In this document: in pieces, positions 1 to 59,511 of the stretch
Layout: every line of letters begins with the position of its first letter
Numbering within the stretch: position 1 is the first letter of the stretch
IMG/VR virus record: IMGVR_UViG_3300010160_000050
Location: 1 to 59,511 of that record
Length of the DNA stretch: 59,511 nt
Reading direction: 5' to 3' (one strand)
Origin: a virus
The notes under the pieces: model-generated
The model's input: only the letters and a program-made list of their open reading frames with translations
The model's database searches: none
What the model was told of the DNA's origin: nothing
Made by a program: the position numbers and the translations under genes

Positions 1-318
1 CATACGATTTCCGTACGCACGATTTGCAATACGTTCTGGTTGCATTGCATACTGACGTGCAATATCTATGTTGGGAAATAGTCGGGGCCAAACACGACAC
101 AGACTTTCTGCTTTGTAGTTTAAGTTTTCTTTAATAGCACGATATCCGCCTGACTCGTGTGCTGTTTGTGCTAGGAAAGCTGCCACACGTGGCACTGTGT
201 TAATTTCATAGTCTGGAAGAATCTCACATAATGCCTCAAACCAATGATCAGCATAAGGGTTCTTACCTATACATTCTTCAAACTTTGCTTGTGTAAAATT
301 AAATTCAAATCCGCTCAT
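1..318 (-). CDS. Endolysin, GH19 chitinase/lysozyme-like (partial)
   Basis: The frame starts with ATG at 318 and stays open to the window edge, giving 106 N-terminal residues; the C-terminus lies outside. Residues about 60-106 read FLAQTAHESGGY, then ENLNYKAESL, then PERIANRAYGNRM. This is the family 19 glycoside hydrolase (chitinase-like muramidase) signature seen in phage lysins. The Glu of the HES motif is the expected general acid of the family. The role inferred is cleavage of peptidoglycan glycan strands at lysis. The ATG overlaps the stop of the upstream gene (TAATGA), so it is probably translationally coupled and expressed late from the promoter at 1620-1627. No signal peptide is visible, so a holin or other export route would be needed; none is recognised in the window. 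Confidence 0.82.
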   Translation of the reverse strand, partial: MSGFEFNFTQAKFEECIGKNPYADHWFEALCEILPDYEINTVPRVAAFLAQTAHESGGYRAIKENLNYKAESLCRVWPRLFPNIDIARQYAMQPERIANRAYGNRM

Positions 319-1046
319 TATAGTCGCTCCATTAGTACTGCATGTCCGTTATCTTCGAACATGAGTTTGTTACCAAACTTGGTAATATTAAAGTCTCCAA
401 AGTACTTAGTCAAAAAGATAACTTCTGCCCATTCGTTGACATTGATCTTTTCTTCAATTGACTCTAAAATACCTGCCGGTGTTCCTGCTCTAATAACTTT
501 AAACTGTAGTGGGTCAGCATAGATCTTTTTAACTCGTAATAGATCGCCTTCCATTACAACTTTTTCTAAACGTCCTTTAGCAAAGAAATGCTCATAGCTT
601 TCCATTGCATGTTCTTTAATACTTTCTTCGTAAGTGTTAGGATCGTTAGGAATAACTTCCTCTAACATTTCTCTAACAGCATCTTTACTGTCAAAACTCT
701 TGTAGTAACGAAATTTAAAATCTTCTAAGCCTGTAAGTTTTTTAACGCCATATAGTAAGTCACTAATATGTTCAGCAACATGACTATCACGTTGTAGCTC
801 AACAAATACTTTGTATTTGCCGTTGCTTAGTTCACCAGGTGTTACATCAGCATCTAAAACAAACTGATAACCTTTTTCAATAAAGTTAACTAGGTCATCT
901 GCTGGGTCTTTGCTTTCTACTGTAAAACTTAGTACTACTACATCTTTATCATTGCCCATTTTTGAGCGATAGCTATCTACTTCAAATACATGATGTACTA
1001 GATCTCGTAGGTCGCCTGCTTGTAAGCTATCTTCATTGAGTTGCAT
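318..1046 (-). CDS. Conserved phage protein, probably late/virion-associated
   Basis: This 242-residue acidic protein has no motif that I can tie to an activity. It begins MQLNEDSLQAGDLRDLVHHV and ends NGHAVLMERL. It resembles, from memory, uncharacterised proteins of marine T4-like phages that sit next to the same upstream partner. Its start overlaps the end of the upstream gene by 14 bp, and its stop overlaps the start of the endolysin gene, so the three form one coupled late operon. A virion or assembly role is inferred from the late promoter and neighbours only. No membrane segment or cysteine cluster is visible. Confidence 0.7.
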   Translation of the reverse strand: MQLNEDSLQAGDLRDLVHHVFEVDSYRSKMGNDKDVVVLSFTVESKDPADDLVNFIEKGYQFVLDADVTPGELSNGKYKVFVELQRDSHVAEHISDLLYGVKKLTGLEDFKFRYYKSFDSKDAVREMLEEVIPNDPNTYEESIKEHAMESYEHFFAKGRLEKVVMEGDLLRVKKIYADPLQFKVIRAGTPAGILESIEEKINVNEWAEVIFLTKYFGDFNITKFGNKLMFEDNGHAVLMERL

Positions 1047-1596
1047 TAGGTGTTCCCTCTGGTGCCGCCGTTCCTGGTGCTACTGGCGCTTCTTGTGCTT
1101 GTACTGCTTCACCTGCCGGTGGCGCTTGTAACTCTGGAGCAGTGATATTTTTATCAATACCTAGGTCATCCATTAGTTGATTGTGGTATCCACGGAATAT
1201 ATCTAACATCAACTTCTTTGGCATAGTAACCTCAACAACCCATATCGGGTGCTCGTCAAGTTTGCCTTTTTTGCTTCCTGGGCGAATATCGTCAGGCTTT
1301 TTAATTTTTCTAGGTTTAACTAAAAAATCTTTTTTATATTTAACAGAACATCCGTATTCTAATAATCGTTTGCCTGCTTCTGGATCAGGCATTTTTTCTT
1401 TCGGCCACATAAAACTACAAGTAACCCAATGGCGTTCTACTTGCGGACCTGATATAAGTTCGCCGTCCTGCCAGTTTTCAAACACGTAGAGATCTAACTC
1501 GTCAAATACACGTTCGTAGTCTTTGAGAATAGCCAAGCTACTATTACTTTCGTAGATAGTACTAATGTTCTCGATAATGTCTAAAATATCTGCCAT
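1033..1596 (-). CDS. Conserved phage protein with Pro/Ala-rich tail, first gene of a late operon
   Basis: The protein has 187 residues, starting MADILDIIENISTIYESN. The body carries HWVTCSFMWPKEKMPDPEAG and WVVEVTMPKKLM segments like those of uncharacterised T4-like marine phage proteins. The last 30 or so residues are Pro/Ala/Glu-rich and probably disordered. I chose ATG at 1596, with AAGGA 10 bp upstream. A TTG codon at 1617 extends the frame by 7 residues, but the late promoter box at 1620-1627 would place the transcript start near 1613, downstream of that TTG. Function unknown; a structural or assembly role is inferred from the promoter class. Confidence 0.72.
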   Translation of the reverse strand: MADILDIIENISTIYESNSSLAILKDYERVFDELDLYVFENWQDGELISGPQVERHWVTCSFMWPKEKMPDPEAGKRLLEYGCSVKYKKDFLVKPRKIKKPDDIRPGSKKGKLDEHPIWVVEVTMPKKLMLDIFRGYHNQLMDDLGIDKNITAPELQAPPAGEAVQAQEAPVAPGTAAPEGTPNATQ

Positions 1597-1619
1597 GTTC
1601 AAATGATCCTTTGTCAATG

Positions 1620-1627
1620 TATTTATC
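1620..1627 (-). promoter_or_regulatory. T4-type late promoter box (GATAAATA)
   Basis: Minus-strand GATAAATA lies 24 bp upstream of the ATG at 1596. It is one mismatch from the T4 late consensus TATAAATA, which is read by gp55 together with the sliding clamp. The same box recurs upstream of other virion genes in this window. Confidence 0.7.
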
Positions 1628-1683
1628 TTGAGCGTTTTGATATAGTATCAGTTCTGTTTTTTGATTAGGTCTTAAATATGAGT

Positions 1684-1706
1684 GTAGGACCTCTCAGTTG
1701 TCCTAC
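1684..1706 (+). promoter_or_regulatory. Hairpin in the phoH upstream region
   Basis: GTAGGAC (1684-1690) and GTCCTAC (1700-1706) form a perfect 7-bp stem with a 9-nt loop, 50 bp upstream of the phoH start. No U-run follows, so it is not a typical terminator. It could be a 5' UTR structure. No convincing sigma70 promoter was found between 1628 and 1756 on the plus strand. Confidence 0.4.
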
Positions 1707-1756
1707 AAAGAGTAGTGTGACAATGACGTCCTACAGCCCCAAAAGGAGAGCAGTTA

Positions 1757-2512
1757 ATGACGACAAAAAGAGCCAAAAAGCGTTTTAACGACGGATTTAA
1801 CGATCCACGTGCAAACGTGATTGAGTTTCAACCCTTTCAACACACACTTTCACAAAATCTTCCACAGAAAAAACGTAGCGTTCACGTAGTTCCACGCAAT
1901 CGAAATCAAGAAGAATATCTACTACAACTATTAGACCCATCGAAAAACATAGTTTTCGCACTGGGCCCCGCTGGCACAGGAAAAACATTGATTGCTTGCC
2001 AAGTCGGTATCAAACTCTTCAAAGAAGGGTTGGTAGATAAAATCGTGGTTACACGCCCTGCTGTTTCTGTTGATGAAGATCACGGTTTCCTTCCCGGAAC
2101 CCTTGAGCAAAAAATGGCTCCATGGACACGCCCTATTATGGATGTGTTAGCAGAGTACTATTACGCTAAGGATATCGAGAACATGATCCGTGAGGGAGTG
2201 ATTGAAATTAGCCCGTTAGCTTATATGAGAGGTCGCACCTTCAAGAACGCATACATTATTGCAGACGAAATGCAAAATGCTACGCCAAATCAAATGAAGA
2301 TGTTGCTAACGAGACTGGGTGAAGGTTCTAAAATGGTCGTAACTGGAGATTTGCGTCAAGCTGATCGATTAAACGATAATGGCTTGATCGATTTCTGTGA
2401 GCGATTACACGGTAAGCAGTTAGATTTATTGAGCGTATGCCAGTTTGGTATGAAAGATATCGAACGTCACGAAGCTGTTAAGGAGGTATTATCGTTATAC
2501 GGTGACGAATAA
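1757..2512 (+). CDS. phoH: PhoH-like P-loop ATPase
   Basis: The product has 251 residues. A Walker A motif GPAGTGKT lies at residues 70-77, and a Walker B-type AYIIADEMQN with the acidic pair at about 170-171. This is the PhoH fold, related to the helicase domain of superfamily 1. PhoH genes are very common in marine phages, and their exact role (RNA or nucleotide metabolism) is unsettled. The start is supported by AAGGAG 8 bp upstream of the ATG. It is the only plus-strand gene in the first 27 kb and converges with the kinase-nucleotidyltransferase gene across a shared bidirectional terminator. Confidence 0.93.
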   Translation: MTTKRAKKRFNDGFNDPRANVIEFQPFQHTLSQNLPQKKRSVHVVPRNRNQEEYLLQLLDPSKNIVFALGPAGTGKTLIACQVGIKLFKEGLVDKIVVTRPAVSVDEDHGFLPGTLEQKMAPWTRPIMDVLAEYYYAKDIENMIREGVIEISPLAYMRGRTFKNAYIIADEMQNATPNQMKMLLTRLGEGSKMVVTGDLRQADRLNDNGLIDFCERLHGKQLDLLSVCQFGMKDIERHEAVKEVLSLYGDE

Positions 2513-2537
2513 AAAAAGGGCCTCTCGGCCCTTTTTA
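2510..2537. terminator. Bidirectional Rho-independent terminator
   Basis: GGGCC (2518-2522), loop TCTC, GGCCC (2527-2531), flanked by an A-run on the left and a T-run on the right. It therefore works as an intrinsic terminator in both directions, between the convergent phoH gene and the minus-strand gene ending at 2535. It overlaps both stop codons. Confidence 0.88.
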
Positions 2538-3353
2538 CTTTAGTCCTAGTTCTTTACGTATTTTGGTAGCTGAAATATCGGTGACAGTGTCATCGAATGT
2601 TTCTTCACCGGCAGTATAGCCTACACCTCGACCCCAACCAATGTGAACAATATTAGGTACAACCTGTATCTCATATTGACCTTGATATAACGGGTCTAAA
2701 TCACGGCGAATAAAACTTTTAACCTTTGCCACTTCAAACGGATTACTACCTTGCCATCCTTGCACATCACGCACTTGAATAACAACTTGGCCAGTCTTAG
2801 CTAACAATCTTTCAAACAATGCACGATGGCCATCGTGCCAAGGTTGCCAACGTCCTAGCATCTGCACAGTTTCTTTCTTCCAATCAAATACAGGGCGTCT
2901 GCGATTGTCAACTATATGATCAGCAATAAAGTCTGCCCATTTTTCTGCATCTTGCTCTGTTATACGAAAATCATAATGTTCAGGTTCAACAAATGCCGCA
3001 TTGGTATCGGCATATCGACTTTCTCGAATAGTGTCTACCCAAATAGTCCAGTCTGCTTTAAAATTGTTACGCATTTCAACTAGCGGAGCAACAAAATCAC
3101 AAATAACATATTCTGTGCCTGCTTCTATACTAAATTGAAACATACGTAAACTTTGACGGATTCTTCCCTCTTTGCTGAAGTCCCAATCATTATACTTGCG
3201 GCGGACATCATCTGCATTAAACCAAGTTACCTTAGGAAATATTGGTTCCATTTCTGCATTAGTAATACGATCTTCTAATTTATTTTTTAATGCTTCTGCT
3301 AAGGTTGTTTTACCAGCACCTGGCAATCCCATAATTAAAATACGTTGCGTCAT
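2535..3353 (-). CDS. P-loop kinase (APS kinase-like) fused to a nucleotidylyltransferase
   Basis: This is a two-domain protein of 272 residues. The N-terminal half has Walker A GLPGAGKTT (residues 9-17) and a NADDVRRKY...GRIRQSLRM segment, like the substrate loop of adenylylsulfate kinases. The C-terminal half opens with GRWQPWHDGH, in which HDGH (173-176) is the HxGH motif of nucleotidylyltransferases. It closes with ISATKIR (260-266), the second phosphate-binding motif of that superfamily (NMN adenylyltransferase, phosphopantetheine adenylyltransferase and relatives). The order is kinase then transferase, opposite to NadR. The substrates cannot be read from the sequence; NAD salvage or another nucleotide-activated cofactor is possible. 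Its ATG lies one base from the ferredoxin stop, in the same operon. Confidence 0.8.
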   Translation of the reverse strand: MTQRILIMGLPGAGKTTLAEALKNKLEDRITNAEMEPIFPKVTWFNADDVRRKYNDWDFSKEGRIRQSLRMFQFSIEAGTEYVICDFVAPLVEMRNNFKADWTIWVDTIRESRYADTNAAFVEPEHYDFRITEQDAEKWADFIADHIVDNRRRPVFDWKKETVQMLGRWQPWHDGHRALFERLLAKTGQVVIQVRDVQGWQGSNPFEVAKVKSFIRRDLDPLYQGQYEIQVVPNIVHIGWGRGVGYTAGEETFDDTVTDISATKIRKELGLK

Positions 3354-3354
3354 G

Positions 3355-3678
3355 TTATTCCTCTAATAGTTTTATTTTATTTGGAACATCTTTCCAATTG
3401 TCTGCATCAGGAAGTGCAGATTTTTGTTTTGTAATTACTGGCCATTTTTTACTTAGTCTAGTATTAATTTCTAACCAAAATGGCACATCGACTGTAGCAT
3501 CACTATCAGCAACAATAGCATCTACAGGACATTCACTAACGCAAACGCCACAGTCAATACATTCGTCGGGATCGATTACTAGAAAATTTGGTCCTTCATA
3601 AAAACAGTCAACTGGACAAACACTTACACAATCAGTATGTTTACATTTAATACAATTTTCTGTTACTAGATATGTCAT
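3355..3678 (-). CDS. fdxA: 7-Fe ferredoxin ([3Fe-4S][4Fe-4S], FdxA type)
   Basis: This 107-residue protein matches the bacterial FdxA family (Azotobacter ferredoxin I) over its whole length. C9, C17 and C50 are placed to bind the [3Fe-4S] cluster. C21, C40, C43 and C46 are placed to bind the [4Fe-4S] cluster. The free cysteine C25 is also conserved. The C-terminal helix region (residues about 60-107, with LPDADNW) is present, so this is not a short 2x[4Fe-4S] ferredoxin. The role is low-potential electron transfer; the partner is unknown. The start overlaps the clamp loader stop (ATGA), implying coupled translation. Carriage by a phage is unusual; ferredoxins known from cyanophages are the plant-type [2Fe-2S]. 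Confidence 0.95.
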
Positions 3679-4595
3679 TGCAACCTCGCAAGCCTGATCA
3701 TTGTTGCCGCAAGATTAATCTCTTGATCTGCTACTGATGCATTATCTACAAGACCTTGCTTGATAATAAGAACTGCACTATCTTGTTTCTCTTCATCGGA
3801 ACCAAACAATTCGATATTATCGTACATCCAACGATAGATCTCTTCCATTTCTTCCGGACGGGCTTGACTGCATAACAGTTTACGTGCTTCGCTAATCTTG
3901 CCCTTCTTAAACAAGTCTACCATCTCTACACGATAGTCTCCTGCGCCGTCAACTACTTCTGGAACTTTTAATGTACCATTAGTACTGTTCATTTGTACAT
4001 TGTTAATACACTTACGCAAGTCTGGATATGTACCTTGTACAAAAGTATCTAATGTTTCAAGATCAAAGTCAATGCTTTCTTCTACTAAAATAGTAGCAAC
4101 ACGGGCAGTAAACTCTGTTAAGTCTGTTTTTTCAATCTTAATCTCTTGGCAACGACTCTTTACAGGAGTAATAATCCTATGTGGATAGTTACAGGTAAAA
4201 ATAAAGCGAACGCTATTCGAATAGTCTTCCATTAGGTTGCGTAGTGCTGGCTGTACAGATTCTTTATTCATGTAATCTGCTTCGTCAATAAGTACAACCT
4301 TAAAATCACCAAAGGGCATTGTTTGACAAAAACCAATCAGCTTGTCAACCCATTCAATCTTACGACCTTCTTTACTTCCGTTAGCAACTAAGATGTCTGT
4401 ATCTTGTACTCCAATTTCATTTAGTAGTAACTTTGCTAATGTTGTTTTACCAGTACCAGCATTACCGCTTAACAAGATATGCGGAATTGATCCGTCCTTT
4501 ATCCATTTAGCAATTTGCTCTTTTAGGGCGTCGTCTTTAAAAACATAACCTTCTACAGTTTTAGGACGATATTTTTCTACCCACAACTCTTTCAT
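3675..4595 (-). CDS. 44: Sliding-clamp loader ATPase (T4 gp44 / RFC small-subunit type)
   Basis: The protein has 306 residues, beginning with the clamp loader signature WVEKYRP. Walker A GNAGTGKT is at 44-51, Walker B LIDEAD at about 102-107, and the SRC arginine-finger motif at 147-149. It belongs to the AAA+ clamp loaders that open the ring clamp and place it on primer-template DNA. In T4 the loaded clamp also activates late promoters, which fits the late boxes in this window. It lies between a small membrane protein (4-bp ATGA overlap upstream) and the ferredoxin (ATGA overlap downstream). The small partner subunit (gp62) and the clamp (gp45) are not in the window. Confidence 0.93.
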
Positions 4596-4843
4596 ACTAT
4601 TTCCTCAACAATGCCTAAGATTTCTGCTAGAATAAACAATGCGCCTGCTAGTGTAAACGATCCCATAATAAGAGCTGATGCGGCACCAATACGTACAGCA
4701 CTCTTAACAACGCTAACATAAAAATGTTTTCTTGCATCCGGATGTTTAACTGTTGATGTTTCTGCGGGAGTATTATCAAGTACTCTGTCTAACCTATTTC
4801 TTAGGTCTTTCATTATTTCTATATTTTGTTCGTTGTCTGTCAT
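4592..4843 (-). CDS. Small membrane protein
   Basis: The product has 83 residues. The N-terminal half is polar and charged (LRNRLDRVLDN). Residues about 50-80 are hydrophobic (IGAASALIMG, then LAGALFILAEILG), enough for one long or two short membrane helices. The family is not recognised. It overlaps the clamp loader start by 4 bp (ATGA), so it is coupled to it. It may anchor or modulate something at the inner membrane; no activity can be assigned. Confidence 0.68.
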   Translation of the reverse strand: MTDNEQNIEIMKDLRNRLDRVLDNTPAETSTVKHPDARKHFYVSVVKSAVRIGAASALIMGSFTLAGALFILAEILGIVEEIV

Positions 4844-4995
4844 GGTGTTTTTCCTTTAAAGATGTTTTTGATAAACTGTAAGAGATTATAAAATCTCATA
4901 CTATACATATTAATTGCTGGAGGATGATGTGGACATCTTCCTTGATTCCAATCACAGGTAACGCTGTATTGCTGATTACAAGTATTACATTTCAT
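4840..4995 (-). CDS. Small Cys-rich conserved phage protein
   Basis: The product has 51 residues, starting MKCNTCNQQYSV, with further Cys/His in CDWNQGRCPHHPP. CxxC plus C and C-x-HH suggest a small zinc-binding knuckle. Similar proteins occur, from memory, in T4-like marine phages. The ATG at 4995 is chosen because AGGAGG lies 7 bp upstream. Starting further up would place the start inside the promoter (-10 at 5021-5026). It is the first gene of the operon that continues through the membrane protein, clamp loader, ferredoxin and fusion protein. Confidence 0.75.
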   Translation of the reverse strand: MKCNTCNQQYSVTCDWNQGRCPHHPPAINMYSMRFYNLLQFIKNIFKGKTP

Positions 4996-5020
4996 ATTTT
5001 TCCTCCTGGCATATACTGCT

Positions 5021-5049
5021 ATTATAGAGGTTAAAAAAGGGTCTGTCAA
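5021..5049 (-). promoter_or_regulatory. Consensus sigma70 promoter (TTGACA-N17-TATAAT)
   Basis: The -35 TTGACA is at 5044-5049 and the -10 TATAAT at 5021-5026, with a spacer of exactly 17 bp: a perfect match to the bacterial housekeeping consensus. The transcript should start near 5014, with AGGAGG and the ATG at 4995 just behind. The -35 hexamer is the entire 6-nt loop of the upstream terminator hairpin. Confidence 0.9.
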
Positions 5050-5057
5050 GACCCTTT
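5033..5057 (-). terminator. Rho-independent terminator overlapping the next promoter
   Basis: On the minus strand an 8-bp stem (AAAGGGTC paired with GACCCTTT) encloses a 6-nt loop and ends in a run of six T (5033-5038). It lies 9 bp past the stop of the 43-codon gene and ends the groES-mazG transcript. Its loop is the -35 box of the following operon. Confidence 0.85.
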
Positions 5058-5065
5058 GGTGTTAT

Positions 5066-5197
5066 CTATTTGATCAAATCTATTCCGTAAACATTGCCAC
5101 TCCGAACACTGTATACAGAAAACATCACTGCTTCGTGTAGTGTTTCAAAATATCTGGAATGTAATGTTTCATATGTGTAATATTTTACTCTATACAT
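5066..5197 (-). CDS. Small conserved-looking protein (43 aa)
   Basis: An ATG at 5197 opens a 43-codon frame, MYRVKYYTYETLHSRYF... ending VYGIDLIK. It is rich in Tyr and basic residues and fills the space between the MazG gene and the terminator at 5033-5057. The start lies 3 bp after the MazG stop. The Shine-Dalgarno is weak (AAAAG). The placement inside an operon, and a sequence that looks like a small alpha/beta fold rather than random translation, support it. Function unknown. Confidence 0.62.
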   Translation of the reverse strand: MYRVKYYTYETLHSRYFETLHEAVMFSVYSVRSGNVYGIDLIK

Positions 5198-5200
5198 CTT

Positions 5201-5566
5201 TTATACAAATGGTTTTAAATCTGGAGGAGTCCAACCTAGCGGCTTCAATACCTTACCATCTTCACGTTTCCGAACCTTTCCTGTTTCGGAGTCGATCTTA
5301 GCAAAGTTTGTTTTCATGACTTCTTTCCAAGCACCCTCAGCATCACTACCCATACTATGTATAGCACCAATTGTAACAACAAGAATATCAATTAATGCGT
5401 CCAGTGTTTCCAATTGATCATTGTTGTCCACTGCGACCCTAAGTTCTTTGTATTCTTCGTCAATAAGACCGAGGTACATTTTAAATTGTTCTTGGTCAAA
5501 TTCTCCACCTGTAGTTTGATCACAGGCTTTCATAAACTTTTCTTGATCTCGGAATGGATTTGTCAT
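5201..5566 (-). CDS. mazG: MazG-like nucleotide pyrophosphohydrolase
   Basis: The product has 121 residues. The all-alpha NTP pyrophosphohydrolase signature is present: LIDEEYKEL (E37, E38, E41) followed by LETLDALIDILVV, giving the EExxE...ExxD pattern of Mg2+ ligands. The family hydrolyses (d)NTPs to monophosphates. In marine phages MazG was proposed to lower ppGpp, but later work favours dNTP hydrolysis. The start overlaps the stop of the GroES-like gene (ATGA at 5563-5566), so the two are coupled. Confidence 0.85.
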   Translation of the reverse strand: MTNPFRDQEKFMKACDQTTGGEFDQEQFKMYLGLIDEEYKELRVAVDNNDQLETLDALIDILVVTIGAIHSMGSDAEGAWKEVMKTNFAKIDSETGKVRKREDGKVLKPLGWTPPDLKPFV

Positions 5567-5961
5567 CTTAAAAACTCATCTGGGCTAACTGTTGGGGGAG
5601 GGCCACCGCCATCTAAATGACCAATAATGGCATCTTTAGGTTGTTCAGTATCCCACATAATGATAGATTTGTTTTCTACCATACGAATAGTAGTTTCTGT
5701 ACCATCTTCATACTCGTATGGAATGCCCCTAGTCCAGCGACCGTGTTCTATTAAAATCCAATCACCGACATTAAATTCTTCATTATGATCTTTACCTACT
5801 GCCCAGACTTGCGCCCATCTAGCATGGATGCCGTGATCCTTGGCATCATCACTCATCAATACAATACCGCCGGTAGTCACTTGCTCGCCAAAGTTCATGT
5901 TATGAACAAATATTTTATTACCTAGCGGTATAATTTTACCTTTTACTGCGTTGACGTTCAC
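5563..5961 (-). CDS. GroES-like co-chaperonin (T4 gp31 type)
   Basis: The product has 132 residues. The core GKIIPLGNKIFVH...TTGGIVLMSDDAKD...ARWAQVWAVG...VGDWILIEHGRW follows the GroES beta-barrel order, with a mobile-loop segment around TTGGIVL. The C-terminal extension (GGGPPPTVSPDEFLR) is probably flexible. In T4, gp31 replaces host GroES on the GroEL ring to fold the major capsid protein, and the same role is likely here. It is followed by mazG with a 4-bp overlap. Confidence 0.85.
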   Translation of the reverse strand: MNVNAVKGKIIPLGNKIFVHNMNFGEQVTTGGIVLMSDDAKDHGIHARWAQVWAVGKDHNEEFNVGDWILIEHGRWTRGIPYEYEDGTETTIRMVENKSIIMWDTEQPKDAIIGHLDGGGPPPTVSPDEFLR

Positions 5962-5963
5962 TG

Positions 5964-6194
5964 TTATTCCTTTGGTTTGGCTGCTTCAGCTTCGGCTGAT
6001 GCATAAAAGTCTTTTAGGATGTCTTCACGACTGCGAACAATTTGTCCACCTGCGCCTAGTTCATCTCCACGTGCATTTACACGAACATTACCAACTGCTG
6101 GAGTTAATTCATTTTTTTGACGTAATAAATCCATATCTACTACGCGACCGTTTGCAGTACGGTATACTTTTTTTGCTTGCGGTTTTTGTGCCAT
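5964..6194 (-). CDS. Conserved marine T4-like phage protein
   Basis: The product has 76 residues, MAQKPQAKKVYRTANGRVV..., with the central NELTPAVGNVRVNARGDELG that I recall as strongly conserved in T4-like cyanophages and pelagiphages. It is charged and lacks membrane segments. AGGAGG stands 8 bp upstream of the ATG. It sits directly before the co-chaperonin gene. Function unknown; a capsid-assembly link is only a guess from the neighbour. Confidence 0.72.
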   Translation of the reverse strand: MAQKPQAKKVYRTANGRVVDMDLLRQKNELTPAVGNVRVNARGDELGAGGQIVRSREDILKDFYASAEAEAAKPKE

Positions 6195-6221
6195 TTTACT
6201 AGCCTCCTATTATAGTATTAC

Positions 6222-6740
6222 TTATCTCAGAAATTCCTGCCAGTCTAAATTATATTTCATACTATCTATGCGATGCACGCCTATTAAGTATAACACATAA
6301 CTAGCCACAGAGCTACCTCTACCTACACCCCAAACTACACGATTAGTCCTGCAAGTATCAACAAAATACTTCATCCATTTTAATAATGGCATCATATCTC
6401 TGCGTTGAAATTCTAACAGTTCTGCACCAACACGCTGTAATTGATCCTGCGTAGTGCATTTATCTAATACCCACTTGGCAATATCCATTTCTCTATAGCT
6501 ATCGGGCATTAACCAATTATCCTGCATAGATCGATCAAATTCTTTTACATTAATATCTAGTGGGTAGTATTGTTTTAATTCTGCAATACCGGCTTCTTTA
6601 GCGGCAGAATTAAATTTGTTAATCTCAGCATCTTCAAGATCAACTAGGACTGTATTTAAGATATCCAATTTACCTTGATAGATAATATCAAGTATATCAG
6701 ATTTAGAGTAGATGGGTATTCCTAAAAGGTCAGTATGCAT
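6222..6740 (-). CDS. DNA polymerase III alpha (DnaE)-like fragment
   Basis: The protein has 172 residues. The C-terminal 35 residues, from GVGRGSSVAS at about 138 to the last residue, follow the palm signature of DnaE (GPGRGSxxGS, then a YxLxI stretch, IDPL and the FERFL end). The preceding helix (LKWMKYFVDTC) also fits DnaE. The protein stops just before the region that would carry the catalytic DFD aspartates, and no PHP domain is present. It is therefore not a polymerase by itself. It may be a domain reused as a nucleotide- or DNA-binding factor. It is 9 bp downstream of the 77-aa gene. Confidence 0.62.
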   Translation of the reverse strand: MHTDLLGIPIYSKSDILDIIYQGKLDILNTVLVDLEDAEINKFNSAAKEAGIAELKQYYPLDINVKEFDRSMQDNWLMPDSYREMDIAKWVLDKCTTQDQLQRVGAELLEFQRRDMMPLLKWMKYFVDTCRTNRVVWGVGRGSSVASYVLYLIGVHRIDSMKYNLDWQEFLR

Positions 6741-6749
6741 TCAGCTATT

Positions 6750-6983
6750 TTAACTGACTTTTATTAAACTGTCAAGATCTGTGTCGCGTTTTTGGTACTG
6801 TTCTTGCCACATTCTGGATCTGCGGTTTGCCAATTCTTCTTTGTAGCCTTCAATTAACATTATCAGTTGTTGTTGTATACCAGAATTACTAGTTTGAAAA
6901 TAACGCTTACTAAGCTCTTGAAGTTTATTCTCAAGCTCGTTATCTTTTAACTTTGACAAGTCTGGTGCTAGCGGATGTAACAT
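6750..6983 (-). CDS. Conserved small phage protein, helical
   Basis: The product has 77 residues, beginning MLHPLAPDLSKLKDNELENK. The Leu/Glu/Lys-rich pattern with regular spacing predicts two long helices. Similar proteins with the MLHPLAPDLS start occur, from memory, in T4-like marine phages. Its ATG overlaps the last base of the upstream fibre gene's stop codon. Function unknown. Confidence 0.7.
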   Translation of the reverse strand: MLHPLAPDLSKLKDNELENKLQELSKRYFQTSNSGIQQQLIMLIEGYKEELANRRSRMWQEQYQKRDTDLDSLIKVS

Positions 6984-7993
6984 TAGCTTATATTAATCCA
7001 ACCAGCAGTGTTAGATGCATTATTACCTTGAGCAAGACCAGTATCTGGAACATATGCTTGCACACGTTTAGTAGTAGTATTAAAAATCATCATACCCACT
7101 TCTGGAGTTAGCCCAGAGAGAGTAACACCATCTACTAATGGTAGTTTTGGTATACCGTTAAAAATAATTCTATCTGTAACTGCATCACCTAATGTACTAG
7201 TACCTGTTACTGTTAAATTGACTACTGCGGTGTCTCTAACAGTCTGTCCAAATTGTCCTAAATACTGTGCATATACTACTTCGCCACCGTCATAAGACCA
7301 AAACTCAACAACTACTGGATTTGTTTCACTAGTAACATATAATGTTGTTGGCCAGTTACCTTCGTACTTTATAGTACCGCCTGCTACTGAGTTTGTAAAA
7401 CTTAATGTTTTAGCTTCTTTGGCAGTGCCAGTTCCGCTGCCAACTCCTGTGGCTTTAAATGTAATTCCCACTGTATTTGCAGTAGCACCAATTGCTGTAA
7501 AATTAGTGTTGCCCAATGCAAAAATAGTATAAACATGACCTACAACAAATGATCCTGCTGTGGTTACATTAAATGTACTTAACGTAGCGTCGAGACGTAG
7601 CTTGGCAAAACGTCCATCCTCAGTTCCGTCTGGCATAGGAAAACCAATAACATCTAAACTAGTACTAGAGGTTAGTAAAATAGAATGATAAGAACCAGCT
7701 GAATAATTTAATTCTTGACCACTAGTTAATACAATTGCTTGTCCGCTTTTAACTGTAGCTTCTGAAGTTCCTAATAATTTAACAGTTTCTAAACTAGCAT
7801 TGATATCAAATTCGTTTCTTTCTCCTAACTTTACAGTAGTTTCAGTTAGTCCACCAGTTTTAAAAAGTTGTTCGTCAAGATAGGTTAGAGAATCTTTAAT
7901 TGCACTAAAGTTATCTCTAAAGCCTTGACTTTCGTTATCTTGCCCAGCAACTGGAAAATCCTGGTCAATATCTAAATTTCTCATTGTAGCCAT
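6983..7993 (-). CDS. Virion fibre-like structural protein (336 aa)
   Basis: The N-terminus (residues about 15-43) has DNESQGFRDNFSAIKDSL, a variant of the NDGTGD-x-LR-x-F-x-KIN-x-NF motif found at the start of the other fibre proteins here. Residues about 150-190 carry the glycine-rich module VGHVYTIFALGNTNFTAIGA...TGVGSGTGTA, a common phage tail-fibre repeat that also occurs twice in the 4723-residue protein. The Ser/Thr/Gly-rich remainder suggests beta structure. It has its own late promoter box at 8015-8022. It is probably a short baseplate or fibre component. Confidence 0.75.
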   Translation of the reverse strand: MATMRNLDIDQDFPVAGQDNESQGFRDNFSAIKDSLTYLDEQLFKTGGLTETTVKLGERNEFDINASLETVKLLGTSEATVKSGQAIVLTSGQELNYSAGSYHSILLTSSTSLDVIGFPMPDGTEDGRFAKLRLDATLSTFNVTTAGSFVVGHVYTIFALGNTNFTAIGATANTVGITFKATGVGSGTGTAKEAKTLSFTNSVAGGTIKYEGNWPTTLYVTSETNPVVVEFWSYDGGEVVYAQYLGQFGQTVRDTAVVNLTVTGTSTLGDAVTDRIIFNGIPKLPLVDGVTLSGLTPEVGMMIFNTTTKRVQAYVPDTGLAQGNNASNTAGWINIS

Positions 7994-8014
7994 GTTATAG
8001 TATCCTTGATTAAG

Positions 8015-8022
8015 TATTTATC
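8015..8022 (-). promoter_or_regulatory. T4-type late promoter box (GATAAATA)
   Basis: GATAAATA lies 22 bp upstream of the ATG at 7993. It overlaps the stop codon of the upstream 1037-aa gene. AAGGAT follows as ribosome binding site. Confidence 0.68.
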
Positions 8023-11000
8023 ATACGTTAAACTTGTAATTAGGAATTTTCAAATACTGGTCTTCATTGTTTCCAGAAACTGCATCGATAATAAATCTAT
8101 CAATTTCAAAGTCTAAACTAGTAAAATCAAATCCGCTGTGTGCTATATTTTGTAAAATATAGTCTGCTTCACCGGGTTTGCAATAGCATAACGGCACCGC
8201 CTTTATATACCCTGTCGCAGGAGTTTTTGAGTCCTGCGGAGTAACCATCCATGGCGGCAAAAAGCTATTTTCTGTATCAATTTGTCTAGGACTGTCCCCA
8301 ACAATTAATGTTTTTATATTGCGCCTAATATTACTAACGCTAGAAGGATAGATGTATTCAAGATCTTTACCACTAGCCCTAACCGCAGTTGTATCTGCTT
8401 TTAAATTATCTCCAGCACCTCGAAATCTATCTATGCTATCTTCGTTTAATTTATTGCGTATTTTGTTATTAGATAAGTTTAATAGTCCGTTAACCGGATT
8501 TATGTCAGTTTGATTAACTTGAACTTTAGAACGGGAGCCGTATGATAACTTTATTGCCTGAGCAGGACTAAGTTTTCCAATTTCGTACTCGTCAAAAATT
8601 TCAAGATATATTACTTCATATATTGTATCGTTTGAACCCTGGTTCCTTGCAATGGCCTTCTTTGGACTACCTATACGAAAACGTTTACGTTTAGTATTCA
8701 TAGCTAGTGCAGGCACATAGTTTTTAATTTCTAGAGTTTCAATGCCAGCATATATCAACATTTTTAATTCTTTTTGTACACCATAGTTTGGATCACTTGA
8801 TCGATATATCTTACTTTCAGTAAAAATATCCAAGTCGTTAATAAACGTATAAAACTTTGCTCGTTTGGCTAATGTAGGAAACGGTTTAACATAAACATTA
8901 CTAAACAATTTCACATCGGGGTCTTCTACAAATACTGTAAACGTTCCGGATATGGCACTGTATTTAAATTGATCTTGGGCCAATACAGTAAATGTATAAG
9001 ATCGATCTTGCGTTCCTGTGCGACCATCAAAGCTAGTAGTTCTGCTATCATATGTTGTGAGACCTGTGATATTATTTCTAAAAGTATATTTGTCCCAATG
9101 AGATATATTAAACGGTGTGCTACTAGTATGTGCAAAGTTAGCTTTATATAATTGATCTTGATATTTTATAACATCATTAATTTTATATTGCTTTCCGCTT
9201 TTCCAAAAACTTCTGTAGACAATATTTCCAAATTGTGTAACACGCCCAATCAGTTCGCCATTAGCACGTAACTCAACACCCGGAGGTAATGTTCCTCTAA
9301 CTTGTCTATAAGTTAGTACAGCACCTATTACTGTAGTTTCTGCTTGTATTTCTAATTGACTTGATAAGTTTGCTCTAACTGATCCCAAGTTAGCAGGAGT
9401 TAAGAATCTAATAACGCTGTCAATCTCTCCAAGCACCTGCATGGTAAAAGTTTTTGAACTTGTACGTGTTGTATACAGCTGACTTAGTACTCTGTAATAA
9501 GAATTGGCAATAACAAAACTTTTAATAACTACATTCTTTAGGGGCTTATCTAATTTAATAGTGTCATATGCTTGATTAGACAGCACTTCGTAAGAGTTAA
9601 TCTTGTAAGTATAAGCACCAATTCGTATGTTGTCATTAGTGATCAATTGTTGATCACTTGTTGGTAATTTGTTAATTTTTAAATAATTTTGACCAATTGG
9701 CGCTAATTCTGCATTGACAATTTCAACTTCAATTTGTTCAAGATTTTCTTTATCGTACTTTGTTGCACTAACTGTAAATTTATAATTTATTGTAACAGCT
9801 GGTTGGTAAGGAACAAAACCAAAAATTTCGCTGTTGCTAGGATCAAGTGCTAGACCTGCCGGCAACTCGCTTGGAGTACCATCAGGGTTAAATTTTTCTA
9901 AACGATAATCAACTGGCCCAATTGCTGGATTCGGATCAAATGTATCTAGTATAACAGTAACATAATTATTAGCACGTTTAGTTCCTAGGTTAGCCGCGCT
10001 TAACCAAATTGGGCTACGTAGATAGGTGCTGTCGGAAGTATAGGAAATATAAGCACCGCCACCAATTTTCATTATGGTATTATCTGTGCGTAAGAAGTCA
10101 TCTCCAACTACATATATTTTAAATGTACGTTTGGTAATAGTTTCGCCGTCACTTACACTAACAATAAATTCATAGAATCTATTTAATTTTTTAGGAGTAA
10201 GTACTTGTTCGTATCCTGCAATACCAATGTTAGGCAACGGAGCAAAATCATACGGATAATCATCAAACGTATTAACGTCAAATGTTCCGTCTCGGGCAGT
10301 AATGTCAAGAGCAAGAATAGGATCAATAAATCCAGTAATGCGTCCATTTCTATTTAATGTTAGACCCGGTGGAAGTTGTCCGCTGTTATCTTCAATAAAG
10401 AATTCTAATTCGTCCCCTGCTCGCAGATCAGTGTCAGTGGCTAGTAATTGAAAATCAATATAGGTTCCGTCTAACACAAAAGTCAGCGGCGCTTTTAATA
10501 ACTGGACTGTGCCTGTAACGGATCTAGTACCAAAGTTAATACCAACATCTCTATATGTTATAGTGTGTGCTATTCTATAAATGTATTCGTCGGGCGTTTC
10601 AACTCCAGAAAATCCTGGACGTATAATTTTTATTTTATTATTATTGATATCAGCTAATGAACTAGTTACTGAGATCTCGTTATCAAAAACAAAGTCGTGT
10701 GCTTTGTCAGTTGTAAGTGTAACAATATTATTATATCTTGATGCACTTACTATCCGTGCTATTCTATAGGGTACTGCCCCTACAGGCAATGTACCTTCCG
10801 TAGTAACCCATTTTGGAGCATCTGCACCTTCAACTGTAATTGATAACGTGCGGTCCGATATTTCGCCAGTAACTGAATTACTTGCTCTAATAACAAATGT
10901 TGAAACAGTTGATCTAACAACTTCGTATGGAGATCCTGAAATGTAATGATCTATCAGTCTAAGTCCTTGGGGTAGTTTTCCAGAAATTAAACTAAAAGTT

Positions 11001-11134
11001 AAATTGGATAAATCAGCACCGTTGATTAGTGGTAGGGGTATACGATTGTCTGCCCCGTGGATATTCTTGAATACCGTACCTTCTTGTAGGGATCCAAGTG
11101 AGTGCCCAGATTTTACGCTCCAAATATTCAGCAT
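8021..11134 (-). CDS. Large virion protein with putative Ig-like (He_PIG) domains
   Basis: The protein has 1037 residues. It shows repeated signatures of the putative-Ig (cadherin-like) fold: GKLPQGLRLI...ISGSP near the N-terminus, QLPPGLTLNRNGRITGFI, LPAGLALDPSNSEIFGF, and TLPPGVELRANGELIGRV, each ending a domain of about 100-150 residues with F-x-V-x-A/V-x-D. Such arrays are found in phage tail and adhesion proteins. The start IWSVKSGHSLGSLQEG resembles marine T4-like phage tail proteins. It is likely a baseplate or side-fibre component that contacts the host surface. Late box at 11154-11161. Confidence 0.78.
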   Translation of the reverse strand: MLNIWSVKSGHSLGSLQEGTVFKNIHGADNRIPLPLINGADLSNLTFSLISGKLPQGLRLIDHYISGSPYEVVRSTVSTFVIRASNSVTGEISDRTLSITVEGADAPKWVTTEGTLPVGAVPYRIARIVSASRYNNIVTLTTDKAHDFVFDNEISVTSSLADINNNKIKIIRPGFSGVETPDEYIYRIAHTITYRDVGINFGTRSVTGTVQLLKAPLTFVLDGTYIDFQLLATDTDLRAGDELEFFIEDNSGQLPPGLTLNRNGRITGFIDPILALDITARDGTFDVNTFDDYPYDFAPLPNIGIAGYEQVLTPKKLNRFYEFIVSVSDGETITKRTFKIYVVGDDFLRTDNTIMKIGGGAYISYTSDSTYLRSPIWLSAANLGTKRANNYVTVILDTFDPNPAIGPVDYRLEKFNPDGTPSELPAGLALDPSNSEIFGFVPYQPAVTINYKFTVSATKYDKENLEQIEVEIVNAELAPIGQNYLKINKLPTSDQQLITNDNIRIGAYTYKINSYEVLSNQAYDTIKLDKPLKNVVIKSFVIANSYYRVLSQLYTTRTSSKTFTMQVLGEIDSVIRFLTPANLGSVRANLSSQLEIQAETTVIGAVLTYRQVRGTLPPGVELRANGELIGRVTQFGNIVYRSFWKSGKQYKINDVIKYQDQLYKANFAHTSSTPFNISHWDKYTFRNNITGLTTYDSRTTSFDGRTGTQDRSYTFTVLAQDQFKYSAISGTFTVFVEDPDVKLFSNVYVKPFPTLAKRAKFYTFINDLDIFTESKIYRSSDPNYGVQKELKMLIYAGIETLEIKNYVPALAMNTKRKRFRIGSPKKAIARNQGSNDTIYEVIYLEIFDEYEIGKLSPAQAIKLSYGSRSKVQVNQTDINPVNGLLNLSNNKIRNKLNEDSIDRFRGAGDNLKADTTAVRASGKDLEYIYPSSVSNIRRNIKTLIVGDSPRQIDTENSFLPPWMVTPQDSKTPATGYIKAVPLCYCKPGEADYILQNIAHSGFDFTSLDFEIDRFIIDAVSGNNEDQYLKIPNYKFNV

Positions 11135-11153
11135 ATTATTATCCTATATGCTG

Positions 11154-11161
11154 TATTTATT
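11154..11161 (-). promoter_or_regulatory. T4-type late promoter box (AATAAATA)
   Basis: AATAAATA lies 20 bp upstream of the ATG at 11134, in the gap between two fibre genes. AGGAT lies between it and the start. The first base differs from the GATAAATA seen elsewhere. Confidence 0.6.
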
Positions 11162-11162
11162 G

Positions 11163-12869
11163 TTAACTTAGTGATACCCAAGCGCCGTTTGCATAGCCAC
11201 AAAACTGTCCAATACCACCGGGGCCGCTATCTGTACAGTAAACCACATCGCCGTTGGTAGCCGATAATGCATTTCTTTGTACAGTTGTATAGCTGCCAAA
11301 GCGTACAGGAACATTAAATGTTGCTCTAGTATTATTCAAATCAGCCGCAGTTGTGTATCCTGGAGTATTTTGACTAATAACTTTATATCCTGAAACTGAT
11401 AATGCATAATCACCGGATATTAAAAGACCTTGGTCAATGTTAACATAATTGCTAAATGTTACCTGAGGGGTCATTGTAAGTGTAGTGCCAAGACTTGGGG
11501 TGTTAATACTAGTAGTAATAACATTACCTGCTACTGTTCCGTTAAATTGCGGAGCAGTAATGTTACCAGTAGAATTAAATGTTCCGTGGATTTCCATATT
11601 TCCGTCATTGTCTAATGCCAATAATGTTACGGCATACGAGCTATTAATAATTTCTAAAACACCGTCGGAATTTAAACGGAAATATCTGTTGGGATTTGCC
11701 GCAGAAGAATAGTTGTTTCTAACTTCTAAGAAACCATGAAATCCAACACCTCCACGTTGATTGTAACCTGCAAGTTTTAAACTAGAGTTATTAGCATCTC
11801 CGCCACTGACAGTTGCAGTTGAAAATGCGTTATCTCCTGTACTAGTTACGTTACCAGTTACGTTACCAGTTACGTTACCAGTTACGCTACCAGACACATT
11901 ACCAGCAAAACTAGTAGCTTCAACTTGTCTATTAAAAACAAGTTTATCGCCAGTTGCTGTATATGTTATCGAAGGACTATTTGCATAATTACCAATAGTA
12001 ATACCGGCACCGTCGACAAAACCGTTACTTGTAGCATTTTTAGCAATGTTAATATTAATGTCCTCAACAGTTAGTGTTGATGTATTAAGTGTTGTAGTAT
12101 CACCATTAACTGTTAAATCACCGCTAACTGTTACATTATTGAATGTAACATTACTAGTTGTAGCAACTGCTTGACCGATACTAATAGTACTTCCGCTAAC
12201 AGTTACGCCAGTTCCTTGTGTAATAACTGTAATGTCTGCACTGCCGTCAAATGCTACACCGTTAATGTTTTTAGTAGCGGCTAGCTTGGTTGCTGTTGCC
12301 GCATTACCACCTGCATTACCATCGATACTTGTGCCAGTTAGTGTTTGGGCAAGACTAGATCTTTGTATATCAATCTCTGTAGTACCAACATAAAATTTCT
12401 GTCCAGCATATATTCCGTTAGTAACTGTTGAGGCATTACCAGTTAATGGTCCTGTAAACCCTGTGGCAGTTACTGTTCCGGTAATGTTAACATTTCCAGT
12501 GCCTGTAATATCGCGACTATTTAAATCTAAGTTACCGCCTAGTTGTGGTGTTGTATCTTCTACAACATTCAACAAACCAATACCATCTAATGTAACAGTT
12601 GCATCTATTCTATTTGCATTATCTTGCGTAGTGCCATAGGTAAAGACAACATTTCCGGTACCAGCAACCAGTGCCGCACCTACTGCGTCAACCGCTCGCT
12701 CGTCAGTATAAGACGATGCCGCTTTTCCGCCTAAAGTCCCAGTAACACCACCATCGGCGCTATCACCAACATACAGTGCTTTTTCTTGCGTGTCGTAAAC
12801 CAACTCACCTTCGACAAATCTCTTAGTTGTTCTGTCTGCTGTTGGTCCGCGTCTAATTTGTAATGCCAT
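11163..12869 (-). CDS. Tail fibre protein (568 aa)
   Basis: The N-terminus MALQIRRGPTADRT...VEGELVYDTQEKALYVGD is the widespread phage fibre head motif (LQIRRG, then GEL-x-Y-x-T...LYVGD). The middle is Gly/Thr/Asn-rich with ITGTGNVNITGTVTATGFTG and a short tandem VTGN repeat at about residues 326-341. GDLTVNGDTTTLNTSTLTVE and the INIAKNATSNG block match the same block in the giant fibre proteins. It is likely a trimeric fibre. It has no late box of its own and lies 11 bp behind the 264-aa gene, so it is probably co-transcribed from the giant gene's promoter. Confidence 0.82.
   Translation of the reverse strand: MALQIRRGPTADRTTKRFVEGELVYDTQEKALYVGDSADGGVTGTLGGKAASSYTDERAVDAVGAALVAGTGNVVFTYGTTQDNANRIDATVTLDGIGLLNVVEDTTPQLGGNLDLNSRDITGTGNVNITGTVTATGFTGPLTGNASTVTNGIYAGQKFYVGTTEIDIQRSSLAQTLTGTSIDGNAGGNAATATKLAATKNINGVAFDGSADITVITQGTGVTVSGSTISIGQAVATTSNVTFNNVTVSGDLTVNGDTTTLNTSTLTVEDININIAKNATSNGFVDGAGITIGNYANSPSITYTATGDKLVFNRQVEATSFAGNVSGSVTGNVTGNVTGNVTSTGDNAFSTATVSGGDANNSSLKLAGYNQRGGVGFHGFLEVRNNYSSAANPNRYFRLNSDGVLEIINSSYAVTLLALDNDGNMEIHGTFNSTGNITAPQFNGTVAGNVITTSINTPSLGTTLTMTPQVTFSNYVNIDQGLLISGDYALSVSGYKVISQNTPGYTTAADLNNTRATFNVPVRFGSYTTVQRNALSATNGDVVYCTDSGPGGIGQFCGYANGAWVSLS
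11845..11892. repeat. Tandem 12-bp repeat (four units) in a fibre gene
   Basis: Four adjacent 12-bp units (GTTACGTTACCA on the plus strand, the last with one change) encode TGNV repeats in the 568-aa fibre protein. Such short in-frame repeats can change copy number by slippage. Confidence 0.85.
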
Positions 12870-12880
12870 TTTATTCTCCG

Positions 12881-13675
12881 TTATATAGTTCCAGCGTCTA
12901 TGCCAAAGTCGCTAGGGTTATTGAATGTGCCCATATCTGTCCCTACAGCATACAAATAATATCTTATAGGGTCCATAAACACTGGATTGATAACTCCATA
13001 GTCAAATGTATTTATTCGTCTTTCTAGGTTACTCACATCCACGTAAGCAGTTTGGTTAGGGCTTCTAATTAGCCCGGTTACGTTGCCGGATAATAGCCCT
13101 GAGATAGGTTGGAGGAAAGTTTTAAAACCATCTATGTTCTGATTTCCCTGGGTGTAAACTCCGTCATCTACTGTATGTGCATTTCCGTTAATACTTGCGT
13201 TTATTCTAGAGTTAAATGTTTTAACTCCGCCAATTGTTTGATCACCGGTGGTGTAAACACCGTTTGTTACAGAACCTGCGTTGCCCGTTACATTACCAGT
13301 TACATTACCACTTAGGTTACCAGTGAAACTAGTAGCAGTAACAGCGCCAGCATTAGTAATTGCCTGCCCTTGGAAATTAACTGCGCTATTTGGTTTAAAC
13401 TCTAAAGTTATAACATCGCCTACAAGTCTAACATGCAGATTGCCATCAGCATCAATTTTTCTAAATCGATATTGAAAATCTACAACTTCTTTAAAAACTG
13501 ATTCACCTCGTGGCCCTATGTTAGCTCCGCTAGGATTTGTTCCTAATCTATTACCTAAGTATAAGAAATTTCCGTTAATTTTTAAAAATGCATCTCTAAG
13601 ATCGTCACCTGTACCGTCGTTGGCAACTACGCCAACGTTAACAAGATTGTCTCGAATTTCAAATGGAACTGGCAT
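12881..13675 (-). CDS. Tail fibre protein with NDGTGD head motif (264 aa)
   Basis: Residues about 15-38 carry VVANDGTGDDLRDAFLKING, matching the head of the 4723-residue protein and suggesting a common attachment site on the virion. The middle has TGNLSGNVTGNVTGNAGSV and two YTTGDQTIGGVKTF / YTQGNQNIDGFKTF blocks, typical of fibres. The C-terminus (PVFMDPIRYYLYAVGTDMG) may form a tip. It is small compared with its paralogues. It starts 11 bp after the giant gene and is probably in the same late transcript. Confidence 0.78.
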   Translation of the reverse strand: MPVPFEIRDNLVNVGVVANDGTGDDLRDAFLKINGNFLYLGNRLGTNPSGANIGPRGESVFKEVVDFQYRFRKIDADGNLHVRLVGDVITLEFKPNSAVNFQGQAITNAGAVTATSFTGNLSGNVTGNVTGNAGSVTNGVYTTGDQTIGGVKTFNSRINASINGNAHTVDDGVYTQGNQNIDGFKTFLQPISGLLSGNVTGLIRSPNQTAYVDVSNLERRINTFDYGVINPVFMDPIRYYLYAVGTDMGTFNNPSDFGIDAGTI

Positions 13676-13686
13676 AGTTGTTTCCT

Positions 13687-16600
13687 TTAATGTTTACCTA
13701 CAACAGCTTCGACAACGCCTTCGCCGTCTGTTGTTTTTACTGCTATCGACTTACCAATAACTGTGCCAACACGTGGATCGTTATTAACAATCGCATATCC
13801 TGGCTTACCGCTTGATACTAGCAAGTCACCTTTTTGTACACGACCGATAACTTTAACTGGCACACGACCTTGTAGAGCAACAACTGCTACATGATTGCCT
13901 TCTAATTTATCATTCATAGTATAGGCAGCTTTTAAGGATATAACACCAGCTACTCTACGATCGTTGAAGACTGTACTTTGAGTTACTTCTTCATCTCCGC
14001 CAAATACTAAAACTGTTCCTTCTTCGTAGTCTGCATCTGCTAGATATTTTTCTGCTAAGTCACCGTAGTTGGCATAGCTAGCAATACCTGCAAAATAACT
14101 AGCAGTTAATGTGTTTGTACTTGGTTTGTAGAACAAGTCACCGTCAATTCCGATGTTGGCTTGTTGCCCGCTAGTACCTTGGCTAGTAAATGTTATGTAC
14201 CTAGCAGTACTTGCTGTTGCTTCATCTGTAACTTTTACTGTATCAGCCGCCGCAGCCGCTAATGTCAACTGACAAGTAACGTTAGCATCGCCCTGGATTG
14301 ATACACTACCAGTTGCTCCACCGGTGAATGAAATTGTACGAGCAGTTTTCCACTTACTAGCAGTTGCCGCATTACCGGCTATCTCTGTGCCAGTACCAAT
14401 GTAACCACTAACAGCAGTACCAAAATCACTAATATCAGTAGACGCAAGCTGTATCCAAGATGGTGCAGTACCGCTCGCGCCATCACCTACTGAACGTAAA
14501 AACTTGTTAGTTATAGTTACGTTTGGTGCTAGGATTGCTGATGTATTATTTGCTGATTGATAATGTATTGAACCTAATATTCCGCCTGTCAAGTTTGTTG
14601 CTTTAGTTGCAATACCTGCAAAGTTATCAGCGGTTAGTGTATTAGAACTTGCATTATAACTTAATGAGCCATCAGTATAGATAGTTTCATTTGTAGCAAT
14701 GGCATTATTAGAATCAGCAAATGTCAAGTAGTATGGACCGACTCCGTCACTCGCTGTAACAGTTAAAACTTTATCAGCACCGTCAATTTGTCCTTTGATT
14801 GTGCCTGAGCCTGCTGGTACTTCAAAAGCACCGTAGAATTTAGCCGCATATACGTTTCCACTAAATCCTGCACCACCTGTAACTTTTAATGTATGTGTTG
14901 CATCAGTTGTACTTGTACCTTGGCCATTACGTGAAAACGTTACTGCGGTAGTGGCTGTTAAGTTTACAAATGTACCGTCCTTAGCAGTATTAGCACCAAT
15001 AATAATACCATCCATATTACCCGCAGTATAGGAACTAATAGTTACGGCAGCGGTAGTTGATTTTAAACTTAATGCGGCAGCAGGTTCTAACTTAACAGTT
15101 CCAGTACCACTTGGGCTAAATGTTACATTTTTGTTAGCGGCAGTCATAGTAACTGCGGCACCAAATGTAGCAGTATCGGTGGTTTCTAATATAGTAAACT
15201 TACCTTGCTTATGACTAGTCTGACCAATGTCTATGCCGTCTAAAGTTCCAAGACCATCTGACTTAATAGTTACAAACGGTGTGTTGCCCGCAGTAAGTTT
15301 AATCAAATCTTGATATGCCAATCCATCAACATCGTATGCTGATACTGACAATGTATTGCCAGTTGTTTTAGCAGTCTTTAATTGATTGCCTGCTACAAAA
15401 TATGCATTGGTAGTAATATTATCAGTGTTACCAAACTCATTAGTACTATCACCTAATGTTATTGTGTCTTTCGCAGTTAATGTTTTAACACTAACTGTAT
15501 CTGCACTAAACCCGTTAGTTACTGTAACATCTGGTACATCTATACCAACGTTGGTTGTCCACTTGTTAGTTGCGGCAACCCAGATTAGAGTCTTATCAAC
15601 CGCTGCCTTAACAGTAATACCACCACCATCACCTGTGGTGTCGTTACCACCAGCCGCAGTAAATATTATCTTACCTGCTGTAATAGATCCTGTTGATAAT
15701 GTAATTCGTATACTAGTTGCACTGAATACTTCAGCAATAGTAGCAACACTTAAAAACCCACCGAGCACGGCATTATTAGTTGGTCCAGTTGTTCCATCTT
15801 TAGTAATAACCATTCCTGGAATTAGACCAGTAATTGCTAATGCATTTTCAGCAAGCATATTTGTTACAATACCACTAGCATCAATATCGCCGCTAATTTT
15901 TGGTGATGTACTTACACCGGCTAGTATAATATTTTTGTCAGCAATATTAACTGTATTTGAATTAACAGTTGTAGTTACACCCTTAACTACTAAATTACCA
16001 GTTAATAGTGTATCACCAGTAACTTCAAAGTTTCCGCCAACAAATAGTTTCTTGGCAATAGACGCACCACCTGCAACCTTTAACGGACCAGTTGTAGAAT
16101 TTACAGCATCAGTTGTGCTGGTAATTTCTACTGTAGTAAATTTACCAGTTGATTCAGATGATGAACCAATAGACATATTATTGATACTACCGTTAACAGC
16201 AGGATACATGGTAATAGTACCAGATGATCCGTTAGTTGATCGTGGTTGGAAACTAATATTTGCATTAATAGGATTAAAAATTACATTACCGTATGCTTTT
16301 AAATTTGGCACATAAACTTGACCATTTAGTACACCTGGATTAATAGTGGTGCCAGCAACAGTCATAGCTTGACCGCTTGGCGCAACGCCTGTTGTTCCAG
16401 AAAATACAGGAGACAATGTATCGCTAGTGCTTAATGTAATTTGATTTGTAAGCCCGTTTATAGAAACAATATAGTATGTTCCAACAGTAAGTCCACCAAA
16501 TGGTGTTCCACTTATTGCTATTTCTTGTCCTATATACATATTAGCAGTATCTCTAACAGTAATAAGACCGCTGTCGTTTCTAGTTGCAGTAGTATTAATA

Positions 16601-19600
16601 GAAGTTGTAAACGTACCAACTGAAATATTTGGTTGTGCCGCAACTCCACTGTTACCGGACGCTGTTAAGAACTTGGCTTGCCCAGGAGTAAAGAAGTCAA
16701 TGTTAGCACCACCTGACGTATCGATAGCTTTCTTACTATCTAAAATGTATTGTGTAGCTTCAATTGCACCTTCGTTAGTTGTACGAACAACACTATTACC
16801 AGCACCGGTCTTAGTTACGTTCCATACACCGTATGTATTCTTGTGTGGATACTCAGTATCTCTTGTAATAATACTCATGATACCACGTACAGCTACATCA
16901 GCTAATTGATCGTCATTGAACTGTATGTTCTTAATACCATCACCAGCTTTGACAATTTGTCCTGTGGTTACTGTATTAGGAGTAGTTCTACTTCCGCTTA
17001 GATTACCAATGATCCTGTCAGTTTCTATTTGTTGTACACTTGATAGCGGCACACCTGAAATAATATTTAAAATTGCACTGGCTGCAGATCCAGTTCCGCC
17101 AAATGCTACTGACACAGTAAATGTAGTATCGCTAGTAATGGCAGTTACAGTCATTGGTTGTGGTTGAACACCGTTATCAATACCTGTTGGGTTAGCTAGA
17201 GCAGTTGTTGGAACAATTACATTAGAGCCGCCGGATCTAATAGTAATCACATGCCCTACACCAATCTTAGCCATGTCACTATTTGAAATAGTTACAATAT
17301 TACTGTTAGCATTAATTGTGGCTGTTACTGCATCAGTTAAACTTGTTTTTAACGATACAAAACCATTAGTAACAGCAAACTGATTTTTATTAAATGTCGA
17401 TAGTCCTAACTTAGTTGCTCTTGCAGTAGTTAATGTAAATGCACCCGATAGTCTTGTATCAAGAGATATTACAAACGAATTAGTAGCCGGGACAGATTTA
17501 ACCAACCAGTTACCATTAATGTTACTAGCAAAGGTCACTGTTGCGGCATCTACTACACCAATTAATTTTTCAGTTAATGTTACAGATGAACCATCAACTG
17601 ATGCTACATAAGTATTGTCTGGAATATTAGTTCCAGTTACTAGTTGTCCAGTTCCAACTCCGCTATTTTGCGAAGTTAAAATTAATCGACGACTATTAAT
17701 TTGGCCACTTGCCACCACACTAACTGAAGCTACCATTGACCCAGTAATTAAAACATTATCCCCGGCAACTAACCCGTGATTTAACTGACTAGTAATTGTT
17801 GTTTCCCACGGAGTTACTGTAGTGGTAGTTCCGCCAAAGACTCCTGGATATTCAGGATACTCTAATATTATATAGGCATTTGCGCCGCCAACTCGTAAAC
17901 TAGAACTTACACAAAAGAATTTTCCATTGTAGTTTAAATTACTATTGCCAGATACTGTGTACCAAATATTGCTTGACAGTAGAGTAGGAGTTCCACTTAC
18001 AGATAGTTTAACTAACCAATGTTGTGACTTGCCTGTAGGAGCATCTGATGTTGCTACTACATATCCACTAGATAATTGTACGCCAGATAATAATACACCT
18101 TGATCTCTTTGCTCATTGGCAACATTAATATCAAGTTTATTCTGTGATATATTAGCATCTTCTTTAATTTGACTATTGACAATAGTTTCACTCTTGACAC
18201 GAATGTCAACTTCTTTATCCGCAATCAACTCAACATAAATTTGACTGTTATAGCTTGAGCTCTTGGCATTGACCCATGCTGGTGTAAGCGGAGGTGATCT
18301 ATCACCGTTATAAATTAATATATCGTTGTTAAACTTTCCATCAACATCAACAAACGCATCTGACATCTGTTGGTTATCAACATATCGTTTTGTAACAGCA
18401 TAGTTGAATGGAGTAGTAGAAGTGATTTCTCCCAAGTTCTCAACGTAATGTCCGCCAAGTCTTAGGTTGGCATTCATTTCTAGAATACCGTTTCTGTCTA
18501 AGAATCCTGCACCCAATGTTCCTTCGCTGATAATAACGTTGTTACGGTCAATGCCCAATCGACGATTAATGTAGCCGTCAATCGCATGTTCTGTTGGAAC
18601 TTTAGTATCTGATAAATCTTGGAATGTGTCATCGTCTGAGAACTCAGAAATAGCACGACCACGTTTAAATCCTAGTCCATCTAAGTTACTTAAAGCCAAT
18701 GAAGCCGCAAATGTAACGGTACCAGTACCTTGGTCAACTGTAAAGAATCGACCTACACGGAAGAATCCGTCCTGGTCAGTCGCAACCCAGAACACACGAC
18801 CTGTGCCACGCTCAGCAACTTCTTTCTTTTGATTCTTTGCTTTACCAACACCGTAAACTTTATTTGGATAGTTAGTTTGGTTATAACCACCAGTACCAAT
18901 ATCACTAAAGTCGTGACCAGTTACTCGGCAAGTACTAATGTTAATAATAATATCTGCAGGTTCACCGGCACTTAAACCAGTACGTAGAGTAATTGTATTA
19001 TCTTGTACTAGAGCAGGGTTATATAATTTTTCAGTTGGGAAAATACGTGTAGCACTAGTTGGACCAAATATTCCAGGAATCGCTATAAACAATGCCTTCA
19101 TCTCTCCTGAAGTAACCAGTTGACTTACATCTACTGAGTATGTACCTTGACCACCAGCAGTGGCAAATACATAGCTACCTCCGGTTGCTGCCTGTGTTAA
19201 TACTCTAGTTGCACCGTTACTGCCTACTAGTTGTATTCCGGTTATGTTAATTTCTTTGACATATGTATCGTTAGGAACTCCAGTACCAGTTACTAGTTGT
19301 CCTACAACAATACCTACTACTGAGGCTACAGATAAAATATTAGTACCACTAGTACCTGTAGCAGTAGTTGTAGCTACAGTTACACCAGTTAACTGTCCTG
19401 TAATAGTAGTCCCAGTAGTTACACCAGTCCCGCCAGTTTTCTGAATATCAGCGCCGACTAAAATTGTACCGCTATCTACCGTGCTAACATTTAATATAGT
19501 GCCTGCACTACCACTACCGTTATTAATAGACGCAGTAAATGTTGGAGTTAGAATACTAGCAACAGTGTTTAATTGATATACTCCAACACCGCCAGGTGTA

Positions 19601-22600
19601 CCTGAACTTTGTGCTACAACATATGTGCCTGCACTTAAACCAGTTCCACTAATATTTTGACCAAGTTGTATTGTATTACCGCTTACATAATTAACGGTTA
19701 AGAATAGTCCTGATACAGAGCCAACAACAGTTGCTTTTGCAGCCGCAATGGTCAATGACTGATAAGTTGAAGTCAGTATTGGGCCGGCAATATTGTAACT
19801 GATATTACTATTACCATACACTGTATAGTGAACTCCCATCAACTGACTTGAAACTGGAGCAGGGTATAAATTGTTTACACTATATGTACCTGCTAGGCCT
19901 GCTGTAAAAAAATAAACAGTAGCAGAAATGTTGCTTGTCAGCGCATTACTCAATGTAATAGTAGTACCGCTAATATTAGTTACATATGTATTAGTTGGTA
20001 AGCCAGCAATTGTTGCCGCGTTACCAGAAACAAATTGTCCTTGTAATATATTAGCTGATCCTACACTAAGCGTTATTGTATATGCTCCGCTAATTCCTGT
20101 TGCAGTTGAACTATATATTGATGCCGCTGAACAAGTTAATTGTTCTGTTATTCTAGTTCCAGCAGTTACACTAGTACCAGTGATACCTGTAATAGTAGAT
20201 CCTACTAATATAGTACCGGATGTGATATTACTAACAGTTAACGTAGTAGCAGAAATGACACCAGTGAATCTTGCCGCATTTGGTGCAGTCTCTAATCCAG
20301 TAATTGAATATGTGATTAATTGAGCATCAGAGTCATATACGGCAGTAGAAATATTATATCCTTCTCCCGGTCTTGTTGGTGCGGCAATACCAGTACCACC
20401 GTACCCGCTAATGTCTTGATATGACCTAGTAGCATCAGCAGTAACTTCGTTAAGTTGTACAATACCATAACCTTCAGTGCTACTAATAGTTCTAACAAGA
20501 TAGTTAGAAATTCTATGAACACGACCGTTCCAAGCAAAACACATTTGCCCAGTTAGAATACGTTGTAGTTCTCCGGCACTATTAATTTTTCTAATAGATA
20601 AGTACTGGTCTCCAATTTGTGAACCTAATGTTCTAGTAGTACTTCCGCCGTCAATGCCCGCCTGCGCTTCTGTTAAGGTATTATGATCAGGATCAATAAC
20701 TAAACCAATATAACTATAACTAGAGTCAAATGTTAAAATAATATCATTTTGTGTTGGAGATACTGCTTGTATAATTGCATTTGATAATGCTACAGCCGGG
20801 GCTGGGGAAACCGTAAATGTAGTATCACTAGTAATTGAAACTACTGTAGTTGATTCAGATAAACTACCGGTTCCACTAACTATAGAGACTTTCATACCCG
20901 CACGTAGTGAAAGGGTTGATCCAACAGTGATTACGTTACTAGAGCTGTATGCCCTCTCAATAGTATTGTAAGTCAACGTCATTGGATTACTCAACGGATC
21001 TTTAGTGTTGAACGCTAGTACACGATATACTGGAGCATCAGCATTATCCAGTGGGTCACCTCTAAATGTTAATGCCGTACTTGGTCGAGTCGGGCTAATG
21101 TTATCAACATTGTAGAACTTAAAGTTTTGATTTGGTCTAATAACCACTAACTGATTATCAAACAACTCATTTTGTAAACCAGTAGAACTAGTATTGTTTG
21201 TGCCACTAGTGTTTAGATTTAATCTAAGGATAGTTCCACTCTTTAATTTAAGAGTAGTAGCTGTAGTAGTACTAAATGTTCCAGGATTGACACTGGTAAA
21301 TTCTAAAGTGACATAATTTACATCAGATGCTACGCATAACCAACCTGTTAAATTATTGTTGTAGGCAGTGTTTGCATTACCAGTAATGGTATAATATCTT
21401 CCAACATCTGGAATATAAGTTTTTGGAGGAAAAGTAAATTTAACTCTATATTTGCCATTCCCTCCATATAGTGCCGCAGCCTCAGCTGATGGCTGAGCAG
21501 TTGAGAAATATGTTCCTGAAGCATCAGTAATACCTGCAACTTCGTATCTAGTAATACCAATATCAGTGATAGCACCGTCAACTATGGTATATCCGTGATT
21601 GATTTCTATCTCACTTACGTTATATGGCAAATAGCTATAGGTATCGATGTAAACAGTTGTTTTTGTTTTCCCCATCTCTGCGGCAAAAGGCCCGGATTTA
21701 TAAATTCGAGCCACCTGAGGCATGTCATTGGCTAAGTTGGCCGCATCAGGAACTTCAAATGGGTCACTACCTTCTGCAACAAGAGCATACTCACCGTGTG
21801 CATTAGAACCTGCAACAGAACGAATTTGTCCACCATTGCGTGAATAGTAAGCAGTCCAACAGTAGTAGGTAAACACTGATACTGTTTCAATCAATCCGTT
21901 ATTTGTAGCAACTAGACCATAGGCTAAGTCGTTTAACTGTGTCCAGTCATTAGACAACATACTTGTATTACCTGCCGCTTGTAGAACTAGTTCGTCTGGC
22001 AATGGTCCAGACAAATATGTATTATATGGAGTATCTTGATTTAATTGTAAAACATATTTTGGATATACTACAGCATCTGGAATATTACTAATACTGTCAG
22101 CCCATAATTTTCCGTTTAAAATAATATCGTTTACTAACCCGACTAGCCCATTAATTGTGGCGCCAGCGGCACTACCACCAGTAGCATTAGTATCAAAAAC
22201 TTGAGCAACAAAATCGTTAGGGTTAACATTATTCAAAGTTTGATAATTTACCAACGGTGCTTGATTGTTAATAATACGTTGTGCTAGCGTGTCAATGTAA
22301 CTAATACCGGCTCGACACTCAACACTTTGTTCTGTTACAACTAATACAGAACTTGCAACTAAGTATCTCTTACCAGACTTAATAGTATTATATCTTCCAC
22401 CGTATAATATATCAGTAGAAATATTGCTAACTAAGAATCCAGTATCTCTTCTGCAGGTAGCTTCATCAAATGCAAACGAGCAATACATTGTTCCGGTATC
22501 ACTATCTACTGAAAATAGTGATCCAGGAGTTCCGCCACTAATTGTTTCTGATATTGTAAAATTAGTTCCGCTAACAACTTGTTTAACATAGTATTTGGCA

Positions 22601-25600
22601 TCGCGGTTTACGCCACCAAATGTTCCGCCTGACACACGAATAGTTGTTTGATTAGCATAATCGAACACACCTGGATTAAACGGATATACTACTGTAATAC
22701 TAGTAGTTGTAGTATCAGTAGTTGATTGATCAGGTACAACAGCAACTGGTACAATTAAATTGTATAGGCCATTAGCATTGCCTTGAACCTCGTATTCTTT
22801 TGTTGAATCTGGTCTAACTCTTTGTCTTACAAATTCAAAAGTAACTACATACTTGCCGTCTACTAGTAGCGGAGTTGATGCTGATAAAATTGTTTGTTGA
22901 AACGGGTCAGTACCAAGAAACTTAACCGGCATGCCAACTCTCATTTTAGCAGTACTAGCTGTTACAAATTGATTGTTAGTTGATTGTGTAATAGTAAAGG
23001 TGTAAGTATTCTTTAAGTAGTTAAACACTTCAGCTTGAATAAATGCACGGTTAGCTACTAATAAGTTTTTAGCAGATACATACCCCGTTGGTTTAGTATT
23101 AGCAACCATTGTTCTAGTAGTGCCAATCAAATATTCTAATTGAGGTTTACTATCAACGGCTGTAATATTAATTTGTTTAATAATATCTTGAACACGAGCT
23201 TGAGCAAATGCTACTGATGTACTTGCACCACCACCGCTTACTGCGGTAGTTTGTATAAGAGCTGTATTCTTATCTAATACTTGGACAGCTTGTGCTACCT
23301 TGCCAATAATTTCTTTTAAGCGAGCATATGCGGCAATAGTTTTATCTTTTTGGTCTGTACCTAATGTTGTGTCAGCACCAACAAAGTATGCATTGGCCGC
23401 AACAAGAGTTTCTAAATTTCCGCCATATGTTAAATCATAACGAATAGCATCAATAATGTATCCAACGTCCTGAGCACACTTTGCTGAGTTGTATTGGAAC
23501 TGTGTAGTGAACGGCGTAATGTTTCCAACTATTTGTGCGGCAATCCATGATGTAATTTCATCAACAATGAACGCTTTATTATCGCTAATTAGTCTTCTAG
23601 CATTACTATAGTCGATATCAAAACCTGTTGGATCCGGTAATACAAATGCAGGAACTGCACTAAGGCCGTCGGTAAGAATTGATATAACAACATCCATCTT
23701 ATCGCCAACTCTAGTATTAGCCGTATTACCATAGGCAGCAGATGTAATAGTTGACAATAGATAATTTTTTAGATAAGCAAATGACGCTATTGTTGCAGAC
23801 AATTGATTGTCTCTTACTATAGCGGCACTAGCAACTCCCCTGTAATAAGCCATACCAGCTTTACTACTACGGAAGTTACTGTTAAACATCATATCGTAAC
23901 CGACGGCATCAACAACTAATCCTACATCTCGACTGCAAGTTCCGCTATTGTAAGCGAAGCCGTACCATATGCTATTTGGATTAGTAACGTTTGATGCTAT
24001 ATTGTTATTGATCCAAGTAATGACTGCTGATTGAATAACTTCTTTAGTGTCTTGCAATTTTTGGAAAGCATTTACTAGGTTAGTATTAACCCATGTTAAA
24101 CTCGGTACAATAGTAGAAGGACCAGCACCGCTTGAAATTAATTGTATTGTTTGACTAATACCAAATTGTCTTCTATAGAAATCACTGCCACTAGCAAGTC
24201 TAGCATCTCCTGTTCCTTGTACAACAGTGCCGGTACCAGTTCCTACAGCATTGGCAATAAATGAAGTTCCTACAGCATTACTTGAAGAACCAATACTGAT
24301 GTAATTAGTTAAATTAGTTGGACTTCCTCTTGATACAATAGTATAAGTACGACCAACAGTAATCTGAGTGGCATTTACTGTACCGGTGGCAGTTGCAGTA
24401 AAGACTGTATTGTGTAAATTATCTGCAGAACCCAATGCGGTCCAAATAGTTGATCCGGCAGTATTAATTTTGTAAGTTTGTCCAATGATTAAACTTCCGA
24501 CCTTGGTCAACTGTGGGTTTGGAATAGAAACGTTGTCAACAATAGCCAATGCTAATTGTTTTATGTAATCAAGAATAGCCAGTGTTCTTGGGCGTTCAGG
24601 GTCACTAACAAGTTTAGCATCTCCAACAAAGTATCCTAGACCGTGCTCTACCATTTTTAAATCGCCAGTGTAGACAATATCGTGCGCTAGATCATCTACT
24701 AGGAATCTAATATCTCGTTGTGCCGCTGCCACATCGTACAAATATTTGTTATTAATAAACGAAATAGTATTTGAACGAATATTATTTGAATTTATATCTA
24801 ATAAACTCTTTGCTGATTGTAAACTTGTAACAACATTTTCAATACTTGGATATGACACAGCAGGCAGTGTGTCAGCACCAAATCTAATAGCAGTAACAAC
24901 AGAATTAAAATTATCTTCTACAAGTGTAGCAATTTCTAAAGTACCTGCAGTTCCTCTAGCTTGTCTAATAGATACTTGTAACAAACCGGTAATTTCTGTA
25001 TTAGTGACTACTTGTTTGGCAACATCTCTAATCCATTCTAATGCATTATATATTTGTGTAACTTCAGTGGATATTGTTGATTTGCCTTCAGCATCAAAGA
25101 AGTTGTTAGACACTAACACACTTTGACTAGTGCCACCGTAAATAGAATCATATATTACTGCGTTGACGATTCTGTCAGCATCTCTAATATAACCAGCAAC
25201 CCCGATAGTTCCAAATAAGAAATCGGAATAATAAGTTTGAATGTAGGCAATGTATTCAGCTTTAATTAATTCTCTATTAGCAATTAATAATGCAAGACTA
25301 TTTTGAATGCCTAATGTAGTAGCAGGCAATGCCTGTGGATCTACAGGCGGGTTAGGAATTGATCTAATTGGAATTGGTGAGCTGGTAAATCTAATGTTAC
25401 CACCAGCAGTACCAGTCGGAGCATTAGTAACAGTATATGTAAATGTATTAGCATCAACAATAGATGCAACATTAAATATACCGTTAGGGGCATTGGTTGT
25501 TGCAGTAGCATCTACAATTTTAACTGACCAGCCTGCACCCAATCCATGACCACCAGATTTTGTTACAGTAATAGTGGTGCCAAGATAAGTCCATGAGCTT

Positions 25601-27858
25601 GCATCTAAAATATTACGGTCATTGACACCGCTAGTAAGGATTTGTAATATTATATCCATTTTTGCACTAGCACGGGCTGCCGCTGTTGCATTAGTTGATA
25701 GTAGTGCTACTAGAGAATCTTTTACATAATTAAGAGCGGCTAGTGTTTGTGTTTTTTCTGAAGGGAACGTTGTGTATTTGGTTCTTACATAATATTCTTC
25801 GGCTATTAAAATAGATTGAATATTACTATCAAATACTACGTCCCATGCAACTGCATTGATAATATTTCCTACAGCTTGACTAAATTTAACAGCATCATAT
25901 GTAAAAGTTGGAGTAATGACATCATTGATATAGGCAATAGTTTCTGCAACAATAAATTCTTTGTTTGCTATTAGTAATTCTCTAGCACCTCGATATCCTA
26001 AACCGTTATCAGTAAATGTATCAATCTTATAGCGTTTACCTTTAACAAAGAATGCAGTAGGAGTTTGCGGTATACGGAATGCATCAGTAACTGTAATTTC
26101 AGTTTTATCTGAATTAGTACTAACTGAAGTTACAGGCATACTTCCTGCTTGCCCGTCAACATATTGACCACCGCGGAATGCTTGTTTGTTTAATGACCCG
26201 GAGAAGCAACCTGACTGTTGACAGTAAGGTGACTTGGTTAAAATTTGACCGTTAGGGTCAAGCACCATCATGAATCCACCGTGACCTTGACAACTGATCT
26301 GACGAATAATAGTAGCATCATTACATAAGAATACGTCTAAGTCTTTGTTATTTTTTGGAGTTGATGCCTTGTTAGTTGGGTCTGATAGATAATGATATCC
26401 CCAATTTGTTTCTGCAATAGCTAGGTTATCAAATTCTAGATCACGATAGAACCAAGTACCAGCCCATGGGCTTTTACTTATTCGATCCGCAGGGCGGATA
26501 ACTGTACGTCTAAATTCATCACCTAGAATAGAACAGTTACGCGGAATACGAATTGGATAATCTTCATAATAATTACCTGACTCAATAAAGATAGAAATTT
26601 CTAAACGCTTAACAGCTTGGTCAAAGAATAAGTTTTCACCAACTGAGAATGATCCAGTTACATCTCGTAGGTCAACATAGTCAGTATTATCAATTGTTCC
26701 ATATTTTACAATAAAACCTCTTGCTCCGCTATTACGACCAACTACTAGTTTGCCTGGAATAATATCTCTATTGTTTGCAATACCTTGATCAACTGGGCTA
26801 CCGCTGTCGTTAGTGAATTTAATACGGGTAGTTCCGTTTAACCCGCCACCAATAATAATACCGCCTGGCGTAATTTCTGAATAGTATTTTGCTCCACCGT
26901 AAGCAATTAACTGACGATATGGGCCAGTTTCCCATGGACTTTCGTCAATAAGCTGTTCAGCTTTTAAACAAGCCGCAACTAGACTAGCATAGGCATAAGC
27001 AAATGCTCGGCCTTCTTTCCCCACTGGAGTTTTGCGTTGTGAGTCATCGCCGCTGGTACTAACATACAAATTAACTTTACTTGAATATGCAGTTGTATCT
27101 ACATAATATTTGGTAGCCGCTTGCTTATCATCGAGTCCAATTGGATTACCTGCGCCTGCTAGATCACCCGGATGATCACTTAGGAATAGTTTACCGGTCA
27201 TTGTAGCGCCGGCTTTTAGAACAGTTTCAGCGGCCTGCGGCACTTGATCACCCGTTGCGCCTGCTGGAACAGAAAGATAACCTACCATTGCATCAGCAAC
27301 TTCGCCCGGTATTGTACCTTTATTAATGTACCTATTGTCTGCAAATCCTAACGGAACCGGAAACTTTTCAGCCCCAATAACAGTTTGACCGTGACGATCA
27401 AAAGCAGTATTCCAATTTAATACATTAGCTTGTGTAGGATCTGCAATATTTCCAAAGACAAATCCTTGTCCATCAACAGAATTGCCAAATTTACCAGCCG
27501 CATCGGCAGAGCCTAATTCTGCTACAGCTCGTTGCTGTGTTAGAACAATTTTGTTATAGTTGGGATCGGCAGGATCATCTGGATACGTAATAGTTAAACC
27601 GGCAGCACCTACTAAGGGCTTGAACTTAATTCCAGACCCTTGATTGTTAACAACAGGGAATTGATTAGCTATGGCAGAATAATTCTTAAGCTGTCCGGCT
27701 TCTACATCGCCTAAGTTTAAAAATGCTAATGTACCTTCTTGCCCAAATACAGCGTATATTTCTTTAAAGTTTTCGTTGGTTTTTCTAAAACCTTCGCGGA
27801 TACTATCACCAGTTCCGTCATTACCTTCTACGCCGATGTCTACTATTTTACGTGCCAT
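13687..27858 (-). CDS. Giant virion fibre protein (4723 aa)
   Basis: This is one uninterrupted frame of 14.2 kb. I start it at ATG 27858 (MARKIVDIG), with GGAG 6 bp upstream, rather than at the TTG four codons earlier. Order of parts: NDGTGDSIREGFRKTN head motif (residues about 10-35); a beta-helix-like stretch ESGNYYEDYPIRIPRNCSIL (about 420-485); six copies of a Cys/Arg-Asp module (about 650-1880); Thr/Gly-rich repeats (about 2580-2920); FRVGRFFTVDQGTG (about 3030); fibre block VNIADKNIILAG (about 3970); and a C-terminal domain from YGDLAEKYLAD (about 4600) to the end, shared with the 3561-aa protein. It is probably a host-recognition fibre. A late box is at 27887-27894. Confidence 0.9.
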   Translation of the reverse strand: MARKIVDIGVEGNDGTGDSIREGFRKTNENFKEIYAVFGQEGTLAFLNLGDVEAGQLKNYSAIANQFPVVNNQGSGIKFKPLVGAAGLTITYPDDPADPNYNKIVLTQQRAVAELGSADAAGKFGNSVDGQGFVFGNIADPTQANVLNWNTAFDRHGQTVIGAEKFPVPLGFADNRYINKGTIPGEVADAMVGYLSVPAGATGDQVPQAAETVLKAGATMTGKLFLSDHPGDLAGAGNPIGLDDKQAATKYYVDTTAYSSKVNLYVSTSGDDSQRKTPVGKEGRAFAYAYASLVAACLKAEQLIDESPWETGPYRQLIAYGGAKYYSEITPGGIIIGGGLNGTTRIKFTNDSGSPVDQGIANNRDIIPGKLVVGRNSGARGFIVKYGTIDNTDYVDLRDVTGSFSVGENLFFDQAVKRLEISIFIESGNYYEDYPIRIPRNCSILGDEFRRTVIRPADRISKSPWAGTWFYRDLEFDNLAIAETNWGYHYLSDPTNKASTPKNNKDLDVFLCNDATIIRQISCQGHGGFMMVLDPNGQILTKSPYCQQSGCFSGSLNKQAFRGGQYVDGQAGSMPVTSVSTNSDKTEITVTDAFRIPQTPTAFFVKGKRYKIDTFTDNGLGYRGARELLIANKEFIVAETIAYINDVITPTFTYDAVKFSQAVGNIINAVAWDVVFDSNIQSILIAEEYYVRTKYTTFPSEKTQTLAALNYVKDSLVALLSTNATAAARASAKMDIILQILTSGVNDRNILDASSWTYLGTTITVTKSGGHGLGAGWSVKIVDATATTNAPNGIFNVASIVDANTFTYTVTNAPTGTAGGNIRFTSSPIPIRSIPNPPVDPQALPATTLGIQNSLALLIANRELIKAEYIAYIQTYYSDFLFGTIGVAGYIRDADRIVNAVIYDSIYGGTSQSVLVSNNFFDAEGKSTISTEVTQIYNALEWIRDVAKQVVTNTEITGLLQVSIRQARGTAGTLEIATLVEDNFNSVVTAIRFGADTLPAVSYPSIENVVTSLQSAKSLLDINSNNIRSNTISFINNKYLYDVAAAQRDIRFLVDDLAHDIVYTGDLKMVEHGLGYFVGDAKLVSDPERPRTLAILDYIKQLALAIVDNVSIPNPQLTKVGSLIIGQTYKINTAGSTIWTALGSADNLHNTVFTATATGTVNATQITVGRTYTIVSRGSPTNLTNYISIGSSSNAVGTSFIANAVGTGTGTVVQGTGDARLASGSDFYRRQFGISQTIQLISSGAGPSTIVPSLTWVNTNLVNAFQKLQDTKEVIQSAVITWINNNIASNVTNPNSIWYGFAYNSGTCSRDVGLVVDAVGYDMMFNSNFRSSKAGMAYYRGVASAAIVRDNQLSATIASFAYLKNYLLSTITSAAYGNTANTRVGDKMDVVISILTDGLSAVPAFVLPDPTGFDIDYSNARRLISDNKAFIVDEITSWIAAQIVGNITPFTTQFQYNSAKCAQDVGYIIDAIRYDLTYGGNLETLVAANAYFVGADTTLGTDQKDKTIAAYARLKEIIGKVAQAVQVLDKNTALIQTTAVSGGGASTSVAFAQARVQDIIKQINITAVDSKPQLEYLIGTTRTMVANTKPTGYVSAKNLLVANRAFIQAEVFNYLKNTYTFTITQSTNNQFVTASTAKMRVGMPVKFLGTDPFQQTILSASTPLLVDGKYVVTFEFVRQRVRPDSTKEYEVQGNANGLYNLIVPVAVVPDQSTTDTTTTSITVVYPFNPGVFDYANQTTIRVSGGTFGGVNRDAKYYVKQVVSGTNFTISETISGGTPGSLFSVDSDTGTMYCSFAFDEATCRRDTGFLVSNISTDILYGGRYNTIKSGKRYLVASSVLVVTEQSVECRAGISYIDTLAQRIINNQAPLVNYQTLNNVNPNDFVAQVFDTNATGGSAAGATINGLVGLVNDIILNGKLWADSISNIPDAVVYPKYVLQLNQDTPYNTYLSGPLPDELVLQAAGNTSMLSNDWTQLNDLAYGLVATNNGLIETVSVFTYYCWTAYYSRNGGQIRSVAGSNAHGEYALVAEGSDPFEVPDAANLANDMPQVARIYKSGPFAAEMGKTKTTVYIDTYSYLPYNVSEIEINHGYTIVDGAITDIGITRYEVAGITDASGTYFSTAQPSAEAAALYGGNGKYRVKFTFPPKTYIPDVGRYYTITGNANTAYNNNLTGWLCVASDVNYVTLEFTSVNPGTFSTTTATTLKLKSGTILRLNLNTSGTNNTSSTGLQNELFDNQLVVIRPNQNFKFYNVDNISPTRPSTALTFRGDPLDNADAPVYRVLAFNTKDPLSNPMTLTYNTIERAYSSSNVITVGSTLSLRAGMKVSIVSGTGSLSESTTVVSITSDTTFTVSPAPAVALSNAIIQAVSPTQNDIILTFDSSYSYIGLVIDPDHNTLTEAQAGIDGGSTTRTLGSQIGDQYLSIRKINSAGELQRILTGQMCFAWNGRVHRISNYLVRTISSTEGYGIVQLNEVTADATRSYQDISGYGGTGIAAPTRPGEGYNISTAVYDSDAQLITYSITGLETAPNAARFTGVISATTLTVSNITSGTILVGSTITGITGTSVTAGTRITEQLTCSAASIYSSTATGISGAYTITLSVGSANILQGQFVSGNAATIAGLPTNTYVTNISGTTITLSNALTSNISATVYFFTAGLAGTYSVNNLYPAPVSSQLMGVHYTVYGNSNISYNIAGPILTSTYQSLTIAAAKATVVGSVSGLFLTVNYVSGNTIQLGQNISGTGLSAGTYVVAQSSGTPGGVGVYQLNTVASILTPTFTASINNGSGSAGTILNVSTVDSGTILVGADIQKTGGTGVTTGTTITGQLTGVTVATTTATGTSGTNILSVASVVGIVVGQLVTGTGVPNDTYVKEINITGIQLVGSNGATRVLTQAATGGSYVFATAGGQGTYSVDVSQLVTSGEMKALFIAIPGIFGPTSATRIFPTEKLYNPALVQDNTITLRTGLSAGEPADIIINISTCRVTGHDFSDIGTGGYNQTNYPNKVYGVGKAKNQKKEVAERGTGRVFWVATDQDGFFRVGRFFTVDQGTGTVTFAASLALSNLDGLGFKRGRAISEFSDDDTFQDLSDTKVPTEHAIDGYINRRLGIDRNNVIISEGTLGAGFLDRNGILEMNANLRLGGHYVENLGEITSTTPFNYAVTKRYVDNQQMSDAFVDVDGKFNNDILIYNGDRSPPLTPAWVNAKSSSYNSQIYVELIADKEVDIRVKSETIVNSQIKEDANISQNKLDINVANEQRDQGVLLSGVQLSSGYVVATSDAPTGKSQHWLVKLSVSGTPTLLSSNIWYTVSGNSNLNYNGKFFCVSSSLRVGGANAYIILEYPEYPGVFGGTTTTVTPWETTITSQLNHGLVAGDNVLITGSMVASVSVVASGQINSRRLILTSQNSGVGTGQLVTGTNIPDNTYVASVDGSSVTLTEKLIGVVDAATVTFASNINGNWLVKSVPATNSFVISLDTRLSGAFTLTTARATKLGLSTFNKNQFAVTNGFVSLKTSLTDAVTATINANSNIVTISNSDMAKIGVGHVITIRSGGSNVIVPTTALANPTGIDNGVQPQPMTVTAITSDTTFTVSVAFGGTGSAASAILNIISGVPLSSVQQIETDRIIGNLSGSRTTPNTVTTGQIVKAGDGIKNIQFNDDQLADVAVRGIMSIITRDTEYPHKNTYGVWNVTKTGAGNSVVRTTNEGAIEATQYILDSKKAIDTSGGANIDFFTPGQAKFLTASGNSGVAAQPNISVGTFTTSINTTATRNDSGLITVRDTANMYIGQEIAISGTPFGGLTVGTYYIVSINGLTNQITLSTSDTLSPVFSGTTGVAPSGQAMTVAGTTINPGVLNGQVYVPNLKAYGNVIFNPINANISFQPRSTNGSSGTITMYPAVNGSINNMSIGSSSESTGKFTTVEITSTTDAVNSTTGPLKVAGGASIAKKLFVGGNFEVTGDTLLTGNLVVKGVTTTVNSNTVNIADKNIILAGVSTSPKISGDIDASGIVTNMLAENALAITGLIPGMVITKDGTTGPTNNAVLGGFLSVATIAEVFSATSIRITLSTGSITAGKIIFTAAGGNDTTGDGGGITVKAAVDKTLIWVAATNKWTTNVGIDVPDVTVTNGFSADTVSVKTLTAKDTITLGDSTNEFGNTDNITTNAYFVAGNQLKTAKTTGNTLSVSAYDVDGLAYQDLIKLTAGNTPFVTIKSDGLGTLDGIDIGQTSHKQGKFTILETTDTATFGAAVTMTAANKNVTFSPSGTGTVKLEPAAALSLKSTTAAVTISSYTAGNMDGIIIGANTAKDGTFVNLTATTAVTFSRNGQGTSTTDATHTLKVTGGAGFSGNVYAAKFYGAFEVPAGSGTIKGQIDGADKVLTVTASDGVGPYYLTFADSNNAIATNETIYTDGSLSYNASSNTLTADNFAGIATKATNLTGGILGSIHYQSANNTSAILAPNVTITNKFLRSVGDGASGTAPSWIQLASTDISDFGTAVSGYIGTGTEIAGNAATASKWKTARTISFTGGATGSVSIQGDANVTCQLTLAAAAADTVKVTDEATASTARYITFTSQGTSGQQANIGIDGDLFYKPSTNTLTASYFAGIASYANYGDLAEKYLADADYEEGTVLVFGGDEEVTQSTVFNDRRVAGVISLKAAYTMNDKLEGNHVAVVALQGRVPVKVIGRVQKGDLLVSSGKPGYAIVNNDPRVGTVIGKSIAVKTTDGEGVVEAVVGKH
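22230..25905 (-). repeat. Six diverged copies of a protein module in the giant fibre
   Basis: A module of about 80-160 residues recurs. Its core is Y/F-D-x(4)-C/A-x-R-D-x-G, then a DA-x-x-YD step, Y-x-GG-N/D-x-x-S, then Y-x-x-G, a helix, and often D-I-L-T-x-G and A-x-x-L-I-x-A-N-x-x-F-I. Approximate copies: 25620-25905, 24740-25250, 24500-24750, 23530-23960, 23040-23510, 22230-22480. Boundaries are by eye. The module also occurs five times in the 3561-aa protein. Confidence 0.75.
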
Positions 27859-27886
27859 TGAATGCTCCAATAAGTCTTGTATATGA

Positions 27887-27894
27887 TATTTATC
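27887..27894 (-). promoter_or_regulatory. T4-type late promoter box (GATAAATA) for the giant fibre gene
   Basis: GATAAATA lies 29 bp upstream of the ATG at 27858 in the 70-bp divergent gap before the plus-strand gene at 27929. It probably drives the 13-kb-plus transcript covering the giant fibre and the next two fibre genes. Confidence 0.68.
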
Positions 27895-27928
27895 TTTCCG
27901 TTTTATAACCTTAATGTAAATACACTAT

Positions 27929-28216
27929 ATGTTCATCAAAATAGATATAGAAAAAACCACACACGAACGAACTAGTAAGCTAGGGCATAAACACGAATAC
28001 GAACGTAAACGATCTATAGTAGTATTGCGCTGTGATAACTGCAAGGAGATTTTTACTAGGCCAAAAGGGTCAATGGATCCCGCTAGATTAAGTAATAACT
28101 ATTTTCACGTGTGTAAAAATTGTGACAGTAAACGGTTTGCCCAAAAACGCGGTGTAGAGCGTAAACACATATGGGATACGCCCGTTAGCAGTCTAAATGA
28201 TATTAGCAGATTATAA
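27929..28216 (+). CDS. Zinc-ribbon-like conserved phage protein
   Basis: The product has 95 residues, with RCDNCKEIF and VCKNCDSKRF, two CxxC pairs 29 residues apart, as in a four-cysteine zinc ribbon or homing-endonuclease-like knuckle. The protein is strongly basic, and similar proteins occur, from memory, in T4-like marine phages. It may bind nucleic acid. No Shine-Dalgarno precedes the ATG. A TATAAC sequence at 27904-27909 could serve as a -10, but no -35 is seen. It is one of only three plus-strand genes in the window. Confidence 0.75.
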   Translation: MFIKIDIEKTTHERTSKLGHKHEYERKRSIVVLRCDNCKEIFTRPKGSMDPARLSNNYFHVCKNCDSKRFAQKRGVERKHIWDTPVSSLNDISRL

Positions 28217-28242
28217 ATAAACTAACAAAGGAGGACATTCAA

Positions 28243-28479
28243 ATGTTCAAAGCAATCAAAGAGTTCTTTACAGGCAAACCAGCAGTTGTAGAGACACCAG
28301 CTCCAGTAGCTGAGTATAAAGTTGAAGTAGCACCAGTAGTTGAAGTAGCACCAGCAGTGGAAGTAGCTCCTATAGCAGAAGCAATCCCGGTAGTGGCTGA
28401 AGCACCAGCCAAGAAAAAGCCGGCTGCTAAGAAAGCACCGGCTGCTAAAAAGCCACGTGCTCCAAAAGCACCTAAATAA
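28243..28479 (+). CDS. Lys/Ala/Pro-rich small protein (histone H1-like tail)
   Basis: The product has 78 residues in three parts: an N-terminal amphipathic helix MFKAIKEFFTGK; a Val/Ala/Pro/Glu spacer with repeated EVAP units (residues about 25-55); and a basic tail with AAKKAPAAKKPRAPKAPK, like the C-terminus of histone H1/AlgP proteins. The likely property is non-specific DNA binding, but that is inference. AAGGAGG lies 8 bp upstream of the ATG. It follows the zinc-ribbon gene by 26 bp, and its 3' end overlaps the end of the convergent UV endonuclease gene by 8 bp. Confidence 0.75.
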   Translation: MFKAIKEFFTGKPAVVETPAPVAEYKVEVAPVVEVAPAVEVAPIAEAIPVVAEAPAKKKPAAKKAPAAKKPRAPKAPK

Positions 28480-29500
28480 GACCTAGTTCTTCAGCTTGTT
28501 CGAATAGCCTAGCACTTGCTAGGTTTTTCGCTTTAGATTCACACATGATATCAAAGCGATCCCAGAAGCTCAAAGCCCATTCATTTGCCGGAATATTCCA
28601 GTAAAAGTTAGAGTGCGCTCTGAGTTTTTGCTTTTTGTAGCCTTCTAGTAGTAGTGTTGCCATGTCTGGCCTACTGGTAGTTGAATGCCCCATAATAACA
28701 TCTTCACGACTAAGGCTATAATGCATAGTAGGGCGGAGGCCACGCCAACTATCAAGCACCTTGCTAACACGATCATCGGTGGGGAGTAAATACTCGCCTT
28801 CGCGAATCCAGTGATGATGTATATCAAGCACAATAGGCAATATGTCTCCAAGACTAGTGCAATCATCTAACCCCCATGAGTTTTCTTCGTTTTCAATTGT
28901 AATACAATTCCGGGCTTCGGGGGTAAGTCTTTTGTAGGCATTTCTAATACCTTCGGGACCGGCTCTACCCGATATGTGGACGTTGATCTTAAAGTCCTGA
29001 AAGGAGCGGCCAAAACCCATCCATTTTGCCATATCAGCATGATATTCAAATTCCTCTATCGATCGTTGAACAATGCCCGGATCAACGCTAGCAAGAACAG
29101 TAAACTGACCAGGATGCATAGAAAGACGGGTATTGCTTGCGCGAGCACTATTGCCAACAAGGATAAAATTGCGCTCGAGATAGTCAATAACATCGGCTCT
29201 TCGCCAGAAGTAGCTAAAGTCGGGTTGAGTGTATACAGGAAGAATATCACTACTAAGACGAACCATCCTAAGATTTTCATTTAACTCTCCTACTCGATCT
29301 ACGAGTTTTTGTGTAGCTTGTATGTTACTTACCATTAAGTCCCATAGTTTTTGTTCTGCTACGTCACGTGTTTGGCGTTTAAGCCATGCTACTGTTGTGG
29401 TACCTGTGTTGTATTGTTTAGCTGTATCCGTTTGTTTAATGCCATTAATTTGGCTAGGACCATCAATCCACTTACAAGCAAATCCAATACGCTTAATCAT
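28472..29500 (-). CDS. uvsE: UV-damage endonuclease (UvdE/UvsE)
   Basis: The product has 342 residues. It starts MIKRIGFACKW, the usual UVDE beginning. Further landmarks of the TIM-barrel, metal-dependent UVDE family are VRLSSDILP, RLSMHPGQF, the ENEENSWG metal-site segment, DIHHHW and HYSLSR. The enzyme nicks DNA 5' of UV photoproducts. ATG 29500 is preferred; a TTG three codons upstream is possible. The length matches the family. It is transcribed from the promoter at 29532-29560. UVDE in a phage fits a sunlit aquatic habitat. Confidence 0.92.
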   Translation of the reverse strand: MIKRIGFACKWIDGPSQINGIKQTDTAKQYNTGTTTVAWLKRQTRDVAEQKLWDLMVSNIQATQKLVDRVGELNENLRMVRLSSDILPVYTQPDFSYFWRRADVIDYLERNFILVGNSARASNTRLSMHPGQFTVLASVDPGIVQRSIEEFEYHADMAKWMGFGRSFQDFKINVHISGRAGPEGIRNAYKRLTPEARNCITIENEENSWGLDDCTSLGDILPIVLDIHHHWIREGEYLLPTDDRVSKVLDSWRGLRPTMHYSLSREDVIMGHSTTSRPDMATLLLEGYKKQKLRAHSNFYWNIPANEWALSFWDRFDIMCESKAKNLASARLFEQAEELGLI

Positions 29501-29531
29501 AGTTACCAATCAAAAAAAATAGACATACAGC

Positions 29532-29560
29532 ATTATAGCATGTACGCCTATTTAGGTCAA
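29532..29560 (-). promoter_or_regulatory. Sigma70-type promoter (TTGACC-N17-TATAAT)
   Basis: The -35 TTGACC is at 29555-29560 and the -10 TATAAT at 29532-29537, with a 17-bp spacer, upstream of the UV endonuclease gene. Confidence 0.82.
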
Positions 29561-29572
29561 GTCCAAAGATTA

Positions 29573-30088
29573 TTAACCTTCGTATGTAGCTGAGTTAGCA
29601 CCGTGTTCAAATACTTCAACTGATTTAACTCTTACTGTCGGGTTAATTGGGTAACGCATATCGCCACTAGCCAAAAGTTCAGCCATTTTGTCATACGCCA
29701 TTTTGGCAAACATTTCACAGCCTACGCCATCTACTACTCTAATATCGCAAATAGCACCACGTTTGTGAGGAATAATGCTAGAAGGATCTTCAGAGCTCAT
29801 GTTGACTTGTGCGGCCATTTGTTTGAAAAAAGGCATCATAGGATCATCAATAGCAATCACCAAAGTGTGATCAAACATATGATCTGCCCATGCTTTGAAT
29901 TCTTTAAGACCGCCAAAGTCCATACACCAGTTTTTGTCATCTAGTGTGTCGCATTCAAATATTAGTTTAATACCGATTGAGTATCCGTGAAGTGTTGAGC
30001 AGTGACTATGGGTCGCTCTCCACTGTCTGAAACAGCATGATAGACCCCTATCGTTGCCGTAAGTTTTTGTTGAATAAAATTTTGCCAT
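29573..30088 (-). CDS. queD: QueD-like 6-carboxytetrahydropterin synthase
   Basis: The product has 171 residues. It has the T-fold metal site: CCFRQWRATHSHCSTLHGY supplies H27, H29 and H34. MDFGGLKEFKAW and FDHTLVI follow, and the C-terminal VEVFEHGANSATYEG carries the substrate-binding Glu and the conserved NSA. The family makes 6-carboxytetrahydropterin from 7,8-dihydroneopterin triphosphate, an early step to preQ0. In phages the pathway serves 7-deazaguanine DNA modification or queuosine supply. No QueC, QueE, FolE or transglycosylase gene lies in the window, so the other steps would come from outside or from the host. AAGGAG precedes the start. Confidence 0.88.
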   Translation of the reverse strand: MAKFYSTKTYGNDRGLSCCFRQWRATHSHCSTLHGYSIGIKLIFECDTLDDKNWCMDFGGLKEFKAWADHMFDHTLVIAIDDPMMPFFKQMAAQVNMSSEDPSSIIPHKRGAICDIRVVDGVGCEMFAKMAYDKMAELLASGDMRYPINPTVRVKSVEVFEHGANSATYEG

Positions 30089-30155
30089 CTCTAGTCTCCT
30101 TTATTAAGGTAGCAAGTTTGATGACTGCAGAGTGTTTATAGAGGGATGATGCCAT
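30048..30155 (-). CDS. Possible 35-codon leader ORF overlapping queD
   Basis: An ATG at 30155 with AGAGGA 5 bp upstream opens MASSLYKHSAVIKLATL... and ends at 30048, 41 bp inside queD in another frame. It lies in the long leader between the promoter at 30182-30209 and queD. It could be a coupled leader peptide that modulates queD translation, or chance. Confidence 0.3.
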   Translation of the reverse strand: MASSLYKHSAVIKLATLIKETRDGKILFNKNLRQR

Positions 30156-30181
30156 AGAGTCCTCTTTGTGTGTGTCTAATA

Positions 30182-30209
30182 ATTATACACTCTTATTAGA
30201 CAAAGTCAA
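30182..30209 (-). promoter_or_regulatory. Sigma70-type promoter (TTGACT-N16-TATAAT) for queD
   Basis: The -35 TTGACT is at 30204-30209 and the -10 TATAAT at 30182-30187. The spacer of 16 bp is the only one in the set that is not 17. It gives a leader of nearly 90 nt before queD. Confidence 0.78.
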
Positions 30210-30218
30210 CGATTGTGG

Positions 30219-31742
30219 TTAGGCAATTTGTCCAAAAGGTTTCCAAACGCCCGGATTGCCGCTGATAACACAAACCCAACCAATATAGCTAGATGTTTGC
30301 GGTGTAGAGTTCCAGGCAATGTCACCGACGTTCCATTCGCCCGATGTGGGCATTGCGTCTGCGGTTACAAACTTTTTGCCATTCATAACCACCGGCCCGT
30401 CCACGCTAAATGCCGCATCTGGATCTGGATGAGTAATGTTTACTGCTAGTTTGCCATATGCGTTAATAGTTCTAGCAGTATTATTTTTATTACCAACGGT
30501 AATACCAGTATCAGTAACTGATAGTTCTTGTGTGTCTTTTACAAATACTCTAATGCTATCGCTAGCACTGATACTATCAGCAGTTAATTTAAGAGTTACA
30601 TCACCTGAAGCTACTGTAAACAATCTGTTGGCAATTGCCGCTGAGTCAATAACTTTTAATGCGTCACTTAGATTGACATTGCCGCCTACTGTTAACCCAG
30701 ATAAAGTACCTAGTGTTTCTAGACTACTGTTTTTAACACCTTCACCGACGGCTGTTTCGCTAATAACTAAATTCTTACCAATACTAAAATAGTTTCCGCT
30801 AGCAAGATCAATAGACTCTGTACTATAAAATCTATCTGGGTTTGGCATTAAAAAGAATTGTCTAGAACTTACTCCCTTAGCTTTCCAAATTAAACCTTTG
30901 CCGTAAACTCCGCTGTTGTTATCTTCCAAGAATTCAATTGGAGCAATTCTTTCAACTCGTAGATCGCTAACAATACTATCAACAGTTAGTGTTCCATTAA
31001 TTTTAACTTGTGCATTTTTACTAGACTCGTTACCAAAGGTTACTGTATTACCTTGTATACTAATCCTAGAAGTATTATCAGTAATAATATCTAATGCTTG
31101 ATTGCCCCAAGTTCCAATAACAGCACGGTTGTCTTCTGTACCAACAACGATCTCAATGCCGTTTTCCATAACGCTAAATGCGGCATTTGGGATTTCAGTA
31201 TTAATACCAACACGATTTAGGTAACTGTTTACAATTACTGTGTTGCCCAAATTAGCATTGCCATCTACTTCTAATCCTGTAAGTGTACCAAGTTCAGTTA
31301 GTTTTGAGTGTTTGATTGAACTGCCTAAACTGTCTTTTAGTAGTACATTAACGCCGTCAATTTGATATGTAGAATTTTTACTAATATCAAACGATTCGCT
31401 TGAATAGATTCTGCGAGGCTGTGATTTAAACACTAATTGATAAGAAGTATCACCCACTCCCCAAACTACGCCACGCCCGTCTAATCCTGACTCTATGTCT
31501 GCTGAAAAAGTAAATGCATCAAGTTGACTAGCATCACCTCTATTAAGATTTTTAACATTAATAGTATCAACATTTAAAGTACCACGTACTCTAAGATCAG
31601 TGTCAAATGATACGCTTTGAACAACTTTTAAGCCACCCTTAATATCTAATGTTCCTACGTGCGTGGTGTTGCCGTCTAGATATTTTAGACTTAGTTTTTC
31701 AATAACAATTTTATCATCAACAATGGAAAGCAATTGGCTCAT
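30219..31742 (-). CDS. Tail fibre protein with internal duplication (507 aa)
   Basis: Two related halves are visible. GLDGRGVVWGVGDTSYQLVF...RRIYSSESFDIS...LTELGTLTGLEVDGNANL in the first half corresponds to GVYGKGLIWKAKGVSSRQFF...DRFYSTESIDLA...LETLGTLSGLTVGGNVNL in the second. The C-terminus (GEWNVGDIAWNSTP...YIGWVCVISGNPGVWKPFG) is a tip motif common in phage fibres and tailspikes. The N-terminus lacks the NDGTGD motif of the other fibres. A late promoter box lies 19 bp upstream of the ATG. Probably a short or long tail fibre segment. Confidence 0.82.
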   Translation of the reverse strand: MSQLLSIVDDKIVIEKLSLKYLDGNTTHVGTLDIKGGLKVVQSVSFDTDLRVRGTLNVDTINVKNLNRGDASQLDAFTFSADIESGLDGRGVVWGVGDTSYQLVFKSQPRRIYSSESFDISKNSTYQIDGVNVLLKDSLGSSIKHSKLTELGTLTGLEVDGNANLGNTVIVNSYLNRVGINTEIPNAAFSVMENGIEIVVGTEDNRAVIGTWGNQALDIITDNTSRISIQGNTVTFGNESSKNAQVKINGTLTVDSIVSDLRVERIAPIEFLEDNNSGVYGKGLIWKAKGVSSRQFFLMPNPDRFYSTESIDLASGNYFSIGKNLVISETAVGEGVKNSSLETLGTLSGLTVGGNVNLSDALKVIDSAAIANRLFTVASGDVTLKLTADSISASDSIRVFVKDTQELSVTDTGITVGNKNNTARTINAYGKLAVNITHPDPDAAFSVDGPVVMNGKKFVTADAMPTSGEWNVGDIAWNSTPQTSSYIGWVCVISGNPGVWKPFGQIA

Positions 31743-31760
31743 AATCAGTTCTCTTTAGAA

Positions 31761-31768
31761 TATTTATC
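31761..31768 (-). promoter_or_regulatory. T4-type late promoter box (GATAAATA)
   Basis: GATAAATA lies 19 bp upstream of the ATG at 31742 in the 28-bp gap after the 3561-aa gene. This is the shortest box-to-start distance in the set. Confidence 0.68.
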
Positions 31769-31770
31769 GT

Positions 31771-34700
31771 TTAAATTCTTCCTACAACTACTTCGATAAC
31801 ACCCTCATCACCGTCAAAGTTTTCTAGAGCTTTACCAATAATTGCACCTAATCTTGGGTTATCAGTAGCACGGGCATATCCGCCACCAGCTGAAACTAGC
31901 ATATCGCCCTTGCGTATTTTGCCCTTAACCTTACATGGCACTCGACCAGTCAATGCTAGAGCAACTACCTTATCGCCCTCTAACCCAATGTTCATTAGGT
32001 AAGCTGGGTCTGTGGAAACAATACCAGCGACTCGAATAGTATCTTCATCGGCTACAGTTACTTCAAACTCTCCACCAAACATTAGTACAGTTCCAGGCTC
32101 ATAGACCGCATCAGCTTGATAATTCTCAGCTAAGTCAGCCGCATATACCGCAGTGGTATTGGAGCTAATAGTAATTGTATTACCACTTTGTGTAACACTA
32201 GTATCGCCACTGCCTGCTATAGTAACAACTCCTGACACCGCAGTATATCCGCTGGCTCCCACATAAGTTGCAGTACCTGCCGCAGGCGGATTAGGTTGTT
32301 TAGCCCAAGAGTAAACGTCACTAGCCGGTGCACTGCCTGCCGATGCCGCATAAACAACGTACATACCAGATGGTTCTCTATAAGCGGCACCGCCGCTGTA
32401 GGCACCGTTATCATAAACATAACGTGCATAGGTTGCATTAGTCGCGTTAGTTGCATTAGTTGCGTTAGTTGCATTAGCTACAGTACCACTTACACTACCT
32501 GCTGTTGCCGCATAACTAACACTTAACGCACTAGTTAAGTATGTTCGTAAATAACTATCACTACCATTTGTACCCCAGACTCTACTTGGGCTACTGTTGT
32601 TGCCTTCGTCACCGTTGCTAGAGTTGATGTAGCCTGTTTGTAAATAACCATTAGCATCAGTGCGAACAATTTGATTAGCACTATTATTTCGACCAGTAGC
32701 AACTGCTAAACCACCAGCCGTAGTTGCATTACTCACTGATTTATTAGCGTCGGCGGTATTGTCAACATTTCCTAACCCAACTTCTGATTTAGTATAGCTT
32801 GGCTTAGTAGAAGACTTGGCCCAAGGATATACGTCATTTGCTGAGGCACTACCTGCGCTAGTAGCATAGTTAACTGATTTGTTTGCATCAGCAGTATTAT
32901 CAACGTTACCTAAACCAACTTTACTCTTACTAATTGTTAACCAACTTGGGTCACTATAACTACCTGTAGTAACGACTCCGTTGGTTGCTGTAGTAGCATT
33001 ACCACTTAATGCTCCGACAAAAGTTGTTGATGTTACACTAGTCAATCCGGCTAGTGTTGTACTTGACGATCCTAAGCTAATTGGAGTAGTACCAATAGTA
33101 ATACTACTGTAAGTTAAACGTGCGTTTGGTAATGACCCACTTGTAATGTTACTTGCATTAGTTGTGTCAGTAGTTGCTGAAGCAGCCAAGCCAGCAATTT
33201 TACTTGTTGCAATCGCCGCACTTGCACTAATGTCAGCATTAACAATACTTGCTGATAAGTTTAGTTTGCTATAAGCAATCGCCGCACTAGTACTTACATC
33301 AGCATTGACAATACTATTACCTAAACTTAATTTGCTATAGGCAATTGCCGCTGTGCTACTTACATCTGCATTAACAATACTATTACCCAAACTTAGTTTG
33401 CTATAGGCAATAGCAGCCGCCGAGTTAATATCAGCATTAACAATAGTGTCATTGGCAATCATGGTGCTGGTAATAGAACCAGTGTCGCCTGTTGTTACAA
33501 TAGTTCCGCTAACATCATTAATAGTTAATGTACGAGTAACTCCGCTAGTAATTCCGCTTAGTTGAAACTGTAATTTTTTAAGATTATCAGCTTCGTCTTG
33601 GAAGTAAGTACTAGCATCAGTAAATGTTTTGTTAGTAAATGTCTGAGTTTGACCAATAAACGCAAACGTATCATTACCTGTTAATAGTGGCAAGGTTATA
33701 GTTCTATTAGCCGTTAACTCGCTGACTGCAAAATTATATGTATGGTCTGAACTTGTGTCATTAATCTTAGGTAATGTCAAGGTCTTGTTAGATAGTGTAT
33801 CAGTAGTAGCACGACCAACAATAGTATCTGTAGTTGTTGGCAGTGTCAATGTACCTGTATTAACAATAGTACCAATCACTGGACTTGTTAGTGTCTTGTT
33901 AGTAAATGTTTCTGTACCGTCTAAGGTAGCCAATGTACCTGTAGTTGGTACTGTAACGTTAGTTGCACCACTTACTGTTAATGTTATAGCATTGCCAACA
34001 GTTGTAAAGTTATTGGCTAGAGTTAAATTGCCGCCTAGCTTAATAGTTCTTGCCGCATTGACCATGTCAAGGGTTAATGTACGACCTGCTGTTAGCGCAG
34101 TTGAGCTGTTGGCCGCAAGTGTTACATCAAAAGCCGCACTGGCATCTCTTATTGCTAATGTGCCAATGTTAGTAATGCTGGTAGTTGTTCCACTAATTAT
34201 AGGATTAGTTAGGGTTTTATTAGTTAATGTTTGTGTGCTGTCAATATCAACCAAGTCACCAGTAGTAGTTCCGCCTGGTAGCTTGCCTAATACTCTTGCA
34301 CTTGTTAGTACAGTTATACCACCAATTCGATATTCTTTACCAGCGGCAAGGTTCATGTGCTCACTTGAGGTCCATGCGCTAGTTGAGTTGACCCAATTGA
34401 ATGTTTTGTCAGTTGTACCTTTTAGTGTAATGCCGCCACCGTCTGCTGTGGCATTAGTTGCGGTTAATACATCAAACGTGATAGTACCATCTGTGTTTGC
34501 AGTTGTTGGGGTTACAGTAATTGTTGTCGGGTTAACAATAGTATTGATAACAGTAATACCACCAAATGCCCCGGCACCAGTAGTTTTAACTAATCTCATT
34601 CCGCTAGTTAATCCGGACGTGTCTATTAATCCTGCTACTATGTTTCCACTAATAGTACCCGATAAATCTGATAGTGTAGATACACTGCCTAATTCAATAT

Positions 34701-37700
34701 TCTTATCGTCAACGTTAACTGTAGTTGAATTAATAGTTAGTATTGAACCTTTAATGTTTACATTACCAGTAACATTCAAATCGCCTGTTATGTACCCATT
34801 TTTACCAACCCACAAGTTGCCGCCAATGTTAGCTCCGCCTGTTGTAACAATAAGAGCTTGTTCTGCCGGACTGCCAACAGTCAATGCACCGTCAACTGTT
34901 AGACTAGATCTCCAAGCAGGCTTAGTGCCGTCACTGGTTAATATGGTATTAGCTGGCCCAATCGCTACCTTACTTAAAATACTAGTAGCACTAGCATACA
35001 ATAAATCACCCACAGCATACGAACTAATATTAGTTCCGCCACGTGTAACAGGCACGTTACTAGTTAGGTTAGCAGGATTTAAAAAGTATGCGCTGTCTAA
35101 ACTGTCTAAGGTACCTGCATCAACTACGCCGTCTTTAATATAAACTTCGCCGGCCGCAACACTAGTTCCAACAGCAAATTGTGTCTTACGGAATTTAGCA
35201 ACACCTAGATTAGTGTAGTTGTCGTCTCCACTGTTGCTGTCAACCTTTTCAATGTCTAATTGTACATCGCCATAGTAATAATTGTTACTACCAACGGTAT
35301 TATAAGAACCAGTAAATGTCAACGGTGTGTTGACTTCTCTAATACTTTGAACTGCTGTGCGCCATGAACTATCACCACGTAGAAATGTAGTATCATTAGC
35401 ACTACCAGTACCTGCTAAACGACTTGTTGAGATAACGCCACCGGTAATGCTTGAAGCATCAATAGTGGTAGCACTCAATGAGCTCCAGTTGTCTTTGTTT
35501 GTAGAACTAGTGTTTACAGTTCCAAATACCTGTACGTTCTGTTTGGTAAATGTCAGTGTACCACTACCTGTAGTAGTGAACACAATTTTATTAGTTACAA
35601 GACCGTTAATACTTGCTAATGCTTCACTTCTTGATGCATGGATAGTAAATGAGTTTGCAGTTATTGAACCGGCAAAATAGAATGTACCAGTAACAATAGC
35701 AGAGCCGCCGACTAATGGTAAACTTGATCCTGTTAGTCTTAATGGGTCACCTGTAGTTAATCCATGTGCCGCATAATAGAATGAGTTATCAATTACGTTG
35801 GCATTAAAGATTGTTAGAGTATGATTACCAGTACTTGAACTTGTAAATACAACTTTTTGTATCAACGCATAGTCTTCGTACAGCTCAATGGTATTAGCAT
35901 CATAAACATTTACATAATAGACTTCGGCATTGACCAACGGATCAATAGCAGTGTTTGGACTGCTGACATATTTTACTGGATCGCCGTCTGCATATGTGTG
36001 GCCGGTAATAGTGATTCGACTGGTAACATAGTTTACATTACCACCAATTGAATTAGCACTAAATGTTTTTGTAGATGTACCGGTAGCAGTTATTGCTTTT
36101 ACTGGAGCATTATTATCAGCAATAAAGTTTGGACTTGCTAGTGTAGCTGTAAATCTTTCACCACCTAGCAAGCTAAGGTATACACGCTGTTCGATACCAG
36201 TTACTGGGATTCTGAAGCCACTACCTGTTCCGCCAATGGTACCGCTAGCCGCTGATAGAACATCTCCTACAGCATAACCGGTACCGCCTCTACGTAAGTC
36301 AACACTGCTAACAGCACCATTGGTTACAGTAATATCTGCAATACCACCAGTACCACTTCCTGAAATATTAGTTAGTGCAACGTAAGAGTAAGTAACTGAT
36401 CCAGATAGTGGAGTATACAATGTTCCTGGAGTAATGCTTCCGTTGTCTACAGTATCTAATACTCCAAATCTTGTAGATGTAACAGTACCTTGTACGTTAT
36501 CATTAGCACTGGTAACAATTGTGCCGTTGGTAAAGCTGTAACTTTGATCTGCACGTAGATTTAAATATTGCCCTTCATTGGCATTTGACAATACAAAGTT
36601 TGCAGGCACGTTACTAGCCACAGTACCTACCAAGTTTGGCTTTACGACTCCGTTGCCTGTAGAAGGTGTAGCATCACCGGCTACTGTTAAATTATCTACA
36701 GTATTAAATGCCGCACTAAAAGATGCGCCCACACTGGCAACTGTGATAACTGTTTCAGCAAGTACATCGCCAATTAGGTAACCACTGGCGCCTGTAGTTG
36801 CTTGAACAACTAGTGAACCAACAGGTGCTGAAATTGCCGCACTTAATGTCAACTGTACTGTGGCATATTCTTCAGTTACAATGTCACCGTTTAGGAAATC
36901 GTAGGCAGGTACTTCTTCAACTAGACTTAGTCTGCTATAGAAGCCCTTGCTCTTAGCTGAGTTGAAGGCACGGACCGCAGGCAACAAGTCTGGATTAATC
37001 TGACCTGAGCTATTCAACTGAATAACCGCACCCGGTACAGCATTGGTACTTACAGCCTTGTCAATGAATCCGCCTAGTCTGTTTGATAAGAATGTACGAA
37101 TGGCTAACTGTGTTGTTAGACGACTGTTACTTGCGCCACCTGGTTCATTATCACCTAGGTCAACGTCATCACTGATAAAGTCAATAACAATATTACCCAC
37201 CGCTAGACGTAGTGCATCTAACTGTGCAACTGATACCTTGTTGGTAAAGCTAACATTACCAGTTTTGTTTTCAGCCTTAATGAAGTCACCAACTTTAAAG
37301 TCACCTAGTTCGTTAGTACCTGAAGAGTAAACTCGACCTGGCAAATCACTGTACTGTTCATATTTGAAAATACTTTGTCCACCGTTTTGTGGTAGGGCAT
37401 TGTAGTCAACACCCGATCCAGCATATTCCCAAGTGTGTCCAGAACTGTTAACAATACTTGGACGATGTAGCCAAATTTGTTTATTTGGAAGATTACCTAG
37501 GTTAGTTAGTAGACCGTTTCCAGTTGTGCCCTGTACGCTAAATCTAGCAGAGTATAATGTATTGATAGCAAGTACATCACTTACTACAATATTTGTTGTA
37601 GCAGGTGCACCGTTATCTGAATTAATAGTACTGTTGGCCGCAAAGGCATTTCGAATAATACTTGCACCAACAGTAACTTTGTTTAGACTAACAACTAGTT

Positions 37701-40700
37701 TATAGCTAACTGGATCATAACTATACACAAATGCATTGTTACTAGAAGTGCCAGTTACGCCAGTAATTTCACTACCTGGCACAAAGTTATATGAGCCAGC
37801 TTGTAGAGTTAGTTCTTGATAGGTGTTATGACTTTCAAGTATTTCATCAACAAAGAACTCTTGAATATTTTTAAAGAAGAAATGTGTACCAACACCTGTG
37901 GCTCTAATGTCTACAGAAACAGTTCCGCCTTCGTCAAATGTCAATCGAATGGTATCAAGGTCAACATAACTGACATAGTAAGTTTGCTCGTTGTTTAATC
38001 CTGGAATTTCTGGATTGTCATTTGCGTGATAAACAATTGCTTGACCGTTTGTGAATCCGTGTGCGTTAATGGTAATAGTGTCAAGGGCGGGATTTATATT
38101 AACTGCCGCATCAAATGATACACTAACTGCCGCCGGTTTGTAGTTGTTGGTAATATCACCAATATTACCGTAGCCAACTGATACAGGAACTCCCGCTGGG
38201 TCTGCAAGGCCGTTGGTAATAATATCAAACTTACTACCAACATATGTGCCTAGTCCGCTATTAGAAACAGCAGTCAACGCTAGACTTCTAGCATAATTAA
38301 TTGCCGCAATAGTTTCAGTTAGTTGTCCAGTTATAACTATTTGACTAGATGTAGAGCCTTTATAGTAACTTGTAGCGGCTTCTACGCTCTTGCTGTTACC
38401 ACCAGTGAAGGTATCATAAGCAACAGCATCGATGATCAGGCCAACGTCTCTAAAACAAGTTGCATTGTTATATGTTAAACTTGGATATGTTAAATTAATC
38501 CAAGTTATAGTTGCGTTCTGTATTGCAAGTTTGCTGGCTAACAATAAGTCATAGGCAACCTTATAGTCGGGGCTTCTAAATCTTAAAACATAATCTTGTG
38601 TTGGCGCACGACCAAATCCTAGAGTAGTAAGAGTCTGTTTACTGTTGCTAGTTCCAGTTGATGCAATATAACCTTTGTCAAAGGCAAATGCATTTGGGCT
38701 GTAACCAGATGCACGAAGCGCATAGATACCAAAGTTAGTAGCAGAGTTAGTAACAGATAGATATCCGCCTGACTGAGCATACGAACCGTTCAACATGAAA
38801 ATCTGGAAGCATGACACAATCTGAGCATAGGCATCGTTAATAATACGCCAGCCAGTACCGCCAAAGCTCAATGTGGTAAATGCGTTAGCAACAAATGACT
38901 TACCTTGTTCAGGTGCTGGACCACTTAATGGGAATTCAGCAGTTTCTCTAATCAACGGAATGTTAGGAGTTTCAACTAGGTTACCGTCAACCTTTGCGCC
39001 GTTACCACCTAAGAAACTTAAGATGGAAACGTTTTGAATATATGGAGATACAGTAATAATAGGTTTACTAATAGGCATATTAGTATAACCAAGACGACTA
39101 GTGTAAATGTCAGTAGCATCATCAAACGAAGTAGCGTAGTCAAAAGTGAATGTTGGCACGCCACTCGCATCAACTGCATCTCGGAAAGTAAACTCACCAA
39201 AGTATGCACCGTTACGTAAACGGAACATGTCTTGGTTAGCATTTAACGGACGAATGTCACAGGCACGAAGACTTGCGCCTAGTACGCTTGTATTGTCTGG
39301 AATGATAACTGGATTGTCTTCAACATAGTTACCGGCCGCAACTTGTACAACAATCTTCTTGCCATTTGGTTTATATTTGCTAGTAAACGCAACTACGTTA
39401 TCAGCAATACGATCTTTAGCATTGTCTAATTTTGTTTGTATGAGACCTAATGCTGGATCTATTGCAACTGTTGGATCTACCAATGTTGGGGCATAACTTG
39501 TTCCAGCACTAACAACTGATATAATTTCTGATAGCCTTGCTGAAATAATTGCAGCCGCACCGCTACTGCCTGCAGAACCCGATACTTGATTTTGTGCATT
39601 ACCTGATGTTTTAACAATCGAAATATTTTGTGCAACTTGAATTGAAACTGCTCTAAGTCTTTCTATTGCCGCCGCAGTTTGAGCATTTTGAGATCCAATT
39701 AGAGTTAGACCAGTTACATTACTGTAATATTTTAAGCCAGCATCTCGACTTTGACTGTTACCACCGTAGATTAAATCGTATGCGACTGAGTTGACAATAA
39801 AGGCAGTATCCCTAGCACACTTGGCACTGTCATAGGTAAACGGGTTGCTAGCGTTAATATTAATAATAGTATCATTAATAATAGTTGATCTAGCAGATGC
39901 AATAGCAGACTTTGCAGTTTGTAGGCCGGCATCTGACCAAGTAACTGATGGATAAGTTACACTTGGTAATCCAGCAGTTGTATTACTAGCAATAGAACTA
40001 GTAATATATGAGATCAGTGTAAAGACTATATTCGATTCAGTTGTAGTGCCTGCAGGGTTAATAATATCTTGACTGACAGTATTACCAGCAGTTGGTACTA
40101 CTTCGTCTTTTATAATAACCTGTTGAGCAATTTCTGATAGTCTATTAAATGCAGCCACAGTTGCGGCTCTTTGAAACAATGGTAATACTTGTGCGCCACT
40201 GCCTGTAAAATATGTTTGAGCAACTTGAATGCTTGCACTATCGCCGCCATACAACACATCATAACATAGGGCATCAATAATGTATCCCATATCTCGACTG
40301 CATAGAGCAGGGTCAAATCCAACAGACGGGTAGTTTAAATTTAACCAAGCAATAACTTCTGCTTTTAAGAAATCTTTATTGGCTATTAGTTGATCTTTAG
40401 CATTAGTTTTATTTGAACTTGCTCCAGTCGGTGTTGGGAATATTAATGCGTCCGCGGCCGTTGCTGTTTGAACTATGCCATTGGTTATTATGTCAATAAT
40501 TTCATTAAATGCCGCACCCGCTCTAGTAGTAGCAGTTCCATCAGCACTAACTCCTGCAAGTGCTAGAGTATTAGTTTTTGCAAATTGTATAGCAGAAAGG
40601 GTTACTGTTTTTTGTGATGGTAGTGTTGTATAAGAATATCGTTGATATGCTAGTCCAGTAGTTACAGCATTATAATTTGTTCCTAGTGCTAGGTCAAAAC

Positions 40701-42456
40701 CTACAGCATCTAAAATTAATCCAGTATCTCTACGACACTTAGTCTCATCATAACTAATGCTCTTGTCAAATGGAGCAATATTGTTTGCCGCTTGATAATT
40801 GATCCATGCAATAGTTTCTGCTACTAAGAAGTTGGCGTTAGATAACAGTAAGTTCTTAGCGTTTTCAACACCACTAGGTGTACCTGCTAGTGCGGGCATT
40901 GATACAGCATTTGCCGCACCAACGCCATTAGTCAATATATCAATAATCTCATTTGATAAACTTGTAAGAGTAGTAGTAACTGTTGGTTCACTTGTTACTA
41001 GGTCTAATACTTTTCGTTTTAAGAAAGAAACAGCCTGTATTGTTTGAGGACGTTGAGTTGTTATAACAGGCAATGCTGTGGCGTTAAAATAAGTAAGTCC
41101 GCTCTTTAAAGATCTCCAGTTGGATCCTGTTACTAGGTCCCAACCCAAACTGTCAATAATAAGTCCAGCGTCACGTCGACATACTTCCTCTTCATAGATA
41201 AATGTTGGGCTATAAACATAACCTGATGCTATTTGCAATGCACGTTTTAGTGTTCTAACAGGGCGACTAAACCCGTCATTGTTATCGTCACCAAATAGTT
41301 CAGATACGTTGATCTTACTACCCGCACTCGAATCGGCATTGACAAATTCTAGTTGTCCTGACCCATCAACTCCTAATACACTACCAGCTGATCCAAGACT
41401 AGTTGGTAATTTAAGAGTGTAGCTTGATGTAATATTTGTTGGAGGTGCAATAGTTGCAGTTTGATTGCCGCTGGCAATGCCTTCTCTAAACATTAGAGAA
41501 CGACCATTTTGTAAAGACAGTCTACTGCCGTCTAGAGTAAGAGCTAGATTGGCATTGGTTACAAAGTATAGGGTATTTTCATTTGTACCTGGGCCTAGTT
41601 CCGGAACAATGTAAGTGTTGCCATCAATGTCTCGAACCCCACCTAGACTTGACCAACCACTACCATTGTATCCTTCAAACTGAGTGTTTTGCGTATTGAA
41701 ACGAATCTGTCCAACAATAGCAGGCGGACGTTCAGCAGTAGTTCCAGTTGGGATTACAAGTCCCGGACTAAAGATTTTTGTGTTTAAGCTACTCATTGTG
41801 GCTACTAGGTAGCCGTTAGCATTAAAGTTTAGTATGGGTAATGTAGGATCCGGTGCAATAGTTGTACCGCCATCAATACTACTTACACCGCCTAGCGTGT
41901 TCCAACCTCGACCATCATAGCCTTCAAATCTTGGTATCTCGGAATTGAAACGTATTTGACCTGCTTGTACTGTGCCAATTGTAGTTCCCGGACGACTAGC
42001 AATGTCGCCAACTGGCAAACGCAATGCTGAAGTGCCGTCTACAATAACTGTACCTGTTCCAGCAACGGTTAAAGAGAGACTACTGTTAGTAGGAGCCTGT
42101 ACACCGTGTCCGGTGTAGAACATCTTTGTTGTTTTTGTTAGGTTATCGGGCAAGTAATCTTGAACAGTTAACTTACCAAGCTCCATTGGCTTCCAGCTTA
42201 CGCCCGCTGGTTGTGGACGTTCTCCAATTGTTGGAATTTCTAGTATATCGTCAATACTAGTAGGTCCCGGCTCACCTGTATTATAGATTGTAAATCCGGC
42301 GTTTACATCTCCTTCATCTTTCTGAATTGAAATGCCAGTGCCTGCACGGATTGTTAATACGTCATTACGGTCATCTGCTCGTAAAACGGGTTGGGTCGTA
42401 CCAAGGTTATCAACTAAAACAATTCTTCTAAATGCGTCAGCACTAATCACAGACAT
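31771..42456 (-). CDS. Giant virion fibre protein (3561 aa)
   Basis: This is a single 10.7-kb frame. Order of parts: a linker and short repeats QIRFN-x-E/T...FEGY-x-G-x-GW (residues about 160-280); five copies of the module shared with the 4723-aa protein (about 416-1420), with a beta-helix-like insertion VQVAAGNYVEDNPVIIP (about 1030-1095); FKVGDFIKAENKTGNVSF (about 1725); fibre block TVNVDDKNIELGS (about 2580); QTFTNKT and ADVS-x-x-AAIAYSKL repeats (about 2800-3075); two VGLGNVDNTADANKS copies (about 3175-3240); and a C-terminal domain from DLAENYQADAVYEPGT to the end. It is probably a second host-contact fibre. Late box at 42477-42484. Confidence 0.9.
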   Translation of the reverse strand: MSVISADAFRRIVLVDNLGTTQPVLRADDRNDVLTIRAGTGISIQKDEGDVNAGFTIYNTGEPGPTSIDDILEIPTIGERPQPAGVSWKPMELGKLTVQDYLPDNLTKTTKMFYTGHGVQAPTNSSLSLTVAGTGTVIVDGTSALRLPVGDIASRPGTTIGTVQAGQIRFNSEIPRFEGYDGRGWNTLGGVSSIDGGTTIAPDPTLPILNFNANGYLVATMSSLNTKIFSPGLVIPTGTTAERPPAIVGQIRFNTQNTQFEGYNGSGWSSLGGVRDIDGNTYIVPELGPGTNENTLYFVTNANLALTLDGSRLSLQNGRSLMFREGIASGNQTATIAPPTNITSSYTLKLPTSLGSAGSVLGVDGSGQLEFVNADSSAGSKINVSELFGDDNNDGFSRPVRTLKRALQIASGYVYSPTFIYEEEVCRRDAGLIIDSLGWDLVTGSNWRSLKSGLTYFNATALPVITTQRPQTIQAVSFLKRKVLDLVTSEPTVTTTLTSLSNEIIDILTNGVGAANAVSMPALAGTPSGVENAKNLLLSNANFLVAETIAWINYQAANNIAPFDKSISYDETKCRRDTGLILDAVGFDLALGTNYNAVTTGLAYQRYSYTTLPSQKTVTLSAIQFAKTNTLALAGVSADGTATTRAGAAFNEIIDIITNGIVQTATAADALIFPTPTGASSNKTNAKDQLIANKDFLKAEVIAWLNLNYPSVGFDPALCSRDMGYIIDALCYDVLYGGDSASIQVAQTYFTGSGAQVLPLFQRAATVAAFNRLSEIAQQVIIKDEVVPTAGNTVSQDIINPAGTTTESNIVFTLISYITSSIASNTTAGLPSVTYPSVTWSDAGLQTAKSAIASARSTIINDTIININASNPFTYDSAKCARDTAFIVNSVAYDLIYGGNSQSRDAGLKYYSNVTGLTLIGSQNAQTAAAIERLRAVSIQVAQNISIVKTSGNAQNQVSGSAGSSGAAAIISARLSEIISVVSAGTSYAPTLVDPTVAIDPALGLIQTKLDNAKDRIADNVVAFTSKYKPNGKKIVVQVAAGNYVEDNPVIIPDNTSVLGASLRACDIRPLNANQDMFRLRNGAYFGEFTFRDAVDASGVPTFTFDYATSFDDATDIYTSRLGYTNMPISKPIITVSPYIQNVSILSFLGGNGAKVDGNLVETPNIPLIRETAEFPLSGPAPEQGKSFVANAFTTLSFGGTGWRIINDAYAQIVSCFQIFMLNGSYAQSGGYLSVTNSATNFGIYALRASGYSPNAFAFDKGYIASTGTSNSKQTLTTLGFGRAPTQDYVLRFRSPDYKVAYDLLLASKLAIQNATITWINLTYPSLTYNNATCFRDVGLIIDAVAYDTFTGGNSKSVEAATSYYKGSTSSQIVITGQLTETIAAINYARSLALTAVSNSGLGTYVGSKFDIITNGLADPAGVPVSVGYGNIGDITNNYKPAAVSVSFDAAVNINPALDTITINAHGFTNGQAIVYHANDNPEIPGLNNEQTYYVSYVDLDTIRLTFDEGGTVSVDIRATGVGTHFFFKNIQEFFVDEILESHNTYQELTLQAGSYNFVPGSEITGVTGTSSNNAFVYSYDPVSYKLVVSLNKVTVGASIIRNAFAANSTINSDNGAPATTNIVVSDVLAINTLYSARFSVQGTTGNGLLTNLGNLPNKQIWLHRPSIVNSSGHTWEYAGSGVDYNALPQNGGQSIFKYEQYSDLPGRVYSSGTNELGDFKVGDFIKAENKTGNVSFTNKVSVAQLDALRLAVGNIVIDFISDDVDLGDNEPGGASNSRLTTQLAIRTFLSNRLGGFIDKAVSTNAVPGAVIQLNSSGQINPDLLPAVRAFNSAKSKGFYSRLSLVEEVPAYDFLNGDIVTEEYATVQLTLSAAISAPVGSLVVQATTGASGYLIGDVLAETVITVASVGASFSAAFNTVDNLTVAGDATPSTGNGVVKPNLVGTVASNVPANFVLSNANEGQYLNLRADQSYSFTNGTIVTSANDNVQGTVTSTRFGVLDTVDNGSITPGTLYTPLSGSVTYSYVALTNISGSGTGGIADITVTNGAVSSVDLRRGGTGYAVGDVLSAASGTIGGTGSGFRIPVTGIEQRVYLSLLGGERFTATLASPNFIADNNAPVKAITATGTSTKTFSANSIGGNVNYVTSRITITGHTYADGDPVKYVSSPNTAIDPLVNAEVYYVNVYDANTIELYEDYALIQKVVFTSSSTGNHTLTIFNANVIDNSFYYAAHGLTTGDPLRLTGSSLPLVGGSAIVTGTFYFAGSITANSFTIHASRSEALASINGLVTNKIVFTTTGSGTLTFTKQNVQVFGTVNTSSTNKDNWSSLSATTIDASSITGGVISTSRLAGTGSANDTTFLRGDSSWRTAVQSIREVNTPLTFTGSYNTVGSNNYYYGDVQLDIEKVDSNSGDDNYTNLGVAKFRKTQFAVGTSVAAGEVYIKDGVVDAGTLDSLDSAYFLNPANLTSNVPVTRGGTNISSYAVGDLLYASATSILSKVAIGPANTILTSDGTKPAWRSSLTVDGALTVGSPAEQALIVTTGGANIGGNLWVGKNGYITGDLNVTGNVNIKGSILTINSTTVNVDDKNIELGSVSTLSDLSGTISGNIVAGLIDTSGLTSGMRLVKTTGAGAFGGITVINTIVNPTTITVTPTTANTDGTITFDVLTATNATADGGGITLKGTTDKTFNWVNSTSAWTSSEHMNLAAGKEYRIGGITVLTSARVLGKLPGGTTTGDLVDIDSTQTLTNKTLTNPIISGTTTSITNIGTLAIRDASAAFDVTLAANSSTALTAGRTLTLDMVNAARTIKLGGNLTLANNFTTVGNAITLTVSGATNVTVPTTGTLATLDGTETFTNKTLTSPVIGTIVNTGTLTLPTTTDTIVGRATTDTLSNKTLTLPKINDTSSDHTYNFAVSELTANRTITLPLLTGNDTFAFIGQTQTFTNKTFTDASTYFQDEADNLKKLQFQLSGITSGVTRTLTINDVSGTIVTTGDTGSITSTMIANDTIVNADINSAAAIAYSKLSLGNSIVNADVSSTAAIAYSKLSLGNSIVNADVSTSAAIAYSKLNLSASIVNADISASAAIATSKIAGLAASATTDTTNASNITSGSLPNARLTYSSITIGTTPISLGSSSTTLAGLTSVTSTTFVGALSGNATTATNGVVTTGSYSDPSWLTISKSKVGLGNVDNTADANKSVNYATSAGSASANDVYPWAKSSTKPSYTKSEVGLGNVDNTADANKSVSNATTAGGLAVATGRNNSANQIVRTDANGYLQTGYINSSNGDEGNNSSPSRVWGTNGSDSYLRTYLTSALSVSYAATAGSVSGTVANATNATNATNATNATYARYVYDNGAYSGGAAYREPSGMYVVYAASAGSAPASDVYSWAKQPNPPAAGTATYVGASGYTAVSGVVTIAGSGDTSVTQSGNTITISSNTTAVYAADLAENYQADAVYEPGTVLMFGGEFEVTVADEDTIRVAGIVSTDPAYLMNIGLEGDKVVALALTGRVPCKVKGKIRKGDMLVSAGGGYARATDNPRLGAIIGKALENFDGDEGVIEVVVGRI
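32432..32476. repeat. Tandem 9-bp repeat (five units), Asn-Ala-Thr repeats
   Basis: Five adjacent 9-bp units alternate GTTGCATTA and GTTGCGTTA (one GTCGCGTTA) on the plus strand. They encode NAT repeats near the C-terminal end of the 3561-aa fibre. Prone to slippage. Confidence 0.8.
33241..33444. repeat. Tandem 66-bp repeat in the 3561-aa fibre gene
   Basis: Units begin at 33241, 33307, 33373 and 33439 with exact 66-bp spacing. They encode the 22-residue repeat SIVNADVSSTAAIAYSKLSL. The first and last units are more diverged. A partial fifth unit lies to the left (from about 33211). Confidence 0.88.
38200..41210 (-). repeat. Five diverged copies of the shared fibre module
   Basis: Approximate copies are 40790-41210, 40330-40770, 39880-40330, 39400-39850 and 38200-38500. 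The core is Y-x-x-x-x-C-x-RD-x-G, then DA-x-x-x-D, GG-N/D-x-x-S, Y-x-x-G, ending with DII-T-NG and N-A-K-x-x-L-x-x-N. The same module occurs six times in the 4723-aa protein, so the two giants share an ancestor or exchange segments. Confidence 0.75.
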
Positions 42457-42476
42457 AGAAATACTCCACTTTAGAG

Positions 42477-42484
42477 TATTTATC
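42477..42484 (-). promoter_or_regulatory. T4-type late promoter box (GATAAATA)
   Basis: GATAAATA lies 21 bp upstream of the ATG at 42456. GTGGAG before the start can serve as ribosome binding site. Confidence 0.7.
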
Positions 42485-42523
42485 TATGCCTGTAAACTTG
42501 TTTTACGAACGCATAAACAGTCT

Positions 42524-43729
42524 TTATTGTACCTTAAGCAGTAGTGTTTCTTCGTTAAGACGGCCGTTTAACTTGGTATCTGTAGCATTAATGTCATCTA
42601 AGAACTTACGCAATGCAACCTTACCAGCGGCTTTAAACTCTTTGAGTTTATCTTCTGGCTTGCGAACAGTCTTTTGTATGCTGAGATTTTCATCAAAGTT
42701 AATAATACTAGTACCTTTTACACTAAGGTCTCCGTACTCTTTAGCAACATAACGACCAATTTTACGGTTCTTGGTATTGTAAACCCACAGCTCTTTTGCA
42801 CCCAAAATATCTGCAGGGTTAATACTTACGAGCTTTAAAGGTTCATTAGTCTTCATGTACTTGAGTTTGCCAACAATCTTTTCGGCCGGAACAGCTTTCT
42901 TAGCACGTGGCGCACGATTGACTTTGGCTTCTTGCATGAGCATTGTACAGGCATTTTGGATTTCAGTTAAGAACGCAATAAATGCTTTGATCTGCTTCTT
43001 GCTACGATGACTATATGCTTCACGTAACTGTTCATCACCTTGGCCACTGGCAAGTTCCTCAAGCTCTGCTAAATCACGAGCATAAAAATCACGGATGATG
43101 CGAGCGTGGGCGGCTTTAGCCTGCTGACTCTTTAACACGTTAAGAACTTTAAATGCTTTTGGATCAAAGTTTTCTGGATCGGTTTGAAAGTTTTCGTATG
43201 CGTTTTCTAGTTCTTCAGTCATACCTAATGCAACTTCACGCAGGCGTTCTTGAATACTTGGAGTATATACTTCTTTCTTTGCGGCTTCTTTTTCAGCGGC
43301 AAGTGTTTCTGGGTCGATATCGTTTTTGCCTTCAGCAAGAACTTTAACAATCTCTGCTCTCATCCATGCGGCAGTATCGCGGCCATTATTAAAACCAGCA
43401 CGTTGTGGAGTCATACCGCGATTCAAACAAGCGGCAACAGCACCCATTGTGGTACTAATGCGATTGTCTTTGACTTTCTTAAAAGCAGTGATATCAGCTT
43501 TGGTACAGCCAACTGACTCCATCCACTTGACTACTGTGGGCTTGTAAGTTTTAATTTCGGATTCCAAGCGATAGTAATCCATTGAGCGTTTAAAGTGACG
43601 GTGGAATGTATTGTCATCCCAAGTTTCGCAACCTTCCCAAACAGGACTGTGATCTTTAACTGCACGAGTACGGTGGGCTGTAACTTGCTTTTTGGTTACA
43701 CGAGTTTTTGTTGCTGTCTTTGTTGCCAT
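42524..43729 (-). CDS. Conserved phage protein of unknown function (401 aa)
   Basis: The protein has a basic N-terminus (MATKTATKTRVTKKQVTAHR). The middle is predicted helical and charged (SHRSKKQIKAFIAFLTEIQN). The C-terminal segment GAKELWVYNTKNRKIGRYVA followed by LSVKGTSIINFDENLSIQKT resembles a stretch I recall in uncharacterised T4-like phage proteins. No catalytic motif is recognised. It has its own consensus early promoter (43762-43790) and AGGAG before the ATG, so it is probably made early. Nucleic-acid binding is possible from the basic composition, but that is only inference. Confidence 0.7.
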   Translation of the reverse strand: MATKTATKTRVTKKQVTAHRTRAVKDHSPVWEGCETWDDNTFHRHFKRSMDYYRLESEIKTYKPTVVKWMESVGCTKADITAFKKVKDNRISTTMGAVAACLNRGMTPQRAGFNNGRDTAAWMRAEIVKVLAEGKNDIDPETLAAEKEAAKKEVYTPSIQERLREVALGMTEELENAYENFQTDPENFDPKAFKVLNVLKSQQAKAAHARIIRDFYARDLAELEELASGQGDEQLREAYSHRSKKQIKAFIAFLTEIQNACTMLMQEAKVNRAPRAKKAVPAEKIVGKLKYMKTNEPLKLVSINPADILGAKELWVYNTKNRKIGRYVAKEYGDLSVKGTSIINFDENLSIQKTVRKPEDKLKEFKAAGKVALRKFLDDINATDTKLNGRLNEETLLLKVQ

Positions 43730-43761
43730 TTTTTGCTCCTGATTAACTAAACAATAAACAT

Positions 43762-43790
43762 ATTATATAGTCAAACGGCCACTTTGTCAA
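43762..43790 (-). promoter_or_regulatory. Consensus sigma70 promoter (TTGACA-N17-TATAAT)
   Basis: The -35 TTGACA is at 43785-43790 and the -10 TATAAT at 43762-43767, with a 17-bp spacer, upstream of the 401-aa gene. Confidence 0.9.
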
Positions 43791-43807
43791 CCTGTTTTGG
43801 GCTGAAC

Positions 43808-44113
43808 TTAGAGGCTAAAATTGATTTTGGTAATGTTTTCGAACTTAAAACTGCGCCAGGCAGTCACATCCGTTGCCCAAACCGTACAGAGTGTATCTGA
43901 AGTTTTTGGTTCTTTTACTTCTGGACGAATGCCTTCTTTGAGTGTACACTTCATTTCACGAATGGTTCCGTCTGCTTTTTTGAAAGTAACTTCCACTGTT
44001 TCATGCATATTGAGTATACCCAAAAGCCATTTGCGGAATTGTTTACGTTCCTCTTCATTGGCTGTTGAGTACCATGTATCTTTAAAGTCTGCTAGTTCTG
44101 TAATGTCTGTCAT
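43808..44113 (-). CDS. DUF2693-like SH3-barrel phage protein
   Basis: The product has 101 residues from ATG 44113 (MTDITELADFKDTW). The core VEVTFKKADGTIREMKCTL, then LCTVWATDVTAWRSFKFENI follows the pattern of the small SH3-barrel family DUF2693 found in T4-like phages (VTFTKxDGTxRxMxxTL...VWDxxxxxWRSFxxDxI). The function of the family is not established. GGAA precedes the chosen ATG; an in-frame start 10 codons upstream would overlap the preceding gene. It is the last gene of the ClpP/dioxygenase operon. Confidence 0.72.
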   Translation of the reverse strand: MTDITELADFKDTWYSTANEEERKQFRKWLLGILNMHETVEVTFKKADGTIREMKCTLKEGIRPEVKEPKTSDTLCTVWATDVTAWRSFKFENITKINFSL

Positions 44114-44120
44114 ATATTCC

Positions 44121-44687
44121 TTAAAATACCATATCGGCGGCAATAATAAATCTGTTCTTACTTGATTGTGGAGGCATTGGCCTGTGCCAAGTCTTGCCCG
44201 GATAGATTAACCAACTAAAGTCCTGTGGCTCAGCTACCCAACGTTCTGGATTCTCTACTCCATTAATTGCAAACTCGGTACCGCATTGGCTACAATCCTC
44301 AACATCATCTGGAATATGCAAATACCAAATACCTGACAATGCCTTTTCGCTTCCGTATTGATGAGTATGCCATAGCTTATCTCTATCCTCTACAACAGCA
44401 TCTGAAGTCATAAAACTCCATGCTTGTATTTGATCAATCTTTACTTCTTTCTTTAGGTACATAAAGCAACTAAATGTAAAACTCATTCTAAACTTTAACC
44501 AATGTTCTCCAGGATGATTGAAGACATTAATATTGGTTTGATAGGCAGGACTATTTTTAAAATAGTTACCATCAGCAATAACTCGTTCGATATCAGTCAT
44601 TGCAAGTCTTTGATCTTCGGCAGTGATTAGGCTACTGAAGTCAAAAGTTTCAACGGTTTCCCAACCATTTTGAAATAGAATGGTCAT
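44121..44687 (-). CDS. Putative 2-oxoglutarate/Fe(II)-type dioxygenase
   Basis: The product has 188 residues. The jelly-roll pattern LWHTHQYG...[12 protein letters not shown] (H107, H109) followed by [12 protein letters not shown] (H168) and the final RFIIAADM matches the phage family of putative 2OG-Fe(II) oxygenases with H-x-H...H metal ligands. Such enzymes hydroxylate proteins or nucleic acids; the substrate is unknown. The start overlaps the clpP stop by 4 bp (ATGA), so the two proteins are made together. Confidence 0.68.
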
Positions 44688-45277
44688 TGTCTTTTTGTAA
44701 TGATTTCGTCACACAATCCGTAGTCTAGTGACTCTTGTGCTGACATAAATGTGTCTCGATCCATATCACGCTCAAAATCAGCATAGGTCTTGCCCTTAGT
44801 GTTATGCTTGACATAGAGTTCAGTTAAGATGGTTTTCATCTTGGTAATCTCTTTGTATTGGATCTCAATGTCACTTTGCATACCACGAGCACCGCCACTA
44901 GGTTGATGAATCATATGACGAGCATATGGAAGTATTTTACGCTTGCCGGCCGCACCCGCCTGAGCTAAGAATGATCCCATGCTACAAGCCTGTCCCATAA
45001 CAATAGTCTGTACATCACATTTGATAAACTGCATTGTATCATAGATGGCCATACCAGCAGTGATAACACCACCTGGACTGTTGATAAAGAAACTAATGTC
45101 TTTGTTTGGATCTTCACTTTCTAAGAATAACATTTGTGCAACAACTAGACTAGCAGTATGCTCATTAACATCTGTATCCAACATCACAATGCGATCTTTT
45201 AATAAACGACTGTAAATGTCATACGCACGTTCACCTTTGCTAGTAGACTCAACTACCATTGGTACTAAATTGGACAT
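44684..45277 (-). CDS. clpP: ClpP-family serine protease
   Basis: The product has 197 residues, the same length class as bacterial ClpP. The catalytic triad is readable: Ser99 in [10 protein letters not shown], His124 in [11 protein letters not shown], and Asp175 in DRDTFMSA. The SPGG oxyanion-hole motif is at 67-70, and IQYKEI handle-helix residues are present. ClpP forms two stacked heptamers and needs a Clp ATPase, presumably the host's. Phage copies may process virion proteins or redirect host proteolysis. It lies between the small RKKPVVIEA protein and the dioxygenase. Confidence 0.93.
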
Positions 45278-45278
45278 C

Positions 45279-45563
45279 TTATTCTACCTTTTCATATGTT
45301 TGTTCAAAAATATCTGGCTTGCAAGCATAGAACTCACCTTGCACCCCCTTGATAATCCAATCGCCCTCTGTGGCAATATGCTTAACAGTTAAATGGGTTC
45401 CATCTTCTAATGTACGAATCTCTGCTTCAGCAGGACTACTATCATGCTCTTTTCGAATGTTGCCTAGAGATTCTCCGCAGAATTCTTCTAACTGCGATAC
45501 TGATTCATCTGTAAAGAAAAATTGTACGGCTTCTATAACAACCGGCTTCTTACGAAATTTCAT
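45279..45563 (-). CDS. Conserved small phage protein ([11 protein letters not shown] family)
   Basis: The product has 94 residues. It starts [15 protein letters not shown] and ends [20 protein letters not shown]-x-x-TYE, a combination found in many tailed phages (PGDYG-like family as I recall). No enzymatic motif. Function unknown. It overlaps the upstream gene by 14 bp and is followed by clpP one base later. Confidence 0.78.
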
Positions 45564-46263
45564 TTGTTTCCTTTAAGAGTTTATATTGGTGTAGTTTATA
45601 AAAATATAGTTGATCAATGCGATCAGTCTGAATGAGTGTTTCAAATTTGCAAGTGCCACGTTCTTTAACAGCTTCGTCAAACATGCTCATTAGAGGGTTG
45701 GTCATTTCTAAATCGATACAATACAGATAGTCACTGTCATCTTTAAACCAATACTTGGTTGTTCGACGTTTTCCCTGCCAGCCATTTGATGTCTTTAAAA
45801 ATGTAATAGCAACTTCTACTTTGTTCCTACCGTGATTAACAGTTGGAATATCTTTGGTTGTCTTTAATGTCTTTTTAAAATCGTTATAGATCATATCTTC
45901 TTCGTAGAACCATGGTAGTTTTACATATATACCTATATCCTTCTTCAAGACCTCTCGAGTTCGGCTTTCTAACAGGTAGTGAGCACGTTGACGAAATGCA
46001 CTCATGCTTCTATTACTTGACAATGAAGTCCAAAACCATTGCTTGGTATAGAACTTGCGAATGGCTTCTGCACGATCTTTAACTGATTGATCGATAGCAT
46101 CTAATACTCTTGACTCCTCAATGCTTAAAAATGTCGGAGCATGATCATGAAGGACAACAGCCGCTTCTAATAGATCAAACTTGTAAGTATCGGGTTTTTC
46201 TTCGTAGGTTGCTGTTAACTCAAAGTCTTTAATCCAATCAGTTACTTCTAATACATTGCTCAT
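45550..46263 (-). CDS. Hypothetical protein (237 aa)
   Basis: I do not recognise the family. It is a soluble-looking, mixed-charge protein with aromatic clusters (KQWFWTSL, LPWFYEEDMIYNDF) and a basic stretch WQGKRRTTKYWF. Its ATG overlaps the stop of the next upstream gene (ATGA), and its 3' end overlaps the following gene by 14 bp, so it is part of a coupled operon. Confidence 0.65.
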   Translation of the reverse strand: MSNVLEVTDWIKDFELTATYEEKPDTYKFDLLEAAVVLHDHAPTFLSIEESRVLDAIDQSVKDRAEAIRKFYTKQWFWTSLSSNRSMSAFRQRAHYLLESRTREVLKKDIGIYVKLPWFYEEDMIYNDFKKTLKTTKDIPTVNHGRNKVEVAITFLKTSNGWQGKRRTTKYWFKDDSDYLYCIDLEMTNPLMSMFDEAVKERGTCKFETLIQTDRIDQLYFYKLHQYKLLKETNEIS

Positions 46264-46496
46264 CTTCCCTCCGAATATTGTTGACCTTTAGGCCCGTCGC
46301 TAGTAAAGTCCATACCTGCTGAACGTCCTTCATACATACGACCATTCCAGTTCATAAGAATCTTTACGCTTTTGTTTAGGACTACTGTTAAGTTACGACC
46401 TTCATTAAAGGACATGACTTCTGCATCAACGCTTTTGCCACTGGCAACATTTTTAACACTACATTGATCGCTGTATCTAATCTTAACGTTCGACAT
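46260..46496 (-). CDS. Hypothetical small beta-rich protein (78 aa)
   Basis: ATG 46496 (MSNVKIRYSDQCSVK) is chosen because GGAGA lies just upstream; a longer reading would run back through the preceding gene. The KSVDAEVMSFNEGRNLTVVL pattern, followed by basic VLNKSVKILMNWNG, suggests a small beta-barrel. Function unknown. It overlaps the preceding gene by 14 bp. Confidence 0.65.
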   Translation of the reverse strand: MSNVKIRYSDQCSVKNVASGKSVDAEVMSFNEGRNLTVVLNKSVKILMNWNGRMYEGRSAGMDFTSDGPKGQQYSEGR

Positions 46497-46851
46497 GCTC
46501 GTATTCTCCAGCAATGGTTGACAGTAACTCAAAATTATCTTCTGCTCGTTTAACTGCCTCAAGAGCTTTCATCAGTGCAGGATTCTTTTGAGCAAGGGCT
46601 AAACGGTTCATGGCCATAGTACGTTGAGTACGTGCCCATTGTATTACGTCCAGTACTTCTTGATCCATGCTCACAGTAGCGTAACTGCTAGGTATCAGTT
46701 GCCAACTTGATCCGTTGAACACTTCGATCTCTGTGTTGTGGATGCGTAGCATACCCGTCATGGGGTTACTAGTATTAGGTCCAACATAAGGTAGTGCGGT
46801 GTTGCCGCCTGATACTGTTAATCCTACGGATGCTGATATTCCTTTAATCAT
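46483..46851 (-). CDS. Virion-associated-looking phage protein (122 aa)
   Basis: The N-terminal half (VGLTVSGGNTALPYV...SNPMTGMLRIHNTEIEVFNG) resembles short fibre or virion-tip segments in which fibre sequences end with EVFNGSSW. The C-terminal half is helical (VIQWARTQRTMAMNRLALA). It may be a small structural or chaperone-like protein; that is inferred from composition. It overlaps the gene above by 4 bp and the one below by 14 bp. Confidence 0.62.
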   Translation of the reverse strand: MIKGISASVGLTVSGGNTALPYVGPNTSNPMTGMLRIHNTEIEVFNGSSWQLIPSSYATVSMDQEVLDVIQWARTQRTMAMNRLALAQKNPALMKALEAVKRAEDNFELLSTIAGEYEHVER

Positions 46852-47288
46852 TTGTACTTGTCGTCCAACTCTACGTTAGTCAACCCTGCAATCATTTGAA
46901 ACTTGTCCCACGCTGTTTTAGCCGCAGGGTTCTTTGCCAATTCTTCGCTCGGCAATACAGCTTCTAACCAAATCTCAGGACGGCGCTGAGGATGTGCGCC
47001 AAACTTGCGTGGCTGATGTAGTTTACCAGACTCCCAAAGTTCAATGCTGACACTACGGAACTGATCTTCATCTTCATAGCCAGCCCATTCGGGATTGCTG
47101 TGACTAAAGAATCCGCGACTGTAAGCATTTTCTGTACCACCACCGTAGCCAATCCAAATACCTTCCCACTGTTTGTCATCATGCGGATCAAAATCCGTAC
47201 GAGTGATTAATATTAGAACATCTTCAATATCCACTTTGCCGTCAACGATATCTCTAACGCAACGGCTATAACTAAGTCCAATTTTCAT
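46848..47288 (-). CDS. Hypothetical protein (146 aa)
   Basis: The family is not recognised. The sequence has the segments IEDVLILITRTDFDP, WEGIWIGYGGG and WAGYEDEDQFRSVSIELWES, and ends with KFQMIAGLTNVELDDKY. Acidic, no membrane segment, no cysteine cluster. It is coupled by 4-bp ATGA overlaps to both neighbours in the operon headed by the metallophosphoesterase. Confidence 0.62.
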   Translation of the reverse strand: MKIGLSYSRCVRDIVDGKVDIEDVLILITRTDFDPHDDKQWEGIWIGYGGGTENAYSRGFFSHSNPEWAGYEDEDQFRSVSIELWESGKLHQPRKFGAHPQRRPEIWLEAVLPSEELAKNPAAKTAWDKFQMIAGLTNVELDDKYK

Positions 47289-47482
47289 TTTTTAAACCTC
47301 GGCATAACTTCATTACCTGCATATTGAAAATGATCTAGCATGGGCAATAGGCCAGCCAAATCTCCACTAGGATGCCGTTCGATCACAGGCATGCAATCAC
47401 CATCAACTAGCATGAAGTACAGTTTTTCTGTGCCTTCTTCTATCTGTCGATCAAAGATATGTTGTAGATCTTCTAAGGTCAT
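47285..47482 (-). CDS. Hypothetical small protein (65 aa)
   Basis: ATG 47482 (MTLEDLQHIFDRQIEEGTE) is chosen because GGAAG lies 7 bp upstream and because a longer reading would overlap 170 bp of the metallophosphoesterase gene. It begins one base past the phosphoesterase stop. Predicted alpha/beta with KLYFMLVDGDCMPVIE. Function unknown. Confidence 0.65.
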   Translation of the reverse strand: MTLEDLQHIFDRQIEEGTEKLYFMLVDGDCMPVIERHPSGDLAGLLPMLDHFQYAGNEVMPRFKK

Positions 47483-47483
47483 A

Positions 47484-48344
47484 TTAAACTTCCAATACAA
47501 TATTAGGGTTCCAGCCTGTGTCTTCGCTGTAACCATCGTTTTCATAACCGCGCGGATTGCACACAACACGGGTTTCTCCAATGACATAATCAAACGGATG
47601 ATGAGTATGTCCATGTGTCCACAGTTTGATCTGCGGGTGATCCATAATAAACTCACTCAAATCACTGTGATAGCCGCCGTTCATCAAGGTTTCATGCTTA
47701 TACATTTCATGGGCACTTTGGAAACTAGGACTGTGGTGCCCAACCACAACAAACTTCTTGTCATGCTGTTCTGCAAGTACACTTCTAAAGTACTGCAATG
47801 TTCTAGCATGGCGGCCAGCAACGTCCCTAGAACTCATAGGAGCATAGTTACGCTTGTCGTTTTTAATGATACGGAAGTCGTTCATCATACCTTCAATGGC
47901 ATGCATGGTCAAAGGATCACCCTTGTTCATGTCAGTCCAGAGTGTACCGCCGATAAATGTCACATCGTCGATGACCTTAGTATCACATTCTAAAAAGTAA
48001 ATGTTGGGATACTTGGCGCACTCTTCACGCAAGTAGTCAATACCAGCATAGAACTTTCCATTATAAAATTCATGGTTACCTGCAATGTAGATTACATGAG
48101 GAAACTGGAATGAACAACGCTTAAAAAAGTCGCGGAATCTTTGAGCACGTTCTTGTCTACGACCCAACCCAGTACCCGCGGCAATAGCCCGTTGATCGGC
48201 AGTATTGCTCAACTCTGGATGATCGTGTAGATCCTGTGCGATCATAATGTCGCCACCTAGAATAAGGACATCGCAGTTGTCGTCATTAGTGATGTTAATA
48301 TCACTAAACTCCAAGTGCAAGTCTGATACAAGTTTGATTTTCAT
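47484..48344 (-). CDS. Calcineurin-like metallophosphoesterase (286 aa)
   Basis: All five signature blocks are present: SDLH (D8, H10), GGD (residues 30-32), GNHE (89-92), GHH in VVVGHHSP, and GHTH (245-248). The fold binds two metal ions and hydrolyses phosphomono- or diesters. The substrate cannot be told; nucleotides, RNA ends and second messengers are all possible. The ATG has no Shine-Dalgarno and begins 6 nt after a TATAAT box, so the mRNA is predicted to be leaderless. Confidence 0.88.
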   Translation of the reverse strand: MKIKLVSDLHLEFSDINITNDDNCDVLILGGDIMIAQDLHDHPELSNTADQRAIAAGTGLGRRQERAQRFRDFFKRCSFQFPHVIYIAGNHEFYNGKFYAGIDYLREECAKYPNIYFLECDTKVIDDVTFIGGTLWTDMNKGDPLTMHAIEGMMNDFRIIKNDKRNYAPMSSRDVAGRHARTLQYFRSVLAEQHDKKFVVVGHHSPSFQSAHEMYKHETLMNGGYHSDLSEFIMDHPQIKLWTHGHTHHPFDYVIGETRVVCNPRGYENDGYSEDTGWNPNIVLEV

Positions 48345-48350
48345 ATTAGT

Positions 48351-48379
48351 ATTATACTACATTTAACGTTTTTTGTCAA
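48351..48379 (-). promoter_or_regulatory. Consensus sigma70 promoter predicted to give a leaderless mRNA
   Basis: The -35 TTGACA is at 48374-48379 and the -10 TATAAT at 48351-48356, with a 17-bp spacer. Only six bases (ACTAAT) separate the -10 from the ATG at 48344, so transcription should begin at or next to the start codon. The -35 lies in the last codons of the upstream gene. Confidence 0.88.
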
Positions 48380-48716
48380 CATCATTACCCCATTTAAGAA
48401 TCCAATAGGTGTAATCTTTTTCTTTTAGTTTGGCAACAACTGCATATTGATATCCGTAGCTCATTACATCAGCATGTCTATGCCATTCAGGGGTATCCAC
48501 TGCTCTAGCCATAATCCATTCGCCCATTTCGCTTTGTTGCCAATCCAATAATGGCTGAGCGGCATACAAGTCTGGATCTTCAACATCGCCCATTGTAAAC
48601 TTGTGTACTACTGTTTTGTGGATTCGATGTGCAAAGCCATCTATTACCATAACCTCAAACGTGGGCTTTACTGATTTGACACCCAAGTGCCCCTGTGCGT
48701 CATTCTTCAAAGCCAT
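48363..48716 (-). CDS. Hypothetical protein (117 aa)
   Basis: ATG 48716 (MALKNDAQGHLGVKSVKPTFE) is chosen to limit overlap with the upstream gene to 17 bp; a longer reading to 48839 would overlap by 140 bp. The sequence has the segments EVMVIDGFAHRIHKTVVHKF and WQQSEMGEWIMARAV, and ends YTYWILKWG. It looks like a small alpha/beta protein similar to uncharacterised marine phage proteins. The 3' end contains the -35 box of the next promoter. Confidence 0.65.
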   Translation of the reverse strand: MALKNDAQGHLGVKSVKPTFEVMVIDGFAHRIHKTVVHKFTMGDVEDPDLYAAQPLLDWQQSEMGEWIMARAVDTPEWHRHADVMSYGYQYAVVAKLKEKDYTYWILKWGNDVDKKR

Positions 48717-49308
48717 TTTGCTTTGCGTATTTGGCACGTTCAGCTTCACGCTTTTCTTCACAAGGTCCGCAAATAGTTCTAATCCAGCCCGGACCATGTG
48801 TTTTTGCAGGGTTACCACACCCTTCACAAGTACAGCCACTCATAGCTTCTGCCATAGTAACCATACCGCTAATATAGTCATCACCGCCTGTGTAGTAAAA
48901 ACGTAGTGTGCCAAACTTTTCTTTAACTTGGTCCAATGTTACCTGGGGAACAAGTTCTGGAACATCACGTAGCGGATCTTTAATCATGTCTTCGCAACGT
49001 TCACGGATGTAGTCTGCACTGATGGTTGGCTTGTCTGCATACTCCTTGGCTACCAAATCAGCAAACAGTTCTGTGTTACCACTCTTACCAGCCTGTGCCA
49101 TTTCGTTATACTTGACAGCCCAGTTGTGCTGTTTCTCTTTCCAATCAATGTGATGCTGGATATTACCCATGAGTTGATTAAGGATATTGTACCAACCATC
49201 GCCACATTCAAAGCCCCAACACATACAAGTTTCTTTCATGTCCTTGTTGCGGTTGATCATCATCTTAGGATACTTCTCGCATAGCAATGCGTCTAGTTCT
49301 TGTTTCAT
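48700..49308 (-). CDS. Conserved phage protein with C-terminal Cys cluster (202 aa)
   Basis: The segment VKEKFGTLRFYYTGGDDYIS, then MVTMAEAMSGCTCEGCGNPA and WIRTICGPCE, is widespread in phages. Four or more cysteines in C-x-C-x-x-C...C-x-x-C form a probable zinc ribbon at the C-terminus. The N-terminus has another C-x-C-W-G-x-x-C. Function unknown. Its ATG overlaps the stop of the small coiled-coil gene. Confidence 0.72.
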   Translation of the reverse strand: MKQELDALLCEKYPKMMINRNKDMKETCMCWGFECGDGWYNILNQLMGNIQHHIDWKEKQHNWAVKYNEMAQAGKSGNTELFADLVAKEYADKPTISADYIRERCEDMIKDPLRDVPELVPQVTLDQVKEKFGTLRFYYTGGDDYISGMVTMAEAMSGCTCEGCGNPAKTHGPGWIRTICGPCEEKREAERAKYAKQNGFEE

Positions 49309-49508
49309 TATGCTATCCTATCTATATTTTGTCCCGGACGATTCATCCGGCGATTCATTTCAATTCGTTTTTCTTCATTATCTTTGAGATTTAATTTGAC
49401 ACGTTGTTCTTCAATACGAAGTTCCTCGTGCCGTTTGTCTAGTTTTTTAATCTCTATCTGTTTTTGAATCTCTGCATTTTGAGCAGAGACTCTACTGATT
49501 TCTGTCAT
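49308..49508 (-). CDS. Small coiled-coil protein (66 aa)
   Basis: Residues about 8-55 are almost entirely charged and helical (QKQIEIKKLDKRHEELRIEE and so on), typical of a coiled coil. The family is not recognised. AGGAG precedes the ATG, which overlaps the DNA ligase stop by 4 bp (ATGA). It could be an adaptor or oligomerising partner; no function is assigned. Confidence 0.68.
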   Translation of the reverse strand: MTEISRVSAQNAEIQKQIEIKKLDKRHEELRIEEQRVKLNLKDNEEKRIEMNRRMNRPGQNIDRIA

Positions 49509-50827
49509 ATCTTTTCTCCTAGTTCAAAACCACGGAATCCTTTGAAACGTGGAAAACGCAAACTATATGTACCGTCCTGATTCTGTGTTACTGCATCTGC
49601 ACGGACTTCTACAATGTTGCCAGGGAGTAAAGTCCTGCTAGCCCAAAACTCAATGCGATGATCATCAGTAAAACCACTTCCCACATTGACTGAAATAGAT
49701 TTACCATCGTCAACACCTTCGCAAACAAGAGCGCCGAGACGTCCAACATTTTTTCCTGTACCTTCTTCAACATCTTTAACCTCCAAAGAGACTTCAATAA
49801 ATGGTTTAAGTTTAAGCCACGCTACACTACGCTTACATTCGTATCCAGCTTCTGGATCTTTAATCATAATGCCCTCATATCCGCCTGTGACTGCCTGTGC
49901 ATTGATTTCTTTATAACGCAACTGACCTTTGGCAGTATCTAAATCAACTAGTTCGTTGGCAAGACAAGTAACATTAGGTAAGTCTGTGTGATTCTTTTCT
50001 ACCCATGCCTGCACCATTTGACTGCGAAGGGTCTGACTTTTATCCCAAGTACCTTGTTCAAAGGCAGTCAATGGACACATGTCAAATAGATTTAAAATCG
50101 CATCATTAGCCTTGACATCACTCTTGCGATGCACCTGTGTCATTAAGTCTTGAAAACTGCTACTCATAATCTCACCGTCTAGCACTAGATCATATTTAGG
50201 GGGTGCTTTTTTAACTACTGTACTAATTTGTTCTACAATGTGCGGAAAATTAACAAGTTCTTTACCATTGCGACTGAACATATCCACCCGACCATCACAC
50301 CGTACAATAGTAATAACTCTAACTCCGTCGAGCTTAACTTCGATGAGTTTTTTACCTGATACCTTTGACTCATGATTAGCACTATCGTGAGCAAGCTGAC
50401 AACTGAATACAGGAATAGCATAGTCAGCATATTTCTTCTCCACTACTTTGTTGATGGTTTTTTCACTAGTTCCGCAACGCAGGTCTTTAATAAGGATGCG
50501 ACGGTACCAGCCATTCCACTCTTTTTTAGTGGCGGATTTCATCATGGCTTGAATTACATCACGTGCTGTATTACCGGTAACTTGACGTGTAACAAAGCCA
50601 GTAAGAGCGAGAGTAAAACTATCCCAAGGTAAGCCAGGACCATCTTCATCTTTTTTCTCCGGAACTTGTTTGATACCAAAAGTTATCATGGGATCCAATG
50701 CTAGTTGGCATCCATGAAAAAATTCTCTATTACCCATTTCAGCTTGGGCCAAAATAATGGCTTCTTTATTCAAACGACTTGGGTGATCTTCTAAAGTACT
50801 AATAACTGTGTAGCAAGGATCGCTCAT
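49505..50827 (-). CDS. ATP-dependent DNA ligase (T4 gp30-like)
   Basis: The product has 440 residues. The N-terminal helical domain (WYRRILIKDLRCGTSEKTIN) resembles the DNA-binding domain of ATP-dependent ligases. Adenylation motif I is EVKLDGVR with the nucleophile Lys165, followed by motif III FSRNGKELVNFP, motif IV VLDGEIM, motif V GIMIKDPEAGYECKRSVAWLKLKP, and an OB-fold C-terminus. It seals nicks in phage DNA. It has its own early promoter (50852-50880); the Shine-Dalgarno is weak. Confidence 0.93.
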   Translation of the reverse strand: MSDPCYTVISTLEDHPSRLNKEAIILAQAEMGNREFFHGCQLALDPMITFGIKQVPEKKDEDGPGLPWDSFTLALTGFVTRQVTGNTARDVIQAMMKSATKKEWNGWYRRILIKDLRCGTSEKTINKVVEKKYADYAIPVFSCQLAHDSANHESKVSGKKLIEVKLDGVRVITIVRCDGRVDMFSRNGKELVNFPHIVEQISTVVKKAPPKYDLVLDGEIMSSSFQDLMTQVHRKSDVKANDAILNLFDMCPLTAFEQGTWDKSQTLRSQMVQAWVEKNHTDLPNVTCLANELVDLDTAKGQLRYKEINAQAVTGGYEGIMIKDPEAGYECKRSVAWLKLKPFIEVSLEVKDVEEGTGKNVGRLGALVCEGVDDGKSISVNVGSGFTDDHRIEFWASRTLLPGNIVEVRADAVTQNQDGTYSLRFPRFKGFRGFELGEKI

Positions 50828-50851
50828 GGTATTCTTTCTATTTAAAATTAC

Positions 50852-50880
50852 ATTTTACTGCCAAACGAACTCTCTGTCAA
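50852..50880 (-). promoter_or_regulatory. Sigma70-type promoter (TTGACA-N17-TAAAAT) for DNA ligase
   Basis: The -35 TTGACA is at 50875-50880 and the -10 TAAAAT at 50852-50857, with a 17-bp spacer. The -35 lies inside the 3' end of the upstream coding region. Confidence 0.75.
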
Positions 50881-51553
50881 GTACTTTGACATAATTTAAT
50901 TGTGTTTCAGGCGTTTTGGATGTAAAGTTTACTGAGTGTTTTTTTACTTTGGCTCTTATTTGTTGACTAGAACCAGCAATGCCTAGTAGCTCTTTGCTTA
51001 AAAAACTTACCAAATAGTTGCCATCGGTGATAGCAGTATGGCTAAAACATCCGATCTGAGGTACAGGTTTGCTTTGTATGTATCGAATATTGAGTACAAT
51101 AGTATCACCTTCTTGTCCCAAGTAGGCTTTTACTGTATCTTTGATTGCGGCCTTGACCTGCTTTTCATTTATTTCACGATCATATACCTGCGGGACACTG
51201 GCTAATACTCCAAAGTCCTTCATAGTAATATTTTCGTTTTGAGTAACACCGAAGACTCTGCCCATGTAATCATTAAGTGTATCGCCAATAACGCCAAAAC
51301 TAAGTTTTCGAAAGTGTTTAATAATAGCTAATGCTTGATCAATGTCTTCTACTGTAGGCGTAAACTTTAACAGATATGTACTGCCGGCAAGTTGTGGCAA
51401 GAGTTCAAAGGTCAGCATGTCCTTGTTGGTATAACTCTGCTGATCCCCTGCCGTATAACTGCTGGTGCTGGTATAGCCTTTTTCTCTGTAGATACAACAG
51501 GCAAAGGTCAGCGCCTCGACTACCGTAAACGGCATCTCTTTCAAACTAGCCAT
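50855..51553 (-). CDS. Hypothetical phage protein (232 aa)
   Basis: The protein has a KEMPFTVVEALTFACCIYRE start, a long middle segment KLSFGVIGDTLNDYMGRVFG, and EGDTIVLNIRYIQSKPVPQIGCF followed by IRAKVKKHSV near the end. The second half could be a beta-rich substrate-binding domain. Similar uncharacterised proteins occur in T4-like marine phages as far as I recall. It begins at the last base of the upstream stop codon (TAATG). Confidence 0.68.
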   Translation of the reverse strand: MASLKEMPFTVVEALTFACCIYREKGYTSTSSYTAGDQQSYTNKDMLTFELLPQLAGSTYLLKFTPTVEDIDQALAIIKHFRKLSFGVIGDTLNDYMGRVFGVTQNENITMKDFGVLASVPQVYDREINEKQVKAAIKDTVKAYLGQEGDTIVLNIRYIQSKPVPQIGCFSHTAITDGNYLVSFLSKELLGIAGSSQQIRAKVKKHSVNFTSKTPETQLNYVKVLDREFVWQ

Positions 51554-51783
51554 TATGCGTCCTGTGTAATTAGAATGTGTTTACCAATTTCAAACAAGCC
51601 AACCGCACCCGGAAAATCTGCACAGGCCGCATGTATTTGTACGTCACCATCCTCGTCCATGCTGGCGGCCACAAACTCTGTTATGGTGCCTTCTTCTACT
51701 TGGGCACGTAGATGATCAAGAATCTCTAAAAGATCTGCTTTCTTTTTTTCTTTACTCTTATCTGATATGCTAACTACTTTCAT
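51553..51783 (-). CDS. Small conserved phage protein (76 aa)
   Basis: The product starts MKVVSISDKSKEKKKADLLE, then has TITEFVAASMDEDGDVQIHA and a hydrophobic end. The MKVVSISD start is frequent in small phage proteins of unknown function. It is acidic overall, with no metal-binding motif. It is coupled by TAATG to the next gene. Confidence 0.68.
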   Translation of the reverse strand: MKVVSISDKSKEKKKADLLEILDHLRAQVEEGTITEFVAASMDEDGDVQIHAACADFPGAVGLFEIGKHILITQDA

Positions 51784-51799
51784 TTTAGTCCTTGGTGTA

Positions 51800-52216
51800 T
51801 TAAGATTTCAAATCGACTTTTTTAATAAGGTTATAATCTAGAATCAAGCGATCTAAATTATCAACATTTACTGGTAGGTACGTTTTGGGTACTTTTTGAA
51901 CTTTAAACTGATAGCCTTCAATAAGCTCATCAATTTGCTGTTCAATACTAGTATGAGTTTGGCTAATCCATTCACTGGCTCCACGTCCGTCACGCTCAAT
52001 ATGCCAATCAAACTTTTGTTTAACTGCTTTTTCAAGATTAGCCACTGCCCTGCTTGGCCCAACATACATCACATCAAAACAAGCTACATGACTTTTACGA
52101 CTGTAGCTGTTTTGATAGACGCCAAGGCGCACAGCAGGATGACCGGTAATTCCAATTTTACTATCTACAGATCCCATTGGATCCTTAAAGATATAGAATA
52201 ATTTCCAGTCTTCCAT
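51800..52216 (-). CDS. GIY-YIG-like (T5orf172/MUG113-type) nuclease domain protein
   Basis: The product has 138 residues. WKLFYIFKDP...SKIGITGHPAVRLGVYQNS corresponds to the first strand, the KIG motif and the R-x-x-x-Y-Q region of the GIY-YIG superfamily, and LEKAVKQKF supplies the later Glu. These domains occur in phage homing endonucleases and in stand-alone phage proteins. GAGGAAG lies 7 bp upstream. It lies directly beside an HNH endonuclease gene, so homing activity is possible. Confidence 0.65.
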   Translation of the reverse strand: MEDWKLFYIFKDPMGSVDSKIGITGHPAVRLGVYQNSYSRKSHVACFDVMYVGPSRAVANLEKAVKQKFDWHIERDGRGASEWISQTHTSIEQQIDELIEGYQFKVQKVPKTYLPVNVDNLDRLILDYNLIKKVDLKS

Positions 52217-52218
52217 TT

Positions 52219-52629
52219 TTATACTTCCTCAAATAATTCATGGAAACGAGTATTATAGTTTGTATACCTCTGTACTGTATCTTTAAACTTTTTACTCTTT
52301 TCGTTATGACAGTTTGCACATAGAACAACAAGATTATCTTGATTGTTATTATGTTTGTTTCCGTCCCAATGGTCGATTGTTAAACTTGGAGTTGTAGGAT
52401 CTCCGCATACCCAACCTAATCTAGCATCGCGATTCTCGCAACCTCCTCTTGACTTTATAAAAAGGTCACGTGTGGCCTTTCCTATTGTTCGATGGTGGTC
52501 ACAAAAAGATTTCCATTTAGCCCAGGGAGTACCGTCTGTCTTTATTCCCTTATCGTGATAGCTAACCGGGGTATTACAATCTTCGTGAGCACACTTTGGT
52601 GCCCAGTTTTTCATTAATGAAAATCTCAT
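52219..52629 (-). CDS. HNH endonuclease
   Basis: The product has 136 residues. LTIDHWDGNKHNNNQDNLVV gives the first His (H87) and Asn (N98), and LCANCHNEKSK gives the last His (H108) with a CxxC zinc pair (C104, C107). Earlier cysteines (WVCGDP and the N-terminal Cys) may complete zinc binding. It could be a free-standing homing nuclease or a packaging-type HNH protein. GAAGG precedes the ATG, and the gene starts one base after the stop of the ParB-like gene. Confidence 0.87.
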   Translation of the reverse strand: MRFSLMKNWAPKCAHEDCNTPVSYHDKGIKTDGTPWAKWKSFCDHHRTIGKATRDLFIKSRGGCENRDARLGWVCGDPTTPSLTIDHWDGNKHNNNQDNLVVLCANCHNEKSKKFKDTVQRYTNYNTRFHELFEEV

Positions 52630-52630
52630 G

Positions 52631-53827
52631 TTACACCTTCCACTGGCACATGGGTTCTGGCAACATTGTTTTGCCGCCTTTTTGGCGATAAAAGTTAATC
52701 AATCCTGCAAGCACACGTTCTTTATCGTGCTCTGGAATATTACCCTTTAACTTACCAACAGTATTGTAAGCCTTCCAATAGCTTTCCTTAATGCCTTCTT
52801 GAACACTCTCAGGGTCGCCCCAACGTCCGACTAACATTGACATAAGTTCAATTTCAAAGTTCTCGTCAAGGTCAAAGCCTTCCAATGCGGCACGATGGAA
52901 CAACATACTTAGCGGACGAAACACCTCTAATGTAAGTGGTGCGGCAGTCCAGTTAGTGCGGTGCAATCGAAGAGCACGTTCCCAACTAACTCCCTTATCA
53001 AAGTCGTAGCATTCCATACCTGACTTAATCTGCGTAAAGGCGCCAGCGCAGGTTGCGTGACGTTTTGGCACACAACTATGTTTACGCAAAATATTCATCA
53101 TGCTAACATATTGTGGGTCTTTAGTTTCAAGACCAATCATAAAGTCATCATATGCACTCAACTGGCGTTTGTTTTTGCCGTTGATCATACGCATGTTAGT
53201 ACCAGCAAGGTAAGCGCCATAAGCAATGCGACCATCGTCAGTGGCTTCAAAACCTGCATCTTCTACTTCTTCGTCCAAAATATGATCAATGTCAATATAC
53301 CAAACTGGGAAACTAGTATAGCCCTGTAATTTCATTACTTGAATAGTATGGTGTCCGTCCCAGATACAGTAAATTACTGTGCCGTCTTTAAGAGTAAGAC
53401 GAATGGCACAAGGCACAATAGCACAGGTGTGATCCCAATCACGGTCAATTTTTTCGCAATGGTTAGGAGCAACGTCACGTTGGAACACAGTCCAGAGGTA
53501 TGCTTGGTCCCACATGATGTAGCCAAAGCGTGGGCTAATTGATTTATTGTGGTACGTAATGGTTGCGCCGCCACTTGGGTCGTAAGGTGTAACAGTTCGA
53601 TTACTGAACTTTGGACCTAAGACTGTCAAAATTGCTTGATGAATATCTTCAAGCGGGATCGTGTTGTTTGTATAATTCTTTGCCATTTCGCGAAGGTCGA
53701 TTGCATCGTCCTTCATTTCAAACTGGTGTTTGAATTTTTTTACAAAAGCATTTATTGCTTGTTTTTTATTGTAAGGCTTGGCCTTAGTTGCGCGAGCTTG
53801 TTTGGCGACGAGAGTCATTGTTGCCAT
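52631..53827 (-). CDS. ParB/sulfiredoxin-like domain protein
   Basis: The product has 398 residues. Around 150-180, DGTVIYCIWDGHHTIQVMKL followed by GYTSFPVWYID matches the DG-H-H/R-x-x-A-x-x-x-G-x-x-x-xPV core of the ParB/Srx fold. The rest is helical and not recognised. ParB-like phage proteins may act as nucleases or DNA-binding regulators. It has a consensus early promoter and a leader of about 90 nt with a strong hairpin. Ribosome binding site AAAGGA precedes the ATG. Confidence 0.62.
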   Translation of the reverse strand: MATMTLVAKQARATKAKPYNKKQAINAFVKKFKHQFEMKDDAIDLREMAKNYTNNTIPLEDIHQAILTVLGPKFSNRTVTPYDPSGGATITYHNKSISPRFGYIMWDQAYLWTVFQRDVAPNHCEKIDRDWDHTCAIVPCAIRLTLKDGTVIYCIWDGHHTIQVMKLQGYTSFPVWYIDIDHILDEEVEDAGFEATDDGRIAYGAYLAGTNMRMINGKNKRQLSAYDDFMIGLETKDPQYVSMMNILRKHSCVPKRHATCAGAFTQIKSGMECYDFDKGVSWERALRLHRTNWTAAPLTLEVFRPLSMLFHRAALEGFDLDENFEIELMSMLVGRWGDPESVQEGIKESYWKAYNTVGKLKGNIPEHDKERVLAGLINFYRQKGGKTMLPEPMCQWKV

Positions 53828-53880
53828 GATGTTTCCTTTTCGCTGACTTAATTTACAGCATTAATAGGTTTACTACGATC

Positions 53881-53905
53881 AATGTATGGACCTATTCCAT
53901 ACATT
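53881..53905 (-). promoter_or_regulatory. Perfect 10-bp hairpin in the leader of the ParB-like gene
   Basis: AATGTATGGA (53881-53890) and TCCATACATT (53896-53905) form a perfect 10-bp stem with a 5-nt loop, between the promoter and the ATG at 53827. No U-run follows, so it is a leader structure or a protein binding site rather than a terminator. Confidence 0.65.
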
Positions 53906-53924
53906 CTGTTTCAACCTTAATACA

Positions 53925-53953
53925 ATTATAACTTCAACTTAACTAAAAGTCAA
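53925..53953 (-). promoter_or_regulatory. Sigma70-type promoter (TTGACT-N17-TATAAT)
   Basis: The -35 TTGACT is at 53948-53953 and the -10 TATAAT at 53925-53930, with a 17-bp spacer. The -35 lies just past the IF-1 gene's stop codon. Confidence 0.85.
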
Positions 53954-53954
53954 G

Positions 53955-54170
53955 TCACAATCTGTATGTTATACGTCCTTTGGACATATCGTATGGTGAC
54001 ATTTCTACCCGAACTCGATCTGCTAGAATCATTTTGATTTTATTTTGGCGAAGTCTGCCGTTTGTATAGCATGTGATCACATGCTGATTTTCCAAAGTAA
54101 CGCGAAACATATTAGCCGGAAGTACTTCGGAAATGGTACCTTCCAACTCAATCAACTCTTCTTTGCTCAT
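53955..54170 (-). CDS. infA: Translation initiation factor IF-1
   Basis: The product has 71 residues; E. coli IF-1 has 72. It aligns end to end with IF-1: EGTISEVLPANMFRVTLENQ covers strands 1-2 of the OB fold, NGRLRQNKIKMILADRVRVE covers the helix and strand 4, and SPYDMSKGRITYR matches the conserved TPYDLSKGRIVFR end. IF-1 sits in the ribosomal A site during initiation. A phage copy could favour phage mRNAs or replace a host factor. The start overlaps the AbrB-like gene's stop by 2 bp (ATGA), so it is translated in tandem with that protein. IF-1 is rarely seen in phages. Confidence 0.95.
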   Translation of the reverse strand: MSKEELIELEGTISEVLPANMFRVTLENQHVITCYTNGRLRQNKIKMILADRVRVEMSPYDMSKGRITYRL

Positions 54171-54334
54171 ACTTTTTTGATAATTAGTTGTCCATCACTG
54201 GCTTCAATGTGCATGGTATCGCCTTCTTTCCAACCTTGTGCTTCACAGATTTCTGGTGGGATTTTAAATATGACATTGTCGGGATCGCCTTCAATGTCTT
54301 CAAATAGTTCTTCTACTAGATAAGTTGTTTTCAT
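54167..54334 (-). CDS. AbrB/MazE-like swapped-hairpin protein
   Basis: From ATG 54334 the protein has 55 residues, MKTTYLVEELFEDIEG... then IFKIPPEICEAQGWKEGDTM and a DGQLIIKK end. The I-P-x-x-I/L...GW/L-x-EGD-x-x-x-I...L-x-I pattern is that of SpoVT/AbrB DNA-binding domains, found in regulators and in antitoxins. An ATG nine codons upstream is possible. Neither start has a strong Shine-Dalgarno. No toxin gene follows; the next gene is IF-1. It may be an orphan regulator. Confidence 0.72.
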   Translation of the reverse strand: MKTTYLVEELFEDIEGDPDNVIFKIPPEICEAQGWKEGDTMHIEASDGQLIIKKV

Positions 54335-54342
54335 ATATGTAT

Positions 54343-54930
54343 TTAATCTTCGTCTGGCCATTCACTAGGTACCCATCCTAGTGTTTGGAAGTCTTTGCGT
54401 ATTTCTTCAGTTACTACACCTTCCGGTACATAGGTTCTTCCATCAGCTTCTAATTCTGGCTTCTTATCACTTAATCCGTATCCAGTGTCTTGACTACCAA
54501 TGCCACTACAATACCAATCAATATAGTCACCTGTTCCTAACATGTCAGAAACAACCCCGCCTGCACTTCTCCAACTACAAGACCAGTATTCATCTTTAAG
54601 AGCAGGCCACATGCCAATACGTTGCCAACGCATATTACATAACGCGGCATAGATATTTTGGGCATAGTTTTCGCTAGCACGAGCTTTCTCTAATATCCAA
54701 GAGGTGCTACGAAGATCATACTCGAGATTATCCTTTTGCCAAGCAGGATCTTTTAGATTTTCTTCATCCTGTTCTCGCCAAGTCTTGTACATATTAACAT
54801 AGTCGGGATTTGGTTCTTTGCCCTCTTCCTCACAGTTTTTGATATATCCTTCTTTTTGGAAGGTATGACGCTCGGGACTAGAACTGACCTTAGCGTTTGT
54901 ATCCGGTAAATCCAATTTTTCTATAGACAT
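54343..54930 (-). CDS. Conserved phage protein (195 aa)
   Basis: The family is not recognised by function. The middle has LEYDLRSTSWILEKARASEN, CNMRWQRIGMWPALKDEYWS and GGVVSDMLGTGDYIDWYCSG; the end is LGWVPSEWPDED. Such Trp-rich sequences are known from uncharacterised phage proteins. GGAG lies 6 bp before the ATG, which is 41 bp inside the exonuclease gene, an unusually long overlap. Confidence 0.68.
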   Translation of the reverse strand: MSIEKLDLPDTNAKVSSSPERHTFQKEGYIKNCEEEGKEPNPDYVNMYKTWREQDEENLKDPAWQKDNLEYDLRSTSWILEKARASENYAQNIYAALCNMRWQRIGMWPALKDEYWSCSWRSAGGVVSDMLGTGDYIDWYCSGIGSQDTGYGLSDKKPELEADGRTYVPEGVVTEEIRKDFQTLGWVPSEWPDED

Positions 54931-55423
54931 TCTTCACTCCAATTGCTTGACGTTTTGCATCTTCTAAGGCATTGTGTTTTGAGTCTTGTGGCATATCCGG
55001 ATCTGCTAACTCAAATAAGGTACGAGTATCTCGCATCTCCCAGAAGTTCCACGGGTATGCACGACCTAATTTTTCATAAATGTTCTGTAAAATCATCAAG
55101 TCAAATGTGGCACCGTGTGACCAAAAGTGACTACAGCCCCAAGCTAGTGCATGGAATTGATTAATAACTTCATGGATTGGAATACGGTTAAGAGGATTAA
55201 ATGCTTCTTCTTTAACATCTGTATTTTGGGAACTCCACCATTTGAGCGTGTCGTCACTGACTGTACAGCCTAGTTTGTCTTGACTGTCAATGTCTACACG
55301 TAGATAAAGCTCTTTCATTGGAGCATTAGTAAATGGATCAAACCTCACTGCTCCTAGAGTTAGGATAGTTGCTGAAGTTTTTGTATCTAGTGTCTCCAAG
55401 TCCACCATTAAATGCTGTGCCAT
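54890..55423 (-). CDS. dexA: DnaQ-like 3'-5' exonuclease (T4 DexA type)
   Basis: The product has 177 residues. Exo I is MVDLETLDT (D8, E10), Exo II is in WSHGATFDLMIL, and Exo III is KHNALEDAKRQA with the catalytic His and Asp. The arrangement and the short length fit T4 exonuclease A and related phage RNase T-like proteins. The likely substrate is single-stranded DNA or RNA ends. Its ATG lies at the last base of the stop of the upstream membrane protein gene. Confidence 0.85.
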   Translation of the reverse strand: MAQHLMVDLETLDTKTSATILTLGAVRFDPFTNAPMKELYLRVDIDSQDKLGCTVSDDTLKWWSSQNTDVKEEAFNPLNRIPIHEVINQFHALAWGCSHFWSHGATFDLMILQNIYEKLGRAYPWNFWEMRDTRTLFELADPDMPQDSKHNALEDAKRQAIGVKNVYRKIGFTGYKR

Positions 55424-55773
55424 TAAAGTCCCATCGCGATTGCTGTTAATAAAATATAAGTGATTTGATGAGCAAATTGATCTAGTCCAAAGTGACTCCA
55501 GAATCTTTTCTCTTTCAAATCTTTCTCTCCGTACTGTATTTTAACATAATCTATATGATAATGCAAGACGAAATCAGCCAAACCTAATAAGACAGCTTCT
55601 TCAAAAGACAAGACCAAAAAGAATATAAGTGCAGTATAAAGGCCATGCCACAATGAGTGTTCAATACCTTTTGGATGCCCGTACGTGCCCTTGTGCTGAA
55701 TATGTTCGCTGGTCTGTTGTACAAAGTCAACGTACCAATGTTTGAGTAGCAGTAGGGAAAGGATAGTTAGCAT
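55423..55773 (-). CDS. DUF3307-like membrane protein
   Basis: The product has 116 residues. Hydrophobic stretches LTILSLLLL, YTALIFFLVLSF and ITYILLTAIAMG predict about three to four membrane helices. The pattern KHWYVDFVQQT...HKGTYGHPKGIEHSLWH...ADFVLHYHIDY...GLDQFAHQ is that of the small membrane family DUF3307, rich in conserved His. Function unknown. No Shine-Dalgarno is seen. It follows a strong terminator, so its promoter is unclear. Confidence 0.72.
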   Translation of the reverse strand: MLTILSLLLLKHWYVDFVQQTSEHIQHKGTYGHPKGIEHSLWHGLYTALIFFLVLSFEEAVLLGLADFVLHYHIDYVKIQYGEKDLKEKRFWSHFGLDQFAHQITYILLTAIAMGL

Positions 55774-55782
55774 TTAAAATTC

Positions 55783-55826
55783 AAAAAAAAAAGGTAACGA
55801 CAAGTAAGAATACTTATCATTACCTT
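55783..55826 (-). terminator. Strong Rho-independent terminator
   Basis: A 16-bp stem (55791-55806 with 55811-55826, two G-U pairs on the minus-strand RNA), a 4-nt loop, and a run of ten T on the minus strand. It lies 26 bp past the stop of the P-loop kinase gene. Confidence 0.92.
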
Positions 55827-55851
55827 CTAAAAATTATCTCCATGTTGGTTA

Positions 55852-56331
55852 TCATACATACCAAATCTCTTTGAATCCTTCTTCAGTAGTAGGTTCTTCC
55901 CAACTGGCAATCATACTAGTAATAACATTTTCAGGAATAATCTTGCCATCCTCCCACCGACTTTCTAATCGACGCATAAGTTCTTTATGTTCAGGAGTAC
56001 GAAACACTATGGCGATATGCTCATAATCAGGTAAGGCATTAAACTTGCGAGCCCGACTTGCGATAGTAGTACTAGTCTGATCCCATACAATGTCCATCTG
56101 AAATGCACATGCCATGTTAACATTTACCATCATTTGCTGGACAGCAGTGGGCATATATTCTGTAAACACTTCACTGTATGTTTTACCTTGATCCTTAGCA
56201 TATCCTTCAACATGCTGATCGGTTGAAACATACTTGTGATCCTTTTTATCCTCACCTAACCAGTCTTGATTTTTATACCAAGTGGATTTTCCTGCACCCG
56301 GAACTCCAATAAGTTGATAACACTTAGGCAT
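55852..56331 (-). CDS. P-loop kinase (polynucleotide kinase-like)
   Basis: The product has 159 residues. Walker A GVPGAGKST is at about 9-17; VSTDQHVEGYA resembles the D-x-x-R/H-x lid region of T4 Pnk-type kinases; DIVWDQTSTTIASRARK follows the Walker B-like position (WDQT). It is a single-domain kinase without the phosphatase half of T4 Pnk. Substrate unknown (nucleic acid 5'-OH or a nucleoside). It overlaps the 55-codon gene upstream (TAATG). Confidence 0.75.
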   Translation of the reverse strand: MPKCYQLIGVPGAGKSTWYKNQDWLGEDKKDHKYVSTDQHVEGYAKDQGKTYSEVFTEYMPTAVQQMMVNVNMACAFQMDIVWDQTSTTIASRARKFNALPDYEHIAIVFRTPEHKELMRRLESRWEDGKIIPENVITSMIASWEEPTTEEGFKEIWYV

Positions 56332-56498
56332 TAATGCACCGCTTCTTTCACATCTACTTCACACTCGATAACCCAGTTGGTAAACTCGGTAAACTTGTTG
56401 ACTTCTACGCCGAGACCAACTGCTTCGTTTACAAAATGCTTTAGTAGCGCATTGTACAGTTCGTCAGGCATTGTATCTTTATCAAACTTAATTTTCAT
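56331..56498 (-). CDS. Small hypothetical protein (55 aa)
   Basis: ATG 56498 opens MKIKFDKDTMPDELYNALLK and ends VDVKEAVH. It is linked by ATGA and TAATG overlaps to the genes on both sides, which makes it a convincing member of the operon. Acidic, probably helical. Family not recognised. Confidence 0.68.
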   Translation of the reverse strand: MKIKFDKDTMPDELYNALLKHFVNEAVGLGVEVNKFTEFTNWVIECEVDVKEAVH

Positions 56499-56755
56499 CA
56501 TTCAACTCCGAAATGTTTCTTAATCGCTCTGGAACAATCGTGTGTTCCTCTTGACCATTCTGAACTAATCTTATGATCTAATAGTAAATCACAATGATTG
56601 GCACATTCTTTCACAATCAACTCGGCGAACTTTTCCAACTGTAATTCACGTTGTTGTTTTGACACAGGATTATCTAAGAAGTCAACGGCATCTTTAGTTT
56701 CATACAAGGCATCAGTAGTAGCCTGATTTAAAAGTTCTTTGATTCGCTCGTTCAT
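56498..56755 (-). CDS. Conserved small phage protein (MNERIKEL family)
   Basis: The product has 85 residues. The pattern MNERIKELLNQA...LEKFAELIVKECANHCDLLL...AIKKHFGVE is shared by many tailed phage proteins of unknown function. It is helical and acidic, with no catalytic motif. It is overlapped at both ends by its neighbours. Confidence 0.75.
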   Translation of the reverse strand: MNERIKELLNQATTDALYETKDAVDFLDNPVSKQQRELQLEKFAELIVKECANHCDLLLDHKISSEWSRGTHDCSRAIKKHFGVE

Positions 56756-56946
56756 TACCAGCTCTCTACACCTGATACTTCGATAGAAATCTTTGCAGGA
56801 TAATCTGCAATCTCTGTGTCATAGGTCAGTGTAAGAATACTACCAATGCCTGTATCAGCAGTCTGTTCTAACACAAAGTATTCTGTGCCAACTTCTTCAC
56901 AGATCTTTTTGATCTTATCCAATTCAAATACGTTTAATCTAATCAT
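56755..56946 (-). CDS. Small hypothetical protein (63 aa)
   Basis: The product reads MIRLNVFELDKIKKICEEVG, then LEQTADTGIGSILTLTYDTE. It looks like a compact alpha/beta protein. AAGGAG precedes the ATG. It begins just after the terminator that ends the metallophosphoesterase transcript. Function not recognised. Confidence 0.65.
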   Translation of the reverse strand: MIRLNVFELDKIKKICEEVGTEYFVLEQTADTGIGSILTLTYDTEIADYPAKISIEVSGVESW

Positions 56947-56957
56947 ATTAACTCCTT

Positions 56958-56985
56958 AAAAACGAGCCTACATTGTAGGCCCGTT
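56958..56985 (-). terminator. Rho-independent terminator overlapping a stop codon
   Basis: A 10-bp stem (56961-56970 with 56976-56985, one G-U pair) followed on the minus strand by five T. It includes the last codons and stop of the metallophosphoesterase gene. Some read-through is likely, because no promoter is seen before the next gene. Confidence 0.75.
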
Positions 56986-57573
56986 CCCGTTTTTAAATCC
57001 AACACTTCCACCTTCAGCTTCGATGTTACGGATAACATCTTCAAACAAGATAGGAGCAAAGTCCGGGGTCTGTTCTACACACACGCAGTGGTAGCGGACA
57101 TCGTTCATATCACTGTATAAGATCTCTCCTGTTTTAGCATCAACACCTCGGGCCTTCTTGACACGGTTTGCGTGAGTATGTCCGTGAATGTTAACACCAA
57201 AACGTCCCATTGAATCCGAGTGTAAAGGAATGTGACTTAAGATCATTCCGTTCATAACATGATATGCACGTAACTCTCTAAAGTACTGCCTGTACTCGTC
57301 GTCACGGAAGATGTCGTGGTTACCGCGGATTAAGACCTTGTCGCCGTTTAAGCGACTTAAGACTTTCAATGCCTTGCGGTTAATAACCACGTCACCTAAG
57401 TGATAGACCTTGTCAGTGGGCTTGACTCTTTCGTTCCAAGCCTTAACCATGGCTTCATCCATCTCATCTGCATCGTCCCACGGACGTAACTTTGTAACTC
57501 CATCGTTACGGGTAAAGCGGCAAACACCAGTGTGACCAAAGTGCGTGTCGCTTACTAAGAATACACTTGGCAT
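56968..57573 (-). CDS. Metallophosphoesterase (201 aa)
   Basis: Signature blocks are SDTHFGH (D9, H11), HLGDVV, RGNHD, LSHIP and NIHGHTH. This short form of the calcineurin-like fold resembles small phage phosphoesterases. The substrate is unknown. It is a different lineage from the 286-aa phosphoesterase at 47484-48344: the spacing of the blocks differs and there is no extended insert. AAAGGAGG precedes the ATG. Confidence 0.88.
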   Translation of the reverse strand: MPSVFLVSDTHFGHTGVCRFTRNDGVTKLRPWDDADEMDEAMVKAWNERVKPTDKVYHLGDVVINRKALKVLSRLNGDKVLIRGNHDIFRDDEYRQYFRELRAYHVMNGMILSHIPLHSDSMGRFGVNIHGHTHANRVKKARGVDAKTGEILYSDMNDVRYHCVCVEQTPDFAPILFEDVIRNIEAEGGSVGFKNGNGPTM

Positions 57574-57588
57574 ATCTGCCTCCTTTCT

Positions 57589-57762
57589 TTAATAAACTTC
57601 TTTTATAATATTATACTCACTAGCAGGCCATTTGGCTTTGAATTCTTCCGATTTAACGTACTCGTTAAAGCCTTTAGCATCAAAAAACATTCTATGAAAC
57701 TCTGTTTTCATTGAACCTTTTTTAGTTATCGTTAGATAAACTGATTTTGCTTTGCCTGCCAT
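57589..57762 (-). CDS. Small hypothetical protein (57 aa)
   Basis: ATG 57762 with AGGAT 6 bp upstream opens MAGKAKSVYLTITKKGSMKT and ends SEYNIIKEVY. It fills an otherwise empty 200-bp gap and starts 10 bp after the stop of the HExxH protein. Basic, probably a small alpha/beta protein. Function unknown. Confidence 0.66.
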   Translation of the reverse strand: MAGKAKSVYLTITKKGSMKTEFHRMFFDAKGFNEYVKSEEFKAKWPASEYNIIKEVY

Positions 57763-57772
57763 TTAGTATCCT

Positions 57773-58174
57773 TTACTCGATTGATTTTCTAAAAATGATT
57801 TCTTGTCTTGCAAAGGCATCTTGTTCCCAGGGCTGATCCAAATACTTGGTTCGCTTGGTAAACCGTTTACCCTTCCAATAGTTCACTCCATTCTTTACTT
57901 TAAGAATACCTTTGGCAAACTGTCGCACATGAACCATCTCGTGTGCAAGTGTGAGTCCGATATCCTTAATGCTCAATGAAGGCTTAATAACTACCACGTA
58001 ACTATCGAGAGCATCAAGAGGTAAAGTAAAACCCATACCCGCACAGTCTTGCTCAAGACTGATCAAAACAGATTTTCTGCTGTTATCCAAACCAAGCTGT
58101 GTAACTATTGAAGGAAGAATAGCTTCTATAAACTTCTTCTTCTTTGGGCTACGTGCTTCAACTCGAATGTCCAT
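57773..58174 (-). CDS. HExxH metallopeptidase-like protein
   Basis: The product has 133 residues. TLAHEMVHVRQFAKG contains the zinc-binding HEMVH motif (H78, E79, H82), and a later Glu in PWEQDAF could be the third ligand, as in SprT-like and IrrE-like minimal gluzincins. The N-terminus (MDIRVEARSPKKKKFIEAIL) is helical and basic. Peptidase activity is inferred from the motif. It is first in an operon with its own early promoter at 58201-58229, and AAGGAG precedes the ATG. Confidence 0.75.
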   Translation of the reverse strand: MDIRVEARSPKKKKFIEAILPSIVTQLGLDNSRKSVLISLEQDCAGMGFTLPLDALDSYVVVIKPSLSIKDIGLTLAHEMVHVRQFAKGILKVKNGVNYWKGKRFTKRTKYLDQPWEQDAFARQEIIFRKSIE

Positions 58175-58200
58175 TGTGCGCTCCTTGTTACTATAACGTT

Positions 58201-58229
58201 ATTATAACATCATTCCGCTAGTTAGTCAA
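58201..58229 (-). promoter_or_regulatory. Sigma70-type promoter (TTGACT-N17-TATAAT)
   Basis: The -35 TTGACT is at 58224-58229, formed by the last codons and stop of the upstream phosphatase gene. The -10 TATAAT is at 58201-58206, with a 17-bp spacer. Confidence 0.85.
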
Positions 58230-58698
58230 CCGGATTCTTTGGAGTAATAAAGCCCCACTCGTTAACACTTCCGTGTACATCATAGGACTTTTCTTCGCTG
58301 TCGTATGTCCACCCTAGCACCCGCATCATTTTATGCTTGACTAACAAGTTAGGCATCCTGAAACGTCCGCAATCTGCAAAGCCCATCATGACTCCGACCT
58401 CACAGACCGCACCCGAGCGGCAAATGCCTGCGTGACAGTGAACAACAACATTCATCCGATTCTCAAATGCATGTTGTAAAAGAGCCACAAGTTGTTTGGC
58501 TTGTTCATCTGTAATGGCGAAATCGCCTTCTTCTTCAATATCCAAAAATATAAACTGATGAACTTCTTTGAACTGATGCTTAGGTGTAGGGAATGCCATG
58601 TCATGATCCGAGATCTGTATTAGCATACTGTTCTCGCCGCAGGCATGGTGTTGTCCTTTTGCTACATTTTCCAACGGTATATTTTCAATCCATGGCAT
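58222..58698 (-). CDS. Cys-based (dual-specificity-like) protein phosphatase
   Basis: The product has 158 residues. The active-site P-loop VVHCHAGICRSG gives C88-x5-R94, the CX5R signature of protein tyrosine and dual-specificity phosphatases; FLDIEEEGD may supply the general acid. The short length fits the small phage and bacterial phosphatases. Possible targets are host phosphoproteins or RNA 5' phosphates. The start lies at the last base of the stop of the 75-aa gene. Confidence 0.85.
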   Translation of the reverse strand: MPWIENIPLENVAKGQHHACGENSMLIQISDHDMAFPTPKHQFKEVHQFIFLDIEEEGDFAITDEQAKQLVALLQHAFENRMNVVVHCHAGICRSGAVCEVGVMMGFADCGRFRMPNLLVKHKMMRVLGWTYDSEEKSYDVHGSVNEWGFITPKNPVD

Positions 58699-58925
58699 TA
58701 TGTTCTTTCCTTTTTAACGCGACCTATACGGCCGGCTTTGTTCCAATCGTAAGCAACGCCATCTGGGCACACGCCATCTTTGACTGTGTCTACTCCAAAT
58801 ATGCCTACAATTTCAAAATCTGTTCCAACGATTCTTACAAACTCGTTCATGCTTTTGGCAATGTTCATTGCTTCAGCAAGTGTAAGAACTTTGAACGTTT
58901 CTGCTTTTCCTATTATTTTATACAT
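58698..58925 (-). CDS. Small conserved phage protein (75 aa)
   Basis: The product reads MYKIIGKAETFKVLTLAEAM...MNEFVRIVGTDFEIVGIFGV and ends basic (GRIGRVKKERT). The family is common in T4-like phages but has no known function. It begins 6 nt after a TATAAT and lacks a Shine-Dalgarno, so the mRNA is predicted to be leaderless. Confidence 0.7.
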   Translation of the reverse strand: MYKIIGKAETFKVLTLAEAMNIAKSMNEFVRIVGTDFEIVGIFGVDTVKDGVCPDGVAYDWNKAGRIGRVKKERT

Positions 58926-58931
58926 ACAACT

Positions 58932-58960
58932 ATTATAAACTCAAAAGAAAACCCTGTCAA
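58932..58960 (-). promoter_or_regulatory. Consensus sigma70 promoter predicted to give a leaderless mRNA
   Basis: The -35 TTGACA is at 58955-58960 and the -10 TATAAT at 58932-58937, with a 17-bp spacer. Six bases (AGTTGT) separate the -10 from the ATG at 58925. The -35 is part of the terminator stem at 58948-58981. Confidence 0.88.
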
Positions 58961-58981
58961 CCAAAACAGCTGACAGGGTTT
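58948..58981 (-). terminator. Rho-independent terminator overlapping the next promoter
   Basis: AAACCCTGTCA (58949-58959) and TGACAGGGTTT (58971-58981) form an 11-bp stem with an 11-nt loop, followed on the minus strand by TTTTCTTTT. It follows the DUF2828 gene, which ends at 59009. The left arm carries the -35 box of the next promoter. Confidence 0.88.
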
Positions 58982-59008
58982 AAGGGGTTGTTGTATTTCT
59001 ACAACAGC

Positions 59009-59511
59009 TTAGAGAGCGTAACGATCACTCATTACAGTCTTAAGCATGATGCCTTCTGGAGTGAACTGATCCAAGTCAGCGGCTAGCAAGCTAGTCATTA
59101 TACTTGGGCTAAATCCACTTACCAATGCGGCACCACTCTTGTCAGCGGCAACAGGCACGTTGTCTGAACTGTTTAGGTTCCAGAAAACAATCTGTGGCAC
59201 AGTATAACCTGCATCTTCGAACTTGCGTTCGATCATTTGCATTGCGCTGTCGTCGTAACGGGCGCATTGGTTGAACTGCATGTCTGACAAGATCAGCAAC
59301 ATGGCTGGCATGTCGCTAGCTGGTACTGAACCCTTAACTGCAACGCTTAGGATCTTGTCCATAGCGGCATGCAAGTTAGTGCTCATGTTCCAATCACTCT
59401 TGCTCATTTGAGCAACCTTGTCAACAATGTTACCCTTTAGAGTAACAAGTTGTGGCTTGTCTGAGAAAGTCAAGAATGTGTCCTTGAACACGCCCTTGTT
59501 CTTGTCTGCTA
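59009..59511 (-). CDS. DUF2828 / vWA-type protein (partial, C-terminal part)
   Basis: The frame is open to the right edge of the window, so the N-terminus is missing. The visible 166 or so residues read KGVFKDTFLTFSDKPQLVTL, then LLILSDMQFNQC, then VFWNLNS and ALVSGFSPSIM, the signature of the DUF2828 family, which carries a von Willebrand A-like domain related to Ro/TROVE proteins. Such proteins bind RNA or scaffold complexes in other contexts; the phage role is unknown. The terminator at 58948-58981 ends its transcript. Confidence 0.87.
   Translation of the reverse strand, partial: ADKNKGVFKDTFLTFSDKPQLVTLKGNIVDKVAQMSKSDWNMSTNLHAAMDKILSVAVKGSVPASDMPAMLLILSDMQFNQCARYDDSAMQMIERKFEDAGYTVPQIVFWNLNSSDNVPVAADKSGAALVSGFSPSIMTSLLAADLDQFTPEGIMLKTVMSDRYAL

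Follow-up and report, generated by a model that had tools for sequence, protein, structure and literature searches.

A putative interlocked terminator and promoter at an operon boundary of a phage genome

Can one short stretch of phage DNA close an operon and open the next one? The question is raised by positions 5057-5021 on the minus strand of a 59,511-bp phage contig (the window, which is the whole sequence record), where the original prediction had placed a terminator that carries the TTGACA −35 box of a consensus promoter, one element thus stopping one transcript and starting the next. Both the sequence and its coordinates proved right, on the minus strand. Our analysis makes it likely that the element is an interlocked terminator-promoter, a compact and insulating form of operon punctuation that would also mark a junction at which genes are swapped. 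The double role is supported by a covarying stem, a T-tract confined to the promoter spacer, a −10 box at 17 nt and a position between two co-directional sets of genes, all of which point to an element that would stop one transcript and start another.

Layout of the element and of the operons around it

Positions 5057-5021 read AAAGGGTC-TTGACA-GACCCTTTTTTAACCTC-TATAAT on the minus strand, which from 5057 onwards continues as AAAGGGTC TTGACA GACCCTTT TTTAACCTC TATAAT AGCAGTA...AGGAGGAAAAATATG (Table 1). Within the first 12 kb of the window, only TTGACA-17-TATAAT at 5049-5021 reaches 12/12 as a promoter; conserved and placed ahead of a gene, it has the make-up of a sigma-70 promoter. When folded as RNA, the hairpin at 5057-5036 reached −11.8 kcal/mol with a z of −3.4, and 1 of 200 shuffles was equally stable. 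A six-base loop of exactly TTGACA, as had been predicted, holds for the description of the stem with eight pairs; as RNA, a ninth pair forms between the T and the A of TTGACA, and the predicted loop is then UGAC. Approximately 70 copies of TTGACA are found in the window, and only the one at 5049-5044 is flanked by self-complementary arms of more than 4 bp with at least three G-C pairs. The terminator stem itself is present in one copy. Being rich in G+C, followed by a T-tract after the end of a gene and having a stem kept by covariation, the hairpin corresponds to an intrinsic terminator. Its T-tract at 5038-5033 is modest, with six T of which three pair with the A run of the stem, so termination may be partial. 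A search of the element against Rfam returned nothing significant (the best match, with an E of 0.21, was far below its cut-off). The hairpin promoters of N4-type virion RNA polymerase, which are short single-stranded DNA hairpins with no −35 or −10 box, were ruled out by the sigma-70 consensus and the fixed 17-nt spacing.

As far as the sequence can tell, the element is the boundary between two complete operons. The upstream one, on the minus strand, runs from a polymerase fragment (6740-6222) through a small ORF, the GroES/gp31-like gene and the MazG gene to a 43-aa ORF. The proposal that the element ends a groES-mazG transcript was right in that the operon is closed there, but the last gene before the hairpin is the 43-aa ORF and not mazG. 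The first downstream gene, a 51-aa ORF, gave no Pfam match; ORFs similar to it lie directly downstream of the element in two relatives (L004 and L006). At the far end of the downstream operon, a strong hairpin at 2536-2513 (AAAAAGGGCC...GGCCCTTTTT) is located between converging operons, with the kinase gene on the minus strand and phoH on the plus strand. The best matches of the gp44-like protein were in PA5oct-like jumbo phages, at 52%, and the presence of gp44- and GroES/gp31-like genes in a 59.5-kb record raises the question of a T4-like myovirus.

Table 1. Coordinates of the features of the element, of the genes on both sides and of a second site in the window
Feature	Position	Strand	Details and basis
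Probable promoter of upstream operon, TTGACA-17-TAAAAT, without hairpin	6747..6775	−	Sequence
GroES/gp31-like co-chaperonin	5563..5961	−	PHROG 931, E 1e-12; PHROG 3188, E 9e-5
MazG-like pyrophosphohydrolase	5201..5566	−	PHROG 671, E 4e-36
43-aa ORF, last upstream gene, ending 9 nt before the hairpin	5066..5197	−	Homolog in L126 and L078
Putative intrinsic terminator hairpin, AAAGGGTC-TTGACA-GACCCTTT	5036..5057	−	8 bp, or 9 bp with loop UGAC; RNA fold and covariation
−35 hexamer TTGACA, the loop of the hairpin	5044..5049	−	12/12 together with the −10; fixed in relatives, as is the 17-nt spacing
Six-T tract of the terminator, inside the promoter spacer	5033..5038	−	T enrichment at the same spacer positions in composites
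−10 hexamer TATAAT, after a 17-nt spacer	5021..5026	−	Spacing test on unrelated hairpins
Predicted transcription start, A	5014	−	Inferred from the −10
Ribosome-binding site AGGAGG	5002..5007	−	Sequence; start codon ATG at 4995
51-aa ORF, first downstream gene, with CxxC and CPHH motifs (possible zinc ribbon)	4840..4995	−	Translation
83-aa small hydrophobic protein, probably membrane	4592..4843	−	Sequence
DNA polymerase clamp loader, gp44-like	3675..4595	−	PHROG 168, E 4e-79
Ferredoxin-like ORF with two CxxCxxCxxxC-type cysteine motifs	3355..3678	−	Sequence
Kinase/nucleotidyltransferase-like protein, last gene of downstream operon	2535..3353	−	PHROG 10255 kinase, E 2e-44; NadR-like by inference
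Ordinary terminator closing downstream operon	2513..2536	−	Sequence
Second interlocked terminator in the window	58949..58981	−	15-bp hairpin, −20.9 kcal/mol; −35 (58960-58955) in the 3' arm
−10 TATAAT of the second site, past its T-tract	58932..58937	−	Sequence

Conservation of the element and turnover of its neighbors

We collected relatives of the locus through gp44 and mazG. The element is kept in them, mostly 12-13 nt past the mazG stop codon, with stems that vary between GGGTC/GACCC, GGGCC/GGCCC, GGGAC/GTCCC and GGGTT/AACCC and with additional A-T swaps outside of these. In the 24 relatives that share one stem register, 99% of the cells were paired, and two-sided changes were found in three stem pairs (7 cells vs 0.8 in shuffles); when the partner was slid by 1-3 columns as a control, pairing fell to 67% or less. 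Other relatives have the stem register shifted by one around a fixed TTGAC, and there the distance between −35 and −10 is still 17. Covarying stems around a fixed TTGAC and a fixed spacing indicate that selection maintains the hairpin for its pairing and the hexamer for its role as a −35 box. Exceptions were also found: L159 retains the stem with a −35 decayed to TGGATA, and four relatives (L148, L076, L154 and L011) have a promoter after mazG without the hairpin. Neither half, therefore, strictly needs the other, and evolution can separate the two parts.

The genes next to the element are less constant. Where relatives differ in their downstream ORFs, their identity was 0.85 over the −35 and the 3' arm and 0.29 just past the −10. 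Small ORFs have also changed places: the 43-aa ORF that precedes the element in the window has its homologs downstream of it in L126 and L078, and the small hydrophobic protein, encoded by the second gene after the element in the window, is encoded by the first one in L158. The drop in identity and the relocated ORFs make the junction look like a swap point, as for the PeSL cassettes discussed below. A gene for a cytidylyltransferase-like protein (PF01467) recurs directly after the element in three relatives (L106, L114 and L142).

Recurrence in phages and comparison with known systems

We scanned IMG/VR for GGGNCTTGACAGNCCC, that is, GGGNC-TTGACA-GNCCC hairpins, with no −10 box required; the frequencies from this and the other collection scans refer to samples among the matches listed and not to totals. 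The scan yielded at least 88 distinct complementary phage hairpins among the matches listed, 62 of which (62/88) had a −10 box of 5/6 or better exactly 17 nt away; each of the other spacings from 10 to 26 accounted for five at most. Grouping the same hairpins by the similarity of their flanks gave 33 clusters among the matches listed; 13 of them had the −10 at 17 nt, compared with 1.7% per spacing as background. The converse scan, for CTTGACAG-N16-TATAAT, found arms of at least 6 bp in 9 of the 126 phage promoters among the matches listed, when ~1 was expected from re-paired arms. Altogether, 142 distinct composites among the matches listed contained 46 distinct inner stems. The fraction of T at spacer positions 8-12 was 0.73-1.0 in 59 composites vs 0.27-0.37 in 391 plain promoters, and none of the 59 lay inside a long ORF of the same strand. 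A stop codon of the same strand lay within 30 nt upstream in 65% of the intergenic composites and in 54% of the plain promoters. Composites were present in named isolates, among them the Staphylococcus phages vB_SscM-1 and 515A1, the Acinetobacter phage Phab24 and the cyanophage S-CREM1. That of Phab24 sits between the primase/helicase and the DNA polymerase, and at a site of this phage that we read as terminator plus promoter, its depositors annotated only a terminator. Judging from these matches, the design with the −35 in the loop appears to have arisen many times in unrelated phages. A separate group of phages (ten contigs, L179 to L295) carries a GAGAGTC-TTGACA-GACTCTC composite, the stem of which reaches up to 14 bp and is nearly invariant across contigs.

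Several such sites can coexist in one genome. For whole records, we took all promoters of 11/12 or better and asked how many overlapped a terminator. This was so for 2 of 12 in the window, 3 of 32 in a 167-kb relative (G001), 4 of 35 in G016, 3 of 57 in vB_SscM-1, 3 of 13 in G029, 1 of 35 in G033, 5 of 16 in Phab24, 2 of 35 in S-CREM1 and 3 of 70 in 515A1, which carries several composites of the loop type. The composites of 515A1 are located near 32,872 (minus strand), 131,656, 133,203, 136,757 and 137,712. None were counted among 73 promoters in RB49, whose whole-genome scan turned up no site of the loop type that has a good promoter, or among 17 in KVP40, where the −10 of the interlocked sites is weaker and keeps them below the threshold. 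Markov-2 shuffles gave none by this count, and Markov-shuffled genomes overall gave none, or at most ~0.1 interlocked sites per genome. Some of the scanned genomes had been chosen for having one site, and six such sites were removed for the comparison with bacteria; after that, 20 of 389 phage promoters were interlocked vs 1 of 189 in bacterial loci (Fisher p 0.002), and with the pattern-selected promoters also removed the bacterial count was 0 of 71 (p 0.03). The second site of the window (58981-58932) is flanked by an ORF that ends at 59009 and by one of 75 aa (58925-58698), and its counterpart in G001 has a shorter stem with the −35 at the loop. Since the stems differ between sites of the same genome, repeated invention is indicated rather than one inherited cassette.

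In 669 whole bacterial genomes of two classes, the hairpin pattern occurred 8 times, about as often as its reversed control, and none of the 8 hairpins had a −10 at 17 nt; these bacteria are not known to be hosts of the phages. A bacterial origin was rejected: promoters with arms in genome_contigs showed no excess of hairpins (arms of 6 bp or more in 4 of 118, vs an expected 2.3), and the 669 genomes held none with a −10. The recurrence of the design in unrelated phages, together with its absence from the sampled bacteria, points to a phage-specific pressure, for which compactness, insulation or a relay of polymerase are candidates.

Composite elements of a related kind, the promoter-early stem-loops (PeSLs), are reportedly the subject of Arbiol et al. 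in 2010 and Comeau et al. in 2014, both cited in PMC4503421. In T4-like phages, these elements unite a promoter and a terminator in one cassette; mediating recombination, by mini-circles or by exchanges between copies, is a further PeSL trait. The element of the window resembles them in joining a strong sigma-70-like promoter to a stem-loop terminator within a small cassette, and in lying at a junction where genes are shuffled. It differs in that near-identical dispersed copies are a feature of PeSLs, whereas the stem of the window is not repeated and so offers no copies that could recombine with each other by homology. A strict PeSL, meaning a dispersed identical cassette, was rejected because the stem is single-copy both in the window and in G001, whose other composites use other stems. 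We class the element as a variant of composite terminator-promoter elements and not as a PeSL proper.

Three sequenced phages offer further comparisons. KVP40 (AY283928) has seven copies of aaagggTTGACnnnnGTCAgcccttt, at 21147, 59699, 85859, 97800, 100194, 121377 and 150227, each with a −10-like TATTAT (or a variant) just downstream, which places the −35 inside the hairpin. There, however, the −35 forms part of the paired 5' arm, the seven sites share one stem and the −10 is mostly TATTAT, whereas in the window the −35 is the loop and the spacing is exactly 17 nt. RB49 differs in having terminator and promoter in tandem, with ~30 nt from loop to −35. At ~3179 on the minus strand of RB49 (AY343333) we observed the reverse case, in which a 13-bp terminator-like hairpin has the −10 TATAAT as its loop and a perfect −35 lies upstream. 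For the Staphylococcus Kayvirus 515A1, RNA-seq mapped sigma-70 promoters with 17-nt spacers as well as intrinsic terminators, and p98 is placed "immediately after the t97 terminator" (PMC7698491). These neighboring pairs of terminator and promoter are like that of the window, and the main text of that report does not describe the overlap itself. We found no description of a −35 box in a terminator loop in the open-access literature that we searched.

Proposed working of the element and its alternatives

In the mechanism that we propose, upstream transcripts, with the polymerase fragment, groES, mazG and the 43-aa ORF, would form the GGGUC hairpin and be released at the T-tract, and the downstream operon would thereby be insulated from read-through. 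From the same DNA, the host sigma-70 RNA polymerase would begin a new transcript at ~5014. The two signals may fit into each other geometrically, as the loop of an intrinsic terminator is free in sequence and so is the 17-nt spacer of a sigma-70 promoter; the −35 can thus occupy the loop, and the 3' arm (8 nt) and the T-tract can fill the spacer, followed by the −10. The limit of 17 nt would then set the combined length of arm and T-tract. Because such a unit would end and begin operons within ~40 bp, gene cassettes could be exchanged without loss of insulation or promoter. Both termination and initiation would take place at the element during infection, and insulation together with compactness may be what is selected.

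Other explanations can be measured against the same evidence. Intergenic gaps of phages are short and receive both terminators and promoters, and an overlap of the two could arise in such a gap by chance; nevertheless, the exact 17-nt placement in those 62 of 88 listed hairpins, which were picked without regard to a promoter, the conservation of the architecture in relatives and its absence from Markov-shuffled genomes in the whole-record scan leave chance with next to no probability. It is also very unlikely, if slightly less so, that the inverted repeat is an operator for a protein over the −35 rather than a terminator. Such an operator would account for a palindrome centred on the −35, but it would keep its sequence, and here the stem changes while the pairing is kept. 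The stems are, moreover, wholly different between sites and phages among the matches listed, and the T-tract stands consistently on the spacer side.

Two further possibilities concern the fate of the polymerase. The original prediction held that pausing polymerase would occlude the promoter and that the upstream operon could thus repress the downstream one. Polymerases pausing and terminating at the U-tract would, in this view, cover the promoter from −35 to +1, and strong upstream transcription would repress the gp44 operon. This is geometrically possible, as the expected release point (~5035-5030) falls between the −35 and the −10 and a polymerase that terminates there would cover the promoter; a release point inside the promoter, though, allows equally for a hand-off, in which the polymerase would stay on the DNA after releasing its RNA, recruit sigma and reinitiate at the overlapping promoter, coupling the operons positively. 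In vitro, E. coli RNA polymerase usually remains bound to the DNA after intrinsic termination, and 37-55% of termination events are followed by reinitiation at a downstream promoter (PMC6978380); retention and restart are likewise described in PMC6978322. One polymerase can hence use a terminator and then a nearby promoter, albeit in these studies with separated elements, in vitro and in a non-phage setting. Given that polymerase is often still competent to restart nearby after termination (PMC6978380), occlusion cannot be assumed, and stimulation is predicted just as well. In addition, the genes flanking the element differ in relatives and in unrelated phages and no specific operon pair is conserved, which argues against a specific circuit from operon to operon. 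We thus regard the repressive switch, for which the analysis yielded no support beyond its geometry, as improbable. The hand-off seems to us somewhat less improbable, though still unlikely: it is favored by the published restarts (PMC6978380, PMC6978322) and by a distance between terminator and promoter that is effectively zero, but a retained polymerase diffuses over long distances, which makes an exact overlap unnecessary. That interlocking was selected for passing a terminating polymerase to the overlapping promoter (or for blocking it), as a transcriptional relay that evolved repeatedly in phages, is a similarly doubtful proposition.

If it were true, a relay between neighboring phage operons would be a mode of operon coupling that we have not found described. 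Annotation usually treats terminators and promoters as separate features, and either one alone would tell half the story of the interlocked terminator-promoter proposed here. A −35 box in the loop of a terminator may be a simple sequence signature by which to recognize operon boundaries and gene-swap junctions in phages.
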